Assembly (NCBI RefSeq): GCF_000017505.1
Contig: NC_009675.1
Span: forward strand, 1,302,001-1,366,000
Direction: 5' to 3'
DNA length: 64,000 nucleotides
Origin: Anaeromyxobacter sp. Fw109-5
GTDB taxonomy: Bacteria > Myxococcota > Myxococcia > Myxococcales > Anaeromyxobacteraceae
In this document: positions 1 to 64,000 of the stretch, one piece after another
Layout of the letters: each line of letters opens with the position of its first letter
How positions within the stretch are numbered: position 1 is the first letter of the stretch
Translations under genes and position numbers: made by a program
The notes under the pieces: generated by a model
Database searches by the model: none
Told to the model about the DNA's origin: nothing
Seen by the model: the letters and a program-made list of their open reading frames with translations, nothing else

Positions 1-219
1 CTCGTGGGCAAGGGCGTGGCGCGGCAGGAGGGCTACGTCCACGTGCAGCGCAACGCGATGAAGGTCTGGGAGGAGAAGGTGGACTTCCGGACCGCGCTGA
101 AGCGCGATCCCGACGTGAAGCGCGTCCTCTCCGACGAGGAGATCGACGCCTGCTTCGCGCTCGACTACCACCTGAAGCACGTGGACACGATCTTCCGCCG
201 GGTGTTCGGCCCGGCGTAG
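1..219 (+). CDS. purB: Adenylosuccinate lyase, C-terminal fragment
   Basis: Only the last 72 codons lie in the window; the gene begins upstream. The product would be adenylosuccinate lyase, which removes fumarate from SAICAR and from adenylosuccinate in purine synthesis. The visible tail matches the family C-terminus: a GYVHVQRNAMKVWE helix, then DFR, then the terminal YHLKHVDTIFRRVF motif typical of PurB. purC lies 1.3 kb away on the other strand, which fits a purine locus although the two are not co-transcribed. The identification rests on this tail only. Confidence 0.85.
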   Translation, partial: LVGKGVARQEGYVHVQRNAMKVWEEKVDFRTALKRDPDVKRVLSDEEIDACFALDYHLKHVDTIFRRVFGPA

Positions 220-228
220 GCCGCACGT

Positions 229-768
229 ATGGTGCGGGTCGAGCGGAGCCCCGGCGCGCTGACCCTGGTCTCGCGGCTCGCGCGGCCGCGGGCGCTCGGC
301 GTGCTCGCGGTGGCGCTGCTCGCCGGCGCGGCCGCGCTGCGCGGCGCCGCGCCCCGCGCGGCGCTCGCCCTCTTGGCGGCGGCGCTCCTCCTGCTCGTCC
401 TCGGCGGACGTCCCGTGCGCGCGACCTTCGCGCGGGGACGCGTCCGGATCCGGCCGGCGGTGCCCCTGGCGCGCGGCGGCGACCGGGCGCTGGCGGAGTT
501 CGTCGCGGTCCGGCAGGAGACCATCGGCGAGGCGCGGGCCCGGCGCGCCGAGCGCCTCGCGAGCGGCTACAGCGCCCGGAGCGGCGGGGCGGCGGCCCCC
601 AGCTGGCTCGTCCCGCGGCCGGCCCCCGGGACCAACGACCACCTCCGCCGCCTGGTCCTCGTCGCGCGCGAGGGCGAGCCCGTCGCGGTGACGGCGTGGG
701 TGGCGCCGGAGGACGATCTCGAGCCGCTCCGCGGCGAGCTCGCCTCGCTGCTTCGTCAGGGAGGGTGA
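229..768 (+). CDS. Hypothetical membrane protein
   Basis: A 179-residue protein of unknown function that starts 9 bases after the purB stop, so probably in the same transcript. Residues about 20-60 form a hydrophobic stretch rich in Ala and Leu, long enough for two closely spaced membrane helices broken by an RGAAPR turn. The rest (about 65-179) is a soluble Arg-rich domain with short beta-like segments. The topology resembles small two-helix PH-like membrane proteins, but I do not recognise a family. Its last 13 bases overlap the 3' end of the convergent hydrolase gene. Confidence 0.6.
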   Translation: MVRVERSPGALTLVSRLARPRALGVLAVALLAGAAALRGAAPRAALALLAAALLLLVLGGRPVRATFARGRVRIRPAVPLARGGDRALAEFVAVRQETIGEARARRAERLASGYSARSGGAAAPSWLVPRPAPGTNDHLRRLVLVAREGEPVAVTAWVAPEDDLEPLRGELASLLRQGG

Positions 769-1544
769 GGCCCGCGCCGGCGTCTCGACGCCGGGCTCGT
801 GGCGCCCGCCGCCCCGCCGGTGCGCGCGACCGGGGGCCGCGCGGTCCGGGCGGCCAGCTCCTCGATGTGCGCGAGGCAGGCGTGCGGCGCCCGCTGCAGG
901 ATCATGTGCGGGGCGTCCACCCGCACGACCTCGGCGTCGGGGCGGAGCGTCAGGATCTCGTCGCCCACGTCGGCGCGGATGAGGCGATCGCGCGCGGGCG
1001 CGAGCACCAGCACCGGGACGGCGACCCGGCCCAGGTCGGCGCGCACGTCGGCGCGGAGCGCCTCGAGCGCGCGGTGCGCCATCACCTCCGGCGTGGCGGC
1101 CCCCACCGCCGCCTGGACCTCGCGCACCAGGGCGTCCGGCGCGTCCGGCCCCGCCATGAAGTGGCGCACGAGCGCGGCCGGCATCGGGAAGCCGAACAGG
1201 CGCGCGCCCACGAGGCCGCGGATCGGATGCAGGAGCGGGTGCAGCGGCCGGTGCAGGAAGGCGGCCGCGAGGACGAGCCCGGCGAGGCCGCGGGGGCGCT
1301 CCGCCGCGAGCCGGACGGCGAGCGGGCCCGAGAACGACTCCGCGACGAGGAGGAAGCGCCGGGACGGCAGCGCCGCGCGGACGTGGTCGAGCAGGGCGTC
1401 GTAGCCGAGCGGCTCTCCCGGCGGGAAGGAGACGATCTCGGGCGCGAGGTGCCGCGGCCGGGCCGCGAGGAGCGGCGCGAACAGCCGGCCGCTCCCGTCG
1501 ATGCCGGGCAGCAGGATGGCCGGGGTGGGCGCGCCGCCGGGCAT
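756..1544 (-). CDS. Alpha/beta-hydrolase fold protein
   Basis: A 262-residue serine hydrolase of the alpha/beta fold, probably cytoplasmic. The N-terminus has the oxyanion-type LLPGIDGSG loop. The nucleophile elbow is AESFSG with Ser70, where the usual first Gly is replaced by Ala. A strand ending in LAPARDRLI supplies the likely Asp, and DAPHMILQ carries the catalytic His. The C-terminal 25 residues are a low-complexity Arg/Pro tail. The gene follows purC by 12 bases on the same strand and is probably co-transcribed with it. Substrate is unknown; esterase or pimeloyl-ester-type activities are possible. Confidence 0.8.
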   Translation of the reverse strand: MPGGAPTPAILLPGIDGSGRLFAPLLAARPRHLAPEIVSFPPGEPLGYDALLDHVRAALPSRRFLLVAESFSGPLAVRLAAERPRGLAGLVLAAAFLHRPLHPLLHPIRGLVGARLFGFPMPAALVRHFMAGPDAPDALVREVQAAVGAATPEVMAHRALEALRADVRADLGRVAVPVLVLAPARDRLIRADVGDEILTLRPDAEVVRVDAPHMILQRAPHACLAHIEELAARTARPPVARTGGAAGATSPASRRRRGPHPP

Positions 1545-1556
1545 GCCCGCGACGGT

Positions 1557-2519
1557 CTAGCCGAGGTAGCCCTTCGCCGCGAGGTTGCGCCGGATCCGGT
1601 CCTCGACCGAGCCGACCTCCGACGCGAAGGTCTCGCCGGTGAGCCGCTCGAAGACCTCGATGTACTTGCGCGCGAGCATCACCCGCACGTCGTCGGAGAG
1701 GGGAGGCGGCGCGCCGTGGCCGGAGAACCCGTGCTCCTTGATGAGCCACTGCCGGATGTTCTCCTTGTCGAGCATCTCCTGCTCGGCGCCGCGCGCGAAG
1801 CGGTCCTCGTAGCCGTCCGCGACCCAGTAGCGGGAGCTGTCCGGCGTGTGGATCTCGTCGATGACCACGAGCTTCCCGTCCACCACCCCCATCTCGTACT
1901 TCGTGTCCACGAGGATGAGGCCGCGGCTGAGCGCCCACTCCTGGCCGCGGGCGAAGAGCCGCTCCGCGACCGCGGTCGCCTCCCGCCACAGCTCGGGCGC
2001 GACGAGGCCCTGGGAGAGGAGCTCCTGCTCGCTGATGGGCTCGTCGTGCTTGCCGTACTCCGCCTTGGTGGAGGGCGTGATGATGGGGCGGTCGAAGCGC
2101 TGGTCCTTGCGGAGCCCCTTCGGCCACTCGATCCCGTACGCGCCCGCCTTGCCCGCCTGGTAGTCCCGCCAGAGCGAGCCCGTGATGTAGCCCCGGATCA
2201 CGATCTCGATGGGCAGCGGCTTCGCCCGCTTCACCACCATCACGCTGGGGTCCGGCAGATCCACGACGTGCGTGGGGGCGACGTCCTTCACCTTCTCGAA
2301 CCAGAAGGCGGTCAGGCGGGAGAGCACCTCTCCCTTGAAGGGGATGGTGCCGAGGACGTGGTCGAAGGCCGAGACCCGATCGGTCGTCACCATCACGATC
2401 CGGTCGCCGCGGCTGTAGTTGTCGCGGACCTTGCCGCGGTACAGCTCACCGAGCGAAGGCAAGTCGAGCTGGCGGAGCGTGTGGGGGAGCTGCGCGCGGA
2501 GCTTGTCGTCCGGGATCAT
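1557..2519 (-). CDS. purC: Phosphoribosylaminoimidazole-succinocarboxamide synthase
   Basis: A 320-residue SAICAR synthase that condenses CAIR with aspartate using ATP in purine synthesis. Clear family blocks are LYRGKVRDNYS near the N-terminus (nucleotide-binding region), DRVSAFDHVLG, IEIVIRGYITGS, LILVDTKYEMG, and VIDEIHTPDSSRYW near the acidic active site. The length suits the longer bacterial/yeast-like form. I chose the ATG at 2519 because MIPDDKL directly precedes the conserved domain; the frame stays open upstream but there only mirrors the opposite gene. It is divergent from the TrmJ-like gene, with 30 bases between the two start codons. Confidence 0.95.
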   Translation of the reverse strand: MIPDDKLRAQLPHTLRQLDLPSLGELYRGKVRDNYSRGDRIVMVTTDRVSAFDHVLGTIPFKGEVLSRLTAFWFEKVKDVAPTHVVDLPDPSVMVVKRAKPLPIEIVIRGYITGSLWRDYQAGKAGAYGIEWPKGLRKDQRFDRPIITPSTKAEYGKHDEPISEQELLSQGLVAPELWREATAVAERLFARGQEWALSRGLILVDTKYEMGVVDGKLVVIDEIHTPDSSRYWVADGYEDRFARGAEQEMLDKENIRQWLIKEHGFSGHGAPPPLSDDVRVMLARKYIEVFERLTGETFASEVGSVEDRIRRNLAAKGYLG

Positions 2520-2549
2520 GGGCGGGGATGTTATACGTGCCGCCCTCAC

Positions 2550-3317
2550 ATGGAACCGGGAAAAGTACGGATCGTCCTTCACCGCCCGCAGAGCGCAGAC
2601 AACGTCGGCGCGGTCGCCCGGGCCATGAAGAACTTCGGCCTGTCCCGGCTCGCCATCGTGGCGCCTCCCTCCTGGGCGGGGCCGCCCCGGAGCGGGGGGC
2701 CAGGGACCGCCCAGGAGGACGTCCTCGCGCGTGCCCGCCGGCTCGCGCGCCGGGCCTCGGACGTCCTCGAGGGGGCCGAGATCCACGCCGACCTGAGGGG
2801 CGCGCTCGGCCCCGCCGTCTGGGTCTGCGGCACGACCTCGCGGGAGGTGGAGGGGCGGCCGCGGCTCGATCCCGGGGAGCTCGCGGAGGAGGTCCTGCGG
2901 CGCAGCGCGCACGGGGAGGTGGCGGTGGTGTTCGGGCAGGAGCGGCGCGGGCTCTCCGACGCGGAGCTCGAGCTCTGCCAGGCGGTGTGCTCCATCCCCA
3001 CCGCGCCCGCCTACGACTCGATGAACCTGGCGCAGTCGGTGGCGGTGCTCGCCTACGAGATCGGGCGCCCGCGGCAGGTCCGCGCGCCGGCGCCCGCGGC
3101 GGCGGAGCCCGCCCGGCACGCGACGCTGGAGGCGCTGTGGGAACGGCTGCAGGCGCTCCTCGGCGAGGCGGGCTACCTGAACCCGCAGAACCCGGAGCAC
3201 ATCCTCGCGGACCTGCGCCGCCTGCTCGCGCGCGCGGAGCCCACGCAGCGCGAGGTCGAGCTCGTCCTCGCCGCGGTGCGCGCGCTCGAGCGGAAGCTGC
3301 GCGAGCGCGCGGGGTGA
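2550..3317 (+). CDS. trmJ: TrmJ-like SpoU-family RNA 2'-O-methyltransferase
   Basis: A 255-residue SPOUT methyltransferase, most like TrmJ, which methylates the 2'-OH of nucleotide 32 in tRNA with SAM. The three SpoU motifs are present: HRPQSADNVGAVARAMKNFG at the N-terminus, VVFGQERRGLSDAEL in the middle, and SMNLAQSVAVLAYE forming the trefoil knot. A helical C-terminal extension with a YLNPQNPEHI segment is typical of TrmJ. The ATG at 2550 lies only 30 bases from the divergent purC start; the AT-rich heptamer at 2531-2537 could serve as the -10 region of either gene. Substrate specificity is inferred from family resemblance. Confidence 0.85.
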   Translation: MEPGKVRIVLHRPQSADNVGAVARAMKNFGLSRLAIVAPPSWAGPPRSGGPGTAQEDVLARARRLARRASDVLEGAEIHADLRGALGPAVWVCGTTSREVEGRPRLDPGELAEEVLRRSAHGEVAVVFGQERRGLSDAELELCQAVCSIPTAPAYDSMNLAQSVAVLAYEIGRPRQVRAPAPAAAEPARHATLEALWERLQALLGEAGYLNPQNPEHILADLRRLLARAEPTQREVELVLAAVRALERKLRERAG

Positions 3318-3332
3318 GCGCGGCCGGCGGAG

Positions 3333-3623
3333 CTAGGCCGCCGACGCGGCCGCGGCCTGGTTCTTCTTGCGGCTCTTCTTCCAGGCCTCGAAGTGCTCCT
3401 GGCAGAGGCCGTGCTCGACGACCTTCTTCTTGCAGCCTTCCTTCGAGCACACGTCGTAGCGGCCCGGGCGGCCCTCGAGCTCGTCGCGGCGCCACTTCTT
3501 GAAGTGGAAGAAGCAGAGGCCCTTGGCGCGGTAGGGGCGCTTGCAGCCCTGCACGGTGCAGGTCTTGTTGCCGCCGCCCTTCGCGCGAGGGGCGGCCTTC
3601 TTCTTGGTGGTCGTCTCGGCCAT
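3333..3623 (-). CDS. Lys-rich protein with two Cys/His knuckles
   Basis: A 96-residue basic protein with two near-identical modules: CTVQGCKRPYRAKGLCFFH at about 21-39 and CSKEGCKKKVVEHGLCQEH at about 56-74. Each has the pattern C-x4-C-x8/9-C-x2-H, expected to bind one zinc. The tails are rich in Lys and Ala. Similar GLCxxH knuckles occur in phage and endonuclease-associated zinc proteins and in small myxobacterial nucleic-acid-binding proteins. A role in binding DNA or RNA is an inference. It is convergent with the TrmJ-like gene, with 15 bases between the stops. Confidence 0.75.
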   Translation of the reverse strand: MAETTTKKKAAPRAKGGGNKTCTVQGCKRPYRAKGLCFFHFKKWRRDELEGRPGRYDVCSKEGCKKKVVEHGLCQEHFEAWKKSRKKNQAAAASAA

Positions 3624-3661
3624 GGAGCGCGCTAGATACCCGACCCGCGGTCGGATGGCAA

Positions 3662-4783
3662 CTAGCGTCCCTCGTCCACCGCGGCGCGGGCCTGGGCCGC
3701 CCGGCGCTCCTCCTGGGCCGGGACCTCGGCGAGTGACACCCGCAGCGAGCGCTCGGGCCCTTCCCCGCGCCGGGTCTTCAGCTCGACCTCGCGCCCCACC
3801 CCCGCGGTGGAGACGTACCAGCGCAGTCGCGATGGGGTGCGGATCTCGTGGCCCTGGAACCCGGTGATCACGTCGCCGACCTTCACCCCGGCGGTCGCGG
3901 CCGGCCCCCCCGCGGCGACCTCCGTCACGACCACCCCGGCGGCCGGGGCCTCCTCGCCCCTTGTCCGCTCGCGCACCGCGACGCCGAGCCAGCTCCTCAC
4001 CACGCGGCCGCGGTCGCGGAGCTGCCCCACGATCTCCTTCGCCATGTTGATCGGTACGGCGAAGCCGATGCCCTGGCCCGTCGCGTTCACCGCGGTGGCG
4101 ATGCCGATGACCTCCCCGCGGAGGTTCACGACGGGCCCTCCGGAGTTGCCCGGGTTGATCGAGGCGTCGGTCTGGATGAAGTCGTACGTCCCCGGGCGAC
4201 CGAGCGGGGCGATGTCGGTGCGCCCGGTGTGGCTCACGATCCCGAGCGTCACGGTGTGGTCGAGCCCGAAGGGGCTGCCCACCACGAGCACCCACTCGGC
4301 GACCACCACGCGGTCGGAGTCGCCGAGCGGCACGACCGGGAGCGGCCGCTTCACGTCCACCTTGAGGAGCGCGACGTCCGACTCCGCGTCGGCTCCGACG
4401 ACGCGCGCCTTGATCCGCGGCCCGTCGTTCCCGAGGTCGACCTCGATCACCTCCGCGCCCTCGACCACGTGGGCGTTCGTGAGCACCCACCCGTCGCGGT
4501 GGATCACGAACCCCGAGCCGATCCCCTTGCGCGGACCCTCGTTCAGCTTCTCGAACAGCTCGCGGAGCTGCTCGTCGCTCGCGCCCGGGGGTGGCGCTTG
4601 CGTCGTGACCACCCCGACCACGGCGGGGATCACCGACTCCGCGAGCCTCGACAGCTCCGGCAGCCCCTGCACGCTCGGGGGCGGCGCCGGAGGGGCCTTC
4701 GCCTCCGTGTACAGCAGACGCGGCGCGTCGCCCGGTGCCGCCGCCATCCACGCCGCCGCCAAGAGCGCCGCCCACCCCGACAT
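3662..4783 (-). CDS. HtrA/DegP-type serine protease with one PDZ domain
   Basis: A 373-residue periplasmic trypsin-like protease of the HtrA family. The start at 4783 gives a signal peptide (MSGWAALLAAAWMAAA). The catalytic triad reads His105 (LTNAHVV), Asp136 (ESDVALLKV) and Ser214 (INPGNSGGPV). A single PDZ domain (about residues 270-350, with GVKVGDVITGFQG) follows, so the architecture is DegS/DegP-like with one PDZ. It probably degrades or senses misfolded envelope proteins. An in-frame ATG 13 codons upstream would spoil the signal peptide. The tail past about 355 is charged and probably disordered. Confidence 0.9.
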   Translation of the reverse strand: MSGWAALLAAAWMAAAPGDAPRLLYTEAKAPPAPPPSVQGLPELSRLAESVIPAVVGVVTTQAPPPGASDEQLRELFEKLNEGPRKGIGSGFVIHRDGWVLTNAHVVEGAEVIEVDLGNDGPRIKARVVGADAESDVALLKVDVKRPLPVVPLGDSDRVVVAEWVLVVGSPFGLDHTVTLGIVSHTGRTDIAPLGRPGTYDFIQTDASINPGNSGGPVVNLRGEVIGIATAVNATGQGIGFAVPINMAKEIVGQLRDRGRVVRSWLGVAVRERTRGEEAPAAGVVVTEVAAGGPAATAGVKVGDVITGFQGHEIRTPSRLRWYVSTAGVGREVELKTRRGEGPERSLRVSLAEVPAQEERRAAQARAAVDEGR

Positions 4784-4904
4784 GTGCACCTCCGCCCCCC
4801 GACCGCGGGCTCCCCGGCACAAGGTGGGGACCGCGCTGGAGGCGGCGCAAGGAGGCGAAGCTGGGGGGCGCCCCGGCGGTCGTCGCGGGCCCGGGGGCCC
4901 GGCG

Positions 4905-5210
4905 CTACCGGTGCGTCGCGAGCTCGTCGGTGAGGACGCGATCGAGGGCGCGGCGGTCGGAGTCGGTGTGACCCTCGGTGGGCCGGGTGCGCGACCCTCC
5001 CGGCGCGCCGCGAGCCTGCGAGCGGGCGGTCGGCCGCCGCGGAGGCGCGTCGTCGCCGGCGAGCTCCTTCCAGCCGCGCTCCAGGAACGACGGGAGGCTG
5101 CCGGCGCGCTCCCAGCGCGCCGCCAGCGTGCGGCCGCCGACGGGGACCCACAGCCACAGCGCCGCGAGCACGGCGCCGGCGAGGACGAGCTTCGCGAGCA
5201 GGCGGAGCAT
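4905..5210 (-). CDS. Small single-pass membrane protein, hypothetical
   Basis: A 101-residue protein of unknown function. Residues 4-24 (LLAKLVLAGAVLAALWLWVPV) form one membrane anchor or uncleaved signal, followed by VGGRTLAARWERAGSLPSF and a proline/arginine-rich, probably disordered tail ending in DRRALDRVLTDELATHR. The ATG at 5210 starts right at the hydrophobic segment. The gene lies 86 bases downstream of gph on the same strand. No family is recognised, but the anchor plus a conserved-looking short helix suggest a real envelope protein. Confidence 0.6.
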   Translation of the reverse strand: MLRLLAKLVLAGAVLAALWLWVPVGGRTLAARWERAGSLPSFLERGWKELAGDDAPPRRPTARSQARGAPGGSRTRPTEGHTDSDRRALDRVLTDELATHR

Positions 5211-5296
5211 GGGCACCGGGTAGCACGCTGACCGCGCGCGAGCGAGTTTTCGCCGGCGCCCGGGCGGGCCTGGCGGGGTCGCGGCGCCGCCGGCGG

Positions 5297-5926
5297 CTAG
5301 CGCAGGTACGCGGCGAGCTCGCCCGCGTCGTCGACGAACACGGTGGCGCCCGCCGCGGCGAGCTCCGCGCGCGAGCCGAGGCCCCAGGTCACCGCCACGA
5401 GCGCGACACCCGCGGCGCGCGCCGTCGCGGCGTCGATGCGGCTGTCCCCCACGAAGAGCGTGTCCGAGGGGGCGGCGCCCACCCGCGCCATGAGCTCGAG
5501 CGTCCCGGCGGGATCGGGCTTGCGCGGCGCCTCGTCCCCTCCGACGACCGCCGCGAACCGCCCCGCGACGCCCAGGCCGGCGAGGATCTTGCGGGCGAGC
5601 GCCCCCGGCTTGTTCGTGTGGACGGCCAGCGCGCGGCCGGCGCCGGCGAGCGCGGCCTCCACGCCGGGGAAGAGCCGCGTGCGATCCAGGCAGTGCGCGT
5701 CGTAGTGCTCGCGCCACAGCGCGAGCGCCGGCTCGAGCAGCTCGTCCCGCGGGGCGACGGCGCGGGCGAGGAGCAGGCGCGCCCCCTCTCCCACGAACCC
5801 GCGGATCTCGTCGCGGCGGCGGGGCGGGAGCCCCAGCGCGGCGAGGGCGTGGTTCACCGAGGCGGCGAGGTCGTCCACCGAGTCGACGAGCGTGCCGTCG
5901 AGATCGAAGATGGCGAGCCGGCTCAC
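5297..5926 (-). CDS. gph: HAD-family phosphatase, phosphoglycolate phosphatase type
   Basis: A 209-residue HAD hydrolase. Motif I is FDLDGTLVDS at residues 6-15 with both aspartates, motif II is VHTNKP, the motif III lysine lies in APRKPDP, and motif IV is FVGDSRID. The cap between motifs I and II is the small helical type of Gph. The likely reaction is dephosphorylation of 2-phosphoglycolate produced by DNA repair or oxygenation. The GTG start (5926-5924) overlaps the TGA of the OmpA gene in a GTGA junction, so translation is probably coupled. Related HAD phosphatases with other substrates cannot be excluded. Confidence 0.85.
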   Translation of the reverse strand: MSRLAIFDLDGTLVDSVDDLAASVNHALAALGLPPRRRDEIRGFVGEGARLLLARAVAPRDELLEPALALWREHYDAHCLDRTRLFPGVEAALAGAGRALAVHTNKPGALARKILAGLGVAGRFAAVVGGDEAPRKPDPAGTLELMARVGAAPSDTLFVGDSRIDAATARAAGVALVAVTWGLGSRAELAAAGATVFVDDAGELAAYLR

Positions 5927-7443
5927 CGCGCGTCCGCGCCGTCCACGATGGTGAACTCCACGCGGCGGTTCTTGGCGCGCCCGAGCGCGCTCGTGTTCGG
6001 CGCGATCGGCCGCTCCTCGCCGTAGCCCGCCGGCACGAGCCGCCCGGGGACGATCCCCTTGCCCGCGAGGTAGCGCACGACCGTGCGGGCGCGGCGATCG
6101 GAGAGGTCCTTGTTGTAGGCGTTCGTGCCGACGTCGTCGGTGTGTCCCTCGACGCGCACGCGGCGAAGCTCGGGGTGCGCCGCGAGGATGCCGGAGATCG
6201 CGTCGAGCACCGGGAACGACTGCGAGCGCAGGGTGTCGCGGCCGGTGTCGAACTGGATCGCGTCCTTGAGCGAGAGCCGCTCCGTCTCGATCTCGACGAG
6301 CGGCTCCTCCTCGGCGACCGGGCAGCCGTCGCGCTGGGGAGGACCGGGTTCGGCCGGGCAGCGGTCCTGCGGGTCCGGGATCTCGTCGGCGTCCGAGTCG
6401 GGGCAGCCGTCGAGCTCGACCGGGCCTGGCACCTCGGGGCAGGCGTCCAGGCCGTCCGCCACGCCGTCGCGATCCCGGTCCGGCGCGCCGGACGGCTCGC
6501 CGGCGGGTCGCGCGCCGTCGAGGGCGAAGCGAACGCCACCGAAGACGCGCCACGACTCGCGGCCGAAGCCGGCCGCGCCGAGCCCCGTGCCGGCCCCGAG
6601 CTCGACCGCCAGCCGGTCGGAGAGGAACGCGCGGAGGCCGGTGCGGGCGGCGAGCGGCGCGCGGTGGCGATCGGTGGCGAGGTCGTTGCCGCGGGGCCAT
6701 CCGCCGCCCACCTCGGCGATGGCGCGCCAGCGGCGCGCCGCGGCGAGCGGCGGCAGGTCCCACGATCCCCCGAGCGACCAGGTCAGCCCGTCGTTCACCA
6801 CCAGCTGCGCGTACTGCCCGCGCTCGCGGAGCACGTAGCCGACCTGGGCGTCGAGCCGCGCCCGCCCGAAGGCGCGCGTCGCCACGACGCCGGGGACCGC
6901 CATCGGCCCCTCACCGGTGAACGCGGAGCGATCGCCCGTGGGCGCGCGCAGATCGAGGAGCGCGGCGAGCCCGACGCCGTAGGGCGCGCGCGCGGCCTCG
7001 AGCAGGGGGAGCTTCGCGACCAGGCGGACGTCGCCGAGCGCGGTGCGCGCCACCGGCGCGACCAGCGGCCCGACCACGCCCCGGCTCTCGAGGAGCGACA
7101 GGTCCGAGCGCTGGTAGAGCGCGACGGGCAGGTCGAGGCCGAGCTCGAGGCGCCCGAGCGAGGCCGCGGCGAGGAGGTGCGCGGAGAGCCGCGAGGCGAG
7201 GGCGTCCTCGCGCGAGTCGCCGAGGCGCAGCGAGAGCAGCCCCTCCGTCCAGTCGAGGAGGAGCGCGGCGCCGATCCGGCCGCGCGGCGCGGCGGCGGCG
7301 GTCTCGAGGGTGAACCCACCGTCGAGCGAGAGCGCGGGCCGCGTCGGGTCCGGATCGAAGCCGCGCGCGGTCGGGTCCTCCGCCGCGACGCCGACGGCGG
7401 CGACGAGCGCGGCGAGCGCCAGGGCGAGTCGGACGGTCTGCAT
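5923..7443 (-). CDS. OmpA-family outer-membrane protein with calcium-binding repeats
   Basis: A 506-residue outer-membrane protein. It has a Sec signal peptide (about 1-21), a long beta-rich N-terminal region of alternating amphipathic strands (about 30-310) predicted to be a barrel, then thrombospondin-type-3-like acidic repeats (RDRDGVADGLDACPEVPG and DSDADEIPDPQDRCPAEPG) expected to bind calcium, and a C-terminal OmpA peptidoglycan-binding domain (about 375-500) with VEGHTDDVGTNAYN and SDRRARTVVRYL. The architecture matches OprF-like tethering proteins. It is the first gene of a pair with gph. The function is probably structural attachment of the outer membrane to the wall. Confidence 0.88.
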   Translation of the reverse strand: MQTVRLALALAALVAAVGVAAEDPTARGFDPDPTRPALSLDGGFTLETAAAAPRGRIGAALLLDWTEGLLSLRLGDSREDALASRLSAHLLAAASLGRLELGLDLPVALYQRSDLSLLESRGVVGPLVAPVARTALGDVRLVAKLPLLEAARAPYGVGLAALLDLRAPTGDRSAFTGEGPMAVPGVVATRAFGRARLDAQVGYVLRERGQYAQLVVNDGLTWSLGGSWDLPPLAAARRWRAIAEVGGGWPRGNDLATDRHRAPLAARTGLRAFLSDRLAVELGAGTGLGAAGFGRESWRVFGGVRFALDGARPAGEPSGAPDRDRDGVADGLDACPEVPGPVELDGCPDSDADEIPDPQDRCPAEPGPPQRDGCPVAEEEPLVEIETERLSLKDAIQFDTGRDTLRSQSFPVLDAISGILAAHPELRRVRVEGHTDDVGTNAYNKDLSDRRARTVVRYLAGKGIVPGRLVPAGYGEERPIAPNTSALGRAKNRRVEFTIVDGADAR

Positions 7444-7547
7444 CCCGCGAGCTTAGGCGAACGGCGGGAGGAGGCAAGCGGTCGGCCGCGCACATCGACC
7501 CACGCCCGGGCGCGGGTGAGCGTCAGGCGGCAGAGCCGGGGTGGGCG

Positions 7548-8492
7548 TCAGGCTGCGGAGGACTCGCCGCTCGCCGCGGCGCGCCGGCCCAGCACCGCGA
7601 GCAGCGCGTCGTGGACCGCCGGGTCGATCTGCGTCCCGCGCAGCTCGGCGAGGAGGGGCAGCGCGTCGCCCGTCGCGAGGGCCGGCTGGTACGGGCGGTT
7701 GGAGGTGCAGGCGTCCCAGGTGTCGGCGGCGTTCACGATCCGCGCGACGAGCGGGATCTCCTCGCCGCGCAGCCGGTCGGGGTATCCGTCGCCGTCCCAG
7801 CGCTCGTGGTGGCCGCGGATGGCAGGGACCGCCGCGCGCAGGAACTCCACGCCGGCGACGATCTCCGCGCCGGCCGCGGGGTGGGCGTGGACGAGCTCGC
7901 GCTCCTCCGGGGTGAGGGCGGCGCGCTTGGAGAGGATCGCGTCCGGCACGCCGATCTTGCCGATGTCGTGCAGGATCCCCCCGTACACGAGCGCGGCGAT
8001 CGTCTCCCTCGGCTGCCCGAGCTCGCGCCCGATCTCGACGGCGAGCTCCGCGACGCGCTCGGAGTGGCCGCGCGTGTACGGGTCCTTGGCGTCGATGGCC
8101 GAGGCGAGGCTCCGCAGCGTGTCGAGGTAGCCCGCCTCGAGGTCGTGGATGAGGCGGCGGTTCTCGCCGTCGTAGCGCGCGAGCTCGCGCGACATGTGGT
8201 TGAAGGTGTAGGCGAGATCGCCGAGCTCGTCGCCTGCGCGGACGCGCACCTCGCTGCCGAAGCGGCCGCGGGCGATCTCGAGCGCGCCGCGGACGCACTC
8301 GCCGAGCGGGCCCGTGACGCGCCGCGCGACCAGGACGGAGAGCGCCGTCGAGACCACGAAGGAGGCGGCGGCGACGGCGACGCTCGCGGCGTCGAGGCGC
8401 GCGTGGCCGCGGGCCAGCAGCCCCACGACCAGCGCCGTCGGGCCGGCGCTGGCGCACACCACGAGGAGCAGGAGCGTCCGCTGCAGCCTCAC
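7548..8492 (-). CDS. Membrane HAMP/HD-GYP phosphodiesterase
   Basis: A 314-residue membrane protein. Two membrane helices occupy residues about 4-55, followed by a HAMP-like segment (LVARRVTGPLGECVRGALE to about 110) and an HD-GYP domain (about 120-300). Key motifs are HDIGKIGVPD, GHHERWDGDGYP and DTWDACTSNRPY. HD-GYP enzymes cleave cyclic di-GMP or related dinucleotides. The GTG start (8492-8490) overlaps the TGA of the response-regulator gene, so the two are translationally coupled and the regulator probably acts in the same pathway. No periplasmic sensor domain is visible. Confidence 0.88.
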   Translation of the reverse strand: MRLQRTLLLLVVCASAGPTALVVGLLARGHARLDAASVAVAAASFVVSTALSVLVARRVTGPLGECVRGALEIARGRFGSEVRVRAGDELGDLAYTFNHMSRELARYDGENRRLIHDLEAGYLDTLRSLASAIDAKDPYTRGHSERVAELAVEIGRELGQPRETIAALVYGGILHDIGKIGVPDAILSKRAALTPEERELVHAHPAAGAEIVAGVEFLRAAVPAIRGHHERWDGDGYPDRLRGEEIPLVARIVNAADTWDACTSNRPYQPALATGDALPLLAELRGTQIDPAVHDALLAVLGRRAAASGESSAA

Positions 8493-8848
8493 CGCGGCTC
8501 CGAGGCGCGCGCGAGCGCCCGCGCGAGGGCCCTCCGCGAGACCGGCTTCTCGAGCACCACGGCCACCTCCTCGGCGCCCTCCAGCGCGCGCACGCTGCCG
8601 TCGGTGATGGCGGTGAGCAGCACCGCCGGCGCGGCGACGCCCGCGGCGCGCATGGCGCGCAGGGCATCGAGGCCGGAGAGGCGCGGCATGAGCAGGTCGA
8701 GCACGAGCACGTCCGGGCGCTCGCGGGCGGAGAGCGCCACGGCCTCCGCGCCGTCCTGCGCGGCGACCACGCCGTGGCCCAGCTCGGCGAGGAGGTCGGA
8801 GACGATCGCCCGGATGAGCGCGTCGTCGTCGGCGAGGAGCACCTTCAC
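8489..8848 (-). CDS. Single-domain response regulator
   Basis: A 119-residue CheY-like receiver with no output domain. The acidic pocket is in LLADDDALIR at the N-terminus, the phosphorylatable Asp is in VLVLDLLMPRLSG (about residue 51), the switch Thr lies in LLTAITDG, and the Lys is in VVLEKPVS. It is read from a GTG at 8848. It overlaps the downstream HD-GYP gene by four bases, making a two-gene signalling unit in which the phosphorylated receiver could modulate the HD-GYP protein. A partner histidine kinase is not in this window. Confidence 0.88.
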   Translation of the reverse strand: MKVLLADDDALIRAIVSDLLAELGHGVVAAQDGAEAVALSARERPDVLVLDLLMPRLSGLDALRAMRAAGVAAPAVLLTAITDGSVRALEGAEEVAVVLEKPVSRRALARALARASEPR

Positions 8849-8876
8849 GGGCGGGGGAGGATAGCACGGGGCCGCG

Positions 8877-9548
8877 TCACGGCCCGAGTCCCACCCACTC
8901 CGACCCGTCCTCGAACACCTCGCGCTTCCAGATGGGCACGTCCTGCTTCAGCCGCTCGATGCACGCCTCGCAGGCGCGGAAGGCCGGCGTGCGGTGCGCG
9001 GCGGCGCAGGCGATGACCACCGCCGCCTCGCCGGGCGCGAGCACGCCCACGCGGTGGACGATCGCCACCTCCACGCCGTGCGCGCGGGCGACCTCGGCGC
9101 CGATCTCGGCGAGCTTCCGCGCCGCCATCGGGCCGTAGGCCTCGTACTCGAGCCGGAGGACCCGCTTGCCGTGCGACTCGCCGCGCACCGCGCCGGTGAA
9201 GGTGACGATCCCGCCGCGGCCCGGCGCGGACACCGCGTCCACCACCTCGGCGAGCGCGAGCGGCCGGTCCACCACCTGGAAGCGCGGGTCGCGCTCGGCG
9301 TCCGGCGCGCCGCCGGAGACGGGCGGCACGACGGCGACCTCGGCCCCGTCGCGCAGGGGCGCGTCGTCCGGGGCGAACTCCTGATCGACCGCGATGCGGC
9401 AGCGCGGCAGGATCCGGGTCAGCGCGGGGTGGGCTTCGGCGAGCGAGGCGCGCAGCTCCGCGACCGTCGCCGGGGCGCGCGCGAGCGTCTCGCGGGAGGT
9501 GCCGGCCGCCTCGCGCGCGCCGGCGAAGTAGAGGACGTGGATCGACAT
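8877..9548 (-). CDS. MoaD-MoaE fusion, molybdopterin synthase
   Basis: A 223-residue fusion of both subunits of molybdopterin synthase, which adds two sulfurs to precursor Z (cPMP). Residues 1-80 are a MoaD ubiquitin fold ending in PPVSGG (Gly79-Gly80). Residues about 86-223 are MoaE, with conserved lysines in ERLKQDVPIWKRE matching the two active-site lysines of E. coli MoaE. The MoaD C-terminal glycine must be free to become a thiocarboxylate, so the chain presumably is cleaved after GG, as reported for mycobacterial MoaX. It sits 19 bases downstream of rseP in a leftward block. Confidence 0.9.
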   Translation of the reverse strand: MSIHVLYFAGAREAAGTSRETLARAPATVAELRASLAEAHPALTRILPRCRIAVDQEFAPDDAPLRDGAEVAVVPPVSGGAPDAERDPRFQVVDRPLALAEVVDAVSAPGRGGIVTFTGAVRGESHGKRVLRLEYEAYGPMAARKLAEIGAEVARAHGVEVAIVHRVGVLAPGEAAVVIACAAAHRTPAFRACEACIERLKQDVPIWKREVFEDGSEWVGLGP

Positions 9549-9567
9549 CGAGCGAGCTCCTGGCGCC

Positions 9568-10611
9568 TCACCGGCCGAAGAGCCGCGCGAGGTCGCCGAA
9601 GATGGTCACCGCGAGGATGAGGGCGACGAGCGCGACGAAGCCGGCGAGGTGGACGTAGTTCTCCACCTTCTCGTTCACCCTGCGCCGCGTGATCATCTCC
9701 CACGCGAGGAACACCAGCCGGCCGCCGTCGAGGGCCGGGATGGGCAGCAGGTTCAGGATCGCGAGGACGATGGAGATCGTCCACACGAGGGCGAGGAAGG
9801 GCTCGGCCCCCTGGCGCGCGCCGCGCACCAGCTCCTGGGCGATCCCGACCGGCCCCGAGAGCTCGGCGCGCTGCTTGCCGGAGAACATGCCGCCGAACGC
9901 CGCCAGCTGCGCCCCCGCGGCCGCGTTCGTGCGGTCGAGCCCCTCGACCAGCGCCGCGCCGGGCCCGCGGCGCACGACCTGCTGCGCCTGCGCGAACCCG
10001 ACGCGCCCCACGCCGCCGTCGTCGCGGGGCGTGATGGGCAGCGAGAGCCGCTCGCCGCCGCGCTCGACCTCGAGCTGGATCCGCTCCCCCGGGTGGCGCT
10101 GCAGCTCCGCCACGAGCGCGCGGAACGAGTCCACCGGCGCGCCGGCGACGGTCAGGATCCGGTCGCCCGGCTGGAGCCCCGCCGCGGCGGCCGGCATGTC
10201 CGGGACGAGCGCGCCGACGCGCGGCGCGGGATCCGGCGCGCGCAGGCCGATGGTGGCGAGCAACGCCGCCGCGACCAGCACGGCGGTCACGTAGTTCATG
10301 GCCGGGCCGGCGAGGATGACGGCGAAGCGGCGCCAGGCGGCCTGGTTCGCGTAGGCGCGCCGGTCCGCCGGGTCCACGTCGTCGCCCGGCGACATGCCGG
10401 CGATGCGCACGTACCCTCCGAGCGGGAGGGCCGAGACGGCGAACTCCGTCTCGCCGCGCCGGAACGCCGCGACGACGGGGCCGAAGCCCACGCTGAAGCG
10501 CTCGACGCGCATGCCGAACGCGCGCGCCGCGAGGTAGTGCCCCGCCTCGTGCAGGACGATGAGGAGCGAGACCGCCAGCACCGCGGCCACGATGGCGAGG
10601 GCGGTGCTCAC
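9568..10611 (-). CDS. rseP: Site-2 intramembrane metalloprotease RseP
   Basis: A 347-residue membrane metalloprotease of the RseP/SpoIVFB class. It has HEAGH in the first membrane helix (about residues 21-25), a PDZ domain in the periplasmic loop (about 115-200, GLQPGDRILTVAGAPV), and the third zinc ligand motif NLLPIPALDGG near residue 293. It would cleave anti-sigma factors or remnant signal peptides within the membrane. It has one PDZ domain rather than the two of E. coli RseP. GTG start at 10611 overlaps the TGA of the AMMECR1 gene. Confidence 0.92.
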   Translation of the reverse strand: MSTALAIVAAVLAVSLLIVLHEAGHYLAARAFGMRVERFSVGFGPVVAAFRRGETEFAVSALPLGGYVRIAGMSPGDDVDPADRRAYANQAAWRRFAVILAGPAMNYVTAVLVAAALLATIGLRAPDPAPRVGALVPDMPAAAAGLQPGDRILTVAGAPVDSFRALVAELQRHPGERIQLEVERGGERLSLPITPRDDGGVGRVGFAQAQQVVRRGPGAALVEGLDRTNAAAGAQLAAFGGMFSGKQRAELSGPVGIAQELVRGARQGAEPFLALVWTISIVLAILNLLPIPALDGGRLVFLAWEMITRRRVNEKVENYVHLAGFVALVALILAVTIFGDLARLFGR

Positions 10612-11162
10612 GGCTCTCCCCCCTCGCCGAACTCGTCGGCCTCGAACACCTCGACCTCCGTCTCCGCCTCCTGCCAGGCGCGCGCCGGCAGGCCGGCCTT
10701 GAGGCAGCAGCGCGACAGGAAGGTCTCCGCGTCCCAGCCCTGCTCGACGGCGACCTTCGGCAGGAGCGCGCCCCGGTGCCACCCGCGCCGCACGAGGATC
10801 CCGTGGGTCCCCACCTTCACGGCGCGCCGGTCGTCGAGGCGGTGCGGCGCCGCGAGGACCGAGACCGCGACGCGCAGGTCGGCGATCTCGTCGGCGCGGA
10901 GCGGCGGGAAGCGCGGGTCCTCCTTCGCGGCGCTCACCGCGATGCTCGCGACGGTGCGGGCGAGGGATCCGTCGGGCCGGAACGTGCCGACGCAGCCTCG
11001 CAGCGCGGCGCCCACGTGGAGGGTGACGAAGGCGCCCCGGGGCTCGGCGAGCGGGCCGGAGGAGGGGAGCGCCGGGGCCGGCGCGATCCCCAGGTGGCCG
11101 AGGATCGCGCCGCGCGCGATCCCGAGGAGCGCGGCGCGCTCGGTGGCGGAGAGAGTGGTCAT
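10608..11162 (-). CDS. AMMECR1-domain protein
   Basis: A 184-residue protein of the AMMECR1 family, whose biochemical role is unresolved. The signature LRGCVGTF occurs near residue 55, followed by the family blocks AAKEDPRFPPL and LLPKVAVEQGW. The ATG at 11162 overlaps the TGA of the upstream NUDIX gene, and its own TGA overlaps the rseP start, so three genes are tightly coupled. In many genomes AMMECR1 neighbours Memo-type or radical-SAM genes; here it sits between NUDIX and RseP. Confidence 0.9.
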   Translation of the reverse strand: MTTLSATERAALLGIARGAILGHLGIAPAPALPSSGPLAEPRGAFVTLHVGAALRGCVGTFRPDGSLARTVASIAVSAAKEDPRFPPLRADEIADLRVAVSVLAAPHRLDDRRAVKVGTHGILVRRGWHRGALLPKVAVEQGWDAETFLSRCCLKAGLPARAWQEAETEVEVFEADEFGEGGEP

Positions 11163-11581
11163 GGGCGCCGGCGCGCTCCGGTGAGGAGGAACGTCCGCGC
11201 GTCCCTCAGGATCTCGGCGTGATCGAAGGCGAGCGGCGACGGGAGCGCGTCCCAGGTGAAGGCGCGGGCCTCGTCCGCGTCGTCCGCGCCCTGCGGCTCG
11301 CCGGAGGCTCGCCCCAGGAACACCGCGCTCGTGGTGTGGCGGCGGGGATCGCGGCGCGGGTCGGAGTAGACGTAGAGGAGGTCCTCGAGCCGGACGTCGA
11401 GGCCGGTCTCCTCGCGGGCCTCGCGGACGGCGGCCGCCTCGAGCGTCTCGCCCTCGTCGACGAAGCCGCCCGGCAGCGCCCACCCCGGCGGTGGGAACTT
11501 GCGGCGGACGAGGACGACGCGATCGCCGGGGAGGAGGACGACCACGTCCACCGTCGGCGAGGGGCTGCGGTGCTCCGGCAT
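11159..11581 (-). CDS. NUDIX hydrolase
   Basis: A 140-residue NUDIX hydrolase. The full Nudix box runs from Gly39 to about Leu61: GFVDEGE, then REAREETGL, matching Gx5Ex7REUxEExGU. The N-terminal strand VDVVVLLPGDRVVLVRR and the YVYSDPRRDPRRHTTS segment suggest the ADP-ribose or nucleoside-diphosphate-derivative pyrophosphatase groups. The exact substrate cannot be decided from sequence. It is the first gene of the NUDIX-AMMECR1-rseP chain. Confidence 0.9.
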   Translation of the reverse strand: MPEHRSPSPTVDVVVLLPGDRVVLVRRKFPPPGWALPGGFVDEGETLEAAAVREAREETGLDVRLEDLLYVYSDPRRDPRRHTTSAVFLGRASGEPQGADDADEARAFTWDALPSPLAFDHAEILRDARTFLLTGARRRP

Positions 11582-11636
11582 GGGCGAGACCTAGCGCGGC
11601 GGCGGGTGGAGGGTCAATGCGTCCCTGGGTGCCCGG

Positions 11637-12830
11637 TCAGCGCGGCGCGACGATGAGCGGCGGGGCGCCGGGCGGGGGCGGGCTCCCCGCGGCCGCAGCG
11701 GGCGGGGCGAGCGGGAACGCCTTCTCGACGAGGAGTCGCGCGAAGGGGATGCCGTGGGGCGCCGCTCCCGCGAGCAGGGCGCGCGCGGTCGCGGCCGCCG
11801 AGCGCGCGTGCGCGACGTCGCCGCGCGCCTCGAGGTGCTCCGCCACCGCGTGGAGCCGCGCCGCGTGGCGGCGCCGGTGCTCGTCGTCGAAGTAGCCGTC
11901 CACCGCGTCGGCCACGACGCGCGCCATCTGCTCGGCCCGCTGCCGGTCGTCGATGTACAGCGGCGACACGGAGACCTCGTCGAGCCGCGCAGCCACCGCG
12001 CGGAGGTACGCCTCGTCGGCGAGCCAGCCGCGGAAGAGCGGCAGGTCGTGGAGCTTGCCCGAGGCGGCCACCGCGTCGCGCTCCTCCTCCTCCGGCAGCG
12101 GCGCCGACCGCGCGGCGGGATCGGGGAGGGGCGCGGCGGGGCCGAGCTGCGCGAGCCAGAGGTCCGCGCCTTCGGGGACGCGCTGGCCGCTCGCGTCGTT
12201 CAGCGCTCGCGCGGCCACGACGAGCGAGCGCACCCGCTCGCGATCCACCTCCCCGACGCCCATGGCGGCCCCGCGCTCGACGAGCCCCTTCGCGAACGCC
12301 CGCCACTCCTTCCGGCCGAGCAGGCCCACCTGCAGCTCCACGAGGCCGCGCAGATCGGAGACGATCGCCTGCGCCACCTCGATCCCCTTCCCGGGCACGC
12401 TCCGCGCCAGCCACACGGCGCGCTCGCCTTGCCCGTCGATGGCCGATTCGTACGCGGGCAGCGCCGGCTCCGGGGGCGCCGCCCCCGTCGGCGCGGCGGG
12501 GCGCGGCAGGTCCGGCACCGCGACGCCGCGGGAGCGGAGGACGTGCAGGCCGCGCTTCGCCTCCTTCGCGATCTCCTTGCCGGAGTGGCCGGCGAGCGCC
12601 GCGAGCAGGTCGGTGCGCCCGGCGACGAGGGCGGCGCGGCACAGCGCCGCCGCGAGCGGGGCCGGCAGCGTCGCGACGTCCTCCGGCTTCGCGCGACCGA
12701 GGCCCAGCAGCAGCCGCGAGGCGCGCCCGGCCTCCTCGCGAGGCACGCCGGTGAGCGCCGCGATCTCCTGGCTCTCCACGTTCGGATCACGGAGCAGCTG
12801 GAGCAGCCGATCGATGTCGAGGTTCGTCAT
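11637..12830 (-). CDS. Conserved hypothetical helical protein
   Basis: A 397-residue soluble protein, mostly alpha-helical, that I do not assign to a known enzyme. The N-terminal 85 residues (LLQLLRDPNVESQEIAALTG, then a DLLAALAGHSGKEI segment) look like short HEAT-type helical repeats. Residues about 110-135 are a Pro/Ala linker, and the C-terminal half is a long helical domain ending in a proline-rich tail. No signal peptide or membrane segment is visible. It may be a lineage-specific scaffold protein. It is divergent from the Cys-rich peptide gene. Confidence 0.65.
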   Translation of the reverse strand: MTNLDIDRLLQLLRDPNVESQEIAALTGVPREEAGRASRLLLGLGRAKPEDVATLPAPLAAALCRAALVAGRTDLLAALAGHSGKEIAKEAKRGLHVLRSRGVAVPDLPRPAAPTGAAPPEPALPAYESAIDGQGERAVWLARSVPGKGIEVAQAIVSDLRGLVELQVGLLGRKEWRAFAKGLVERGAAMGVGEVDRERVRSLVVAARALNDASGQRVPEGADLWLAQLGPAAPLPDPAARSAPLPEEEERDAVAASGKLHDLPLFRGWLADEAYLRAVAARLDEVSVSPLYIDDRQRAEQMARVVADAVDGYFDDEHRRRHAARLHAVAEHLEARGDVAHARSAAATARALLAGAAPHGIPFARLLVEKAFPLAPPAAAAGSPPPPGAPPLIVAPR

Positions 12831-12931
12831 CCGGAGGCCAATCTAGCGGCCGATCGGGGCGCGATCCACCTCGCGGGCGAGCGGCCCGCGCACCGCCCCG
12901 ACGAGCAGCCCCCCCGCGCCCGACCGCACGG

Positions 12932-12961
12932 TTGACACCACTCCCGCGCCGTCCGTACGCT
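12932..12961 (+). promoter_or_regulatory. Candidate sigma-70 promoter of the Cys-rich peptide gene
   Basis: TTGACA at 12932-12937 is an exact -35 consensus. After an 18-base spacer TACGCT at 12956-12961 matches three of the six -10 positions, including the important first T-A and the last T. It is about 50 bases upstream of the start at 13013 and is the only such -35 seen in this divergent intergenic region. Confidence 0.45.
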
Positions 12962-13012
12962 GCGCGGGCCGCGGCCGTCCACGCGGTCCGCTCACCCATT
13001 GGAGGTTCACAC

Positions 13013-13276
13013 ATGATGAAGACCCTGCTCGCGGCGGTGGCCGCGCTGGCCCTCGTCGCGGCTCGCCCGGCGACCGCCTGCGACGGTGACTGCAAGAGCT
13101 GCCCGCACCACGCCCAGGCCGCGACCGGCGAGGCGAAGAAGGGCGACAAGGCCGACGCCGCCCACTCGTGCGCCTGCGCGAAGGAGGGCAAGGAGTGCAA
13201 GTGCGGCGAAAAGTGCCAGTGCCCGCACTGCGCCGCCCACAAGGGCGCCAAGAAGGCCGACGAGAAGAAGACCTAG
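13013..13276 (+). CDS. Exported Cys-rich, metallothionein-like peptide
   Basis: An 87-residue exported peptide. Residues 1-23 are a signal peptide (MMKTLLAAVAALALVAARP, cleaved near ATA-C). The mature part has ten cysteines, several His and many Lys: a CDGDCKSCPHH segment, then a Lys/Ala linker, then CACAKEGKECKCGEKC and CPHC. Such clusters bind soft metals (Cu, Zn, Cd), so extracytoplasmic metal sequestration is a reasonable inference. The start is supported by GGAGG at 13001-13005, 7 bases upstream. A strong hairpin terminator follows. Confidence 0.8.
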   Translation: MMKTLLAAVAALALVAARPATACDGDCKSCPHHAQAATGEAKKGDKADAAHSCACAKEGKECKCGEKCQCPHCAAHKGAKKADEKKT

Positions 13277-13301
13277 TCGCTCGTCAGGCACCGGCGATCC
13301 G

Positions 13302-13328
13302 CGGCCGTCCCGGAGCCCGGGGCGGCCG
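13302..13328 (+). terminator. Strong hairpin after the Cys-rich peptide gene
   Basis: An inverted repeat with arms 13302-13313 and 13317-13328 forms a 12-bp stem (CGGCCG plus a T-G wobble plus CCCGG) closed by a three-base AGC loop. It is followed by TCGCGTTTCTC. This is typical of an intrinsic terminator in a high-GC genome, although the T-run is short. Confidence 0.6.
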
Positions 13329-13422
13329 TCGCGTTTCTCGGCAGGTCGAAAAGCGCCGGCCGGGATTGCCTTGCCGGGGCCGAGCCGCGTAGCTTGTTCG
13401 GCCGCCTCGCCCCGGAGCACAC

Positions 13423-13965
13423 ATGGCCCTCCTCGACGAGATCCTCGAAGCCAACCGCCGCGCCGAGAGCGACGTGCAGCCCGACCCGGGCTCGTACGTG
13501 GCCGCCCGGCACCTCTGCATCGTCACCTGCGTCGATCCGCGCCTCACGCACTTCTTCGGGAGCAAGCTCGGCGTCGAGCGCGGCCACGCGGTGGTGGTCC
13601 GGGTGCCCGGCGCGCACCTGCCGAAGGGCTCGGAGATGCTCCGCGCGCTCGCGGCCGCCATCTACGTGAACGACTGCCAGGAGGTGCTCGTCCTTCCGCA
13701 CACCGACTGCGGCGTCGCCCGCGTCACCGAGGGCGAGCTGAAGCGGGTCATGAAGGCGCGCGGGGTCCTCGGCGAGGACATCCCGGAGGACGCTGCCGCG
13801 TTCTTCGGGCTCGTGAAGGACGCGCGCGAGGCCGCGCTCGAGAGCGTCGAGGCGATCCGCAGCGCGCCGTTCCTGCCCCGGCTGCCGGTTCACTGCGCGA
13901 TGATGGACATCCGCAGCGGCGCGCTCTCGCTCGTCGAGCGAGGCTACGAGGCGGTGTATCGCTGA
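13423..13965 (+). CDS. Beta-class carbonic anhydrase
   Basis: A 180-residue beta-carbonic anhydrase interconverting CO2 and bicarbonate in the cytoplasm. Zinc ligands are Cys36, His93 and Cys96, found in TCVDPRL (Cys36-x-Asp38-x-Arg40) and PHTDCG. The size is that of the short, plant-unlike branch that includes the Rv1284 type. The start at 13423 has GGAG at 13414-13417. It stands alone between the Cys-rich gene and the cardiolipin synthase gene. Confidence 0.9.
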   Translation: MALLDEILEANRRAESDVQPDPGSYVAARHLCIVTCVDPRLTHFFGSKLGVERGHAVVVRVPGAHLPKGSEMLRALAAAIYVNDCQEVLVLPHTDCGVARVTEGELKRVMKARGVLGEDIPEDAAAFFGLVKDAREAALESVEAIRSAPFLPRLPVHCAMMDIRSGALSLVERGYEAVYR

Positions 13966-14045
13966 CGATCGGGCTGCCGCCCTCCCTCCCGCTGCGGCCC
14001 GGTCGGGACCATGCATGGCGCGCTCGGAAAGAGAATGCTTGAGCG

Positions 14046-15659
14046 GTGCCGCGCGTCTCCCGCTCGCCCGCCGTCCCCGCCGCCCGCGTCCCCGGGGCTC
14101 CGGCGCCTCGCCGCCGCCCGGGCGGTGCGTCGCTGCGGCTGCTCGCCGAGCAGGCGTTCACGCGCGCGGCGGGCGCGCCGCTCGTTGGCGGGAACGCGGT
14201 GCGGCTGCTCAGGGACGCCGGGGAGAACTTCCCCGCCTGGCTCGAGGCCATCTCCGGCGCCCGGGAGAGCGTGCTCTTCGAGGCCTACATCTTCGCGGAC
14301 GATCGGGTGGGCCGGGAGTTCGCCGCGCTCCTGGCCGAGAAGGCGCGCGCGGGCGTCCGCGTGCGCGTCCTCCAGGACTGGCTCGGCGGGCTGGGCGAGG
14401 CATCTCGAGGCTTCTGGCGCCGTCTCCAGGACGCGGGCGTCGAGGTGCGCACCTTCAACCCGCCGCGCGTGGACAGCCCGCTCGGATGGGTGGGCCGGGA
14501 TCACCGCAAGAGCGTGGTGGTCGACGACCGGGTCGGGTTCGTGACGGGGCTCTGCGTCGCCGAGCGCTGGGCGGGGGATCCGGCGCGCGGCGTCGAGCCG
14601 TGGCGCGACACCGGGATGGAGGTGCGCGGGCCGGCGGTGGCGGACCTCGCGCGCGCGTTCGCCCAGGTCTGGGACGAGGCGGGGGCGCCGCTCCCGGAGG
14701 AGGAGCTGCCCGCTCCGGACCAGATCCCCGCGGCGGGCGAGGTCGCGCTGCGCGTGGTGGCGAGCGAGCCGGCGACGTCGGGGCTCTATCGGCTGGACCA
14801 CCTCGTGGCGGCGATGGCGCGCCGCTCGCTCTGGATCACCGACGCGTACTTCGTCGGCACCGCCGCGTACGTCCAGGCGCTCCGCGCCGCCGCGCAGGAC
14901 GCCGTGGACGTGCGCCTGCTCGTGCCGGGCGAGTCGGATCTGGGCCTCGTGAAGCGGCTGTCGGTCGCGGGCTACCGCCCGCTGCTCGAGGCGGGGGTCC
15001 GCATCTTCGAGTGGAACGGCGCCATGCTCCACGCGAAGACCGCGGTCGCGGACGGGCGCTGGGCGCGGGTCGGGTCGTCGAACCTGAACCTGTCCTCGTG
15101 GCTCGCCAACTGGGAGCTGGACGTCGCCATCGACGACGACGGGTTCGCGCGCCAGCTGGAGGCGGCCTACGAGGAGGACCTCGCGCGCGCGACGGAGATC
15201 GTGCTCGACGCGCGCCGGCGCGTCCAGCCCGTGCACCCCCTCCCGAAGCGGCCGCGCCCGCCGCCGCTCGCTCGCCGCCGCCGGCGGGAGGGCTCGGCCG
15301 TCGCGGCGGCCGGGGCGCTCCGCATCGGCAACGCCGTCGGCGCCGCGCTCGGTGGGTACCGCGTGCTCGGCCGCGCGGAGGCGCGCCTCCTCGCGATCGC
15401 CGCCGCGGTGCTCCTGGCGCTGGCGGTGGTCGGCGCGGCTTGGCCGCGCGTGGTGGCGATGCCGTTCGCCGTGCTCGCCGGTTGGCTCGGGATCTCCCTC
15501 GTCGCGCGGGCCTGGCGGCTGCGGCGGCAGGGCGGCGCCGGGACCGCGGTCGAGCGCTCCGGCGAGGCGGTGGCCGAGGCGCGGCGGGAGCTCGCCGGCG
15601 AGGGGGAGCCGAAGCCGCCGCGCGCCGGGCCTGGAGCGGAGCGCGGCGCGCGGGGGTAG
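14046..15659 (+). CDS. Cardiolipin synthase-type phospholipase D family protein
   Basis: A 537-residue phospholipase-D-superfamily enzyme, probably a cardiolipin or phosphatidyl transferase at the inner membrane. The two HKD motifs are [12 protein letters not shown] (about 155-165) and [10 protein letters not shown] (about 330), each followed by the expected SSN or TG segment (GSSNLNLSS). Two membrane helices occur at about residues 447-482 ([20 protein letters not shown]). The first HKD has HRK, as in many cardiolipin synthases. The N-terminal 30 residues are Arg/Pro-rich and the GTG start at 14046 is uncertain. Confidence 0.82.
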
Positions 15660-15776
15660 GGTTGCCTCGTCGGTGAAGCGCGGCACGCCCTGGAGGTTCA
15701 CGGCGACGCCGCCGACCACCACGAACGGGATGCCAGCCCCGGTCAGGGCCGCGAACACGTCGCGAATAGAACAGCC
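15660..15776 (-). pseudogene. Relic of a nucleotidyltransferase-fold gene
   Basis: Reading leftward from about 15776 gives SIRDVFAALTGAG and then IPFVVVGGVAVNLQGVPRF, the unmistakable N-terminal block of MNT/AbiEii-type nucleotidyltransferases (normally VVVGGxAVxLHGxPRxTxDLDL). The similarity stops after RFTDEAT: the catalytic DxD is missing and the frame runs antisense into the cardiolipin synthase gene. I read it as the surviving 5' end of a toxin/antitoxin- or Abi-type nucleotidyltransferase gene that has been deleted. Confidence 0.6.
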
Positions 15777-15836
15777 CGGCCACGGGCGGAGAATAGCAGC
15801 CGGCGGCCCAGCCTCGACGCCGGCCGGGGGCCTCGA

Positions 15837-16253
15837 TCACCCGCTCGCGATCGCGTCGTAGCCTCGGCCGGTCATCTGGAGCAGGCAGAGCCCGTGCCCG
15901 AAGGGATCGGCGAGGAGCGAGAGGCGGCCCCAGGCGTGCGTCTGGACCTCGCCCTCCTGGGTCGCGCCGGCGGCGAGGGCGCGCGGGAGGGCGGCGTCGA
16001 GGTCGGGGACCACCACGTCGAGGTGGACCGGCGTCCAGTGGCGGGCGAAGTCGCGGACCTGCGCGGACCCAGGGTTCGCGCGCGTCCCCGGCTGCTTCAC
16101 GAGGAGGTCCACGGGACAGGGGCCGCCCAGCAGCTCGACCCCGGCGGCCCCGAAGCGCCGTCCGGGCACGAGCCCGAGCGCGTCCGTGTAGAAGCGCACC
16201 GCGCGCTCCAGGTCGGGCACGTCGATGCAGATGCGGAGCTCGATCACCGCCAC
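15837..16253 (-). CDS. VOC/glyoxalase superfamily protein
   Basis: A 138-residue vicinal-oxygen-chelate protein with the paired beta-alpha-beta-beta-beta modules: ELRICIDVPDLERAVRFYTDALGL at the start and HLDVVVPDLDAALPRALAAG in the second half, ending in LADPFGHGLCLLQ. Possible metal ligands are spread as in glyoxalase I/dioxygenase relatives. The substrate is unknown; detoxification or antibiotic binding are usual roles. It starts at a GTG (16253), 25 bases downstream of the M3 peptidase, probably in one transcript. Confidence 0.85.
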   Translation of the reverse strand: MAVIELRICIDVPDLERAVRFYTDALGLVPGRRFGAAGVELLGGPCPVDLLVKQPGTRANPGSAQVRDFARHWTPVHLDVVVPDLDAALPRALAAGATQEGEVQTHAWGRLSLLADPFGHGLCLLQMTGRGYDAIASG

Positions 16254-16278
16254 GATCTAGCGCGAGGCCACCGCGGGC

Positions 16279-18213
16279 TCACCGTGCCGCACGGGTCCGT
16301 CCGCCCCGCGCGAGGAGCGCCTCCATGTCGTCCATCACGCGGTTCATCTCCTCCATCGCCGCGGTGAACGGCGCGGAGGTGGTCATGTCCACGCCGGCGT
16401 CCTTCAGGAGGTCGATGGCGTAGCGCGAGCCGCCCGCGGCGAGCATCGCCAGGTAGCGGTCGCGCGCGGCGGTGCCGCCCGCCGTGGCCTCCTCGCGGAG
16501 GGTCTTCGCGAGCGACGTCGACGCGACGAGGCTGGTCGCGTACTGGAACACGTAGAAGTCGTAGTGGAAGAAGTGCGGCACCGAGGCCCACTCCACCCCG
16601 TACGCCGCGTCCACCCGGCAGATCCCCTGGTCGTGGCCGTAGTACTTGCGGACGAGGTCGAGGTAGAGCGCCGAGAGCGCCTCCCCGGAGAGCGCCTGCC
16701 CCTTCTCGGCCCGCTCGTGCGCGGCGAGCTCGAACTCCGCGAACATCGTCTGGCGGAAGAGGGTGGTGCGGAGCGTCTCCAGGTGGCGGCCGAGGAGGAA
16801 CAGCCGCGTCGCGTCGTCCTTCGTCCGATCGAGGACGCGGTGGAGGAGCAGGTTCTCGTTCAGCGTGGAGGCGACCTCCGCCACGAAGGTCGGGTAGTCG
16901 TACTTCGCGAACGGCTGCGCCTTCGCCGCCAGGGCCGAGTGCATGGTGTGGCCGGCCTCGTGGGCGAGGGTCGAGACGTCCTCCCACTGGCCGTTGTAGT
17001 TGAGCAGCTGGTAGGGGTGGACCGCGTAGACGCCCATCGAGTACGCCCCGGAGCGCTTCCCGGGGCGCGGCAGGAAGTCGGTCCAGCGGTCGTCGAGCGC
17101 GGCCCGCAGGGCGTCGACGTAGGGCGCACCCAGCGGCGCGACCGCCTCCAGCGTGAGCGCGACGCCCTCGGCGGGCGTGTAGCGCTGGTCCACGTCCTTC
17201 ACGAGCGGCGCGTACAGGTCCTCGTAGCGCAGCGCCTTCAGGCCGAGCATCCGCTGGCGCAGGGCGAGGTAGCGGTGGAGCGTGGGCAGGCTCCGGTTCA
17301 CGTCGGCGAGGAGCTGGTGGTACACGGCCGGCGGCAGGTTGGCGCCGAAGAGCGAGGACTCGAGCGAGGACCGGAACCCGCGCACGTCCTTCTCGAAGCG
17401 GTGGGCCTTCACCTGCGCGTCGAGCGCCGCGCCGAGGGTCCGCTCGTAGGTCTTCACCGCGCCGAAGAACGCGCGGAACACCTTCTCGCGGTCGGCCGGC
17501 GACGCGGCGGTGCGTGCCCGCTGGTAGCCGGCGGGGTCGAGGCGGATCTGCTCCCCGGTCGAGAGCCTCACCGTGGGCCACGGGATGTCGGCGTTCGTGA
17601 GGACCCCGTGCACCGCCGGCGCCGCGCCGGCGAGCTCTCCCGCCTGGGCGACGATCCGCTCCTCCCGCGCCGTGAGGGTGTGCGGCTTCCAGCGGAGGAG
17701 GTCGGCGAGGAAGAAGTCGAAGGCCGCGAGGCGCGGCTCCTCCTTCTGGAAGGCCTGCACGCGCGCCCCCTCGACGGCGAGGACCTCCGGGCGGACGAAC
17801 GACGTCGCCGCCTCCAGCTCGACGCCGAGCCGCTCCGCCTCCTGCCGCAGCTCGCGGGGGCGCGCGGCCTTGAGGTCGCCGTCGCTCCGCATCATGGCGT
17901 AGGCGAACAGCCGCTCGTGCTGCATGCGGAGCTCAGCGAGCTGGACGAGCGCGTCCGCCAGCGCCTTCCCGGAGGACGCCAGCTTGCCCTCGTGCCTCTC
18001 GCGGAACTCCGCCACGCGCTTCGCGAGCGCGGACTTGTGCTCGGTCCAGGCGGCGTCGGACGGGTAGAGCGGGGAGAGGTCCCAGCGGAGCGCCTCCGGA
18101 TCGGCCGCGGACGGCTTCGAGGCCGGCGCGGGCTTCGACGGGCCCGTTCGAGCAGGGGCTGCCGAGGTGGAGACGGCGAAGGCGAGGCAGAGGAGGGCGA
18201 CGAGGGTGCGCAT
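16279..18213 (-). CDS. Exported M3-family oligoendopeptidase (PepF-like)
   Basis: A 644-residue zinc metallopeptidase of family M3. The signature HEAGH has His418, Glu419 and His422, within LAHEAGHTMHS. The third zinc ligand Glu is expected in the following helix (NENLL). Unlike cytosolic PepF it begins with a signal peptide (MRTLVALLCLAFAVSTSAAPA), followed by a Pro/Lys/Ala linker, so it probably degrades oligopeptides outside the cytoplasm. The start at 18213 was chosen for this signal sequence; the open frame upstream is Arg-rich noise. The VOC gene follows. Confidence 0.9.
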   Translation of the reverse strand: MRTLVALLCLAFAVSTSAAPARTGPSKPAPASKPSAADPEALRWDLSPLYPSDAAWTEHKSALAKRVAEFRERHEGKLASSGKALADALVQLAELRMQHERLFAYAMMRSDGDLKAARPRELRQEAERLGVELEAATSFVRPEVLAVEGARVQAFQKEEPRLAAFDFFLADLLRWKPHTLTAREERIVAQAGELAGAAPAVHGVLTNADIPWPTVRLSTGEQIRLDPAGYQRARTAASPADREKVFRAFFGAVKTYERTLGAALDAQVKAHRFEKDVRGFRSSLESSLFGANLPPAVYHQLLADVNRSLPTLHRYLALRQRMLGLKALRYEDLYAPLVKDVDQRYTPAEGVALTLEAVAPLGAPYVDALRAALDDRWTDFLPRPGKRSGAYSMGVYAVHPYQLLNYNGQWEDVSTLAHEAGHTMHSALAAKAQPFAKYDYPTFVAEVASTLNENLLLHRVLDRTKDDATRLFLLGRHLETLRTTLFRQTMFAEFELAAHERAEKGQALSGEALSALYLDLVRKYYGHDQGICRVDAAYGVEWASVPHFFHYDFYVFQYATSLVASTSLAKTLREEATAGGTAARDRYLAMLAAGGSRYAIDLLKDAGVDMTTSAPFTAAMEEMNRVMDDMEALLARGGRTRAAR

Positions 18214-18615
18214 TTCGCTCCTTTTGCAGCGGACGGGCCGGCAGCGCAAGGAGGCGGCGCGCCGGCGGATGTGACGGGGCAGCGCCGGCGATCTGCGGGA
18301 CGTTCCCCGAGGGCCGAGGCGCGTCGAGAAGGGCGATGGGCGGTCCTTCGCCACGCGCCGTGATGCGGGGTGCGCTACCGGTTCAGGGTCACGATTCGTG
18401 ATTCCCAAGCACGTCGGAGGCTCCGAGGCAGGATCCGGCCGAGGCCCACACCATGGCGGAGCCGTCCCGAGCGACCGCCGAGCTCGCCGGGTTCTGGCGC
18501 CGTGTCGCCGCGCTGTGCGCGGACGGTGGCCGGATGGCGCGCCGACACGCGCTCGTGAGGGAACCGAGGTGATCCCTCGCCGCCTGACGTGGCGCCGAGA
18601 ACGTCGCGGCGAGCC
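18214..18615. other. 402-bp intergenic region between uvrA and the M3 peptidase
   Basis: No convincing gene. It holds an unassigned 39-codon frame on the + strand (18453-18572, MAEPSRATAELAGFWRRVAA and onward) without a clear ribosome-binding site, and the perfect 13-bp palindrome at 18389-18401. The M3 peptidase promoter should lie here. Confidence 0.4.
18389..18401. promoter_or_regulatory. Perfect 13-bp palindrome, possible operator
   Basis: TCACGATTCGTGA is a perfect dyad around the central T. It lies 176 bases upstream of the M3 peptidase start. Dyads of this size are typical dimeric-repressor sites, but no cognate regulator is adjacent. Confidence 0.3.
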
Positions 18616-21537
<2,922 letters not shown>

Positions 21538-21685
21538 GTGGCGCGTTGTCTAACGGAACAGGGCCCCTTTGGCCAGCCGCGTCGCCCCCGGCGAGGCGTC
21601 GTGGACCGGAGCCGGCGCCCGGCGGGCCTCCGGCCCGGCGCGGCGGCTTCCCCCTCGCGGGGAGTGGTGGTAGACGCGGGAATCC

Positions 21686-22687
21686 ATGGCCGTTTCCCCC
21701 CCGCCGCCCGCCGTCGCCGGTCCCGCCGCCCCCCGCGGCGCCGAGGTGGCGCCCGCGCCGCCGTCCGCCCACCTGGCGAGCGAGCGGGCGTCCGCGCGCG
21801 CACGGCTGCTGCTGTTCGGCGCCGGGGTGCTCTTCGGGCTCTCCGCCGTGCTGGCGCGCCTCGCGACGCAGGCGGGGATGAGCGGCGGCCAGGTGACCTT
21901 CGCGCGCTTCGTGCTCGGCGTCGGCTTCGTGGGCGGGCTCTTCGTCGCGCGGCCGGGGACGTTCCGTCCGCGGCGCAAGGCGCTGCTCGTCTCGCGCGGC
22001 TTCTTCGGCGGCATCGCCGCGCTGCTCTACTTCCTCTCCATCGAGCGCATCCCGGCGGGCGAGGCGACGCTCCTCAACAACACCTTCCCGATCTGGGCGG
22101 TGCTCCTCTCGCTGTTCATCCTGAACGAGCGGCCCACCATCCACCTCGGCGTGGGGCTGGCGCTCGCGAGCGCCGGCGTCTTCCTCGTGCTCGGCGGCGG
22201 GGGCGTGTCGCTCGGGCTGGGGGTGGGGGAGATCCTCGGCGTCGTCTCGGCCATGTGCGGCGGCGCGGCGGTCACCTCCATCCGCGCGCTGCGGGCGACG
22301 GACAACGCCCCGACCATCTTCTTCGCCTTCGCGGTGGGCGGCGTCGCCGCCTCGCTCCCGTATGCCTTCGCGCCGTGGCCGTCCGCCCCGCTCGCCTGGA
22401 TCGCCGCCCTCGGGGTCGGGGTCGTGGCCTTCCTCGCGCAGCTCCTCATGACCGAGGCGTACGGCGCCCTCTCCGTCCCCGAGGCGGCCCTCTGGCAGCA
22501 GCTCACGCCGATCGCGAGCTACCTGTGGGCGCTCACCATCGGCGAGCGGATCGGCGGCTGGACCCTCGTCGGAGTGCTGCTCGGCGTGGCCGGGATCGTG
22601 TACGGGTCGGTGCTCGGTCACCGTCCGCGCGAGGCCCGCTCGCCGGAGGCGCGCATCGCCGCCGGGCTCCCGGCGGAGGAGCCGTGA
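21686..22687 (+). CDS. EamA/DMT-family permease, copy 1
   Basis: A 333-residue inner-membrane transporter with about ten hydrophobic helices in two EamA halves (about 35-170 and 180-312), preceded by a Pro/Ala-rich cytoplasmic tail. Marker segments are YFLSIERIPAGEATLLNNTFP and RALRATDNAPTIFFAF. DMT permeases export metabolites or amino acids; the substrate is not predictable. It is immediately followed by, and overlaps by GTGA with, a second homologous permease. Confidence 0.88.
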   Translation: MAVSPPPPAVAGPAAPRGAEVAPAPPSAHLASERASARARLLLFGAGVLFGLSAVLARLATQAGMSGGQVTFARFVLGVGFVGGLFVARPGTFRPRRKALLVSRGFFGGIAALLYFLSIERIPAGEATLLNNTFPIWAVLLSLFILNERPTIHLGVGLALASAGVFLVLGGGGVSLGLGVGEILGVVSAMCGGAAVTSIRALRATDNAPTIFFAFAVGGVAASLPYAFAPWPSAPLAWIAALGVGVVAFLAQLLMTEAYGALSVPEAALWQQLTPIASYLWALTIGERIGGWTLVGVLLGVAGIVYGSVLGHRPREARSPEARIAAGLPAEEP

Positions 22688-23598
22688 GCGACGTCGCCCG
22701 CTCGGCCAAGCTCCGCGCCCGCCTGCTGCTCGTCGCCTCCGCCGCCTCCTTCGGCCTCATGGCCGTGCTGGCGCGGCTCCTCTCGACGCACGGTGGCCCC
22801 CGCTTCAGCGCGGGGCAGCTCACCGTGATCCGCTTCGTGGTGGGCGCGGCGGTCTCGCTCGTCGCCTTCCGGCTGCGCCCCGGCCTCTACCGGCCGATGA
22901 ACCGGCGCCTGCTCTGGACGCGGGGCGTGTCGGGCGGGATCGTGGTCGTGCTGTATTTCCTCGCCCTCGAGCGGATCCCCGCCGGCGAGGCGGGCATGCT
23001 CTACAACCTGTTCCCCGTCATCGCGACGGCGCTCTCCATCCGCGCCTTCGGCGAGCGGCCGACGATCCACCTCGCCCTCGCGCTCGTGCTGGCGACGGCG
23101 GGGGTGGTGCTGGTGCTCGGCGACGGCTCGCTCGCGCTCGGGGTGGGGACGGGCGAGGCGCTCGCGGTGGGTGCGGCGGTGTTCGCGGCGCTCTCCGCGG
23201 TGGTGATCCGCGCCATGCGCGCGACCGACAACGCCGCGACCATCTTCTTCTACTTCAGCCTCGGGGGCCTCCCGGTCGCGCTGCCCTTCGCGCTCGGCCC
23301 CTGGCCGGGCTCCCCGGCGCTGTGGGGGATCGCCGTCGTCATGGGCCTCGCCGCCTACGCGGCGCAGGTCCTCATGACCGAGGCGTACGGGGCGCTCAAC
23401 GTCGGCGAGGCCGCGGTCTGGCTGCAGCTCACCCCGCTCGCGCAGTACCTCCTCGCCGCGCTGCTGCTCGGCGAGCGCGTGAGCGCCGCGGGCGCGGCGG
23501 GGATCCTGGTCGGCGTGGCCGGGGTCGCCTACGGGACGGTGCTCGGGCATCGCCCGCGCGCAGCGCCCGCGCCGTCGGGGCCGCCGGATCCCGCATGA
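22684..23598 (+). CDS. EamA/DMT-family permease, copy 2
   Basis: A 304-residue paralogue of the preceding permease, with ten predicted helices. Parallel segments are LERIPAGEAGMLYNLFP, MRATDNAATIFFYF, VLMTEAYGALNVGEAAVW and the final GTVLGHRPR, all of which have counterparts in copy 1. The GTG start (22684) overlaps the previous TGA, so the two are translationally coupled and may form a heterodimer. This looks like a tandem duplication followed by divergence. Confidence 0.88.
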   Translation: MSDVARSAKLRARLLLVASAASFGLMAVLARLLSTHGGPRFSAGQLTVIRFVVGAAVSLVAFRLRPGLYRPMNRRLLWTRGVSGGIVVVLYFLALERIPAGEAGMLYNLFPVIATALSIRAFGERPTIHLALALVLATAGVVLVLGDGSLALGVGTGEALAVGAAVFAALSAVVIRAMRATDNAATIFFYFSLGGLPVALPFALGPWPGSPALWGIAVVMGLAAYAAQVLMTEAYGALNVGEAAVWLQLTPLAQYLLAALLLGERVSAAGAAGILVGVAGVAYGTVLGHRPRAAPAPSGPPDPA

Positions 23599-23680
23599 GT
23601 AGGGCCCGACCGGGAACGCACCCGGTGTGATGCGCCTTGCGAGACTCCGTGGGTCCGCCCGAACTCCGGAGGTCCCCACG

Positions 23681-24907
23681 ATGCGCCCTCGCCTCGCCGT
23701 CGCTCTCGTCCTCGCGTCCGCGCTCCTCGCGCCCGGCGCGGCCACCGCCCAGCGCGGCAAGCCCGTGAAGCTCGGCTTCGCGTACATCTTCTCCGGCACG
23801 AACGCGATCTACGGCCAGTTCGCCCGGCAGGGCGCGGAGCTCGCCATCGAGGAGGTGAACCGGCAGGGCGGCATCCTCGGGCGACAGGTGGAGGCCCGCT
23901 TCGAGGACGAGGCCGGCAAGCCGGACGTGGGCATCCGCGTGGTGCGGAAGCTGGTCTTCGACGACGGCGTCGACGCGGTGATCGGGCTCGACTCCTCCGG
24001 GACCGCCGAGGGCGTCGCGCCGGTGATGCCCGAGCTGGAGACGCCGCTCATCATCACCCACGCCGCCACCCCGCACGTCACCGGCGCGCGCTGCAACGCG
24101 TGGACCTTCAGGATCTCGCTGTCGCTCCCGCAGAACATCGCCATCGCCTCCACCATCGCCGCGGAGGGCAAGGCGAGACGCTGGACGACGGTGGGCCCGG
24201 ACTACGCGTTCGGCCACGAGTCGTGGGAGTACTTCAAGAAGGACCTCGCCCGGAAGAAGCCCGGCGTGACGTTCGTCGCGGACGGCGAGGCGGCCTTCCC
24301 GCCGTCGAAGACCACGGACTTCTCCCCGTACATCACGAAGGTCATGGCCTCCGACGCGGACGGCGTGCTGGTGTCGCTGTGGGGCGGCAACCTCATCGAC
24401 TTCGTGAAGCAGGCGAACGAGCTCGGCTTCTTCAAGGGGAAGCGCGAGATCCTCATGACGCTCGGCGCGGCCACCGAGGTGCTCACCGCGCTCGGGGACC
24501 GGATGCCGGCGGGCCTGTGGGTCGGGACGCGCTACTGGTTCCAGGGGAGCGCCTCGCCGATGAACAAGGCGTTCGTGGAGGGCTACCGCAAGAAGTTCGG
24601 CGTGTACCCGTCGTACAACGCGCACGGCGCCTACGCCGCCGTGCTCGCCTACAAGGCGGCGGCGGAGAAGGCGAAGAGCACCGACAAGGCGGCGGTGGCG
24701 AAGGCGCTGGAGGGGCTCGCGGTGGAGGTGCCGCTCGGCAAGATCGTCATCCGCGCCGAGGACCACCAGGCGGTCCAGGACGGCGTGTGGGGGCGGACCG
24801 CGGCGGGGAAGGGCTTCGACATCCGCATCCTCGAGCCGATGCGCCGCTTCCCCGGGGACGCGATCACGCCGCCGGTCGCCGAGACCGGTTGCAAGATGAC
24901 GCGCTGA
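23681..24907 (+). CDS. livK: Branched-chain amino-acid ABC transporter, substrate-binding protein
   Basis: A 408-residue periplasmic binding protein of the Leu/Ile/Val family. It has a Sec signal peptide (MRPRLAVALVLASALLAPGA, cleaved near ATAQ), then the type-I PBP fold beginning KLGFAYIFSGTNAIYGQFA and EEVNRQGGILGRQVE. It feeds the permease LivHM. The ATG at 23681 is preceded by GGAGG at 23668-23672. It heads the livKHMGF operon. The ligand may be a branched-chain amino acid, an amide or an aromatic acid; sequence alone does not decide. Confidence 0.92.
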   Translation: MRPRLAVALVLASALLAPGAATAQRGKPVKLGFAYIFSGTNAIYGQFARQGAELAIEEVNRQGGILGRQVEARFEDEAGKPDVGIRVVRKLVFDDGVDAVIGLDSSGTAEGVAPVMPELETPLIITHAATPHVTGARCNAWTFRISLSLPQNIAIASTIAAEGKARRWTTVGPDYAFGHESWEYFKKDLARKKPGVTFVADGEAAFPPSKTTDFSPYITKVMASDADGVLVSLWGGNLIDFVKQANELGFFKGKREILMTLGAATEVLTALGDRMPAGLWVGTRYWFQGSASPMNKAFVEGYRKKFGVYPSYNAHGAYAAVLAYKAAAEKAKSTDKAAVAKALEGLAVEVPLGKIVIRAEDHQAVQDGVWGRTAAGKGFDIRILEPMRRFPGDAITPPVAETGCKMTR

Positions 24908-24925
24908 CGGCGGCGGCCGCGACGC

Positions 24926-25786
24926 TTGGACCTCGCCCTCGTCAACGCGCTGAACGGCCTCTCGTGGGGGATGCTGCTCTTCCTCATCGCGATGGGGCTC
25001 ACGACGATCTTCGGCGTGGCCGGGGTGCTGAACTTCGCCCACGGCGCCCTCTTCATGCTCGGCGCCTACGCGTGCATGCAGCTCGCGCGCTGGACCGGGT
25101 CGTTCTGGGTCGGGCTCGCGACGGCGCCCATCGCCGTCGCGGTGCTCGGCGGCGCGATCGAGGCGGGCCTCCTCCGCCCGGTGTACGGGCGAGACGCGTC
25201 CCACCAGCTGCTCCTCACCTTCGCCGTCCTCCTCGTGCTGGAGGACGGCATCCGGCTGCTGTGGGGACCCGGGTACCACGTGGTCGAGCCCCCGGCCCTC
25301 CTCGCGGGGACGGTGCCGATCGCGGGCTACTCGTTCCCGGTGTACCGCCTGTTCCTGGTGGCGCTCGGGCCGCTCGTGGGCGCCGGCCTGTGGTCGCTCT
25401 TCCGCTTCACGCGCTTCGGCAAGATCGTCCGCGCCGCGGCCTCGGACCGGGAGATGGCGGCCGGGGTGGGGATCCGCGTCCCGCGCCTCTTCACGGGCGT
25501 GTTCGTGTTCGGCACCGCGCTCGCCGCCCTGGGCGGCGCGCTGGCGGCGCCGCACCAGAGCGTGGGCCCGGCCATGGGCGAGCGGATCATCATCGAGAGC
25601 TTCATCGTGGTGGTGGTCGGCGGGCTCGGCAGCTTCCCGGGGGCGTTCGTGGGCGCGCTCCTGCTCGGGCTCCTCGAGGCGTTCGGGACGCAGGTCCTGC
25701 CGCGCGCGCAGATGGCGATCCCGTACCTGCTGCTCACCGCGGTCCTCGTGGTGCGCCCGCGTGGCCTGTTCGGGCAGCCGGAGTGA
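24926..25786 (+). CDS. livH: Branched-chain amino-acid ABC transporter permease LivH
   Basis: A 286-residue inner-membrane permease with about eight hydrophobic helices. It has the LivH hallmark GVLNFAHGALFMLGAY near residue 36 and the C-terminal FIVVVVGGLGSFPGAFVGA. It starts at a TTG (24926) 18 bases after livK; the first residues MDLALVNALNGLSWGM match the family start. It pairs with LivM to form the channel. Confidence 0.93.
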   Translation: MDLALVNALNGLSWGMLLFLIAMGLTTIFGVAGVLNFAHGALFMLGAYACMQLARWTGSFWVGLATAPIAVAVLGGAIEAGLLRPVYGRDASHQLLLTFAVLLVLEDGIRLLWGPGYHVVEPPALLAGTVPIAGYSFPVYRLFLVALGPLVGAGLWSLFRFTRFGKIVRAAASDREMAAGVGIRVPRLFTGVFVFGTALAALGGALAAPHQSVGPAMGERIIIESFIVVVVGGLGSFPGAFVGALLLGLLEAFGTQVLPRAQMAIPYLLLTAVLVVRPRGLFGQPE

Positions 25787-26775
25787 CGGTGCCGGCGCGA
25801 CTCGGCCCCCGCTCCTCCGGCGCCGCCGCCGCGGCGGCGCTCGCCGCGCTCGCCGCCCTCGCGTTCCTCCTCCCGAGCTACCCGCTCGTCGTCCTCACCG
25901 AGATCCTCATCCTCGGCACGTTCGCGCTCGGCTTCAACGTGCTCTTCGGCTACGCGGGGCTCCTCTCCTTCGGGCAGGCCGCGTTCTTCGGCACCGGCGC
26001 CTACGCGGCCGGGCTCGTGCTGCTGCACGGCCCGAGGAGCCTGTGGCTCGCGCTGCTCGCCGCGGTGGCCGCGGCGGCGCTCCTGGCGCTGCCGCTCGGC
26101 GCGCTGGCGGTGCGGCGGGACGAGATCTTCTTCTCCATCCTCACCCTCGGCCTCGGGATGATGATCCACAGCGCCGCCTTCGGCTGGCGCGAGGTCACCG
26201 GCGGCTCCGACGGGCTCACCGGGTTCACCGTCCCGAAGCTCGACCTCCTCGTCACGGCCGTGCCGCTCGTCCGCCCGCGCAACATGTACCTCCTCGCGCT
26301 CGCCGCGACCGCGCTCGTCACCCTCGTGCTGCGCCTCGTGGTGCGCTCGCCGTTCGGGCTCCTCCTGCAGGCCTCGCGCGAGAACCGGCAGCGGCTCGCC
26401 TTCGCCGGCGGGAACGTCCCCCGGCTGCGGCTCGCGGCCTTCGTGCTGTCGGCCGCGGTCTGCGGCCTCGCGGGCGCGCTCTTCGCGCTGTTCAACCGGA
26501 TCGCGGCGCCGGACATGCTCCACTGGTCCTTCTCGGCGCGCCCCGTGCTGATGACCATCCTCGGTGGCGCGGGCACGTTCCTCGGGCCGATCGTCGGCGC
26601 GGCGGCGTTCTTCGGGCTCGAGCAGCTCGTCACGCGGTGGACGCAGGACTGGATGATCGTGCTCGGCGCGCTGCTCGTGCCCATCGTCATCCTGTTCCCG
26701 CGCGGGCTCGTCGGCACCGCCGCGGCCCGGCTCGCGGCGCGGCGGGCCCGCGCGGCGGGGGAGGGCGGGCGGTGA
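25783..26775 (+). CDS. livM: Branched-chain amino-acid ABC transporter permease LivM
   Basis: A 330-residue permease with about nine hydrophobic helices. It shows the LivM signatures FNVLFGYAGLLSFGQAAFFG and ILGGAGTFLGPIVGA. The GTG start overlaps the livH TGA (25783-25786). It completes the transmembrane pair with LivH. Confidence 0.93.
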   Translation: MTVPARLGPRSSGAAAAAALAALAALAFLLPSYPLVVLTEILILGTFALGFNVLFGYAGLLSFGQAAFFGTGAYAAGLVLLHGPRSLWLALLAAVAAAALLALPLGALAVRRDEIFFSILTLGLGMMIHSAAFGWREVTGGSDGLTGFTVPKLDLLVTAVPLVRPRNMYLLALAATALVTLVLRLVVRSPFGLLLQASRENRQRLAFAGGNVPRLRLAAFVLSAAVCGLAGALFALFNRIAAPDMLHWSFSARPVLMTILGGAGTFLGPIVGAAAFFGLEQLVTRWTQDWMIVLGALLVPIVILFPRGLVGTAAARLAARRARAAGEGGR

Positions 26776-27530
26776 GCCCGGCGCCGCTGCTCAGGGTCGA
26801 GCACCTGTCCCGGAGCTTCGGGCGCTTCGCGGCGCTCACCGACGTGTCGCTCACCGTGGAGCGCGGCGTCCTCTCCGCCCTCATCGGCCCGAACGGCGCC
26901 GGCAAGACGACCTTCTACAACGTGGTCTCCGGGAGGTTCCCGCCCACCCGCGGCCGAGTCCTCCTCGACGGCGAGGACGTGACCGGGCTCGCGGCGCACC
27001 GGCTCGCCGGACGCGGCGTCGCGCGCTCGTTCCAGATCACGAACGTGTTCCCGAACCTGAGCGTGCTCGAGAACGTGGTCGTGCCGCTCGTCCTCCACCG
27101 CGGGCGGGCGCGCCGCCTGCTCCGGCCGCTCGCCCGCGAGCGCGACCTGCGCGCGCGCGCCGAGGAGGTGCTCGAGTCGGTCGGCCTGCTCGGGCAGGCG
27201 CACCGCCCCGCCGGGACGCTCTCCTACGGGGACAAGCGGCTCGTCGAGCTGGCGATCGTGCTGGCGCGGAGCCCGCGGCTGGTCCTCCTCGACGAGCCGA
27301 CCGCCGGGATGAACCCCGAGGAGACGGACCGGACGATCGCGCTGGTGCGGCGGCTCGCCGAGCAGCTCGGGACCACGTTCTTCGTGACCGAGCACGACAT
27401 GCGCGTCGTCTTCGGCCTGGCCCGCCGCATCTTCGTGCTGCACCAGGGGACGCTGCTCGCGGAGGGCTCGCCGGGCGAGATCCGCGCCGACGTCCGCGTG
27501 CGCGAGGCGTACCTGGGGGTGGTCGAGTGA
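26772..27530 (+). CDS. livG: Branched-chain amino-acid ABC transporter ATPase LivG
   Basis: A 252-residue ABC ATPase. Walker A is IGPNGAGKTTFYN (about 37-49), the LivG-type signature is LSYGDKRLVELA (not LSGGQ, as usual for LivG), and Walker B is LVLLDEPTAGMNP, followed by the switch His in VTEHDM. The GTG start overlaps the livM stop. It energises the LivHM channel together with LivF. Confidence 0.95.
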   Translation: MSPAPLLRVEHLSRSFGRFAALTDVSLTVERGVLSALIGPNGAGKTTFYNVVSGRFPPTRGRVLLDGEDVTGLAAHRLAGRGVARSFQITNVFPNLSVLENVVVPLVLHRGRARRLLRPLARERDLRARAEEVLESVGLLGQAHRPAGTLSYGDKRLVELAIVLARSPRLVLLDEPTAGMNPEETDRTIALVRRLAEQLGTTFFVTEHDMRVVFGLARRIFVLHQGTLLAEGSPGEIRADVRVREAYLGVVE

Positions 27531-28237
27531 GCGCGCCGCCCGCCCTCGAGGTGCGCGACCTGCACGTGTACTACGGCGAGAGCCACGTGCTGCAGGGCGT
27601 GTCGCTCACCGTCCGCGAGGGCGAGGTGGTGGCGCTCCTCGGGCGCAACGGCGCCGGGAAGACCACCACCCTGCGCGGCGCGCTCGGGCTCGCCCCGCCG
27701 CGGGCGGGCCGCGTCCTGCTCGGCGGCCACGACGTCACCGGGCGGCCGGTGCACGAGAACGTGCGCGCCGGCCTGGCCTGGGTGCCCGAGGATCGCCGGA
27801 TCTTCCCCGGGCTGACGGTCGAGGAGAACCTGGAGGTGGCGATGCTCCCGCCGCGGGGCGGGCGGCCTTGGACGCCGGAGCGCGTGTTCGCCGAGTTCCC
27901 GCTGCTCGCGCCGCTGCGGCGCCGCCGGGGCGGCGCGCTGTCGGGGGGGCAGCAGCAGCTGCTCGCGATCGCGCGCGCCCTCTGCGGGAACCCGCGCGTG
28001 CTGCTCCTCGACGAGCCGAGCGAGGGGCTCGCGCCGCTCATCGTCCGCGAGCTCGGCGAGGTGGTGCAGCGCCTGAAGGGCACGCTCCCGGTGCTGCTCG
28101 CCGAGCAGAACGCGCGCTTCGCGGTCCGGCTGTGCGACCGCGGCGTCGTGCTGGAGAAGGGGCAGGTCCGGTTCGAGGGCACGCGCGCCGAGCTGGAGGC
28201 CGACCCGGAGATCCAGGGGCGGTACCTCTCGGTGTGA
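27527..28237 (+). CDS. livF: Branched-chain amino-acid ABC transporter ATPase LivF
   Basis: A 236-residue ABC ATPase. Walker A is LGRNGAGKTTTLRG, the signature motif is GALSGGQQQLLAIARAL, Walker B is VLLLDEPSEGLAP and the following helix is IVRELGEVVQRL, all typical of LivF. The GTG start overlaps the livG stop in a GTGA junction. It closes the livKHMGF operon. Confidence 0.95.
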   Translation: MSAPPALEVRDLHVYYGESHVLQGVSLTVREGEVVALLGRNGAGKTTTLRGALGLAPPRAGRVLLGGHDVTGRPVHENVRAGLAWVPEDRRIFPGLTVEENLEVAMLPPRGGRPWTPERVFAEFPLLAPLRRRRGGALSGGQQQLLAIARALCGNPRVLLLDEPSEGLAPLIVRELGEVVQRLKGTLPVLLAEQNARFAVRLCDRGVVLEKGQVRFEGTRAELEADPEIQGRYLSV

Positions 28238-28272
28238 GACGCCCCGCGAGGCGCGCTCGGGCTGGCGGGCTC

Positions 28273-28286
28273 GCCCCTTGCGGGGC
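28273..28286 (+). terminator. Possible terminator after the liv operon
   Basis: GCCCC (28273-28277), loop TTGC, GGGGC (28282-28286), 36 bases after the livF stop. There is no T-run, so it could merely be a stable hairpin; factor-dependent termination is possible. Confidence 0.3.
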
Positions 28287-28349
28287 CGGGGATCGAGCGG
28301 ACGGCCCGGGTACAACACGGGTTCACCTCCTCGACACGGAGAGTCAACC

Positions 28350-28907
28350 ATGAAGAAGCTCGTCGCCGCCGCCCTCGCGCTCGCCGTCGCGCTCCCCGCC
28401 CACGCGAAGAAGGTCGCCGGAGTGGACTTCCCCGACGCCGTCGAGGTCGGAGGCCAGCAGCTCAAGCTGAACGGCGCCGGGCTGCGGAAGAAGTTCGTGG
28501 TCAAGGTGTACGCGGGCGGCCTCTACCTCGCGGCGCCGTCGCGCGACGCCGAGGCGATCGTCGCGGCGGACGCGCCGAAGCGCGTGAGGATGGTGTTCCT
28601 TCGCGACGTGAAGAAGGGCCAGATCATGGACGCCTACCGCGACGGCTTCCGCGCGAACTCGCGGGGGCCGAAGCTCGACGCGCTGCTCGAGCAGCTGAAG
28701 TCGATCGAGCCGGCCGTCCCGAACATGCGCGAGGGGGCCGAGATGTTCGTGACCTACGTGCCGGGGCAGGGGACCACGGTCAGCGCGGCGGGCGGCGGCC
28801 CGCCGGTGACGGTGCCGGGCAAGGACTTCGCAGACGCCATGTTCCGCAACTGGCTCGGCCGCGAGCCGGCGGACGGCGATCTGAAGAAGGCGCTCCTCGG
28901 GCGATAG
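28350..28907 (+). CDS. Exported chalcone-isomerase-like protein
   Basis: A 185-residue protein with a signal peptide (MKKLVAAALALAVALPAHA). The rest matches the bacterial chalcone-isomerase-like fold: VDFPDAVEVGGQQLKLNGAG, then RKKFVVKVYAGGLYL, MVFLRDVKKGQIMDAYRDGF and the C-terminal FADAMFRNWLGREPADGDLK. Bacterial members of this group are not flavonoid enzymes. They are exported proteins of unresolved function, thought to bind fatty acids or similar ligands. It stands between the liv operon and an acyl-CoA dehydrogenase. Confidence 0.87.
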   Translation: MKKLVAAALALAVALPAHAKKVAGVDFPDAVEVGGQQLKLNGAGLRKKFVVKVYAGGLYLAAPSRDAEAIVAADAPKRVRMVFLRDVKKGQIMDAYRDGFRANSRGPKLDALLEQLKSIEPAVPNMREGAEMFVTYVPGQGTTVSAAGGGPPVTVPGKDFADAMFRNWLGREPADGDLKKALLGR

Positions 28908-28962
28908 ACCGGCGCCGCAGCGGGCCCCCTCGGCGCGCTGGCGGGGCGCCGCCGGTCCGGGT

Positions 28963-30120
28963 ATGCGAGAGCGCATGCCCGGCCTCGACCCGTTCACCGA
29001 AGACCACCAGGCCTTCCGGCGCACCGTCCGCGACTTCTGCGAGAAGGAGCTCGCGCCGCACGCGCGCGCCTGGGACGCCGCGGCCACCTTCCCGCGCGAG
29101 CTGTTCCGCACCTTCGGCGAGCTCGGCTTCTTCGGCATCCGCCACCCGCCGGAGTGGGGTGGCTCCGGGCTCGACTGGTGGTACGTCGTCGCCTACGCCG
29201 AGGAGCTGGTCCGCTGCCGCAACGCCGGGCTCGCCATGGCCATGCTCGTGCACGGGGAGATGGCCATCCCCGTCATCGCCGACCTCGGCACCGAGGAGCA
29301 GAAGCGCGAGTTCCTCGCCCCGGCGATCCGCGGCGAGAAGGTCGCCGCGCTCGCCATCTCCGAGCCGGACGCGGGCTCCGACGTGGCGGCGATCCGCACC
29401 ACCGCCCGCCGCGACGGCGACGCTCTCGTCGTGAACGGCGCCAAGATGTGGATCACGAACGGCGCGCGGGCGGACTTCCTCACCATGGCGGTGCGCACCG
29501 GCGGCGAGGGGCACGAGGGGATCTCGCTCCTGCTCTTCCCCACCGACACGCCCGGCTTCCAGGTGTCGCGGACGCTCGAGAAGGTGGGGAACCCCTCGTC
29601 CGACACCGCGCTCCTCTTCTTCGAGGACTGCCGGGTCCCGGCGCGCTGGCTCCTCGGCGAGGAGAACCAGGGCTTCTACCACGTGATGGCGAACTTCCAG
29701 GGCGAGCGGCTCGTCGCGGCGGTGCAGGCGGTGGCCGGCATGCAGCTCATGGTGGAGGACGCGATGCGCTACGCCGGCGAGCGCAGCGCCTTCGGCCGGC
29801 CGCTCGCGCGCATGCAGGTGTGGCGGCACAAGCTCGCCGAGCACCTCACCGCCATCGAGGCGGCGCGCTGGCTCACGTACCGCGCCTGCGATCTGCTCCA
29901 GCGCGGGGAGCCGGCCGTGAAGGAGATCTCGATGGCGAAGCTCTTCGCCTGCGAGCTCGCGCAGCGGGTGGCGTACGACTGCATGCAGCTCCACGGCGGC
30001 ATGGGGTACGTCCTCGAGACCGACGTCGCGCGCGCCTGGCGCGACGTGCGCGTCATGACCATCGCGGGCGGCACGTCGGAGATCATGAAGGAGATCATCT
30101 CCCGCGCCGCGGGCCTCTAG
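28963..30120 (+). CDS. Acyl-CoA dehydrogenase
   Basis: A 385-residue FAD-dependent acyl-CoA dehydrogenase. It has ALAISEPDAGSDVAAIRTTA (FAD/substrate loop), KMWITNGARADF, ERSAFGRPLARMQ and the QLHGGMGYV segment. The position that carries the catalytic Glu in medium-chain enzymes is Gly here (IAGGTSEIMKE), as in long-chain and isovaleryl types. The base is then probably the Glu of QLMVEDAMRY. This points to a long-chain or branched-chain acyl-CoA substrate, which would suit the upstream liv genes. cutA follows 12 bases later. Confidence 0.93.
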   Translation: MRERMPGLDPFTEDHQAFRRTVRDFCEKELAPHARAWDAAATFPRELFRTFGELGFFGIRHPPEWGGSGLDWWYVVAYAEELVRCRNAGLAMAMLVHGEMAIPVIADLGTEEQKREFLAPAIRGEKVAALAISEPDAGSDVAAIRTTARRDGDALVVNGAKMWITNGARADFLTMAVRTGGEGHEGISLLLFPTDTPGFQVSRTLEKVGNPSSDTALLFFEDCRVPARWLLGEENQGFYHVMANFQGERLVAAVQAVAGMQLMVEDAMRYAGERSAFGRPLARMQVWRHKLAEHLTAIEAARWLTYRACDLLQRGEPAVKEISMAKLFACELAQRVAYDCMQLHGGMGYVLETDVARAWRDVRVMTIAGGTSEIMKEIISRAAGL

Positions 30121-30131
30121 CCGGAGCTGCC

Positions 30132-30449
30132 ATGGAAGACGCCCTCGTCGTCCTCGTCACCGCGCCGTCGCCCGAGCAGGCGGCGGAGCTCGCGCGCGCG
30201 CTCGTCGAGGAGCGCCTCGCCGCCTGCGGCAACGTCGTCCCCGCCGTGCGCTCGATCTACCGCTGGGAGGGGAAGGTCCACGACGACGCGGAGGCGCTGC
30301 TCGTGCTCAAGACGACGCGCGGCCGGTTCGAGGCGCTGCGCGAGCGCGTCCTGGCGCTCCACCCGTACGACGTGCCGGAGGTGCTCGCGCTGCCCGTCGA
30401 GGCGGGGAGCGCGCCCTACCTGGCGTGGCTCGCGGACGAGACGCGCTGA
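30132..30449 (+). CDS. cutA: CutA1-family divalent-cation tolerance protein
   Basis: A 105-residue CutA1 protein, a small trimeric ferredoxin-like fold. Family segments are LVTAPSPEQAAELARALVEE, RLAACGNVVPAVRSIYRWEG, LVLKTTRGRFEALRERV and the C-terminal HPYDVPEVLALPVEAGSAPY. It has been linked to copper tolerance, but its exact function remains open. It is 12 bases downstream of the acyl-CoA dehydrogenase gene. Confidence 0.95.
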   Translation: MEDALVVLVTAPSPEQAAELARALVEERLAACGNVVPAVRSIYRWEGKVHDDAEALLVLKTTRGRFEALRERVLALHPYDVPEVLALPVEAGSAPYLAWLADETR

Positions 30450-30471
30450 CCGGCGCCTCGCGGTGACCACG

Positions 30472-30523
30472 TTAACGCCGGCCCCTTAACGCCGGCGTGA
30501 ACGTCGCCGTTTACGCTCCGGCG
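30472..30523 (+). promoter_or_regulatory. Array of TTAACGCCGGC-type repeats upstream of the octaheme cytochrome gene
   Basis: Two perfect copies of TTAACGCCGGC (30472-30482 and 30486-30496) are followed by two degenerate ones (from 30498 TGAACGTCGCC and from 30511 TTACGCTCCGGC). Starts are 12-14 bases apart, close to one helical turn. The array is the most AT-containing part of the 240-bp gap before the cytochrome gene and could be a multi-site operator. Confidence 0.4.
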
Positions 30524-30689
30524 GGCTGGATCGATCTCTCGAGCGCGCGGATTCTGCGTGAGGGCGTACCGACCGTCGCGCTCCGCGCGAGGTCTGCGCG
30601 GCATGGGAGTTGCTCGAGGGGGCGCCGCTCGCGTCACTCCGTGCGCGGGTCCAACCAGCTCCGGTTCGTCACGACCAAGGAGACACACT

Positions 30690-32420
30690 TTGAACGGCAA
30701 CAAGTCCCTCGCCGCCGTCGCGCTCGGCGCGCTCCTCGCGCTCGCGGGCTGCAGCGACTCCGACGACGACGTCACCCCCAAGCTCACCTGCGCCGACAAG
30801 ACCTGCGGTCCGTGCGAGACGTGCGACGACTCGAGCGGCACGCCCGTGTGCGAGAGCGCCTGCACCGACGCCCAGATCTGCTTCGAGAACGCCTGCACGA
30901 CCGGGGCGGCGGTCCACGAGGCGCGCCTCACCGGCCCGTTCGCCGACGGCCCCGCCGTCACGGCCGCCTGCATCGGGTGCCACGAGGCGGAGGCCCAGGC
31001 CATGGTGGGGAGCGCCCACTTCAAGTGGTCCGGCCCCACGCCCAACCTCGCCGGCTACGAGGACCAGGCCGGCTTCGGCAAGAAGAACGTCATCAACAAC
31101 TTCTGCGTGTCGACCCCCTCCAACGAGAAGCGCTGCACGCAGTGCCACGCCGGCTACGGCTCGGACGTCCAGAAGGACGCGAACGGGAACGTCACCGCTC
31201 CCGCCGTCATCGCGTACCAGACGAGCGAGCCGGGCCGCGTGGACTGCCTCATCTGCCACGCCGACCTCTCGAAGGGCTACACCAAGGCGCCCGCCGCGTT
31301 CGGCGCCGCGGCGAAGGCCGGGTCGGTCCCCGCCGAGACCTCGCTCTCCGACGTGCTCGTCGCCTCCGCGAAGAGCGTCGGCACCCCGAGGCGTGACAAC
31401 TGCGGCTTCTGCCACTTCAACGCCGGCGGCGGCGACAACGTGAAGATGGGCGATCTCGGCTCGCCGCTGAAGAACCCGTCGCGGGACGCCGACGTCCACA
31501 TGGGCGGCGCGGAGGCGATGGTCTGCGCCGACTGCCACGCGGCGGAGAACCACCTCATCGGCGGCTCCGGCGTGTCCATCCCGGTGCTCGAGGCGGCGGC
31601 GAAGACCTGCACCGACTGCCACCCGCCCGCGCCCCACGCGAACTCCACGTACAACACCCACGCGAAGGCGATCGCCTGCCAGACCTGCCACATCCCCGAG
31701 TTCAGCCGGCAGATGGAGACGAAGGTCACCTGGAACTGGGATCTCGCGGGCTACAAGGACTGCAAGTACCCCGGCGCGCCGGCGGAGCTCGTCGCGGCGT
31801 GCGTGGGCGGCGCCGCGTCCATCCAGGTTCCCGAGGGACATCTCGAGTACAACTGGATGAAGGGCACGTTCCTGAAGCAGCAGAACGTGAAGCCGGTCTA
31901 CCGCTGGTACGACGGGAAGGCGTACCACGTGACGCTGAAGGACGCGGTCGACCCGGCCGCCGGAACGCCGGGCAATGAGCCGCTCGTCCTCGCCGAGCCG
32001 ACCGCCGCTGCCACGGCGGGCGCGAAGATCTACCCCTTCAAGGAGATGAAGGGACACCAGCCGGTGATGGCGGACGGCTCCTTCGTCATCGCCCCGCACG
32101 TGTTCGGCCCCGGCGGCTTCTGGGACGGGCCGACGATCCCGAACCCGGTCACCGCGGAGCAGCTCCAGGCCATCTGGAATGACGTGCTCACCGACGGCGC
32201 GATCGCCGCGGGCCAGCTCCAGGCGGGCGCGTCGCTCACCGACGCGGACTGGAAGTTTGCCGCCACCCGCATGTACATGAACATCAACCACGAGGTCGCG
32301 CCCAAGGCCGAGGCGCTCGTGTGCGCCGACTGCCACTTCGGGGGCACGCGGCTCGACGTCGCGGCGCTCGGCTACGCCTGCGCCGATCCGATGGACTGCG
32401 CGAAGCGCCCGAACCCGTAG
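30690..32420 (+). CDS. Octaheme c-type cytochrome, tetrathionate-reductase family
   Basis: A 576-residue lipoprotein with eight CXXCH heme sites: CIGCH, CTQCH, CLICH, CGFCH, CADCH, CTDCH, CQTCH and a final CADCH (residues about 94-549). The segment NNFCVSTPSNEKRCTQCHAG and the NINHEVAPK and YPFKEMKG segments are hallmarks of the octaheme tetrathionate reductase (Otr) family. The TTG start is supported by AAGGAG at 30677-30682, 7 bases away, and by a signal peptide ending in the lipobox LALAGC. A disordered acidic, Cys-containing linker follows. It probably reduces sulfur or nitrogen oxyanions in the envelope. No partner quinol oxidase is adjacent. Confidence 0.88.
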   Translation: MNGNKSLAAVALGALLALAGCSDSDDDVTPKLTCADKTCGPCETCDDSSGTPVCESACTDAQICFENACTTGAAVHEARLTGPFADGPAVTAACIGCHEAEAQAMVGSAHFKWSGPTPNLAGYEDQAGFGKKNVINNFCVSTPSNEKRCTQCHAGYGSDVQKDANGNVTAPAVIAYQTSEPGRVDCLICHADLSKGYTKAPAAFGAAAKAGSVPAETSLSDVLVASAKSVGTPRRDNCGFCHFNAGGGDNVKMGDLGSPLKNPSRDADVHMGGAEAMVCADCHAAENHLIGGSGVSIPVLEAAAKTCTDCHPPAPHANSTYNTHAKAIACQTCHIPEFSRQMETKVTWNWDLAGYKDCKYPGAPAELVAACVGGAASIQVPEGHLEYNWMKGTFLKQQNVKPVYRWYDGKAYHVTLKDAVDPAAGTPGNEPLVLAEPTAAATAGAKIYPFKEMKGHQPVMADGSFVIAPHVFGPGGFWDGPTIPNPVTAEQLQAIWNDVLTDGAIAAGQLQAGASLTDADWKFAATRMYMNINHEVAPKAEALVCADCHFGGTRLDVAALGYACADPMDCAKRPNP

Positions 32421-32430
32421 CGCGCCGCTC

Positions 32431-32484
32431 CTCGCCCGCCGGGCGAGACGGGGCCGCGGTCCGGACGAGCTCCGGGCCGCGGCC
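32431..32484. terminator. Two tandem hairpins between convergent genes
   Basis: The first hairpin is CTCGCCC-GCC-GGGCGAG (32431-32447). The second is GGCCGCGG (32452-32459) with CCGCGGCC (32477-32484), plus an inner CCGG/CCGG pair and a seven-base loop. They fill the gap between the cytochrome gene (+) and the zinc-ribbon gene (-) and could terminate both. Confidence 0.5.
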
Positions 32485-32521
32485 TCTCCCGTTGGCGCGG
32501 CGGCTCGCCCGCGCCGCGCCC

Positions 32522-32866
32522 TCACTTCTTGCGGAACAGCGCCTCCAGCGCGTCGCGCGGGTCGTCGTCCGCCGGCGCGGGTCCCTCGCCGAAGAGGGCC
32601 CCGAGCTGGTCGCGCGCCGCCCGCGAGCTCTTGCGCCGCCGCGAGGCGCCGTCCCCGAGCTGGAACAGGTCGCAGGCGTTCGAGGCGATCTTGTCGACGA
32701 TGTGCTCCGCGTGCGGCTCGCGGCACTCGTGCGCGGAGGACTCGTCGTAGTGCCGGCAGTTGATGCAGGCGTGCAGGTCGGAGTCGCACTCGGGACAGGT
32801 GGTCCGGCGTCCCACCGGCCCGTCGATGCGGACTGCCGCCCCGCAGGCGTGGCAGCTCGTGGGCAT
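32522..32866 (-). CDS. Zinc-ribbon protein, hypothetical
   Basis: A 114-residue protein with several metal knuckles: CHACG (5-9) with CPEC (about 24-27) forming a classic ribbon, then CINCRHY (about 34-40) and a further Cys in HECREP. The middle IVDKIASNACDLFQLGD segment is helical, and the tail has DDDPRDALEALFRKK. Such ribbon-plus-helix proteins recur in myxobacteria next to signalling genes, but the function is unknown. It is divergent from the kinase, 37 bases apart. Confidence 0.75.
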   Translation of the reverse strand: MPTSCHACGAAVRIDGPVGRRTTCPECDSDLHACINCRHYDESSAHECREPHAEHIVDKIASNACDLFQLGDGASRRRKSSRAARDQLGALFGEGPAPADDDPRDALEALFRKK

Positions 32867-32903
32867 GCCGCTATGATAGCCCCCGGCGGGGACGAGCGCC
32901 CGA

Positions 32904-34331
32904 TTGCGAAAGCCCATCCCATACGGCCGCTACCTGCTGCTCGACCGCATCGCGATCGGCGGCATGGCGGAGGTGTACGTGGCGGCCCGGCGCGACGACG
33001 CCTCCGGGCGGCTGTTCGCGCTCAAGCGGATCCTCCCCACCCTCGCGGAGGACGGTGAGTTCATCCAGATGTTCCTCGACGAGGCGCGGCTGGTCGTGCA
33101 GCTCGACCACCCCGGCCTCGTCTCCATCCACGAGCTCGGCAAGCACGGGGAGGGGTACTACATCGCGATGGACTACGTGCCCGGGCGCGACCTGCGCGCG
33201 CTCGTGGCGCGCGCCCGCGGACGCGGCGAGCGCCTGCCCCTGCCGCTGGCCGCCTACGTCGGCTGGCGCGTGGCGGACGCGCTCGATCACGCCCATCGCA
33301 AGCGCGACGCGCGCGGCACTCCGCTCCAGGTGGTGCACCGCGACGTCTCGCCGGCGAACGTGCTGCTCGGCTTCGACGGCTCGGTGCGCGTCATCGACTT
33401 CGGCATCGCGCAGGCCGCGCTCCGCACGCGCCGCGACGCCGCCCTCCGCGGGAAGTTCGGCTACATGAGCCCGGAGATGGCCGCGGGCGGGCCGGTGGAC
33501 CGGCGCTCCGACGTGTTCGCGCTCGGCGTGGTGCTGCACGAGCTGCTCACCGGCCTGCGGCTCTTCTCCGGCCCCTCCGAGCTCGCGGTGCTGGAGCAGG
33601 TCCGCCGCGCGGAGGTGGCGCCGCCCTCCCTGGTGAACCCGGCGGTGCCTCGGGGCCTCGACGCCATCGTCCTCAAGGCGCTCGCGCGCGATCCGGCCGA
33701 TCGCTTCGCCTGGGCGAGCGAGCTGCGCGACGCGCTCGTCCCCTGGACGCACGCGGGCTCGCCGGCCGGCGATCCCCCCGCGCTCGCCCGCTTCATGGCA
33801 CGCGCGTTCCCCGACGAGCTCCGGGCCGAGCTCGACCGGCTCGAGCGGCTGCGCCACGAGGAGCGGGCGCCCGCCGATCCCTCGCCGCCCGAGGAGACGC
33901 AGGTGATCGCGCTGCGGCTCGACGACCTCCCCGCCGCGCCGGCCCCGGCCCCCCTCGGCGCGGTGCGGGCCCTCCGGCGCCGCGGCGGGCGGGCGGCGCT
34001 CGCGGGCGGGGTGGTCGCGTCCCTCGCGCTCGCCGCGTCGCTCGTGTTCGCGGCGACCTCGCCCGGTGCGGACGGTCCTGCGGCCCCCGCGCCGCTCGCC
34101 GTCCCCGGCGCGACGGGCAGGCTGGTGGTGCAGCCGCGCGCGGCGGCGACGCTGGTCGTGGACGGGGAGCCGCGGCTGCCACCGCTCGCGCCGGACGAGG
34201 TGCGGGGGGTCCAGCTCGCGCCGGGGCGGCACCGGATCGAGCTGCGGACGCAGGACGGGCGCGCCGCGGGCGCGACGATCGAGCTCGCGGCCGGCCAGAC
34301 GGCCGCGCTGCTCGGGATCGAGCTGCGCTAA
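32904..34331 (+). CDS. Membrane Ser/Thr protein kinase with PEGA-like tail
   Basis: A 475-residue Hanks-type kinase. Residues 8-280 are the kinase domain, with Lys41 in FALKRI, catalytic HRDVSPANVLL (Asp147), and IDFGIA (165-170); the activation segment ends in SPE instead of APE. A membrane helix lies at about 365-390, and a periplasmic PEGA-like domain follows (GRLVVQPRAAATLVVDGEP, then LAPGRHRIELRT). The TTG start is required because the nucleotide-binding loop begins only seven residues in (GRYLLLDRIAIGGMAEVY). It probably senses an envelope signal. No substrate is adjacent. Confidence 0.9.
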   Translation: MRKPIPYGRYLLLDRIAIGGMAEVYVAARRDDASGRLFALKRILPTLAEDGEFIQMFLDEARLVVQLDHPGLVSIHELGKHGEGYYIAMDYVPGRDLRALVARARGRGERLPLPLAAYVGWRVADALDHAHRKRDARGTPLQVVHRDVSPANVLLGFDGSVRVIDFGIAQAALRTRRDAALRGKFGYMSPEMAAGGPVDRRSDVFALGVVLHELLTGLRLFSGPSELAVLEQVRRAEVAPPSLVNPAVPRGLDAIVLKALARDPADRFAWASELRDALVPWTHAGSPAGDPPALARFMARAFPDELRAELDRLERLRHEERAPADPSPPEETQVIALRLDDLPAAPAPAPLGAVRALRRRGGRAALAGGVVASLALAASLVFAATSPGADGPAAPAPLAVPGATGRLVVQPRAAATLVVDGEPRLPPLAPDEVRGVQLAPGRHRIELRTQDGRAAGATIELAAGQTAALLGIELR

Positions 34332-34334
34332 AAG

Positions 34335-34514
34335 CGGAGCCCGCTTGGTCTGAGTCGCGTAGCGAGGCGCACGATGGCGTCGGCGAGCCGGGCACACGAG
34401 GGCCGAGCAGCGGAGGCGTGCCTGAAAGGCACGTCGAGCAGCGCAGGGCCGAGTCTGCCCGGCGCAGCCAGCCAGCGCGCGCCGCAGTAGCGAATCAGGC
34501 CAAGTGGTCTCCGC
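34335..34514. repeat. 180-bp giant imperfect palindrome (MITE- or REP-like)
   Basis: The whole gap between two convergent genes is one imperfect inverted repeat. The terminal 25 bases (34335-34359 and 34490-34514) match in 21 of 25 positions. The apex is CGTGCCT-GAA-AGGCACG (34417-34433), almost exactly at the midpoint, and further pairing occurs within the arms (GCCGGGCA with its complement near 34460). As RNA it would fold into a ~180-nt hairpin in either direction, so it may serve as a bidirectional terminator. It may be an inserted non-autonomous repeat. Other copies in the genome are expected but cannot be checked here. Confidence 0.65.
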
Positions 34515-34515
34515 C

Positions 34516-35700
34516 CTAGCCCCGCAGCGCGTCGAGGGCCGCGGCGAGCTCCTCGGGCGCGGGCGGGCTCTCGGCGAGGTCCGCGGAGAGCACCGCCACC
34601 GTCTCGACGTCGAGCCGGATCCGCTCCCACTCCTCGGGCGGCACCGCCAGGAACGCCTCGACGATGGCCGGGTCGAACTGGGTGCCGTTGCAGCGGGTGA
34701 TCTCGGCGCGCGCGTGCTCGAACGGCCGGGCGCGCCGGTAGGGCCGGTCGCTCGTGATCGCGTCGAGCGTGTCGACCACGTGGAAGATGCGCGCCCCGAT
34801 GACGATCTCCTCGGCGCGCAGGCCGGCCGGGTACCCCGTGCCGTCCCACTTCTCCTGGTGCTGGAGGACGATCGAGGACGCCGGCCGCAGGTAGTCCACC
34901 CGCTGGAGCAGGGCCCAGCCGAGCTCGGGGTGGCGCTTCATCTCGCTCCACTCGTCGGTCGTGAGCGGCCCGGGCTTCAGCAGCACCCGGTCGCGCACGC
35001 CGATCTTGCCGATGTCGTGCAGGAGCGCGCCGTGCTCGATGGTGGTGAGCTCGGGCTCCGCGAGCCCGAGCTGCTGGGCCAGGCGACGCGCGAAGAGCGA
35101 CACGCGCCGCGAGTGCCACTGCGTCTCGGCGTCGCGGTAGTCGAGCGCGGCGATGAGCCCCTCGAGCAGCGCCTGGGTGCGGACGCGGACCATCTCCTCG
35201 AGGCGCGCGTTCATCTCGCGGAGCTGTCCGTTGTGGCGCTGGACCTCCCCGGTGAGCCGCTCGTTCTCGCGCCGCAGCCGGCCCGCCTCGGCCGCCTGGG
35301 TGACCGTCGTGACGAGCTCGGCCTGGTGCCAGGGCTTCGAGACGATCCGGTAGACCTCCCCCGAGTTCACCGCCTCGAGGGCGACGCGGAAGTCGTCCGC
35401 CGCCGTGCACAGGATGCGGATCGCCCCCGGGTAGCGCGCCCGTGCCTGGTTCAGGAAGGAGACGCCGTCCATCCCCGGCATCATGTAGTCGGAGATGATC
35501 ACCGCCGGCCGCTCCGCCTCGAGGGCCTCGAGGGCGGCGGCGGGGGAGGAGTAGCAGCGGGGCGCGAACCCCGAGCTCTCCAGGATGCGCGCGAGCGCCT
35601 TCAGGATGAGCTCGTCGTCGTCCACGACGAGCACCGCCTCGGGCGCGGGCGGCGGGGCGCAGGTCGGAGCGGGGCGGGGGGGCGCGGCGCGCGAGTCCAT
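34516..35700 (-). CDS. Response regulator with HD-GYP output
   Basis: A 394-residue two-domain protein. The receiver (about 20-140) has VVDDDELILK, the phospho-Asp in IISDYMMPGMDG and Lys in IVSKPW. A coiled-coil linker (about 145-180, RRENERLTGEVQRHNGQLRE) leads to an HD-GYP domain (about 185-370) with HDIGKIGVRD and QHQEKWDGTGYP. In the second motif the usual HHE is HQE, so one metal ligand may differ. It probably hydrolyses cyclic di-GMP on phosphorylation. The ATG at 35700 is chosen over an upstream one because the intervening residues are low-complexity. Confidence 0.88.
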   Translation of the reverse strand: MDSRAAPPRPAPTCAPPPAPEAVLVVDDDELILKALARILESSGFAPRCYSSPAAALEALEAERPAVIISDYMMPGMDGVSFLNQARARYPGAIRILCTAADDFRVALEAVNSGEVYRIVSKPWHQAELVTTVTQAAEAGRLRRENERLTGEVQRHNGQLREMNARLEEMVRVRTQALLEGLIAALDYRDAETQWHSRRVSLFARRLAQQLGLAEPELTTIEHGALLHDIGKIGVRDRVLLKPGPLTTDEWSEMKRHPELGWALLQRVDYLRPASSIVLQHQEKWDGTGYPAGLRAEEIVIGARIFHVVDTLDAITSDRPYRRARPFEHARAEITRCNGTQFDPAIVEAFLAVPPEEWERIRLDVETVAVLSADLAESPPAPEELAAALDALRG

Positions 35701-35779
35701 CGGGCGCGAATGATAGCGGCTCGCGCGCGGATACGCACGGGCCGCGCCTCCGCTCGCGGAGGGCGGCCCGGCCACGCGC

Positions 35780-37168
35780 TCAGAAGCTCTGGAGGAACTC
35801 GTCGTTCGTCTCGAACTCGGAGAGCTTCTTGAGGAGCCGCTCCATCGCCTCCACCGGCTTCAGGGAGGCGAGGGCGCCGCGCAGGCGGCGGACCTTCTCG
35901 ATCTCCTTCGGCGAGAAGAGCTTCTCCTCCTTGCGCGTGCCGGAGGCGCCGATGTCGATCGCCGGGAAGATGCGGCGCTCGGCGAGCTGCCGCGAGAGCA
36001 CGACCTCCATGTTGCCGGTGCCCTTGAACTCCTCGAAGATCACCTCGTCCATGCGCGACCCGGTGTCGATGAGGGCCGTCGCGATGATGGTGAGCGACCC
36101 GCCCTCCTCGGCCTTGCGGGCCGAGCCGAACAGCCGCTTGGGCCGCTCGAGCGCGCGGGAGTCGACGCCGCCGGTCAGCGTCCGTCCGGAGGACTCGACC
36201 TCCTTGTTGTAGGCGCGCGACAGGCGCGTGATCGAGTCGAGCAGGATGACGACGTCCTTGCCGCCCTCGACCAGCCGCTTGGCGCGCTCGAGCACCATCT
36301 CGGCGACGTGGATGTGCTCCTCCGTCGGGCGGTCGTTCGAGGAGCCGACCACCTCGCCCTTGATGTTCCGCTTCATGTCGGTGACCTCCTCGGGCCGCTC
36401 GTCCACGAGCAGGACCGTGAGGTGCACGTCCGGGCGGTTGGCGGTGATCGCCTGGGCGATCCGCTGCAGCATGATCGTCTTGCCGGCCTTCGGCGGCGAG
36501 GTGATGAGGCCGCGCGCCCCGAGGCCGATGGGCGAGACGAGGTCGAGCACGCGGCCGATCATCTCGTCCGCGCGCGTCTCCATGACGAGCCGCTCGGTCG
36601 GATCGGTCGCGGTGAGGTTGTGGAAGTGCGTCCGGCGGGCGACCGCCATCGGGTCGGTGCCCTCGAGCTGGTCGACGCGCGCGAGCACCCGCTTCATGTT
36701 TCGGGCGGTGGCCTGCCCCTTCACGAGCAGGCCGGCCTGCAGGTGCATGCGGTCGATGAGCCAGCGCGGCACCTCGACGTCGAACGGCTGCGGCAGGTAG
36801 CTGCGCTTCGGATCGCGCAGGTAGCCGTTGCCCTTGCCCTCGAACTGGAGGACGCCCTCGACCTCCTCGGTCACCTCCGGCGCCGCCTGTCCGCCGGGCT
36901 GGGCCTGAGGGGCGGGTGCTCCCCCGTTCGGCGCCTGCGCCGTGGCCGGCTGGCCGTTCGGCCCCGCGACCGTCGGGCCACCCTGGCCCGGAGGACCGCC
37001 GCGACCGCGGCGGCCGCGACGGCGCCGGCGGCGCCGCCCGCTCTGGCCGGGGGCTCCCCCGGGGCCGGTGGGCTGCGCGCCGCCCTCGGGTTCGGGTGCG
37101 GTGCTGGACTGCGGGTTCTGAGGGGCCCCGCTCGCGACCGGAGTCGGGGTCTGCTCGTTGTCACTCAT
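35780..37168 (-). CDS. rho: Transcription termination factor Rho
   Basis: A 462-residue Rho. The RNA-binding cold-shock-like domain begins at about residue 103 (EGVLQFEGKGNGYLRDP), and the ATPase follows with Walker A SPPKAGKT, Walker B VVILLDSITR and EEGGSLTIIATALIDTGSR. The usual N-terminal helix bundle is absent. In its place is a ~100-residue disordered stretch rich in Gly, Pro and Arg, including a run of arginines at about 45-57. The ATG at 37168 (MSDNEQTP) is chosen; an upstream ATG at 37225 is possible. A 335-bp leader region lies upstream. Confidence 0.93.
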   Translation of the reverse strand: MSDNEQTPTPVASGAPQNPQSSTAPEPEGGAQPTGPGGAPGQSGRRRRRRRGRRGRGGPPGQGGPTVAGPNGQPATAQAPNGGAPAPQAQPGGQAAPEVTEEVEGVLQFEGKGNGYLRDPKRSYLPQPFDVEVPRWLIDRMHLQAGLLVKGQATARNMKRVLARVDQLEGTDPMAVARRTHFHNLTATDPTERLVMETRADEMIGRVLDLVSPIGLGARGLITSPPKAGKTIMLQRIAQAITANRPDVHLTVLLVDERPEEVTDMKRNIKGEVVGSSNDRPTEEHIHVAEMVLERAKRLVEGGKDVVILLDSITRLSRAYNKEVESSGRTLTGGVDSRALERPKRLFGSARKAEEGGSLTIIATALIDTGSRMDEVIFEEFKGTGNMEVVLSRQLAERRIFPAIDIGASGTRKEEKLFSPKEIEKVRRLRGALASLKPVEAMERLLKKLSEFETNDEFLQSF

Positions 37169-37503
37169 GCTGTCGTCTGCTCCGGCAGCGGGGCGAAGGA
37201 ATCGCCCTCGCGGCACGACCGTCATGCGTCTGGATCTGGCGCCGTCCGCGGCTCGTTGGCGTTCGGTGGTCCGCGAACCGCCGCCCCCGTCGCGTCGCTC
37301 GCAGCGCGCCGCGCGTCACGCGGCACGAACTCGCCAGCAACCTGCCGACCAGGGGCTCGTCTCCCCGCCGCCGAGAAACGTACGGCGCTGGCGGAAGAGA
37401 GACAAGTGATCACATAGCAAAAAAGATCCCGAAGCGAAAGCTTCCGTATGGCCCCGTGGGGTCTGTCCCCCCGGCGCGTCCCCGCGCCCGCCCGCTCCCA
37501 CGT
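37169..37503. other. 335-bp intergenic region upstream of rho
   Basis: No gene seen. It should hold the rho promoter and leader. The notable elements are the sppA terminator-like hairpin at 37419-37444 and an 8-bp palindrome GTGATCAC at 37406-37413. The part nearest rho (37169-37380) is GC-rich and featureless. Confidence 0.5.
37419..37444 (-). terminator. Terminator-like hairpin after sppA
   Basis: On the minus strand, a GAAGC/GCTTC stem with a four-base loop (37444-37431) is followed after GGGATC by six T residues (37424-37419), 60 bases past the sppA stop. The stem is short (5 bp) but the T-run is unusual for this genome. Confidence 0.4.
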
Positions 37504-39999
37504 CTACGGCGCCGGTGGCTCGGCCACCCACTCGACCGGCAACGCGAGCACGGTCCCCATCTCCGAGACGAGCGCGAGCGCGCGGAGCTCCGGCACCGCG
37601 CCGAGCGCGCGGACGAGCGGGTCGCCCCGCGCGCCCAGGATGCCTGCGGTGAACGGATCCTGGCCGTCTTCCCCTCCCTTCGCCGTCCGGACGAGCACGA
37701 CGTCGCGCGGCCGGAGCCCTGCGCGCTCGCGGGCGAGCTGGAGGGCGTCTTCCAGGGAGCCGAGCCGATCCACGAGGTGCCGCTCCTGCGCCTGCCGCCC
37801 GGTCCAGACTCGCCCGGCGGCGACGGTCTCGACCACCGCGGGGTCGAGCTTGCGTCCCTCCGCGACGCGCGCGACGAAGTGCGCGTAGAACCGGTCGATC
37901 TCCCGCTCGACCGCGGCGCGCTCCGGCCCGGCCCACGGCTTGGCGACGCTGGTGAGCTGGGCGTTCTCGCCGCGGGCCGTGGCGTCGCGGCCGACGCCGA
38001 GCTTGGAGAGGAGCCCGGAGAGATCCGGCTTGAGCGCGAACACGCCGATCGAGCCGGTGAGGGTGGAGGGCTCGGCGAGGATCTCGTCCGCGCCCACCGC
38101 GGCGAGGTAGCCGCCGCTCGCCGCCAGGTCGCCCATGGAGGCGATGACCGGCTTGCGCCGCCGGGCGCGCTGCACCTCGCGCCAGATCCGGTCCGAGGCC
38201 ACGCCGTCGCCGCCGGGCGAGTCGACGCGGAGCACGATCGCCTTCACGGCCGAGTCGTCGGCGGCGCGGCGGAGCTGGGCCGAGATGGTCTCCGCGCCCG
38301 CGATGGCGGGCATCCCGAGCCGATCGCCGCGGCTCTTGCCGCCCGCGATGGCGCCCTCCACGCGGACGATCTCCACGACCGCCGCCGGGCCCCAGCGCTG
38401 CGCCTGACGCTCCTCGTCCGGCGCGTAGCCGCTGCTGAGCTGCACGCGCCGGCCGGTCACGCGCCGCGCCCAGCCCTCGAGCTCGTCGGGCCACAGCACC
38501 GCGTCGAGGAGGCCCTCCCGCTGCGCATCCTCGGCGCCGAACAGGCCGCGGTCCACGAGGGCGCGGACGCGCTCCTCGGGGAGCCGCCGCGCCGCGGCGA
38601 CGTCCGCGACGATCCGGGCGTAGAGGTCGTCGAGGACCGAGGCGGTCACCTCTCGCGCCTCGGGCGACGCGTCGCTCCGGACGAGCGGCTCGGGGGCCGT
38701 CTTGTACGCGCCGCGCTTCACCACCTCGAACGCCACCCCGAGGCGGGCGAGCGTGTCCTTCACGAACAGCGTCGAGGTGGAGAGCCCGTTCACGAAGAGC
38801 GTCGATCCCGGCTGGGCCGCGAGCGCGGTGGCGGCGCTCGCGATCCAGTACTCGGTCGTGCCGCCGCCGGCGAGGTACGCGAGCACCGGCTTCCGCTCGC
38901 GGATGCGGGCGAGCGCGCCGCGCAGCTCCTCGGCGCGCCCTGCGCCGAGCCCCAGGCCCTCGATGCGCACGGCGATCGCCGCCACCTCCGGATCGTCGCG
39001 CGCCTCTCCGAGGCGCCGGAGGAGCCGGCCGTAGGGATCCGGCTCGCCGAAGGTGAAGAACAGGAAGCGGCGGGGGGGCTCCAGGGCGCGCTCGACGTCG
39101 ACGGCGGGGACCTCGTGCGCGCTCGCCGCCGAGCGGTAGCGCTCGGACGAGAGCCGCACCCCGGTCATCCAGCCGGTCTGTTCGCTCACGGGGACGGCGC
39201 CGCCGATCCAGCCGCCGTGCGGGCCGTTCCAGGAGAGCGCCACGACCCCGGCCGGGCTTTCGCCGGTGGGGAGGTCGCGCAGCGGGACCTGCAACTGGGC
39301 GGACAGGGCGAGGCCGCTGCGGAGCTCGATCCCGAGGCCCCCCGCGACGTGCGTGGCCCTCAGCGAGTCGCGCCGGTCGTCGTCGCCGAGCAGATCGAGC
39401 GACAGGGTCAGCCCGTCGCGCCACAGCCGCGTGGCGACGCCGACGTCGTAGTGGACCGGGAGCCGCTCGCCGGCGAGCCGCGCGTCGCGATCGCGCATCG
39501 CCGCCGCGACGCTCAGCCAGCGCGCCGGGCGCAGCGTGAGCCCCACGTCCCAGCTCGCCAGCTCCTCGAGGGCGTCGTGGTGGGAGCTCCAGCGGTTCCA
39601 GGCGAACGCGACGGAGTAGGTGCGCGCGTTCGTGATCGCGAGGGCGAGGGTCGTCTTCCGGTAGCGCGCGCCGTCGCCGTCCCCGGGGTGGACCCACTGC
39701 ATGCCGAACCCCACGCCGAGCGGCCCGAACCCGTCGGCGGCGTAGAACGCCTCGGCGCGCGACTCGGGGGTGACCTCCCGCTCGTAGAAGCCGTGCACCG
39801 CCAGCCGCGGCACGAACCCCACGCCCGCCGGATTCACCGTCAGCGCGGTGGGCTCCTCCGCCGCCGCCGCGCCCAGGACGGGGAGCGAGAGCCCCGCGGG
39901 GAGACCTTGCTCGCGGTCGAGCGCGTTCTGGACCTGGGCGTGCGCGGACTGCGCGACGGCGAGCGCCGCGGCGAGCGCGACCTTCACGGCTGGTTTCAT
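37504..39999 (-). CDS. sppA: SppA-type peptidase with N-terminal barrel-like domain
   Basis: An 831-residue exported protein. After a signal peptide (about 1-22) a beta-rich domain of about 270 residues follows, starting with TALTVNPAGVGFV, a motif of PorV/FadL-type outer-membrane barrels. From about 305 on it is a 67K-type SppA protease. The catalytic pair is Lys433 (YKTAPEPL) in the first repeat and Ser628 (LAASGGY) in the second, spaced as in E. coli SppA. SppA digests cleaved signal peptides; a barrel fusion suggests a different location or substrate. The ATG at 39999 fits the signal peptide. Confidence 0.85.
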   Translation of the reverse strand: MKPAVKVALAAALAVAQSAHAQVQNALDREQGLPAGLSLPVLGAAAAEEPTALTVNPAGVGFVPRLAVHGFYEREVTPESRAEAFYAADGFGPLGVGFGMQWVHPGDGDGARYRKTTLALAITNARTYSVAFAWNRWSSHHDALEELASWDVGLTLRPARWLSVAAAMRDRDARLAGERLPVHYDVGVATRLWRDGLTLSLDLLGDDDRRDSLRATHVAGGLGIELRSGLALSAQLQVPLRDLPTGESPAGVVALSWNGPHGGWIGGAVPVSEQTGWMTGVRLSSERYRSAASAHEVPAVDVERALEPPRRFLFFTFGEPDPYGRLLRRLGEARDDPEVAAIAVRIEGLGLGAGRAEELRGALARIRERKPVLAYLAGGGTTEYWIASAATALAAQPGSTLFVNGLSTSTLFVKDTLARLGVAFEVVKRGAYKTAPEPLVRSDASPEAREVTASVLDDLYARIVADVAAARRLPEERVRALVDRGLFGAEDAQREGLLDAVLWPDELEGWARRVTGRRVQLSSGYAPDEERQAQRWGPAAVVEIVRVEGAIAGGKSRGDRLGMPAIAGAETISAQLRRAADDSAVKAIVLRVDSPGGDGVASDRIWREVQRARRRKPVIASMGDLAASGGYLAAVGADEILAEPSTLTGSIGVFALKPDLSGLLSKLGVGRDATARGENAQLTSVAKPWAGPERAAVEREIDRFYAHFVARVAEGRKLDPAVVETVAAGRVWTGRQAQERHLVDRLGSLEDALQLARERAGLRPRDVVLVRTAKGGEDGQDPFTAGILGARGDPLVRALGAVPELRALALVSEMGTVLALPVEWVAEPPAP

Positions 40000-40134
40000 G
40001 GGAGCTCCGGCCGCGGATTGTACCGGACCGCCACGCCAGCGGCCGGGACCGCCCGGGGCGCAGGCCGCCGAGGCGCGGGCCACCGGGCGGGGCGCTGCAC
40101 GAGATCTCACGGGGCCTGCCGCCCCCGGCGAGCG

Positions 40135-40956
40135 CTACTCCTCGTTCCCGGCGTCCTCGACCGTCCGCAGATGCTCCTCGGCGAGTGGGACGAGGTTGCC
40201 GGCGCGGTACTCGCGGAACACGTCCAGGAGCTGCTCCTTGTGCGGCCGCACCTTCCCGAGCGGGCACTTCTCCCACTCCTTGCGCGGCTCGTCGCAGTAC
40301 CCCATCCGCTTGTCGCCGCACTTCGGCTGCAGGTACCCGCCGATCTCCGGGATCGCCTTCATGACCTCGCGCCGCATCAGCGCGACCATGTGGCGGATCT
40401 CCCACTGGGCGCGCCAGCACAGCCGGAGGTCGGCGATGTGCAGCAGCTCGGTGAAGTTCACCATCACCTGGAAGTTCGTGGGCGTGGCGTTCGGGAGGAC
40501 GAAGCGCGCGTCCTCGGCCGGGATCCCCTTGGCGAGGGCGAGCTCGTAGACCCGCGTGATCTCGCGCATGAGCCGGTCGTACTCGTCGGCCATCCCGTGC
40601 GCCTCACGCCAGGTCTTCGGCATGACGTAGTCGAGCCGCTCCTCCTTGTAGCGGACGTACCGCTGCGACTGCTGCTCGAAGGAGATGCCGATGCGGTGGC
40701 GGACGAACTGGTGCGAGAGCGCCCGCGAGACACCGGAGATCCCGAACCAGAACACCACCTGCTCGAGCGGGGAGGCGTGGCCCGTCTTCAGCCGCTCCTG
40801 GATGAACTCGCGGATCGTCTCCGGCGCGATGCGCCCGTCGCGGATCTCGCCCCAGACCTCCCCCGGCGTCTTGGGGGTGTAGCAGGTGCGGTACGCGCCG
40901 TAGAGCTTCGTCAGCGGGTCGCGGGCGTGGTCGATGAGGGTCACTTCGAGCGGCAT
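40135..40956 (-). CDS. thyX: Flavin-dependent thymidylate synthase
   Basis: A 273-residue ThyX, which makes dTMP from dUMP with methylene-tetrahydrofolate and reduced FAD. The ThyX signature RHRIGISFEQQSQRY spans Arg86 to Tyr100. Further family segments are PLEQVVFWFGISGVSRALSH and FTELLHIADLRLCWRAQWEI. The C-terminus has an extra Cys/Lys-rich stretch (YLQPKCGDKRMGYC and KCPLGK) that could bind metal. It is divergent from the thioesterase gene. Confidence 0.96.
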   Translation of the reverse strand: MPLEVTLIDHARDPLTKLYGAYRTCYTPKTPGEVWGEIRDGRIAPETIREFIQERLKTGHASPLEQVVFWFGISGVSRALSHQFVRHRIGISFEQQSQRYVRYKEERLDYVMPKTWREAHGMADEYDRLMREITRVYELALAKGIPAEDARFVLPNATPTNFQVMVNFTELLHIADLRLCWRAQWEIRHMVALMRREVMKAIPEIGGYLQPKCGDKRMGYCDEPRKEWEKCPLGKVRPHKEQLLDVFREYRAGNLVPLAEEHLRTVEDAGNEE

Positions 40957-41051
40957 GGGCGGGCTCCGGAGCGGGGGCGGATTCTATAGCGGCCGTCCGA
41001 CCGTCGGGAAAGGGGGGCGGGCGCTCGCGCCGTCGCGTATAGAGGTCGCCC

Positions 41052-41531
41052 ATGGAGCCCAAGCCCGCCTCCGCCTCGCGCGTCGAGGTCACGCACCTCG
41101 TCATGCCGGGGGACGCCAACTCCCTCGGCACCGCCTTCGGCGGCATGGTGATGCAGTGGACCGACCTCGCCGCCGGCATGGCGGCGATGCGCCACGCGCG
41201 CCTGCCGGTCGTGACCGCGTCGCTCGACCAGCTCTCCTTCCTCGCCCCGGTGCGCATCGGGCACATGGCGATCCTGGTCGCGCACGTGACCGCGGTCTTC
41301 GCGACCTCCATGGAGGTGAACGTCGAGGTGTCCACCGAGGACCCCCGCACGGGCGAGCGGCGCCGCTGCTGCGACGCGTACCTCACCTTCGTCGCCCTCG
41401 ACGACGCGGGCCGCCCGACGCGCGCTCCGCCGCTCCTGACGGAGAGCGAGGACGAGCGGCGGCGCGAGCGCGAGGCGCGGGTGAGGCGGGCGTCGCGGCT
41501 CGCGCTGAGGACCGCGCTGACGGGCGCCTAG
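41052..41531 (+). CDS. Hotdog-fold acyl-CoA thioesterase
   Basis: A 159-residue hotdog-fold thioesterase of the YciA/cytosolic acyl-CoA hydrolase type. It shows the ANSLGTAFGGMVMQWTDLA motif with the hotdog helix, VVTASLDQLSFLAPVRIG, and VEVSTEDPRTGERR followed by CDAYLTFVALD. The acidic/Arg-rich C-terminus is helical. It hydrolyses acyl-CoA thioesters; chain-length preference is unknown. ATG at 41052, 95 bases from the divergent thyX start. Confidence 0.88.
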   Translation: MEPKPASASRVEVTHLVMPGDANSLGTAFGGMVMQWTDLAAGMAAMRHARLPVVTASLDQLSFLAPVRIGHMAILVAHVTAVFATSMEVNVEVSTEDPRTGERRRCCDAYLTFVALDDAGRPTRAPPLLTESEDERRREREARVRRASRLALRTALTGA

Positions 41532-41557
41532 AGGTCGCCTCGGACGTCGCCGAGAGA

Positions 41558-42046
41558 TCAGGCCGCGCCGCGCAGGCGAAGGTACAGCGTCGAGGCGTCG
41601 TAGAAGGTGAACCTCACCGCGCCGGCCTCGATGCGCGCGCCCGGCTCGAGCCGGACCGGGGCCCGGCCCAGCCGCAGGCCGTTCACCCGGCTGCCATTCG
41701 ACGACCCGGCGTCCTCGATGGTCCACCCGCCGTCACCGGCACGGCGCAGCACGAGGTGGTTGCGCGAGAGGGTGCCGTCGTCCACGACGACGTCGTTCTG
41801 GGGCGCCCGCCCGAGCCGCACCGTCGGTCCGCCGTCCCTCGCGCTCAGCGCGATGGCGAGCGACTCGCCCACCGACGCCTGCCGCGCCACCGGGGCGGCG
41901 AGCATGGTGTCCCGGCCGGCCGACGGCGGTCGCCACGGTCCGGCCTCCCACACGAGCCAGTCCTCGGGCTGATCGCGCTCGAACCCGGCGAGATCGGCCC
42001 CCGAGTACTTCCTCGCGAGCCACGAGAGGAGAAAGCTCTTCACCAT
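41558..42046 (-). CDS. FHA-domain protein
   Basis: A 162-residue protein with a forkhead-associated domain in its C-terminal half (about 70-155): VRLGRAPQNDVVVDDGTLSRNH, then GWTIEDAGSSNGSRVNGLRL. The Arg, Ser-Arg and Asn residues that bind phosphothreonine are present. The N-terminal part (MVKSFLLSWLARKYSGADL) has no known domain. It probably reads out Ser/Thr kinase signals such as those from the kinase at 32.9 kb. An earlier ATG at 42091 is possible. Confidence 0.85.
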   Translation of the reverse strand: MVKSFLLSWLARKYSGADLAGFERDQPEDWLVWEAGPWRPPSAGRDTMLAAPVARQASVGESLAIALSARDGGPTVRLGRAPQNDVVVDDGTLSRNHLVLRRAGDGGWTIEDAGSSNGSRVNGLRLGRAPVRLEPGARIEAGAVRFTFYDASTLYLRLRGAA

Positions 42047-42166
42047 GACGCCCCCCGCCGCGCGGTCGCGCGAACGGGGTGAGCACATCACGGGCCGTTC
42101 GAGGAGTCGAGCCGCAGGGCCACGGGACGCGCCGGGCGCGTCGCCGATCTCACGGACACGCGCCGC

Positions 42167-43876
42167 TCAGCCGCGGAGGCCCGCCGCGACCACGGCCGGC
42201 AGCGCGGTGAGGCCGCGCGCCTCGAGCCGCGTGAGCCCGCGCCCCAGCGCCTGCGCGGTGCGGTGGCTCGGGAAGTAGGGCGGCTTCGGGAACGTCACCG
42301 CCGGATGGCGGACGACGCTCTTCTCCACGCGCTCCAGCATGAGCGCGTTGTGCACGAACCCGCGGCCGCTCTGGATGTCCGTGAGCGTCGCGCCGGGGTA
42401 GGCGCCCCACGGCGTCGTGCCGAACGCGAAGCCGTACCCCGCCCAGCAGTTCACCGAGACGGACCCGTAGCGCAGGGCGCGGATGGCGCGCTCGAGCGCG
42501 GGCCGCACCGCGGGGTCGGAGGCGGTGCGCGGATGGACGACGATGTGCGCCGCGAGCGTGCCCCACAGCGTCTCGTTGGCGAGGGTCACCGCCGCGTCGA
42601 GGTACTCGAGCGGATCGGCGCTGCCGGCAGAGGTCTCCCAGAGCACCGCGCAGAACGGCTCCTGCCGGAACGCCGCGTCGTCGGGGTCCGGCTCCACGCC
42701 GGGCACCAGCGCCCAGGGGAGCTCGTCGGGGCGGGCCTCGCCGACCCGCCGGACGCCGGCGCGGCCGTCGAGGAGCCGGTGGTAGCTCGAGGCCGACCCG
42801 GGGTACCACGCGCGGCGAGGGGGCACGAGCGCGACGAAGCGCTCGACCGCCGCGAGCAGCTCGTCCCGCTGGCGCCACCCGCGGGCCGTGACGAGCATCT
42901 TGCCGGCGATGCAGTTGTAGGACGCGTTGTGCGTGACCATGCCGGCGATGCTCTCCGCCTGGGCCGCCAGCGTCCGCGCGTCCCAGGGGCCGGGCACCAC
43001 CAGCACCGGCGTGATGTTGCCGAGCTCGCTCGTGATCTCCTTGCGCAGCAGCGGATCGCCCCGCGCCATCCGCGCGGCGCGCTCCGGGCCCGGCGGTCCC
43101 CACACGATGAGGTCGTGCGTGCGGTCGGAGCCGGTGATGTGCACCTCGTCCACGCCGGGGTGGTGCGCGAGGTGCCAGCCCTCCTCCGCGCCGCCGTACA
43201 CGACGGCGAGGAAGCCGCGCGCGATCGCCTCCGCGAACGCCTCCTCCAGGATCGGCCCGAGGTAGGCGTTCACCGGGTTCATCTTGAGGATGCAGACCTT
43301 CCCCTCGTTGAAGAGCTTGGTGACGACGTCCGCGGGCGGGATGGCGTTGACGTTCCCGGCGCCGAGCACGAGGCAGACCTGCCCGTCGTGGTCCGGCGCC
43401 TTGTGGAAGCGCGCCCTCGTCTCGTGGAGCTCGCGCTCGCCGACGCCCTCCTCGAAGTGCACCTCGGCGTGGACGCCCAGGAACAGCGCGCGATCGGTGG
43501 GCGACGCGGGGAACACCCCCACCGTCAGCCGGCCGTCCTCCGTCTCGCCCGTCGCGCCGACGGGCGTGTTCCCGTGGCGCGCGAGCGCCTGCAGCGAGCG
43601 GGTGACGAGCCGGAGCTGCCGCAGGACGACGTAGGGCCCGCTCAGCCACTCCTCGCCCGCGAGCGGCGACCCGGGCGCGATCCCCTTGGCCGCGCACGCC
43701 GCCGCGACCGCGCGCTCGGCCGTCCGCGCCGTGCCGCGGGCCATCGAGCGTGCCAGCGCGATGCGCTCCGGGAGCGAGGCGCGCGCCCAGATCGGCGCGC
43801 CGTCGCGGAGGCGCGCGATGGCCTCGTCGAGGCGGCGCGGATCGGTCGCGGAGGGGGCGGTCGCGGGTCGGCTCAT
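42167..43876 (-). CDS. Aldehyde dehydrogenase-superfamily protein
   Basis: A 569-residue ALDH-superfamily enzyme, longer than the usual 480-500. The nucleophile Cys is in NASYNCIAGKML, the general-base Glu region is ITSELGNITPVLV, the coenzyme-binding region is VCLVLGAGNVNAIPPADVV with KMNP, and the C-terminal part includes SVNCWAGYGFAFGTTPWGAYPG. It oxidises an aldehyde or reductively processes an acyl group; the substrate is not inferable. The ATG at 43876 is chosen (MSRPATAPSATDPRR). The metallophosphoesterase gene lies 67 bases upstream on the same strand. Confidence 0.85.
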   Translation of the reverse strand: MSRPATAPSATDPRRLDEAIARLRDGAPIWARASLPERIALARSMARGTARTAERAVAAACAAKGIAPGSPLAGEEWLSGPYVVLRQLRLVTRSLQALARHGNTPVGATGETEDGRLTVGVFPASPTDRALFLGVHAEVHFEEGVGERELHETRARFHKAPDHDGQVCLVLGAGNVNAIPPADVVTKLFNEGKVCILKMNPVNAYLGPILEEAFAEAIARGFLAVVYGGAEEGWHLAHHPGVDEVHITGSDRTHDLIVWGPPGPERAARMARGDPLLRKEITSELGNITPVLVVPGPWDARTLAAQAESIAGMVTHNASYNCIAGKMLVTARGWRQRDELLAAVERFVALVPPRRAWYPGSASSYHRLLDGRAGVRRVGEARPDELPWALVPGVEPDPDDAAFRQEPFCAVLWETSAGSADPLEYLDAAVTLANETLWGTLAAHIVVHPRTASDPAVRPALERAIRALRYGSVSVNCWAGYGFAFGTTPWGAYPGATLTDIQSGRGFVHNALMLERVEKSVVRHPAVTFPKPPYFPSHRTAQALGRGLTRLEARGLTALPAVVAAGLRG

Positions 43877-43943
43877 GCGGATCTCCGCGCAGAGCGTAAG
43901 GGATCTCTCGCATCCCCGCGCGGTCTTCCGGGTGGCGGGCGCG

Positions 43944-44795
43944 CTAGGCGGGCTCGGCACGCTGGAGCGTCGCCAGCGTCACCTCGGCGGGGGAGTTCAC
44001 CCGGACGCGGATGCCGGACATGCCGATGCCGCGGTTCACGTACAGCTGCACGCCGCCGTCGAGCGCGTAGCGGCCGCGCAGGTAAGGCTCGCGGATCACG
44101 GTGGCGAGCAGCAGGGGCGTGAAGATGGGGATGTTGATCTGCCCGCCGTGGGTGTGGCCGGAGAGGCACAGGCTCGGGCGCCCGAGCCGCTCGAGGGCCC
44201 GCGCCGTCCTGGGCCCATGGGCCAGCACGAGGGGAGTGGGGCCGCCGGTGAGCCCCCGCACCGCGCGGCGGACGTCGTCGCGGTCCGTGAGGTGATCGCC
44301 GACGCCGACGACCTGGAACGGGGCACCCCGCAGACGGATCGACGTCCAGGCGTTCTCGAGGACCTCGTAGCCGTGGCCGCGCAGCGCCGCGGCGGCGCCC
44401 CTCGGATCCACCCACACGTCGTGGTTCCCGAGCACCGCGATGGTCGGGGCGGTGAGGCCGCCGAGGAGCGCGCGCATGGCCTCGAGCTCGCGCTTGGAGT
44501 GGGAAAGGTAATCGCCGGTGAGCACGACGAGATCCGGCGAAAAGGCGTTCGCCTCGTCGATGGCGGCGCGGACCACGTGATCGGGCGTGCGCGGGCCGAC
44601 GTGCAGGTCCGAGAGCTGCGCCACGCGCAGGCCGTGATGGGCAGGGTCGAGCCCCGGCACCTGGAAGGTCACCCGCTCGGCGGTGGGAGCGGCCTGCCGG
44701 GCGGCGGCGCCGGACGGGAACGCGCCGACCGCACCCGCCGCGCTCACCAGCGCCGCGCCCTTCAGGAACCCTCTCCGGCCGAATCTCCGCTCCAT
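43944..44795 (-). CDS. Tat-exported metallophosphoesterase
   Basis: A 283-residue calcineurin-type phosphoesterase. The N-terminus is a Tat signal with RRGFLKG (residues 6-12) and a hydrophobic stretch, so it is exported folded. Metal motifs are QLSDLHVG, TGDY, LGNHDVW and SGHTHGGQ, with VLAHGP between. It resembles the YkuE/YaeI type that may act on cyclic nucleotides, UDP-lipids or membrane phosphoesters. The ATG at 44795 begins MERRFGRRGFLKG. Confidence 0.9.
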   Translation of the reverse strand: MERRFGRRGFLKGAALVSAAGAVGAFPSGAAARQAAPTAERVTFQVPGLDPAHHGLRVAQLSDLHVGPRTPDHVVRAAIDEANAFSPDLVVLTGDYLSHSKRELEAMRALLGGLTAPTIAVLGNHDVWVDPRGAAAALRGHGYEVLENAWTSIRLRGAPFQVVGVGDHLTDRDDVRRAVRGLTGGPTPLVLAHGPRTARALERLGRPSLCLSGHTHGGQINIPIFTPLLLATVIREPYLRGRYALDGGVQLYVNRGIGMSGIRVRVNSPAEVTLATLQRAEPA

Positions 44796-44839
44796 CCGCG
44801 CTCTGCCCCCGGACCGCAGATATTGTCGGTCCAACCCCG

Positions 44840-44868
44840 GCGCCCGGGAGAATGGAACTCCCGGGCGC
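44840..44868 (-). terminator. Perfect 11-bp hairpin after the DUF1028 gene
   Basis: GCGCCCGGGAG (44840-44850) and CTCCCGGGCGC (44858-44868) form an 11-bp perfect stem with a seven-base loop. It lies 49 bases past the DUF1028 stop and just upstream of the metallophosphoesterase gene. It lacks a T-run but is likely a terminator. Confidence 0.55.
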
Positions 44869-44916
44869 GCGCGGCGATTCCTTGGGCGGGGCGGGTCGGG
44901 CGTACGGGCGGACGGC

Positions 44917-45828
44917 TCACCGCTTCGCGCGCGCCACGCGCAGCAGGTGGTCCAGCACGAGCGCGTCGACGGTGCCGTCCCGGCGGATGCGTCCCTCGAG
45001 GTTCTCCCACCCCATGAAGTCCTCGAGCGCGCGCTGGCTCGCCTCGTCCCAGGCGCCGGACGGCTTCGACTTCAGGAACCCGGTCCTGGCGAGGGCGGCC
45101 TGCACCCTGCGGGCGCGGCCGGCGTCGAGCGGCAGCGCCTGCCGCGTCTCGCCGAAGTAGTACTGGTGCACGTCCTCGTAGAGCCGGCGCAGCTCGGCGA
45201 TCGGGCGCGCGTGATCGTCCACCCGCAGATCCACCCACACGTCGCCGGCGCCGCCGTAGCCGCCGCCGGGCTTCACGACGAGGAGCGCGGCGCTCTCCTG
45301 CCCGCGTCGATCGCCGCCGGCGCGCTGGCCCGCCTCGAGCGCGAGCAGCAGCCGCTCCGCGAGCGGCTTGCGCGCGTCGCGGGCCGCCTCGTACGCCCGG
45401 GCCATCGCCTCCACCACCGCCCGTCCCGCGAGCACGTTCCCCTGCACGGCGAAGCCGTCGCCGGAGAGGCCGCTCGCGTGCGCGAAGCAGCGCGAGCCGG
45501 TGAAGGTGGCCGCGCGGCCCTTCGCGTCCACGACGCCGAGCTGCCGGTCCTGCGCGTCCGGATCCGCCTCGACCAGCCGCCGCACGATCTCCTCGGGCGC
45601 CACGCCGTCGCCGAGCAACCGGAGGCCCTCCGCCTTCCAGGCGCCGTTGGCGAGCGACTGCGTGGCGATCGCGCCCGCGCCGGCCCGGGCCGCCGGGACG
45701 ATCGCGCCGACGGCCGGGAACTTCGACTGCACCGCCACGCCGATCTGGCCGGTCGCGGGGTCCGCCGCGACGATGCTGAAGGTCCCCAGGGCGAGCGCGA
45801 GCAGGGCAGGCGTCATGCGTGCCGTCAT
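44917..45828 (-). CDS. DUF1028 protein with peptidoglycan-binding-like C-terminus
   Basis: A 303-residue protein. Residues about 5-215 are DUF1028, an Ntn-hydrolase-like fold: TFSIVAADPATGQIGVAVQS, then VGAIVPAARAGAGAIATQ, and GYGGAGDVWVDLRVDDHARP at the end of the domain. Residues about 225-300 resemble a putative peptidoglycan-binding helical domain (RRVQAALARTGFLKSKPSGAWDEA type). The reaction is unknown. Two ATGs (45828 and 45816) are both plausible starts. One copy of a 10-bp motif shared with the XRE gene lies upstream. Confidence 0.83.
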   Translation of the reverse strand: MTARMTPALLALALGTFSIVAADPATGQIGVAVQSKFPAVGAIVPAARAGAGAIATQSLANGAWKAEGLRLLGDGVAPEEIVRRLVEADPDAQDRQLGVVDAKGRAATFTGSRCFAHASGLSGDGFAVQGNVLAGRAVVEAMARAYEAARDARKPLAERLLLALEAGQRAGGDRRGQESAALLVVKPGGGYGGAGDVWVDLRVDDHARPIAELRRLYEDVHQYYFGETRQALPLDAGRARRVQAALARTGFLKSKPSGAWDEASQRALEDFMGWENLEGRIRRDGTVDALVLDHLLRVARAKR

Positions 45829-45905
45829 ACCGCAGTCGCGCGGCCGGGCGCGCACCGGCGGCGGGCGGGCACGCCGATCCCACGCCCGGCCGGCAGCCCG
45901 CTACT

Positions 45906-45915
45906 CACTCATTGT
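45906..45915 (-). promoter_or_regulatory. ACAATGAGTG site upstream of the DUF1028 gene
   Basis: On the minus strand this reads ACAATGAGTG, continuing with AG. It lies 78 bases upstream of the DUF1028 start. The same decamer recurs upstream of the XRE gene, with 11 of 12 bases shared when the flank is included. It may be an operator or a promoter element. Confidence 0.4.
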
Positions 45916-45993
45916 GAAGGAGACGCGCCGCCGGGCTCGCGCCGCGGGGACCGCCGGGCGGTCACCGCGGGTCGAGGCGCTCCGTCGCGCGGC

Positions 45994-46200
45994 TCACTTG
46001 CCGAGCAGGTTGGCGGGCGGGACGCCCAGCGCCTTGGCCATCTTCTCGATGGTCTCGAGCGGCGGCGAGCGCTGCCCGCGCTCGAGCATGGAGACGTACG
46101 AAACGGAGATCCCGACCTTGTCGGCCAGCGCCTTCTGCGAAAGCTTCTTCTTCGCCCGGAGGCGCCGCACGTTACCGGCGAACCGCGTCAGGAGATCCAT
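45994..46200 (-). CDS. XRE-family transcriptional regulator
   Basis: A 68-residue helix-turn-helix protein of the Cro/C1 (XRE) type that is almost nothing but the DNA-binding domain: NVRRLRAKKKLSQKALADKV, then GISVSYVSMLERGQRSPPLETIEKMAKALGV in two consecutive helices. It is divergent from the two-gene selenoprotein operon with 125 bases between them, and could regulate that operon and itself. Minimal XRE proteins often bind as dimers to short repeated sites, and a repeated decamer is present in its promoter region. Confidence 0.92.
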   Translation of the reverse strand: MDLLTRFAGNVRRLRAKKKLSQKALADKVGISVSYVSMLERGQRSPPLETIEKMAKALGVPPANLLGK

Positions 46201-46228
46201 GAGGAACCCTTAGCAAAGCGACCGATCA

Positions 46229-46238
46229 CACTCATTGT
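46229..46238 (-). promoter_or_regulatory. ACAATGAGTG site upstream of the XRE gene
   Basis: Second copy of the decamer, read on the minus strand, 28 bases upstream of the XRE start and 88 bases upstream of the divergent peroxiredoxin start. Its position fits an autoregulatory operator covering the divergent promoter region. Confidence 0.4.
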
Positions 46239-46325
46239 CCTTTTCGGGGTGCCCCCCGGGCGTTCTCGACGCACAGTGACGTACTGATTAACTCGTGTCC
46301 TGTCCACGACGAAAGGAGCCACTCG

Positions 46326-46838
46326 ATGGCAGCAAAGCCGAAGCCCGTCTGGCGGCTGGAGGTCGGCGACGAGGCGCCGGACTTCGAGCTGATGGCCACC
46401 GGCAACACCGCCGGTAAAGGGGACGCCCGGCGGAAGATCCGCCTGTCGGACTACCGCGGCAAGAAGAACGTGGTGCTGGCGTTCTACCCCGCCGCCTACA
46501 CCCCCGTCTGAACCGTCCAGATGCCCTCGTACGAGGAGGATCTCTCCGAGTTCGAGCGGCGCAATGCCCAGGTCCTGGGCATCAGCACGGATCAGGTCCA
46601 CACGAACGAGGCGTGGGCGAAGTCGATGGGCGGGCTGTCGTTCCCGCTCCTGTCCGATCACTGGCCGCACGGCTACGTGGCCGCCCTCTACGGCGTCCTG
46701 CGCGGCGAGAGCGGCATCTGCGAGCGCGCCATCTTCGTGGTCGACAAGCAGGGGAAGATCGCCTACGTCGACATCCACGACATCGCCGAGCAGCCGCCCA
46801 CCGACAAGATCATGGCGGCGCTCGACAAGCTGAAGTGA
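46326..46838 (+). CDS. Selenocysteine-containing peroxiredoxin
   Basis: A 170-residue peroxiredoxin if the in-frame TGA at 46509-46511 is read as selenocysteine. The frame before and after it encodes one continuous peroxiredoxin: FYPAAYTPV, then TGA as residue 62, then TVQMPSYEEDL. The family has PxxxTxxC here, so Sec replaces the peroxidatic Cys. Arg134 (CERAIFVVDK) is the expected catalytic Arg, and Cys132 beside it is the only cysteine, a possible resolving partner. It reduces peroxides, resembling AhpE/PrxU. AAAGGAG at 46312-46318 supports the ATG. A SECIS-like hairpin follows the TGA. The GrdB-like gene starts 10 bases later. Confidence 0.85.
46519..46543 (+). promoter_or_regulatory. Candidate bacterial SECIS of the peroxiredoxin gene
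   Basis: Just after the TGA (46509-46511) the coding RNA can fold with a lower stem AGAT/ATCT (46519-46522 with 46540-46543), a small internal loop, an upper stem CCTC/GAGG (46525-46528 with 46533-46536) and a GTAC loop whose first base is G. The loop starts 17 nt after the TGA. This geometry suits SelB-binding bacterial SECIS elements, which have little primary-sequence conservation. Confidence 0.6.
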
Positions 46839-46848
46839 CGGAGGCGAG

Positions 46849-47553
46849 ATGGCCACCGCCGAGCCCAAGCCGCTCGAGCTCTCCCGCTACTGCGTGCCGT
46901 TCACGCCCTTCCAGGGAAAGCTCGAGGAGACCTCCATCTGCCTGGTCTCGACGGCGGGGGTGCGGCACCGCGACGACGCGCCGTTCAACACCGAGGGCGA
47001 CGCCACCTGGCGCGTCATCGGGAGCGACGTCGCGGCGAAGGACCTCCGCTACGACGACACGCACTACGATCACGCCTGCGTGGATCGCGACCTGAACTGC
47101 GTGTTCCCGATCGATCGGCTCCACGAGCTCGCGCGCGAGGGGCGCGTGCGCGGGCTCACCGAGCGCCACTTCTCGCTCGGCTTCAGCCAGGCGCTGCGCG
47201 AGCTGCGGGAGAAGACCATCCCCGCCCTCGTGCGCGAGGTGGACCGCGAGCGCCCGGGCGCGGTGCTCCTCACCGGCGGCTGACGCCTGTGCCACCGCAC
47301 GGTGGTCACCGTGCAGCGGGCGATCGAGATGGTGGGCATCCCCACCGTCGTGGTGACCGTCGAGCCCGAGGAGACCCGCCAGGCACGCCCGCCGCGGGCG
47401 CTCTGCCCGCGCGGCTTCGTCGTCGGCCACTCCCTCGGGCGGCCCGACGACGCGGCGCTGCAGAAGTGGATCCTGATGGACGCGCTCGGCCTCCTCCTCG
47501 CCGATCCGCGGCCGGGCGAGGTCATCGAGCGCGACTACACCAGCGGGGAGTGA
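46849..47553 (+). CDS. Selenoprotein B-family reductase (GrdB/PrdB-like) with Sec
   Basis: A 234-residue protein if the in-frame TGA at 47281-47283 is read as selenocysteine (residue 145). The parts on both sides match one family, glycine/sarcosine/betaine/D-proline reductase selenoprotein B: PFNTEGDATWRVIGSDV, HYDHACVDRDLNCVFPIDRL, VLLTGG, then TGA, RLCHRT and AIEMVGIPTVVVTVEPEE. The redox motif is U-x-x-C (Sec145, Cys148). The family makes selenoenzymes that split C-N bonds, but standalone short members like this one have unknown substrates. It is co-transcribed with the selenocysteine peroxiredoxin. A SECIS-like hairpin follows. Confidence 0.82.
47289..47309 (+). promoter_or_regulatory. 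Candidate bacterial SECIS of the GrdB-like gene
   Basis: Six bases after the TGA the RNA can form GTG+CCACC (47289-47296) paired with GGTGG (47301-47305) and, after a single bulged T, CAC (47307-47309). The GCAC loop again starts with G. It is an 8-bp stem, stronger than the peroxiredoxin one; its loop begins 13 nt after the TGA, slightly closer than typical. Confidence 0.6.
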
Positions 47554-47554
47554 A

Positions 47555-47594
47555 GCCGGCCGCCCTCGCCCGAGGGAGGGCGGCGGCGGCCGGC
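47555..47594. terminator. Hairpin between the selenoprotein operon and the convergent lipoprotein gene
   Basis: An inverted repeat pairs GCCGGCCGCCCT (from 47555) with AGGGCGGCGGCGGCCGGC (to 47594) around a short loop. It occupies nearly all the 46-base gap between the two stop codons and could stop transcription from both sides. Confidence 0.5.
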
Positions 47595-47599
47595 GCGCG

Positions 47600-49120
47600 T
47601 CACGGACCGTCGTACGCGGTCACGCCCCCCGGCCCGAACTTCGACGCGAGGTGCGCCAGGTAGACGATGCGCGGGCTCGCCCATCGATCGATCTGGATGG
47701 AGCGCACCGGCCCCCGCGCCGAGGCGGGCAGCGCGTCCCAGGCGATGTCCCGGATCCACCGGCCGCCCCGGTACCGCGCGAAGCCGCCCCAGGAGAGCCC
47801 CACCCACACCCCGCGGTCCAGCGGATCGCACGCGACGGCGAGCACGCCGCCGCCGTCCGGCGGGCTGCCGACCTTGGTGAACGTCGCGTCGCGGCTTCCC
47901 CGGAAGGCGAGCCCGTGCGACTCCGAGCCGACCCACATCGTGCCGTCGTCGCAGAAGGCGATCGACTGCACGCCGTCCCGCTTCGAGGCGTCGACCGGAT
48001 CCGCGTCCTCCTCCCAGATCCACAGGTGCGGCAGGGGCGGCTCCTGGTTCCCCCACCACAGCCCGTGGAGCGCCGTCACCGACGGCCGCGCCATCGACGC
48101 GTAGCCGGGGAGGCTCGCCATGCGGAACTGGTTGGCGTACCAGGGGACGTTCGACGTGGGGTCGAACGCGAGCGCCCACGCCTCGCCGGTGAGGAACTGA
48201 TCGTGGGCGTAGATGGCGGGGTGCTCGTGCTCGAACACGCTCCGCGCGTCCGCCCAGGCGGGATCGCCGCCCGTGAGGTCCTGCCAGCCGCGGTCCTCCG
48301 GGTTGGCGACCAGGATCGCGATGGAGGCGTGCGTCCCGCCCAGGAGCGCGTCGCCGTACGAGCGCGGGCGGCGCGCGTCGTGGTTCACCACGATGCGCTG
48401 CACCTGCCGCATCTTTCGCCGCCCGCCGACCATGAACGGATCCCAGCCGAAGCACTGCTCGTCGCCCGTGCCCGGGACGAAGAACTCGCAGACGTAGCCG
48501 GGCGGCGTGGCGACGCGGACGTGGCGCTCGCGCGCGAGCGTCGTGCCGTCGAAGGTCACGACGTCCGCGCCGCCGGAGTCGACCGCCCAGTCGGCGTCCG
48601 TGTCGCCGTCGGTGCCGACGCCCCTGAAGCCGACGATGGCGCGGTTGGGCGTGGCCCCCGCGACCGAGATGACGGGGCACATCACCGCCGGGTCCGCGGG
48701 CGCCGGGGTCGCGATCCCCGCCGCGTCGTGGCAGTTCTTCGTGAGCCCCGCGTCGTCCGCGTCGAAGCGCCGGAACTCCTGCGCCGCGCGCGTCTTCGCG
48801 TACACCGCCTCGCCCGCCGCCACGTAGACGTTCCCGGCCTCGTCCGCGGAGACGTCGCTCACCTCCCCGACGAGCCCCTGCCCGGCGCTCCAGAAGCGGA
48901 ACTGGCCGACGACGACGGGCGGGTCGACGGTCGGCGCGACGCCGCCTCCCGCGCCTCCGCCGCCGCCCCCGCCTCCGTCGCCGCCTCCGCCGGTGCCGCC
49001 TCCGCCGCCGGTACCGCCCGTTCCGTCGCCGCCGGAGTCATCCGGCGTCTTCGTGCCCCCGCCGCCGCACGCGGCGACGAGGAGCGCGGCGAGCGCAGCC
49101 GTCCAGCGCATCCGCCCCAT
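47600..49120 (-). CDS. Lipoprotein with glycine-rich linker and propeller-like domain
   Basis: A 506-residue putative lipoprotein. The signal peptide ends in the lipobox LVAAC (residue about 17), and a glycine-rich linker of about 45 residues follows. The rest has spaced short repeats of the type ISVAG, VAADEAGNVYVA, VQSIAFCDDGTMWVGSES and VLAVACDPLDRGVWVGLSWGG, typical of beta-propeller folds such as the two-component-regulator propeller. No catalytic motif is recognised; it is probably surface-bound. The ATG at 49120 has AGGAGA about 7 bases upstream. Confidence 0.72.
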   Translation of the reverse strand: MGRMRWTAALAALLVAACGGGGTKTPDDSGGDGTGGTGGGGGTGGGGDGGGGGGGGAGGGVAPTVDPPVVVGQFRFWSAGQGLVGEVSDVSADEAGNVYVAAGEAVYAKTRAAQEFRRFDADDAGLTKNCHDAAGIATPAPADPAVMCPVISVAGATPNRAIVGFRGVGTDGDTDADWAVDSGGADVVTFDGTTLARERHVRVATPPGYVCEFFVPGTGDEQCFGWDPFMVGGRRKMRQVQRIVVNHDARRPRSYGDALLGGTHASIAILVANPEDRGWQDLTGGDPAWADARSVFEHEHPAIYAHDQFLTGEAWALAFDPTSNVPWYANQFRMASLPGYASMARPSVTALHGLWWGNQEPPLPHLWIWEEDADPVDASKRDGVQSIAFCDDGTMWVGSESHGLAFRGSRDATFTKVGSPPDGGGVLAVACDPLDRGVWVGLSWGGFARYRGGRWIRDIAWDALPASARGPVRSIQIDRWASPRIVYLAHLASKFGPGGVTAYDGP

Positions 49121-49295
49121 CCCCGTTCTCCTGCGCGCTTGCACGGACGGTGGGCCAGCGGGCCCGAAGCACGCGCCGAAAAGCTGGCCCGGCGGCGCCG
49201 GTTCGCCAAGCCGGGGAGCGGGGCGGAACTCCCCGTGGGAGCGGCGATCCGAGCGCGTTCTGGCGCGCGCGGACGCCTCCGGTCACAATCGGGCG

Positions 49296-50309
49296 ATGCT
49301 CCAGGCCGATCTCGCGACCTTCCCGCTCGCCGAGCTCTTCCAGTGGCTCGATCAGAGCCGCCGGTCGGGGGTGGTGGAGCTCGACGTCGGGGAGGGGGCG
49401 CCCTTCTGGCTGCACGTCGTCGATCGGCGCATCGTGGCGGCCGCACGGCCGCCCGCCGAGCCCGGGGGACTCGGGGCGCTCGCCCGCTGGTCGCACGGCG
49501 AGCCCCAGGAGACGCTGTGGCCCGAGGCGTGCGCCGACCGGATCGTCGATCTGTTCCTGACGCCTTCGTCGGGCCGCCTCACCCTCGTCGCGGACGCGGC
49601 GGGGTTCGAGGGCGGCGTGCGGATCGATCTCGGGCTCGGGCAGATGGCGCTCGAGGGGCTGCGCCGGCTCGACGAGTGGCCGGAGCTCGAGCGGCGCTAC
49701 CCGAGCGACTCCGCGGCCCTCGCGGCCGAGCCGGGCGGCTCGCGGCCGCGCACCCCCGGGCAGCGCGCGCTGCTCGAGGCCGCTCGCCAGCGGGCCTCCA
49801 TCGCGGAGGCGCGCCTCGCGCTCGGCCTCTCCCGCCCGGCGGTGCTCCGGCGGATCGAGGCGCTCCGCGAGCTCGGGCTCGCGCGGGTCGAGGGCGTCTC
49901 CTCGCACGCGGATCCGGTGGCGTCGCTCGCGGCGAAGGCGCGGCTGCTCGTGCAGGCGCGGCAGTTCGACGAGGCCGCGATCGTCCTCCACGGTCTCCTG
50001 GCGGCCGATCCATCCGACCGCCGCGTGCGCGACCTGCTCCGCGAGGCGGAGCGCGAGCACGTGGCGGCGCTGTACGGAGAGCTCTCGCCGGTCGCGATCC
50101 CGGGGCTCGTCTCCGGGCCGGCCTCGCTCGACCTGCCGGCGGCGCGGCGGCTCAGCTCGACCGAGCGGGAGGTCGCGGTTCGCCTGAACGGCGTCTGGGA
50201 CGTGGCCGGCGTGGCGCTCGCGAGCCCGCTGCGCGAGGTGGAGACGCTGAAGGCGCTCCGGAAGCTCGTGCGGCTGGGGCTGGTGACGCTCCGCGAACGC
50301 GGCTGCTAG
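49296..50309 (+). CDS. DUF4388/PATAN-domain protein with winged-helix segments
   Basis: A 337-residue cytoplasmic protein. Residues 1-100 match the DUF4388/PATAN domain (MLQADLATFPLAELFQWLDQ, then RRSGVVELDVGEGAPFWLHV). A winged-helix-like segment follows at about 155-195 (EARLALGLSRPAVLRRIEALR), then a helical TPR-like stretch, and another helix-turn-helix-like block near the end (VRLNGVWDVAGVALASPLRE). PATAN proteins occur in gliding and polarity signalling with small GTPases. The MglA-like GTPase gene lies close by. Confidence 0.78.
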   Translation: MLQADLATFPLAELFQWLDQSRRSGVVELDVGEGAPFWLHVVDRRIVAAARPPAEPGGLGALARWSHGEPQETLWPEACADRIVDLFLTPSSGRLTLVADAAGFEGGVRIDLGLGQMALEGLRRLDEWPELERRYPSDSAALAAEPGGSRPRTPGQRALLEAARQRASIAEARLALGLSRPAVLRRIEALRELGLARVEGVSSHADPVASLAAKARLLVQARQFDEAAIVLHGLLAADPSDRRVRDLLREAEREHVAALYGELSPVAIPGLVSGPASLDLPAARRLSSTEREVAVRLNGVWDVAGVALASPLREVETLKALRKLVRLGLVTLRERGC

Positions 50310-50411
50310 CGCCGCCCTCGCATCCGCGCCCCGCCGCGCACCGGCCGCGCGCGCTGCCGTGACACGGGGGTGACCTCGCGGCGACAGGATCACCCCGAAC
50401 CCGGGAGCATC

Positions 50412-51065
50412 ATGATCGACTCCACCGTCTCGACCCCCGCGAAGCCGCTCCTGCGTGGGGTCTCCCACGAGGTCGCGGCCGGGGTGGCGCTCGCCGCCTG
50501 GATCGCGCTCGCGCTCGTGGCGCCGTCCGCCCGCGCCCGCGTCGCCGCGAACGTGTACGGCGCCAGCCTCTTCTCGCTCTTCGCGGTGAGCGCGCTCTAC
50601 CACCGGCCGACCTGGCCGGCGCGCGCGCGGCTCTGGATGCGGCGGCTCGACCACTCGGCGATCTTCCTCCTCGTCGCCGGAACCTACACGCCCTTCTGCC
50701 TGGTGCTCGGCGGTGCGCGGGGCGAGGCGCTCCTCGCCGTGGTCTGGGGTGGCGCGGCGATCGGCGTCCTGCAGTCGGTGCTCTGGGTGCGCGCGCCCAA
50801 GGCGCTCGTGGCGGCCGTGTACGTCCTGCTCGGCTGGGCGATCCTCCCGGTGCTGCCCGCCCTGAGCGCGCGCCTCGGCCCGGCCGCGGTGGCGCTCCTC
50901 GCGGCGGGAGGGATCGCCTACAGCCTCGGCGCGGTCGTCTACGCGCTCCGGCGGCCCGACCCGTTCCCGCGGGTGTTCGGGTACCACGAGGTCTTCCACG
51001 CCCTGGTGGTGGTGGCCGCCGGCCTGCACCTCGCCGTGGCGGCGCGCGCGATCCTGGCGCTGTAG
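50412..51065 (+). CDS. Hemolysin III/PAQR-family membrane protein
   Basis: A 217-residue integral membrane protein with seven predicted helices. Family motifs are SALYHRP (about 64-70), RRLDHSAIFLLVAGTYTPFC (about 85-104) and the C-terminal YHEVFHALVVVAAGLH, which together provide the conserved His/Asp zinc site of progestin/adipoQ receptor relatives. Despite the name, hemolysis is not the established role; ceramidase- or lipid-hydrolase-like activity has been proposed for the superfamily. The ATG at 50412 is preceded by GGGAG. Confidence 0.9.
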   Translation: MIDSTVSTPAKPLLRGVSHEVAAGVALAAWIALALVAPSARARVAANVYGASLFSLFAVSALYHRPTWPARARLWMRRLDHSAIFLLVAGTYTPFCLVLGGARGEALLAVVWGGAAIGVLQSVLWVRAPKALVAAVYVLLGWAILPVLPALSARLGPAAVALLAAGGIAYSLGAVVYALRRPDPFPRVFGYHEVFHALVVVAAGLHLAVAARAILAL

Positions 51066-51084
51066 CGCGGGCGCTGGCCCGCGC

Positions 51085-52092
51085 TCAGCTGCGCTCGGCC
51101 TTCACCTTCGCCGCGACGAGCAGGTACAGGGCGAAGAGCGCGTCACGCTCCGTGACTGCGGCGTCCGGCTTCGCCGCGATGCGCGAGAGCCGCAAGATCT
51201 CGCTCGACGCGAGCCCGAGCCCGGCGGCCGCCGCGCGCCCCTCCTCCGCCGGCACCCGCGCCAGCACGGCGGCGACCCCCTCGGCGGCGAGGCGCGCGGC
51301 TTCGCCGTAGGTGCGCTCGCGCAGCGCGTGCTCGGTCGCGGAGATGGCGTCGCCGTCCCCGGGGAAGAGCCGGGCGAACGACAGCGGGACCAGGGCCCCC
51401 GGATCCCGGGGCGCGCCGGACGCCTCGGCGGCGGCGGAGAGCTGGGAGGCGAGCTCCGAGCCGCCGCCGGAGAGCTCGAGCGGTCGCGGCGCGGCGCGGG
51501 GGGCCGGCTGCCGCGCCCGCAGATCCCTCACGACGAGGCGGGTGATCTCCCTCAGCGCGGCGAGCACGCCCACCCCGCGGCTGGCGATCGACTCGACCTC
51601 CGGGACCCGGTGCGGGTTCAGCGCCGCCCGCAGCTCGGGGAGGGGCAGCGCGCCGGGCAGATCGCGCTTGTTGTACTGGTGCACGTGCGGGAACTCGGCG
51701 AGCGGGATGCCCAGCTCGGCGAGGTTCGCCTCCAGGTTCGCGAAGGACTCCGCGTTGGAGTCCCGGGCGGCCGGCTGCGAGTCCGCGACGAACACCACGC
51801 CGTCCGCGCCGTTCAGGACGAGCTTGCGGGTGGCGTCGTAGAACACCTGGCCCGGCACCGTGTAGAGCTGGAGCCGCAGGGTGAGCCCGCGCACGTGCGC
51901 GATCTCCAGCGGCAGGAAGTCGAAGAACAGGGTGCGATCGCCCTCGGTCGCGAGCGACACCAGCTGGCCGCGCGTCTCCGGACGCACGCTCGCGTGGATC
52001 TGCTGGAGGCTCGTGGTCTTGCCGGAGAGGCCAGGGCCGTAATAGACGATCTTGGCCGAGATCTCCCGGGCGAGCGGGTTCACCGTGGACAC
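51085..52092 (-). CDS. MglA-like GTPase with C-terminal extension
   Basis: A 335-residue protein. Residues 1-200 form a small Ras-like GTPase of the MglA family: P-loop GPGLSGKTT (19-27), TLRLQLYTVPGQVFYDATRK for the switch II region (no usual DxxG but the MglA-type VPG), and HQYNKRDLP for base recognition. The C-terminal 130 residues are a helical Ala/Arg-rich extension without a known domain. MglA controls cell polarity in myxobacteria; this longer paralogue may serve another polar or signalling process. GTG start at 52092. Confidence 0.87.
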   Translation of the reverse strand: MSTVNPLAREISAKIVYYGPGLSGKTTSLQQIHASVRPETRGQLVSLATEGDRTLFFDFLPLEIAHVRGLTLRLQLYTVPGQVFYDATRKLVLNGADGVVFVADSQPAARDSNAESFANLEANLAELGIPLAEFPHVHQYNKRDLPGALPLPELRAALNPHRVPEVESIASRGVGVLAALREITRLVVRDLRARQPAPRAAPRPLELSGGGSELASQLSAAAEASGAPRDPGALVPLSFARLFPGDGDAISATEHALRERTYGEAARLAAEGVAAVLARVPAEEGRAAAAGLGLASSEILRLSRIAAKPDAAVTERDALFALYLLVAAKVKAERS

Positions 52093-52173
52093 GGCGGCAT
52101 CATAGCCGCGCGCGATCGGGCAGGCGACTTCGCCGAGCGCCGCGCTCGCGCGGGCCGCGCGAACGCGAGCCGT

Positions 52174-52845
52174 TCACCGTGCGAGGAGCGCGTCCACCAC
52201 CGCGACGAGGTCCGGGCCCTGCGCGTCGGGCGGGCCCATCGCCGGGTGGAAGCGCCGCTCGAGCCGCGCGCTCCAGCCGCCCACGAGCCCCGCGCGGCGC
52301 GCGCCCTCGACGTCCCAGGCGTGCACCGCGACGAGGGCGAGCCGCGCCGGAGGGTGGCCGAGCGACCGCGCCGCGTGCAGGTAGATCTCGCGCGCCGGCT
52401 TGTAGCGCCGGATCTCGTCGACGCCCATGACGCGCGCGACCTGCCCGAGGAGGCCGGCGCGCTCCAGCAGCCCGCGGGTCGCCTCCACGCCGCCGTTCGA
52501 GAGCGTCGCGATGGGCACGCCGGCGTCGGCGAGCCGGCGGAACGCGGGCGCGACGTCCGGCGCGGGATCGAGGGTCTCGAAGCCGTCGAGCACCGCCTCG
52601 ACGGCGGGACGCTCGATCGGCCGGCTCCGCTGCGCGAGCAGCACCTCGAGCGCGCCGCCGGCGATCTCGCGGAAGGGGCGGAAGGTCCCGCTCGCGTCCA
52701 GGGCGAAGGCGTCGCGCAGGATGCGCGTGAACCAGGTGTCGAGGTCGATGGGCGCGAGCCCGAGGGCGGCGAGCCGCGGGCGCAGGGGATCGAGCGGGAA
52801 CAGCGTCTCGATGACGTCGAAGATCACGGCGGCGGGGCGGGCCAT
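52174..52845 (-). CDS. HAD-superfamily hydrolase, haloacid-dehalogenase-type
   Basis: A 223-residue HAD hydrolase. Motif I is VIFDVIETLFPLD, where the second acidic residue of DxD is Ile; this occurs in haloacid-dehalogenase relatives that use DxxET. Motif II is ATLSNGG, the Lys region is EIRRYKPAREIYLHAA, and motif IV is LVAVHAWDVEGARRAG. The substrate is unknown; a haloacid or a phosphate ester is possible. It precedes the MglA-like gene on the same strand with an 81-base gap. Confidence 0.82.
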   Translation of the reverse strand: MARPAAVIFDVIETLFPLDPLRPRLAALGLAPIDLDTWFTRILRDAFALDASGTFRPFREIAGGALEVLLAQRSRPIERPAVEAVLDGFETLDPAPDVAPAFRRLADAGVPIATLSNGGVEATRGLLERAGLLGQVARVMGVDEIRRYKPAREIYLHAARSLGHPPARLALVAVHAWDVEGARRAGLVGGWSARLERRFHPAMGPPDAQGPDLVAVVDALLAR

Positions 52846-52967
52846 GGCCGGTCCCTACGCTCCGCCCCCCGCCGGCGCAAGGCGCCCGCGGGGGCCGGCG
52901 AACGAGGCCGGCCGGAGCGGATCGCGGCACGTTGACGCCGCGCCGCGGAACGGCGAAAAGGCGGGCC

Positions 52968-54284
52968 ATGCCGTCCACCTCGCTCACCTTCGCGAGCCGC
53001 GCCGAGCACCGCGCCTGGCTCGAGGCGCAGTCTGCCCTGCCCGCGGGCTTCTGCATCGGGACCACGAGCTTCGAGTTCGTCCCGCTCGAGGTCTCGAAGC
53101 CCGGCCGGATGAAGCTCACGCTCATCGCGCTCGACCGTCCGACCTCGGCCTTCGCCGCGAAGTTCACCCGGAACGCCTTCCCGGGCGCGCCGGTGATCGT
53201 CGGCAAGCGGCGCCTCGAAGGGCCGACGCTGGGCGGCATCGTGGTGAACACCAAGATCGCCAACGTCTGCGCGGCGGGTGGGGTCGAGGCGGCGGAGCGC
53301 CTCAGCGCCGAGGCGGCGCGGCTCATCGGGATCGCGCCGGAGGAGATCCTCCCTTCGTCCACCGGCGTCATCGGCTGGCGGCTCCCGGTGGAGCGCATGA
53401 TCGCGGCGCTCCCCGAGGCCGCGTCCTCGCTCCAGTCGCGCACCATCCTGCCCGCCGCCGAGGCGATCACGACGACCGACCTCTACCCCAAGGTGCGCCG
53501 CGCGCCGCTGGGGGAGGGGACGCTCGTCGGCATCGCCAAGGGCGCGGGCATGATCGAGCCGAACCTCGCGACCATGCTCGTATACCTCCTCACCGACGCG
53601 GACGTGACGCGCGAGGCGCTGCGCGACGCGCTCGACGCGGCCGTGGAGGTGAGCTTCAACTGCATCTCCGTGGACACGGACACGAGCACCTCCGACTCCG
53701 TCGTGCTCGTCTCCTCGCGGCGCAGGCCCGCGCCGCCGCCCGGCGCGCTCGCCGCGGCGCTCGCCCAGGTGTGCGGCGACCTCGCCGAGGACGTGGTGCG
53801 GAACGGCGAGGGCGTTCACCACGTGATGCGCGCGAGCGTCACCGGCGCCCGCTCGTTCGAGGAAGCGCGCGCCTTCGGCAAGGCGGTCGTGAACTCCCCG
53901 CTCCTCAAGGCGGCGGTCAACGGCAACGACCCGAACGTCGGGCGGCTGCTCTGCGCGGTCGGCAAGCTCGCCGGCGCGGAGGGGATCCCCCTCGACCCGG
54001 CGCGCGTCACGATGCGGGTCGGCGACGACGTCGTGCTCGAGGGCGGAGAGATGCGGCTCGATCCCGCCAAGGAGCAGCGCCTCGTCGCCCATCTGAAGTC
54101 GGCCGAGATGTACGCGAGCGTGCCGTCGGCCGACGGGCTCTTCCGGCCGCCCGTCGACTACCCGCCGCACGAGCGACGGGTGGAGATCGCGATCGATCTC
54201 GCGATGGGCGGCGCTGCGTGCGCGGTCCTCGGCGCGGACCTCACGCACGAGTACGTGACGGAGAACGCGGACTACCGGAGCTGA
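52968..54284 (+). CDS. argJ: ArgJ-family glutamate N-acetyltransferase
   Basis: A 438-residue ArgJ-type Ntn enzyme that makes N-acetylglutamate or transfers acetyl from N-acetylornithine. The self-cleavage/nucleophile block is KGAGMIEPNLATML with Thr202, and the oxyanion segment is PSSTGVIG. The C-terminal HEYVTENADYRS matches the family end. One usual block, NSGNANACTG, is NTKIANVCAAGG here, so the substrate pocket differs and the annotation as arginine-biosynthetic is less certain. The ATG at 52968 is 8 codons after a poor alternative. Confidence 0.83.
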   Translation: MPSTSLTFASRAEHRAWLEAQSALPAGFCIGTTSFEFVPLEVSKPGRMKLTLIALDRPTSAFAAKFTRNAFPGAPVIVGKRRLEGPTLGGIVVNTKIANVCAAGGVEAAERLSAEAARLIGIAPEEILPSSTGVIGWRLPVERMIAALPEAASSLQSRTILPAAEAITTTDLYPKVRRAPLGEGTLVGIAKGAGMIEPNLATMLVYLLTDADVTREALRDALDAAVEVSFNCISVDTDTSTSDSVVLVSSRRRPAPPPGALAAALAQVCGDLAEDVVRNGEGVHHVMRASVTGARSFEEARAFGKAVVNSPLLKAAVNGNDPNVGRLLCAVGKLAGAEGIPLDPARVTMRVGDDVVLEGGEMRLDPAKEQRLVAHLKSAEMYASVPSADGLFRPPVDYPPHERRVEIAIDLAMGGAACAVLGADLTHEYVTENADYRS

Positions 54285-54424
54285 GCCTCGCGACCGGCCG
54301 CCGCGAGGCCCCACCGGACGCGCGACGCCCCGTCGATCTCGCGGTCCTCTCCGCCGTTCGGGCCTCCCGCCGCGGCACCGTGCGTGCACGAGGCCCCGCG
54401 CGCGAGCGCGCGCGGGAGGCGACG

Positions 54425-55018
54425 ATGAAGGTGACGGAGAGCTCCGAGACGGCCCGGAACGCGCGCCGCATGGGTGAGGGCCGCTTCGGCGAGGCGCTTC
54501 GCGGCGCGCGACACGGCCCCGGCCGGCGCTCGCCAGGAGCGGCGGCGGGCCGTGGCGCCGCCGCTTCGCCCGTCCAGGCGCTGGGGAGCCGCCGGGCGAT
54601 GGCGGACCGGGCCTCCGGCGTCCTGCGCGAGCGGCGCGGCCTCTTCGGCGACGCCGAGCGCCGAGCGCAGCCGCCGGTCCCGGCCCCGCCTGCTTCGCCG
54701 CCGTCCACCGCGCGCGTCGACTCCGCCCCGGAGCTGCGCGCCCTGGTCCGCACCCTCCCGCTCGCCATCGAGGCGGCGCGGGTGCGGGAGGGGGCGCCGC
54801 TGTCCCTGGCCCTCGGGCGCGCGCTCTCGGTGGATCTGCGCCGCGGCGCGGAGGGGCTCGAGGTGGTGCTCCGTCCCGACGCCGCGCTCGGGCGCGCAGC
54901 GGACGCCGAGCTCCCCGCGCTCGTCGCCGCGCTGCGCGAGCGCGGCATCGCCGTGGCGCGCGCCGAGGTCCGAGCCCAGCCGAACGGCAACCCGCCCGCC
55001 AGGCGCCCCCCGCGTTGA
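54425..55018 (+). CDS. Hypothetical protein with FliK-like C-terminus
   Basis: A 197-residue protein, Arg/Ala/Pro-rich and probably disordered over the first 95 residues. The C-terminal ~100 residues contain alternating hydrophobic strands (LSLALGRALSVDLRRGAEG, LEVVLRPDAALGRAADAE, then LVAALRERGIAV), reminiscent of the FliK/HrpP-type hook- or needle-length domain. That match is weak and by eye only. A GGGAGG at 54414-54419, five bases from the ATG, supports the start. No other secretion gene is near. Confidence 0.55.
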   Translation: MKVTESSETARNARRMGEGRFGEALRGARHGPGRRSPGAAAGRGAAASPVQALGSRRAMADRASGVLRERRGLFGDAERRAQPPVPAPPASPPSTARVDSAPELRALVRTLPLAIEAARVREGAPLSLALGRALSVDLRRGAEGLEVVLRPDAALGRAADAELPALVAALRERGIAVARAEVRAQPNGNPPARRPPR

Positions 55019-55056
55019 CGCCGTCCCGGGCCTCCGCTACAAAGGCGCGTCGTCAC

Positions 55057-55128
55057 GGCACCGTCGCCAAGTGGTAAGGCCCGGGTCTGCAAAACCCGTA
55101 TTCGGCGGTTCGAATCCGCCCGGTGCCT
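55057..55128 (+). tRNA. tRNA-Cys (anticodon GCA)
   Basis: The 72-nt sequence folds as a complete cloverleaf. Acceptor stem GGCACCG (55057-55063) pairs with CGGTGCC (55121-55127); the discriminator is T. The anticodon stem is CGGGT/ACCCG with loop CTGCAAA, giving anticodon GCA at 55089-55091. The T arm is GGCGG-TTCGAAT-CCGCC. CCA is not encoded. It marks the left edge of a possible small island. Confidence 0.96.
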
Positions 55129-55406
55129 CTCTCGTTTTCGGTGATTACACGCGGCCCTGCGGGACGCGGCAGCGGGTCTCGGGCTCCGAGGCCGACGCCG
55201 CTCGATGATTCGTCGCGCAGCGCCTCGGCGGCGTCACGCAGGCTGCGACCGCCGGCGATCTCGCACCGGCTCCGCCGACTCCGCCCCTGGACGTAGAGGG
55301 AAGGGCGACGCGAAGGGCCCGACCGGGACTCGCGCGCTCGCCCCACGGGGCGCCACCCGAGCGGCGCATCCACCCGCCATCGGCGCCGGAGCGTAATCTT
55401 GCTCGC
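55129..55406. other. 278-bp gap downstream of tRNA-Cys
   Basis: No gene is convincing. A short T-rich stretch (CGTTTTCG at 55133-55140) follows the tRNA and may end its transcription. The rest is GC-rich with weak open frames only. Confidence 0.4.
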
Positions 55407-56477
55407 ATGAGCCTCGCTGCCACGGCAAGAGTCGCCGCGAAGTGGTCGACGCTGGAGCCGGACGTCACGAAGACGTACTTCGGGTTTCCTCCACTTCGTC
55501 GCCATCTCATCAGCCTCGGATTCGGCGATACGGTCGCGGAGCGGCACAAGGACAACCGGAACTGGGCCGAGGACATCTTCGTCGAGACGTACGCGCCGAG
55601 CAGGCCGGTGAAGAGCATCCTGAGCCTGTGCTGCGGGTTTGGAGCGGTCGAGCAGTACTTCGTGCGGCGGCTCGGAACCGTGACTCGCGCGGTGGGGATC
55701 GACGTCGCCGTGGGCGCTCTCGAGACCGCCCGGGCACGCGCTGCCGCCGCGGGACTCCAGGACGTCATCACGTACGAGCAGGCCGACCTCAACCGTTACG
55801 AGTTTGGCGAGCGCCAGTTCGACCTCGTCATCGCGAACGGAGCGCTCCACCACCTGGTGAACCTCGAGCACGTCCTCACCGGCATCCGGCGGGCTCTCGC
55901 GCCAGGCGGGATCCTCTACGCGAACGAGACGGTCGGCCCCTCGTACCAGGATCACCCTCCACGTCAGCTCGAGCTCATCAACGCCGTCGCCTACCTCGTG
56001 CCGCCCGATCTTCGCGCGCGAAGACCGTTCATGGCGCACGCGACGTACTCCGCGATCGCGGCGCACCTGATGTTGGACCTCGCCCGAGGTCGAGCGCGGG
56101 TCGACGAGACGCATTTCGAGGGGTGGAAACGTCGCGTCGCCGCGATCGTGCGGCGCGTGTCTCCGATGGCATCCACCTTCGACTTTGCGCCGTTGCACAG
56201 GTCTCAGAAGAAGCGCCTCGTACGGAAGGACCCCTCGGAAGGAGTGCGCTCGGGCGAGATCATCGATGTGATGCGCCACGTCTTCGGGGAGATCCAGGTG
56301 CACCCCTATGGAGGCGCGATCCTCACGTACGCGCTCGACGTCGGCTTCTTCACGCGGTTCGACGCGACGAACGCGGCTCACCGCGAGCTGCTGGACCTTC
56401 TGTGCCGGATCGAGGCGACGCTGATGTCGATCGATGCGGTCGGGACGGAGCACGCGATCCTCGTCGCGCGCACGTAA
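55407..56477 (+). CDS. SAM-dependent methyltransferase, class I
   Basis: A 356-residue protein with a class-I methyltransferase core (about 65-185): ILSLCCGFGAVEQYFVRR (motif I), VGIDVAVGALETAR, and FDLVIANGALHHLV (motif post-II), then RRALAPGGILYANE. The N-terminal 60 residues and the C-terminal half are specific and probably hold the substrate site. Third codon positions are visibly less GC-rich than in the neighbourhood. The substrate is unknown; it may methylate a lipid, a glycan or a natural product, given the adjacent acyl carrier protein. Confidence 0.82.
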   Translation: MSLAATARVAAKWSTLEPDVTKTYFGFPPLRRHLISLGFGDTVAERHKDNRNWAEDIFVETYAPSRPVKSILSLCCGFGAVEQYFVRRLGTVTRAVGIDVAVGALETARARAAAAGLQDVITYEQADLNRYEFGERQFDLVIANGALHHLVNLEHVLTGIRRALAPGGILYANETVGPSYQDHPPRQLELINAVAYLVPPDLRARRPFMAHATYSAIAAHLMLDLARGRARVDETHFEGWKRRVAAIVRRVSPMASTFDFAPLHRSQKKRLVRKDPSEGVRSGEIIDVMRHVFGEIQVHPYGGAILTYALDVGFFTRFDATNAAHRELLDLLCRIEATLMSIDAVGTEHAILVART

Positions 56478-56496
56478 CCGCCACGCCCGCGGCGGC

Positions 56497-57498
56497 TCAC
56501 CCGGCGATGGGCTTCACCGCCACCACGCACACGCCCGGCGAGACGTTGATCCAGCCGGCGGTGATCCGATCGAGCCATCCCGCCGCCCCGTACACGAGCC
56601 GGGAGTAGAGCGGATACCCGCTGCTCGGCGCGGTGGTCGCGCCCGACCGGACCTCCGCCACGCGAAAGCCGATCCGCGTCAGGACGCGCGCGAGCGTGTG
56701 CACCGTCATCGAGTGGAACTGGTCCTGCAGCACGTGCGACAGCGCGCGATCCCGGCGCGGCCCCGGCGGCGTGATCGCGCGCAGGATCCCCTCGAGGCGA
56801 CGCTTGTTGGTGGTGCGTATGGCCAGCGCTCCGCCCGGGTGGAGCAGCTCGAAGGCGCGCTGCAGGTGCCGGAACGGGTGCCACACGTAGTAGAGCACGT
56901 CGTTGGAGGCGATCGCGTCGAGTGAGCCAGCGGGCAGGTCCAGCGTCTCGAGCTCCCACCCGAGGTGGGTGACGAAGCCCTTGGCGCGGGTCAGCTCGAC
57001 GGCGGTCCTGAACGCGTCCGCCCCGACGGCGTTCCACCCGCGGGCGCGCGCCATCTCGAGGAACGTCCCGAAGTTCGATCCGTAGTCGAGCAGCGCCCCC
57101 TTGCGCGCCGCGTGCGTCGCGAGCGCGTCGAGCAACGCCTCCTGCGAGGCGACCTTGCGGCGAGCGTAGTCCGCGGCGTGACGGGGATCGTTGTAGCTCG
57201 TCGTCTCCCAGTTGCGCGCGATCTGCGCCGGCGTCGGGTGCGGCCAGCCGAACCAGCTCCGGCAGCTGCCGCACTCCCACCACTCGACCTCGACGGCGGC
57301 GGCTCCGTGCTGGCGATAACGTTGAGTGAACCCGGCGCTCCTCACGGGGCCGCTCGCGTTGCACACGTGGCAGTCGCGCGAGAGGAGGCGGGTGCTCTCG
57401 CGCGATCGGCGCGCGCGCGGCGCGCCACGAAGGGCGTCTCGCCCGGCGACGAGAGGGGCCGACACCGGGATGCGATTGTCCACCCAAGTCTCCCGCAT
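56497..57498 (-). CDS. SAM-dependent methyltransferase with N-terminal Zn knuckle
   Basis: A 333-residue methyltransferase. An N-terminal segment has CHVCN (about 43-47) and CGSCRSWF (about 76-83), i.e. two CxxC pairs, as in sugar C-methyltransferase-like proteins. The methyltransferase core follows: LLDYGSNFGTFLEMA (motif I), VGADAFRTAVELTRAKG, LDAIASNDVLYYVWHPFRHL. This arrangement is common in cell-surface sugar or O-antigen methylation. It converges with the previous gene with 19 bases between stops. Confidence 0.82.
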   Translation of the reverse strand: MRETWVDNRIPVSAPLVAGRDALRGAPRARRSRESTRLLSRDCHVCNASGPVRSAGFTQRYRQHGAAAVEVEWWECGSCRSWFGWPHPTPAQIARNWETTSYNDPRHAADYARRKVASQEALLDALATHAARKGALLDYGSNFGTFLEMARARGWNAVGADAFRTAVELTRAKGFVTHLGWELETLDLPAGSLDAIASNDVLYYVWHPFRHLQRAFELLHPGGALAIRTTNKRRLEGILRAITPPGPRRDRALSHVLQDQFHSMTVHTLARVLTRIGFRVAEVRSGATTAPSSGYPLYSRLVYGAAGWLDRITAGWINVSPGVCVVAVKPIAG

Positions 57499-57833
57499 GG
57501 ACGACAGCCGGCGCCAAATCTAACCGAGGGCCCTCGCCCGCGGAACCCGACTCCTACGGAGCCCTGAAGGCGAGGCCTACCCTTCTCGGACCACGCCGCG
57601 GCGACGATTGAGAGTCCGTCCCATGAGAAGGCGGCGCGGGACCGTGGTGCCCGGACGAGGCGATCGGCGGACCGCCAGGCTCACCCCCCCCGTTCACCCG
57701 CGGCGGAGGCTCGCGCGCGCAGCGACCGGGATCGCGGCCGCTCGGAGGAGGAGGCCTCGGCCGCTCGGTCGCCGTCGTTGCGGCGCCGCTCTCCCGTTCG
57801 CCGCCGACGCCCCCCGGTGCGGGGACGAGCGGA
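57499..57833. other. 335-bp intergenic region
   Basis: No supportable gene on either strand; short open frames here are Arg-rich and lack ribosome-binding sites. It separates the methyltransferase gene from the GNAT-like gene. Confidence 0.4.
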
Positions 57834-58523
57834 TCAGCCGGCGTGGGCGGAGGAGCGTCGCGGCGCCGCGGCGGCGGCCTGCGGTCCGATGGTGCCCCAC
57901 GTCCCGCCGGCGAGGTGAACTCCGGTGATCAGCTGCTCGATCCGGAACCCCAGCCCGAAGTACGAGTTGAGCGAGGCGACGTTGTCCTTGCTGACGTACG
58001 CCTTGCAGATCTGGAACCCCTCCCGCATGGCGACGCTGATCGTCGCGTGATTGACCGTGGGGAAGAGCCCGAGTCCCCTGAAGGCGGGAAAGATGAAGAT
58101 GTTCTCGATCATCACCTGATGCTCGCTCAGGAGATAGCGCCGGCGCCGGAGGTACTTCTCGAGCAGCGGATTGTCCGCGGGCCGGATCAGCCACTGCAGC
58201 GAGACGATCTGCCTCGCCCTGTTCCTCCCGACGTGGCAGCTCGAGAACCCGTGGCGATAGAACAGGAGCCGGGCGACGAGCTCCGTGCGCGAGCGAGCGT
58301 CTTGCGCGGGGAGGCCCTGCAGGATCTCCTCGAAGTCGCCCTCCGTCGCCAGCGCGAAGTCGATGTCGGTCCGGATCCGTGGGAAGCGAAGACGGTTCAT
58401 CGGCACCGTCAGGTAATAGACGTGCTCCACGGAGAGGAGCTTCCTCAGGAGGTGCAGCGCGGGCAGCCTGAGCCCCAGGGTGGAGGCCACGAGCCGGTAT
58501 TCGTCGAGTGAACGGAGCGGCAT
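57834..58523 (-). CDS. GNAT-fold acyltransferase-like protein
   Basis: A 229-residue protein with an N-acyltransferase (GNAT) fold. Recognisable parts are the strand IENIFIFPAFRGLGLFPTVNHA (acyl-CoA loop) and YVSKDNVASLNSYFGLGFRIEQ (C-terminal GNAT motif), with an N-terminal region of its own (about 1-60). It could acylate an amine or a sugar from acyl-CoA or acyl-ACP, which would suit the neighbouring acyl carrier protein 137 bases downstream on the same strand. The substrate is not known. Confidence 0.75.
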   Translation of the reverse strand: MPLRSLDEYRLVASTLGLRLPALHLLRKLLSVEHVYYLTVPMNRLRFPRIRTDIDFALATEGDFEEILQGLPAQDARSRTELVARLLFYRHGFSSCHVGRNRARQIVSLQWLIRPADNPLLEKYLRRRRYLLSEHQVMIENIFIFPAFRGLGLFPTVNHATISVAMREGFQICKAYVSKDNVASLNSYFGLGFRIEQLITGVHLAGGTWGTIGPQAAAAAPRRSSAHAG

Positions 58524-58660
58524 GGCAGCACGGCAGCGCGACGTCTCAGCGGCGCCTCTCCGCCCACCTGGAGGTTCCTGAGATCGCGACTACCAGGCTA
58601 TGGCGGGATCGTGCGCGGGTCGCAATCCAGGCTCGCGATCCCGTCCGGAGCCCGGCCGGA

Positions 58661-58915
58661 TCACCCGACGGCCGCCTGTCGCTTGCGCGCGACGAACGCG
58701 GCGATCCTGCCGATCGACTCGAGGTTCTCGGGGGTCATCTCCTCGTCGTCGATGCGGATGGCGAACTCCGTCTCGACGAACGCGATCATCTCGAGCATGC
58801 CGGTGGAGTCGATGACGCCGCTGGTCACCAGCAGGCTGTCGTCCGCGAGCTCCGACGGGTCGCTCACGTAGAAGTTCTCGACGATGAACTGCCTCACCCG
58901 CTCCCTGACCGTCAT
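58661..58915 (-). CDS. Acyl carrier protein
   Basis: An 84-residue acyl carrier protein: MTVRERVRQFIVENFYV, then GVIDSTGMLEMIAFVETEF with Ser37 in the DST motif as the phosphopantetheine site, and ENLESIGRIAAFVARK at the end. It is a stand-alone carrier, different from the fatty-acid type (DSL). It probably serves a dedicated lipid or natural-product pathway with the GNAT-like protein and methyltransferases. The ATG at 58915 was chosen because it opens the carrier domain. Confidence 0.88.
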   Translation of the reverse strand: MTVRERVRQFIVENFYVSDPSELADDSLLVTSGVIDSTGMLEMIAFVETEFAIRIDDEEMTPENLESIGRIAAFVARKRQAAVG

Positions 58916-59072
58916 CTCGACCTCGTGCGTCCCGCGTCCACGGAAGGGCGCCCTGGGCGACGTTCGGGTCGAGGGACGGAACCGCCCGGGCCTCGGACCG
59001 AACTGAGCCACAAGTATCCGTCCCCTTGCGAGTAGGAGGTATCCGGAGAGGAGGGTCGGCGCCAGAAGTGGT

Positions 59073-59089
59073 CCGGAGCGAAGCTCCGG
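59073..59089. terminator. 7-bp hairpin with GAA loop
   Basis: CCGGAGC (59073-59079), loop GAA, GCTCCGG (59083-59089). It is a perfect palindromic stem but has no T-run on either side and no gene ends next to it, so its role is uncertain. Confidence 0.3.
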
Positions 59090-59104
59090 CGGGGAGGTGG
59101 TCAC

Positions 59105-59133
59105 CGGGTCGAGCCCGTCCGGTGCCCCTCTCG
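59105..59133 (+). repeat. Degenerate copy of the tRNA-Cys 3' end (possible att site)
   Basis: Aligned with 55106-55134 (T-arm, acceptor 3' strand and flank of tRNA-Cys) it matches in 24 of 29 positions, same orientation, with no gaps; the identical core is CCGGTGCC. Upstream it also resembles a D-arm fragment (CGCCA followed by AAGTGGT near 59060-59071). It fits a right-hand attachment scar or a decayed tRNA duplicate. Confidence 0.5.
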
Positions 59134-59245
59134 AAGCCAGGCTCTCGAGCGGGCACGGTAAACTCATGGGGAGAGCCCAGCGGAGGGGGGGCGGGGACGT
59201 CCGTCGCCCAGGCAGGCGATCATCGCGGGTGGAGGTCGGATCCAG

Positions 59246-59917
59246 GTGCTCCCGAGAGCCGAGCGCGAACGAGTCGCGGGGTCAGGCGATGCCAGCGCGC
59301 CGCGCCTCCGGATCGCGGCCGCTGGCCGGCCGTTCGAGGATGCGGGGTGCGCCGGCTGCCGCCACCTCGCGCTGCTGCGCGCGCTACGGCGCGCGGGGCT
59401 GGTGCTGCAGGGCGGCCTCGGGTGCGCTCCCCGCGTCGCTCCCGATCCGCAGACGCCGCCCGGGCGAGCCGTGCGCGTCGCGGGTGCGGTCGAGGTACTC
59501 GTCCGGGCCGAGGCGCTGGCGGTCGAAGGCCGCGCCGTGGCGCTGCTCGCCGTCGTGGATCGCGGCCCGCATCGCGCTCCGGCCGTGGAGCGCGCGCTGG
59601 CGGCGGCAGGAGCACGCGTGCTGCGCGTACCCTCGGATGCGAGCGCGGCGGAAGCCGAGCGGGTCGTGTCCGAGGCCCTCGCGCACTCCCCCGCGGCGCT
59701 GGTCGCGCTCGCCGAGTGCGCTCGGCGCGAGCCCCGACGGCCCCCGTTCGCGATCCTCTCCGCTCGCTGCAATCGCTGCGGGCGCTGCCTGGATCTGGGC
59801 TGCGCCGCGATCTCCGACCCGGGCGGCGAGGCGCTCGAGGTCGATCGCGCGAGCTGCATCGGCTGCGGCCGGTGCGTCGCGCTCTGCCGTGGCGGCGCCA
59901 TCCGGCGGCCGGGGTGA
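59246..59917 (+). CDS. Miniature IorA-like iron-sulfur protein
   Basis: A 223-residue protein that looks like a shortened indolepyruvate-ferredoxin oxidoreductase alpha subunit. The N-terminal part has CAGCRHLALLRALRRAG and GGLGCAP, echoing the CPGCPHR and GDIGC motifs of IorA. The C-terminus (about 175-220) holds two cluster motifs: CNRCGRCLDLGC and CIGCGRCVALC, for two 4Fe-4S clusters. The thiamine-binding and catalytic parts in between are missing. It may be an electron-transfer protein. The GTG at 59246 is a tentative start. Confidence 0.7.
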   Translation: MLPRAERERVAGSGDASAPRLRIAAAGRPFEDAGCAGCRHLALLRALRRAGLVLQGGLGCAPRVAPDPQTPPGRAVRVAGAVEVLVRAEALAVEGRAVALLAVVDRGPHRAPAVERALAAAGARVLRVPSDASAAEAERVVSEALAHSPAALVALAECARREPRRPPFAILSARCNRCGRCLDLGCAAISDPGGEALEVDRASCIGCGRCVALCRGGAIRRPG

Positions 59918-59918
59918 A

Positions 59919-60092
59919 TCAGCCGCGCGGCGGAAGCAGGGTCGGCTGGTTCCTGCCACCGTCCCCGAGCGGGGTCCGCTCCTGCTCCGGCTCCGGCCGC
60001 GGCTCCTCGCCGGTGCGGCGCTTCTCCGGGTCCGGCGGCGCGCCGGGGTGCTTGTCGGTCTCGGGGGCGTTCGGCTCGGGGTCGACGGGCAC
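59919..60092 (-). CDS. Small acidic proline-rich protein, 57 residues
   Basis: A 57-codon gene from a GTG at 60092 to the TGA at 59919, ending two bases from the stop of the convergent ferredoxin-like gene. The product is rich in Pro, Glu and Arg (VPVDPEPNAPETDKHPGAPP at the start) and is presumably disordered. The best evidence for expression is AGGAGG at 60098-60103, five bases upstream of the GTG. No homologue is recognised. Confidence 0.5.
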   Translation of the reverse strand: MPVDPEPNAPETDKHPGAPPDPEKRRTGEEPRPEPEQERTPLGDGGRNQPTLLPPRG

Positions 60093-60208
60093 GGCTCCCT
60101 CCTCGAGGCAAACCTGCGGCCGGCCAGGAAGGGAGGCCAGCCCGGCCGGGCGCAGGGGCGCAGGCGGTGCGGCTTGTCGCGCGACGCCCGGCCGGTTAGG
60201 CGAGGAGC

Positions 60209-60523
60209 GTGGCGACCGAGATCTGCCAGTACTGCGGCGTCGACCTCGACGAGCTCGAGCCGCGGCGCGAGACGGGCTGGGTCTACGGGGTGGAGTGCAG
60301 CCGCTGCCCGCCGGAGCTCCGGCGCTCGCAGGTGCTCGCGCGACACGAGCGGACGTCCGAGCTCGCCTGCCCGCAGTGCGGCGCGCGGCTCGCGCCGGCG
60401 GAGCAGCACCCTGACGTGCTGGTGGTGAAGGAGCTCACCTACGAGGTGTGCGCCGCGTGCGGCGAGCGCTGCGGCGTCGCGTCGGTGCGCAAGGTGCGGG
60501 ACGTGTCCGGCGGGACGATGTAG
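60209..60523 (+). CDS. Zinc-ribbon protein, hypothetical
   Basis: A 104-residue protein with three CxxC-type pairs: CQYCG (6-10), CSRC (about 30-33), CPQCG (about 54-58) and a final CAACGERCG (about 81-89), which could hold two zinc ions. The rest is charged and without a known domain. The start is uncertain: the GTG at 60209 lies directly after GAGGAG, too close for a normal ribosome site, so the true start may be upstream or slightly downstream. Confidence 0.65.
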   Translation: MATEICQYCGVDLDELEPRRETGWVYGVECSRCPPELRRSQVLARHERTSELACPQCGARLAPAEQHPDVLVVKELTYEVCAACGERCGVASVRKVRDVSGGTM

Positions 60524-60529
60524 CGGGCG

Positions 60530-61573
60530 TCAGCGCTCGCCGTCGCGGGGGGCCGGCGCGCCGGCGAGCTCGGCGACCGTCCGGGGCCGGCCGCGCGCGC
60601 GGACGTGCTCCTCGAGCCAGCGCACCGTGTCGAACAGCGTCTCCTGCGCGTCGCGGGCGGTGAAGCCGAGCTCGGCCTCCGCCTTCGAGGAGGCGCAGTA
60701 CCAGAAGTGCTCGCCCATCTCGACGGAGCGCGGGTCGAGCGGCGTCTCGCTGCCGCGCCACGCGTGGAGCCTCTCGAGGAGGCGGGCGCCGACGACGTTC
60801 ACGTCGGTCGGGAGCCGCACGCGCGGCGCCGAGACGCCCGTGAGCCGCTCGAGCCGGCCGAAGAAGTCGCGGAACGTCATGTTCGCGCCGCCGAGCAGGT
60901 AGCGCTCCCCTGGCCGGCCGCGCGAGAGCGCCGCCGCGAACGCGCGCGCGGCGTCGCGCACGTCCACGAACGAGAGGCCGCCCGACGGCATCGCGGGGAT
61001 GCGGCGCTCCAGGAACTTGAAGACGACGTCGGTCGAGGAGAGGCGCGCGTCGCCCGGTCCGAGGAGGAGCGACGGGTTCAGCACCACGACCGGGAGGCCG
61101 GCCTCGGCGTGGAACCGCAGGGCCGCCTTCTCCTGGTAGATCTTCGACAGGTAGTACGGCCAGCCCGCGACCAGCGCGATGGGGTGGTGGTCCGCCTCGG
61201 TCGCGACGCGCTCCTCGCGCGAGACGGCGACCGTGCCGGAGGACGAGGCGAGCACCACCCGCTTCGTCCCGGCGGCCACGCACGCCTCGAGGAGGCGTCG
61301 GGTCCCCTGCACGTGCAGCTCGTAGAGCGCGCGGGGCTCCGCGGGATCGAAGTCCACCTGGCCCGCGAGGTGGTACACCGCGTCGACGCCGCGGACCGCC
61401 TCCCGCACCGCGCCCTCGTCGGCGAGCGAGGCCCGCACGACCTCCGCGCCCAGCCGCTCGGCGCCGGGTGCGGCGGAGCGCTGCAGGAGCCGGAGGCGGT
61501 GGCCCTCCGCGGCGAGGAGGGGGACGAGCGTCGCGCCGAGGAAGCCGGTCGCGCCGGTGACGAGGACGTTCAC
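60530..61573 (-). CDS. NAD(P)-dependent epimerase/dehydratase-family reductase
   Basis: A 347-residue extended short-chain dehydrogenase. The nucleotide loop is VTGATGFLGATLV, the active site is YYLSK (Tyr-x3-Lys) with the upstream SSSGTVA for the Ser, and the DFG-free tail is Arg/Pro-rich. It most resembles the dihydroflavonol reductase-like group that includes the hopanoid-associated HpnA, so a sugar or polyketide-alcohol substrate is possible. The GTG start (61573) overlaps the TGA of the upstream ligase fusion, with AAGGAGG before it, so both are translationally coupled. Confidence 0.85.
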   Translation of the reverse strand: MNVLVTGATGFLGATLVPLLAAEGHRLRLLQRSAAPGAERLGAEVVRASLADEGAVREAVRGVDAVYHLAGQVDFDPAEPRALYELHVQGTRRLLEACVAAGTKRVVLASSSGTVAVSREERVATEADHHPIALVAGWPYYLSKIYQEKAALRFHAEAGLPVVVLNPSLLLGPGDARLSSTDVVFKFLERRIPAMPSGGLSFVDVRDAARAFAAALSRGRPGERYLLGGANMTFRDFFGRLERLTGVSAPRVRLPTDVNVVGARLLERLHAWRGSETPLDPRSVEMGEHFWYCASSKAEAELGFTARDAQETLFDTVRWLEEHVRARGRPRTVAELAGAPAPRDGER

Positions 61574-64000
61574 GGTTCCTCCTTTCGGCGCTTCGTGCGG
61601 GGTCGCGTGGTCGTGGCGGTCCCTCGACTCCGCGTCTCCGCTGGCGCGAAGACGCTACGCTCGGGATGACCGGCCTCGGGAGATCCAGCCCTTTGACTTC
61701 GCGCCGCGGCTGACGCCGAGTCGCTACGCTCGCCGGCCTCAGGAGATTGGGTCGAGGTCGAGGTCGGCGTCGGCGTCGAGCTCGAGGTCGCGCGCGCCCC
61801 CCTCGACGCCGCGCGGAGCGCCCGAACGGCGTCCTCGATGACCTGCGTCGCGGCCTTGTAGCCCTCGCTGCGCGCCAGGCCGGCGACGCGGCCCCGCAGC
61901 TCCGCGACCGGGATGGGGGGGCCGAAGCGCACCTCCAGATCCGCCGCGCGCGGCACGTTGCGGCCGGGGGGGAGGGCGTCGAAGGTGCCGGCGAGGTGCA
62001 CCGGGAGCACGTCCACGTTGCACTGGAGGGCGAGGTAGCCCGCGGTCGGGAAGAACGGCTGCAGCTCGCCGTCGCGGCTGCGCGTGCCCTCGGGGAAGAT
62101 GAGCAGGTGGTAGCCGCGGCGCAGCGCCTCGGCGGCCGCCTTGAGGCTCGCCTTCAGGGACCCCTCCCGCTCCATCGGGATGAGGTTCGTGAAGTTCTCG
62201 AAGTAGGCGCGCTTCACGCGCGTGTCGAAGAAGTAGTCGCGCGCGGCGAGCGCGGCGAGGCGGCGTCCCTCCTCGCCGAGCGCCACCTTCACGAGCCCCA
62301 TGTCCAGGTGGCTCGCGTGGTTCGCGACGACGAGCACGTTCCGGTCGTGCGGGACGTTGGCGGCGCCGACCACCTTCGCGTCGTACAGCCCGTGGTACAG
62401 CGCCCGCTGCCCCAGCCCGAGCAGCCGCCGCCCGAGCTTCGCGATCGTCGCGGGGACCGGGATCTCCTCGTCGCTTGCGGGCTGCGCGGCCGGCGCTCGC
62501 TCCGGCTCCGGCGCGTGGCGGCGCGCCGCCGAGGCGACCACGCGCGCCAGCTCGCCGACGGTCTGCACGTCCTGCAGGTGCTCGGCCGTGGACGCCGGGA
62601 CGCCGGTCTCCTCGAGGGCGGCGGCGAGCTCGGTGAGCATCAGGCTGTCGAAGCCGAGGTCCGTCGCCAGGCGCGACTCGTGGGTCACCTCCGACCGCGG
62701 GCGGCGCGACACCTCGGCGAGGAGGTCGAGCAGCCAGCCGTCGCCCGCGCCGCGCTCCATCGCCGCCTCGCGCGCGCGCCGCCCCTTCTGCGCGGCGGCC
62801 TCGAGCCGGAGCAGCTCCTCGCGCACGAGGCCGCGCTTCACCTTGCGCGTCGCGGTCTTCGGCAGCTCGGCGTCCACGACGTGCCAGACCTTGACGCGCT
62901 TCGCGAAGGGGAGCGTCGCCGACACCGCCCGGACGTGCGCCTCGAGGCGGGCGCGCACCTCCTCGCGATCGTCCTCCCCGTACTCGGGCACGAGGATCAT
63001 GGCGACCTTCTCGCCGGTGCCGTCGGGGAGGCCCACGACGCAGAGCTCCTTCACGAGCTCCGGCTCGCGGTACGCCTCCTCGATCTCGTCGGGATAGACG
63101 TTCTTCCCGTTGGCGTCGATGATGACGTCCTTCTTGCGGCCGACGAGGGTGAGGTTCCCCTTCTCGTCCAGCTTCCCGAGGTCGCCGGTCCGGAGCCACC
63201 CGCCGTCGAGCACCTGCCCGGTCTGCTCCGGGTCCACCCCCGCGTTCGCGCCGCCGCGCCAGTAGCCGAGCATGACGTTGGGCCCGCGGGCGAGCACCTC
63301 GCCGACTCCGTCCGCGTCCGGCTCGGCGATGCGAAGCTCCACCCCAGGCAGGGCCGGGCCGACGCTCCCCTCCGGCGACTCCTCGTGCGGCTGCGACACC
63401 GCGAGCACGGGGGCCGCCTCGGTGAGGCCGTAGCCCTCGTAGAGATCGAAGCCCAGCTCGCGGAACGCCTTCTGGACCTCCGGATCGAGCGCGGAGCCGC
63501 CGGAGACGAGCAGGCGCAGCCGGCCGCCGAAGCGGCGGTGCACCGGCCAGAAGAGGAGCTTGCCGAGGTTCAGCCCCAGCTCGGAGTCGCGCAGCGCCGC
63601 GTTCCCCTTCATGAGCGCGCGGAACGCGCCCTCGACGACGCCGGGCTTCGCCGCCAGCTCCTGCGTGATGCGACGGTGGAGCAGCGACCAGAGCGCCGGC
63701 ACGCCGATCATCGCGGTGACGCGCCCGGAGGAGAGCGCCTCGGAGATGCGGTCCGAGGTGAGCTCGTCGAGGTACTCGATCTCCGCGCCGCGCGAGAGCG
63801 GCACGAGCAGCCCGCAGGTGAACTCGAACGTGTGGTGCAGCGGCAGCACCGACAGCATGCCGTCGCCGGGCCCGAGCTCGAACGTGCCGACGAGCTTCGC
63901 GACGAGGCTCGCGAAGTTCCGGTGCGAGAGCATGACGCCCTTGGGCGTGCCCGTCGTCCCGCTCGTGAAGATGAGCGAGGCGAGATCGTCCGGGCCGACC
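61570..64000 (-). CDS. Acyl-AMP ligase / ACP / 1-acyl-glycerophosphate acyltransferase fusion, 5' partial
   Basis: At least 810 codons; the N-terminus lies beyond the window. Domain order: an AMP-forming acyl ligase (SLIFTSGTTGTPKGV at the edge, YEGYGLTEAAPVLA, WLRTGDLG and TATRKVKRG), then an acyl carrier domain (LATDLGFDSLMLTELA, Ser near 62640), then a PlsC-type acyltransferase with NHASHLD (about 62303-62323) and FPEGTRS (about 62077-62097). It could load a fatty acid, carry it on ACP and pass it to a glycerophospholipid, like E. coli Aas with an inserted carrier. The last ~75 residues are low-complexity and repeat-derived. Confidence 0.88.
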   Translation of the reverse strand, partial: VGPDDLASLIFTSGTTGTPKGVMLSHRNFASLVAKLVGTFELGPGDGMLSVLPLHHTFEFTCGLLVPLSRGAEIEYLDELTSDRISEALSSGRVTAMIGVPALWSLLHRRITQELAAKPGVVEGAFRALMKGNAALRDSELGLNLGKLLFWPVHRRFGGRLRLLVSGGSALDPEVQKAFRELGFDLYEGYGLTEAAPVLAVSQPHEESPEGSVGPALPGVELRIAEPDADGVGEVLARGPNVMLGYWRGGANAGVDPEQTGQVLDGGWLRTGDLGKLDEKGNLTLVGRKKDVIIDANGKNVYPDEIEEAYREPELVKELCVVGLPDGTGEKVAMILVPEYGEDDREEVRARLEAHVRAVSATLPFAKRVKVWHVVDAELPKTATRKVKRGLVREELLRLEAAAQKGRRAREAAMERGAGDGWLLDLLAEVSRRPRSEVTHESRLATDLGFDSLMLTELAAALEETGVPASTAEHLQDVQTVGELARVVASAARRHAPEPERAPAAQPASDEEIPVPATIAKLGRRLLGLGQRALYHGLYDAKVVGAANVPHDRNVLVVANHASHLDMGLVKVALGEEGRRLAALAARDYFFDTRVKRAYFENFTNLIPMEREGSLKASLKAAAEALRRGYHLLIFPEGTRSRDGELQPFFPTAGYLALQCNVDVLPVHLAGTFDALPPGRNVPRAADLEVRFGPPIPVAELRGRVAGLARSEGYKAATQVIEDAVRALRAASRGARATSSSTPTPTSTSTQSPEAGERSDSASAAARSQRAGSPEAGHPERSVFAPAETRSRGTATTTRPRTKRRKEEP
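61653..61747. repeat. Imperfect direct repeat in the 3' end of the ligase-fusion gene
   Basis: Two copies of CGCTACGCTCG followed by CCGGCCTC and GGAGAT occur at 61653-61684 and 61722-61747; the first has six extra bases. The adjacent CCCTCGACTCC and GGGATGACC pieces resemble dispersed intergenic repeats of this lineage. The repeat is translated as part of the low-complexity tail. Confidence 0.45.

Follow-up and report, generated by a model that had tools for sequence, protein, structure and literature searches.

The peroxiredoxin AhpE of Mycobacterium tuberculosis (Rv2238c) is reduced by mycoredoxin/mycothiol, while many other 1-Cys peroxiredoxins still lack a resolved reductant. PrdB and GrdB, in turn, are reductases of small molecules, and what PrdB-like selenoproteins do in organisms that lack D-proline reductase has yet to be explained. 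Selenoprotein genes may be grouped, and the known operons include grdA-grdB, prdB-prdC, frhA-frhD-hdrA, SAO, and Tso, according to an overview (PMC13188914). PrdB also ranks among the commonest marine selenoprotein families, according to a survey of marine reads (PMC2398784). For A. dehalogenans, both families considered here have been known since 2006, when its selenoproteome was listed as including peroxiredoxin (3) and proline reductase (PMC1794560).

Here we describe a locus of Anaeromyxobacter sp. Fw109-5, within an analyzed stretch of 64,000 nucleotides (hereafter the window), in which a gene for an AhpE-like 1-Sec peroxiredoxin (prx) is followed by a gene for a stand-alone PrdB-like selenoprotein. 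Like the known operons, this unit holds more than one selenoprotein gene; unlike them, the combination of peroxiredoxin and PrdB-like protein is not named in the accessible portion of the overview (PMC13188914), nor among the neighboring selenoprotein pairs from marine reads in the accessible portion of the survey (PMC2398784). A text search of the literature for the pair, or for a joint switch of its catalytic residues, returned no report, although its coverage was incomplete and an earlier description is thus possible. Within these limits, the conservation of the pair, its joint switch, the support for SECIS elements, and the subfamily-specific cysteines are new. The pair bears on both of the questions above, and a conserved operon with a joint catalytic-residue switch makes them testable using a single purified protein pair.

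Recoded TGA codons and candidate SECIS hairpins

The prx gene (46326..46838, + strand) and the PrdB-like gene (46849..47553, + strand) are separated by 10 nt containing a GGAGG ribosome-binding site, and each frame includes exactly one in-frame TGA. In prx, this codon (46509-46511) corresponds to Sec62 of a PxxxTxxU motif (context PAAYTPVU-TVQMPSYEEDL), and in the PrdB-like gene (47281-47283) to Sec145 of a U-R-L-C motif (context LLTGGU-RLCHRTVVTVQ). A sequence-only reading of the window had argued that two such codons are very unlikely to be unrelated nonsense mutations, and this was borne out: in both genes, the TGAs align with redox Cys or Sec of homologues, and their positions are identical in 21 of the 23 pairs recovered from related genomes, the remaining two pairs having Cys at both sites. 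Both SelB (325 bits) and tRNA-Sec (75 bits) were found in the genome.

Comparison among these relatives supports the presence of SECIS hairpins following both TGA codons. The predicted prx hairpin (46509..46560, + strand) combines an outer stem, CUCG/CGAG, with an inner stem, GGAG-GAUCU-CUCC, which is preserved in every Sec member (21/21) and in neither of the Cys members (0/2). The codons past the TGA include the strongest synonymous-site conservation of the gene (permutation p about 0.002), and an Asp GAT codon is retained in 19 of 20 sequences, although genes in the window favor GAC over GAT by 121:26. In the PrdB-like gene, the predicted hairpin (47281..47325, + strand) consists of a 7-bp stem closed by a GGUC loop (GCACGGU-GGUC-ACCGUGC at 47297-47314), with compensatory changes from G-C to C-G in five sequences and from U-A to C-G in one. 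Overall, 95.5% of cells pair in this alignment, compared to ≤60% in slid controls; the loop is found in 21/21 Sec members, with the hairpin shifted three bases earlier in two of them (L034 and L036), and the stem is lost in both Cys members (2/2). Neither single-sequence folding of each post-TGA stretch against shuffles nor a synonymous-codon simulation (prx 0.65, prdB 0.22) was significant, and the case for SECIS elements thus rests on comparison. An Rfam scan of 45900-47700 yielded chance hits only, with no match to SECIS or any other family.

Under the standard code, both TGA codons do terminate their frames, as would be expected if two nonsense mutations or sequencing errors had accumulated in decaying genes. 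The probability of such decay is negligible: conservation of the TGA positions in 21 genomes already refutes it, and the intact flanking frames, the SECIS covariation, and the Sec machinery of the genome all speak against it. Among the rival explanations considered here, decay alone is excluded. Taken together, the conserved recoding sites, the comparative SECIS evidence, and the presence of SelB and tRNA-Sec show, at the level of sequence, that each of the two UGA codons is decoded as Sec.

The presumed promoter region of the operon (46201..46325) separates prx from a divergent XRE gene and includes family-conserved TTAGCA and CCTTTT(C/A/G)GGG-like (TCCTTTTCGGG-like) elements, for which equivalents were identified by eye in the related loci L032-L053. 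These elements are possibly parts of a promoter or operator, and no sigma-70 promoter match was found in 46201-46325. Past the second stop codon, a GC-rich hairpin without a T run (47551..47600, + strand; -39.2 kcal/mol, z -3.2) possibly marks the end of the operon; no T-run terminator was found after the PrdB-like gene.

Relationship of the two proteins to described families

The first protein belongs to the AhpC/TSA peroxiredoxins (PF00578, 126 bits), and, judged by sequence, its closest match of solved structure is M. tuberculosis AhpE, with about 100 bits over almost the entire length. It displays the features of the AhpE type, i.e., a PxxxTxx(C/U) site with an active-site Arg and no conserved resolving Cys. 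Across the subfamily, Pro55, Thr59, Cys/Sec62, and Arg126 are invariant, and position 62 is the sole invariant Cys/Sec position. Unlike AhpE, with which it shares the absence of a resolving Cys, the window protein has Sec in place of the peroxidatic Cys, and the adjacent gene codes for a PrdB-like selenoprotein. The sequence-only reading had compared the pairing to that of PrxU with glycine reductase in clostridia. PrxU is likewise a Sec peroxiredoxin and is homologous to the window protein, but the score of 73 bits against the PrxU model NF040737 is far below its cut-off of 270, and the closest solved structure by sequence is that of a 1-Cys enzyme. Elsewhere in the genome and outside the operon (C1:347084-347470), a second peroxiredoxin gene with an in-frame TGA (TPGU-TREAC) encodes a PrxQ-like protein with a nearby Cys.

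The second protein matches the PrdB model TIGR04483 over residues 18-226 with 149.7 bits, i.e., about half of the 300-bit family cut-off. Its best plasmid matches are clostridial PrdB proteins, with up to 38% identity for PrdB of Terrisporobacter. Assignment to GrdB was rejected, as the PF07355 match was local only and scored 19.6 bits vs a gathering score of 22; the UxxC segment is common to GrdB and the window protein, whereas the latter is about half as long. Next to one of the prdB genes compared (L106), prdA is found, while PF09338, which detects PrdA/GrdE, was absent from the window organism's genome and five related Myxococcota and was detected in three control records. Given the full-length TIGR04483 match, the sub-cut-off GrdB match, and the absence of PF09338, the predicted protein is PrdB-like rather than GrdB-like and does not belong to a complete D-proline reductase. 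The partner had initially been described as a GrdB-like Sec protein, of which the Sec stands and the GrdB assignment does not.

Similarity to PrdB includes full-length homology, a Sec in UxxC followed by HR, and a conserved C84 region. The window protein departs from PrdB by its score, by extra invariant cysteines (C15, C31, and C77), by its fixed position beside a peroxiredoxin, and by the PrdA partner not being found in the window organism's genome. C31 and C77 are subfamily-specific: both are invariant in 13 aligned peroxiredoxin-linked PrdB-like proteins and absent in clostridial PrdB and in an unlinked PrdB-like protein from another phylum (L076). C15 is common to the linked proteins and L076, and UxxC and C84, the latter likewise invariant, are common to the window protein and real PrdB. 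The unlinked protein (L076, 5001-5666) is itself a selenoprotein with 50% identity, and its gene adjoins pyruvate dehydrogenase and lipoyl synthase genes with no peroxiredoxin gene beside it. It was recovered by a peptide-pattern scan of genome contigs, which returned only close relatives and L076 because the patterns used were strict.

An AF2 model of the PrdB-like protein (pLDDT 87.5, pTM 0.88) has a Rossmann-like fold in which Sec145 opens a helix after a strand. A Foldseek search with this model returned nothing below 1e-3, VIA matches were generic Rossmann-type only, and no relative with a solved structure was found by sequence. Since the predicted fold is Rossmann-like and not a thioredoxin fold, a reductase role is not readable from it.

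Conservation of the gene pair and joint change of catalytic residues

PrdB-family proteins were detected in 29 of the 195 Myxococcota genomes searched, 23 of which encode the close type. Each of these 23 has the prx gene directly upstream on the same strand, mostly with a gap of 2-43 nt, or with an apparent overlap in one case (L047). In a separate draw of 189 genomes, the peroxiredoxin subfamily was found in 23, including 22 with a PrdB-like partner and one without (G157), so that the combined set comprises 24 genomes with the peroxiredoxin, 23 of them having the partner. The exception, G157, encodes a Sec peroxiredoxin, yet has no PrdB-like gene in its genome. A more distant PrdB/GrdB-family group (L041, L046, L050, and L054-L057) has one in-frame TGA in each gene and no close peroxiredoxin nearby.

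Seven of the 23 pairs lie outside the family of the window organism. The five of these with best-readable neighborhoods all differ from the window's and no neighbor shared among them was found, while the remaining two sit at or near contig ends. Flanking genes include a DJ-1/PfpI-like gene near two of the pairs (L067 and L068), cysS beside another (L072), and other genes at L070. At L065 (about 4300-5700), the pair is located inside the NADH dehydrogenase (nuo) region, with nuoB on one side and nuoD on the other. The sequence-only reading had proposed a two-gene selenoprotein unit and a check of its adjacency in other Myxococcota, and the loss of this neighborhood, which it named as counter-evidence, was looked for and did not occur. 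As judged from this comparison of genomes, prx and the PrdB-like gene form a conserved unit, with one TGA each in the window.

A joint switch of Cys/Sec usage in the two genes had been named as a further check, and was indeed found: Sec occupies both sites in 21 pairs and Cys in two (G048 and G049, with TPTC and GGCRMC), while both proteins of the sister genome G047 carry Sec. In trees, the two Cys genomes group within one genus and all other members and PrdB outgroups have Sec, so that this is one change that hit both genes. G048 retains SelB, so that its switch is not accounted for by a lost ability to decode Sec; no SelB match was found in G049, an 81% complete genome. This joint return from Sec to Cys in one lineage, along with constant adjacency, suggests that the two proteins work as a pair. 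Alternatively, two unrelated selenoproteins could have been co-kept for joint regulation or translation while being biochemically uncoupled. Pairwise retention of genes is common in bacteria and G157 has the peroxiredoxin alone, both in line with such uncoupled retention, but adjacency persisted despite changed flanks and the catalytic residue changed jointly in both genes, which makes it distinctly unlikely.

Candidate redox roles and the divergent regulator

We propose that the two selenoprotein genes may form a functional operon that serves to remove peroxide and in which the PrdB-like protein would reduce the oxidized peroxiredoxin, a reading whose chances we consider evenly balanced. Sec62 would reduce peroxide and turn into a selenenic acid, and since the peroxiredoxin has no conserved resolving Cys, its oxidized form would require an outside reductant. 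The PrdB-like protein is proposed for this role because it is the sole consistent partner, with a UxxC selenol, extra invariant cysteines, and a simultaneous change from Sec to Cys. Its Sec145 would attack the oxidized peroxiredoxin, Cys148 would then resolve the adduct to a selenenylsulfide, and re-reduction could proceed via the extra cysteines (C31, C77, and C84) or thioredoxin. The PrdB fold would thereby have been recruited out of amino-acid reduction, PrdA being missing here, into service as a peroxiredoxin reductase. The more specific version, i.e., selenol-to-selenol electron transfer from a stand-alone PrdB-fold selenoprotein, of neither thioredoxin nor glutaredoxin fold, that would be dedicated to reducing a 1-Sec AhpE-like peroxiredoxin, is put forward tentatively. 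Counting against the reductase role are the peroxiredoxin without partner in G157 and the PrdB-like protein without peroxiredoxin in L076, which indicate that neither protein is strictly dependent on the other. The switch to Cys, as a single event in a single genus, and the predicted Rossmann-like fold count against it as well.

The PrdB-like protein may instead be an independent reductase of a small molecule, with the peroxiredoxin only protecting its oxidation-prone selenol or clearing nearby peroxide. Such a protective role would agree with the small-molecule activity of the PrdB and GrdB relatives, with the resemblance to real PrdB in C84, UxxC, and a large part of the core, and with the setting of L076, where the PrdB-like gene has no peroxiredoxin gene beside it and its neighbors encode pyruvate dehydrogenase and lipoyl synthase. 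We nevertheless consider it rather unlikely, as the pyruvoyl subunit PrdA was not found by PF09338 in the window organism's genome and five related ones, and as mere protection predicts neither a joint switch from Sec to Cys with SelB kept nor new invariant cysteines restricted to peroxiredoxin-linked proteins.

Divergent from the operon, an XRE/HTH_3 regulator of 68 aa (45994..46200, - strand; Pfam HTH_3, 74 bits) had been put forward as its switch. The protein is 89-100% conserved beside all 16 operon members in the family, but was not found adjoining the operon outside the family, and orthologues (81-92%) persist in six relatives without the operon (G044-G046 and G051-G053). In 5/6 of these, an AhpC-type peroxiredoxin gene runs towards the XRE gene, and a DUF1028 gene adjoins in one of the five and in the sixth. 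Being kept without the operon and near an AhpC-type peroxiredoxin, the XRE gene marks a peroxidase locus rather than the operon's own switch, and its candidacy as a dedicated regulator was rejected. This also bears on a relay in the reverse direction, in which the peroxiredoxin would oxidize the PrdB-like protein, which would hand a signal on. A Sec and several invariant cysteines could build such a relay, and the operon is divergent from the regulator within the family, but the XRE protein, which is not dedicated to the operon and does not accompany it outside the family, contains no Cys, so that we regard this sensor relay as very unlikely.

The AhpC-type peroxiredoxin and the operon co-occur in several genomes (L040, L042, L044, L047, and L048). 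Convergence of a 2-Cys AhpC-type peroxiredoxin with XRE was seen in these and at L061, L122, L124, L129, L130, and L132, including two where it lies beside DUF1028 (L061 and L132). In the window organism, this peroxiredoxin of relatives is missing (45840-45993). Exactly two copies of CTCATTGT occur in the window, at 45908 and 46231, flanking the XRE gene on either side; these repeats were rejected as XRE operators, since the 9-mer ACTCATTGT recurs in just one relative examined. At 44917-45855, the window encodes a DUF1028 protein with a peptidoglycan-binding domain at its C-terminus.

Follow-up and report, generated by a model that had tools for sequence, protein, structure and literature searches.

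A PrdB-like selenoprotein of Anaeromyxobacter encoded beside a selenocysteine peroxiredoxin, and its possible role as a peroxiredoxin recycling partner

Surveys of bacterial selenoproteins count PrdB-type proteins, which bear the name of an enzyme of amino acid fermentation, among the more abundant ones. A frame interrupted by a TGA at 46849-47553 of the window (the whole stretch of 64,000 nucleotides from Anaeromyxobacter sp. Fw109-5 that was analysed) was assigned in an earlier note to the GrdB/PrdB family, and raises two questions: is the TGA read as selenocysteine (Sec), and is the product a reductase of the kind that its family names imply? The host genome is a single contig of 5,277,990 bases. 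The features referred to below are the following.

45994-46200, minus strand: small HTH (XRE-type) regulator, divergent from the gene pair (Pfam HTH_3, E=1e-20; synteny)
46326-46838, plus strand: AhpC/TSA-family peroxiredoxin with Sec in TPVU (U62) and no conserved second Cys (Pfam AhpC-TSA, E=1e-36; alignment; adjacent in 23 of 23 loci)
46509-46511, plus strand: UGA codon of the peroxiredoxin (U62), an in-frame TGA within TPVU
46840-46844, plus strand: GGAGG, a ribosome-binding-like site within the 10-nt gap between the peroxiredoxin and PrdB-like genes
46849-47553, plus strand: PrdB-like selenoprotein gene, 234 aa with U145-x-x-C148 (reading frame, profile matches and orthologues)
47281-47283, plus strand: UGA read as Sec (U145; TGA in 21 of 23 orthologues and TGC in two, in a genome with Sec machinery)
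47297-47314, plus strand: predicted bacterial SECIS hairpin GCACGGU-GGUC-ACCGUGC, its loop beginning 20 nt after the UGA (cross-genome comparison)

Selenocysteine at the in-frame TGA

The frame runs from the ATG at 46849 to a stop at 47551-47553 and is open through a single internal TGA (47281-47283), giving a product of 234 aa in which U145 lies in the context LTGG-U-RLC-HRT. The earlier note had described this TGA as the second in-frame one of the region, placed where the family carries its redox Sec or Cys and followed by RLCHRT, with family matches on both sides; each of these points was borne out. The 144 residues before the TGA match the PrdB profile TIGR04483 by themselves (E=4.5e-24), as do the 89 residues after it (E=5.5e-12).

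Close orthologues, 58-100% identical, were found in 23 of 195 Myxococcota genomes, the window's own included; the closest named relatives, found by exact peptide patterns, are Anaeromyxobacter terrae, A. soli, A. oryzae and A. sp. PSR-1. At residue 145 the codon is TGA in 21 of the 23 (again counting the window's own) and a Cys codon in the remaining two, L022 and L023. The comparison with Cys homologues that had been proposed for this residue therefore gave Cys at the expected column, and the same holds for two distant homologues, a Paraclostridium and a Roseomonas protein. When the window gene was compared with its Sec orthologues, substitutions at codon positions 1, 2 and 3 amounted to 0.15, 0.16 and 0.34 per codon before the TGA and to 0.12, 0.09 and 0.35 after it; since the coding pattern is kept there, the part downstream of the TGA is under protein-level selection. 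The genome also encodes tRNA-Sec (75 bits), SelB (325 bits), SelA (545 bits) and SelD. The SelD gene (4028582-4029508 of the contig) itself carries an in-frame TGA, and SelD is therefore probably a selenoprotein as well.

Read by default as a stop, the TGA would leave the downstream half as a decayed gene or a chance frame, and a hairpin in a single sequence is not unusual for such GC-rich DNA. The occurrence of TGA at the same codon in 21 genomes with Cys in two, the purifying selection downstream and the full Sec machinery leave this explanation with almost no probability, and it was rejected. The results confirm that 46849-47553 encodes a real selenoprotein with Sec at the TGA.

The predicted SECIS element was compared among the orthologues. 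The same 7-bp hairpin geometry with a GGUC loop is present in 19 of the 21 Sec genes, and in five aligned sequences synonymous third positions have changed as a pair (ACG..ACC to ACC..ACG) with pairing kept, although these five come from few branches and perhaps represent one to three events. None of 500 shuffles attained the covariation score of 0.147, and the score was lower when the pairing was slid. In the predicted folds of both Cys genes a SECIS-type hairpin with a GGUC loop is missing. In a genome so rich in GC, the hairpin of the window does not reach significance by itself (z=-0.28; p about 0.2); it is the comparison across genomes, and not the single sequence, that supports the SECIS assignment.

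Placement relative to PrdB and GrdB

The best NCBIfam family for the protein is PrdB, the D-proline reductase subunit (TIGR04483), with E=9e-44 over residues 18-226 and a score of 149.7 bits, which is half of the equivalog cut-off of 300 bits. True PrdB proteins from Terrisporobacter and Enterococcus plasmids, used as controls, scored 425 and 401 bits, and on both plasmids prdA lies two genes upstream of prdB. Homology with PrdB extends over the whole length, at 34-39% identity to annotated PrdB proteins, and the two are of the same size class (234 aa here, 241 aa in true PrdB). In the alignment the Sec or Cys of the UxxC motif stands at the PrdB family position, within UxxCHR in both; two features of true PrdB, its GGGG loop and its ALPP motif, are both replaced, the latter by VEPEE, and two additional invariant cysteines, C31 and C77, are present. 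The maximum-likelihood tree groups the Myxococcota proteins with two non-myxobacterial ones, L054 and L062, in one clade (100/99), which is the sister of the PrdB clade (join 99/99).

Similarity to GrdB, GrdF and GrdH (the selenoprotein B of glycine, sarcosine and betaine reductases; PF07355, TIGR01918) is more distant and concerns their C-terminal half. UxxC is common to both groups, but GrdB-type proteins are about 435 aa long, and the protein remains below the Pfam and NCBIfam cut-offs: Pfam GRDB (PF07355) gave 19.5 bits over residues 20-109 only, against a gathering score of 22 bits, and a PF07355 search of the own genome gave no match. A third candidate, the UGSC family (NF041046), was set aside as a weak similarity only (14.9 bits against a cut-off of 125).

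The pyruvoyl-subunit family PF09338, which covers PrdA and GrdE, was absent from this genome and from nine related Myxococcota genomes, while both control plasmids were positive; the PrdA profile TIGR04480 was likewise absent from the genome, in a search in which no control matched either. The family names imply a B subunit of D-proline (or glycine-type) reductase, and the strong TIGR04483 match together with the identity to annotated PrdB proteins could be read in that way. We nevertheless regard this assignment as highly improbable: the score is far below those of the true PrdB proteins, the PF09338 partner is lacking, true prdB genes sit behind prdA, and the proteins examined here fall into a separate clade. 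The protein is a PrdB homologue of a separate clade and, by the tests applied, not a D-proline reductase. Of the family claim in the earlier note, the homology to PrdB and to the C-terminal part of GrdB thus stands, whereas "GrdB/PrdB reductase" is unsafe as a name. The same applies to its description as a stand-alone short member: it does stand alone, with no PrdA/GrdE-type subunits, but next to a true PrdB of 241 aa it is not short.

Structural comparison yielded no function from the fold. The structure model is confident (pLDDT 90), and its comparison with the PDB and a viral library returned nothing at E<0.001; sequence searches of the PDB gave no convincing relatives, and a scan of viral contigs gave none.

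Outside the Myxococcota, relatives were sought by exact peptide patterns. A Roseomonas plasmid protein (L083:4887-5795) has Cys at the Sec column and adjoins selO. The prdB gene of a Peptoclostridium acidaminophilum plasmid (L081:4941-5654), which contains Sec, scores 310 bits, just above the PrdB cut-off, and has no prdA annotated within 5 kb; it is possibly a further stand-alone PrdB.

The selenoprotein itself had already been known. Among the A. dehalogenans selenoproteins, a 2006 survey lists a "proline reductase" besides three peroxiredoxins (PMC1794560); this "proline reductase" is probably the orthologue of the gene described here, which is therefore not a newly seen selenoprotein. PrdB selenoproteins with UxxC numbered 42 in the Sargasso Sea survey (PMC1088965) and 235 in the GOS survey (PMC2398784). 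These surveys by Zhang and Gladyshev (PMC1794560, PMC1088965, PMC2398784) assign selenoproteins from Anaeromyxobacter, from Geobacter and from marine metagenomes to "proline reductase PrdB", and the UxxC motif of those selenoproteins recurs in the PrdB-like protein; as far as the available text of the three extends, the proline reductase name is used and no pairing with a peroxiredoxin was found.

Pairing with a selenocysteine peroxiredoxin

The first TGA of the region, which the earlier note had placed 770 bases before the second, does precede it, at a measured distance of 772 bases (46509-46511 to 47281-47283). It belongs to a Sec peroxiredoxin that forms a conserved pair with the PrdB-like gene, a relationship that had been missed. 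In all 23 orthologous loci the peroxiredoxin gene lies directly upstream, ending 4-70 nt before the start of the PrdB-like match; the two genes apparently form one operon, and we infer that they are co-transcribed. In Anaeromyxobacteraceae-type loci more neighbours besides the pair are common, including the divergent HTH regulator, which is conserved only there and could possibly control the pair. In L043-L046 and L048-L050 the pair is kept and none of the other tested neighbours was found. Convergent with the pair in the window is the gene of a predicted 514-aa protein (47603-49144, minus strand) with an N-terminal lipoprotein-like signal; it gave no Pfam match and was found only in close relatives.

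The two proteins also occur together. Close orthologues of the peroxiredoxin (E<=1e-60) were present in 24 of 193 Myxococcota genomes, 23 of which are exactly the carriers of the PrdB-like gene (Fisher p=7e-29, a value not corrected for relatedness). The exception, G157, has the peroxiredoxin with no PrdB-like sequence just downstream and none among the close orthologues. Moreover, the Sec/Cys state is joint: both proteins have Sec in 21 genomes and both have Cys in the same two (L022 and L023), where the peroxiredoxin motif reads TPTC. The two Cys genomes are sisters in the tree, so the switch of both proteins from Sec to Cys was probably a single event; one of them, G048, retains tRNA-Sec and SelB. 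According to the alignment, a second Cys is conserved in none of the peroxiredoxins: 9 of the 21 Sec forms have no Cys at all, and the two Cys forms have the catalytic Cys only. In the PrdB-like proteins linked to a peroxiredoxin C31 and C77 are invariant, and both are absent from L054 and from the distant homologues.

A second, distant set of Myxococcota PrdB-like selenoproteins (L024, L025, L026, L027, L028 and L030) has the motif P-[AV]-U-x-x-C, and some of its members are extended at the N and C termini. Their neighbouring frames were taken as listed, ahead of any family search, and none stood out as an AhpC/TSA gene; the pairing claim is for this reason limited to the close clade.

A peroxiredoxin-type selenoprotein gene beside a second selenoprotein gene has precedents in the Prx/SelW-like and Prx-like/AhpD-like operons (PMC13188914, PMC2398784), in which the second protein is of a different family from the PrdB-like one. 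Both operons are named in a 2026 review of selenoprotein operons, which does not include the PrdB-like/peroxiredoxin pair (PMC13188914). The pairing and the reinterpretation that follows thus appear to be new within the accessible literature.

Possible role of the PrdB-like protein

The conserved pairing with a Sec peroxiredoxin points to a role in peroxide or thiol-redox chemistry rather than to a Stickland-type amino acid reductase. Where a peroxiredoxin lacks a resolving thiol of its own, one has to be supplied from outside, and the PrdB-like protein offers Sec145 and Cys148, in addition to C31 and C77. The most economical reading of the pair is that of a dedicated reductase: the PrdB-like protein may be a (seleno)thiol adaptor that uses its UxxC motif to recycle the one-Sec peroxiredoxin in an AhpD-like manner. 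We give this reading a probability of roughly 45%. In the proposed cycle, Sec62 of the peroxiredoxin would reduce the peroxide and be left as a selenenic acid. Because a resolving cysteine is not conserved in the peroxiredoxin, Sec145 of the PrdB-like protein is proposed as the residue that would attack this selenenic acid, or the mixed selenide formed from it; Cys148 would then close an Se-S bond within U-x-x-C and free the peroxiredoxin. The oxidised PrdB-like protein would finally be re-reduced by a general dithiol donor, either thioredoxin or a dihydrolipoyl group. Contact between the partners and this path of electrons are what we infer from the pair, and gene pairing alone would be no proof of direct contact between the proteins.

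The model for this proposal is the AhpD-AhpC system of Mycobacterium (NADH to Lpd to DlaT to AhpD to AhpC), in which a separate thiol protein likewise reduces a peroxiredoxin. AhpD is unrelated to the PrdB-like protein, and the proposed functional analogy is a working one with no homology claimed. The reductant of mycobacterial AhpD is the dihydrolipoyl E2, DlaT (PMC12028322). In L054, the nearest homologue outside the Myxococcota, and in L067, the gene is flanked on one side by a 2-oxoacid (pyruvate)-dehydrogenase-type E1a-E1b-E2 cluster with a PHP gene and on the other by a lipoyl synthase gene; by comparison with AhpC-AhpD this neighbourhood suggests a lipoyl donor, a lead that comes from one lineage (L054/L067). 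The fuller scheme, a two-selenoprotein peroxidase system in which a PrdB-derived protein was recruited as the dedicated reductase of the one-Sec peroxiredoxin and is possibly lipoyl-fed, is put forward a shade more tentatively than the adaptor role itself. Several observations were counted against the adaptor: the closest peroxiredoxin in the L054 genome lies about 48 kb from the PrdB-like Sec gene, near a thioredoxin reductase and a ClpC-like gene; G157 has the peroxiredoxin without a PrdB-like gene; and the joint Sec/Cys switch was probably one event.

The family is known for reductive C-N bond cleavage, and the PrdB-like protein may therefore have a small-molecule substrate. The protein could be a GrdB/PrdB-type small-molecule reductase that works without a pyruvoyl subunit, with the peroxiredoxin only shielding its selenol from oxidation. 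Such a function would agree with the chemistry of PrdB and GrdB (PMC3091704), with the position of the clade as sister to PrdB, and with the conservation within the clade of the pocket-like motifs VEPEE and RPPRAL. It is made rather unlikely, at about half the weight of the adaptor, by the absence of a PrdA/GrdE-type subunit, to which the substrate binds in the known enzymes, and by the missing GGGG loop of true PrdB; furthermore, a mere protector would not be expected to match its client so exactly in presence and in Sec/Cys state.

Peroxidase activity has been reported for the homologous GrdB, as indicated by the title of Groebe et al. 2007 (cited in PMC3091704), so that peroxide chemistry has a precedent in the PrdB/GrdB family. 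That title, and the presence in UxxC of both a reactive Sec and its resolving Cys, would also fit a second peroxidase, a selenol peroxidase that is expressed along with the peroxiredoxin and defends in parallel against other peroxides. Parallel enzymes, however, need not be inherited and recoded jointly, and the peroxiredoxin would still be left without a resolving thiol; we consider this the less probable of the two alternatives, and improbable overall.

If the recycling role is true, the "proline reductase" genes of this clade, and perhaps of others, would be oxidative-stress genes under a name that misleads for these soil bacteria and perhaps for further ones. In addition, the pair would be a clear example of two selenoproteins exchanging Sec for Cys in step, with relevance to the question of why Sec is retained.

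PrdB-like Sec genes were also observed in other settings. That of L054 lies in the stretch L054:1450-7641, together with the E1a-E1b-E2 cluster, the PHP gene and the lipoyl synthase gene. Anaeromyxobacter soli has a second such gene (L078:8693-9241), which lies beside a LysR-like regulator gene.
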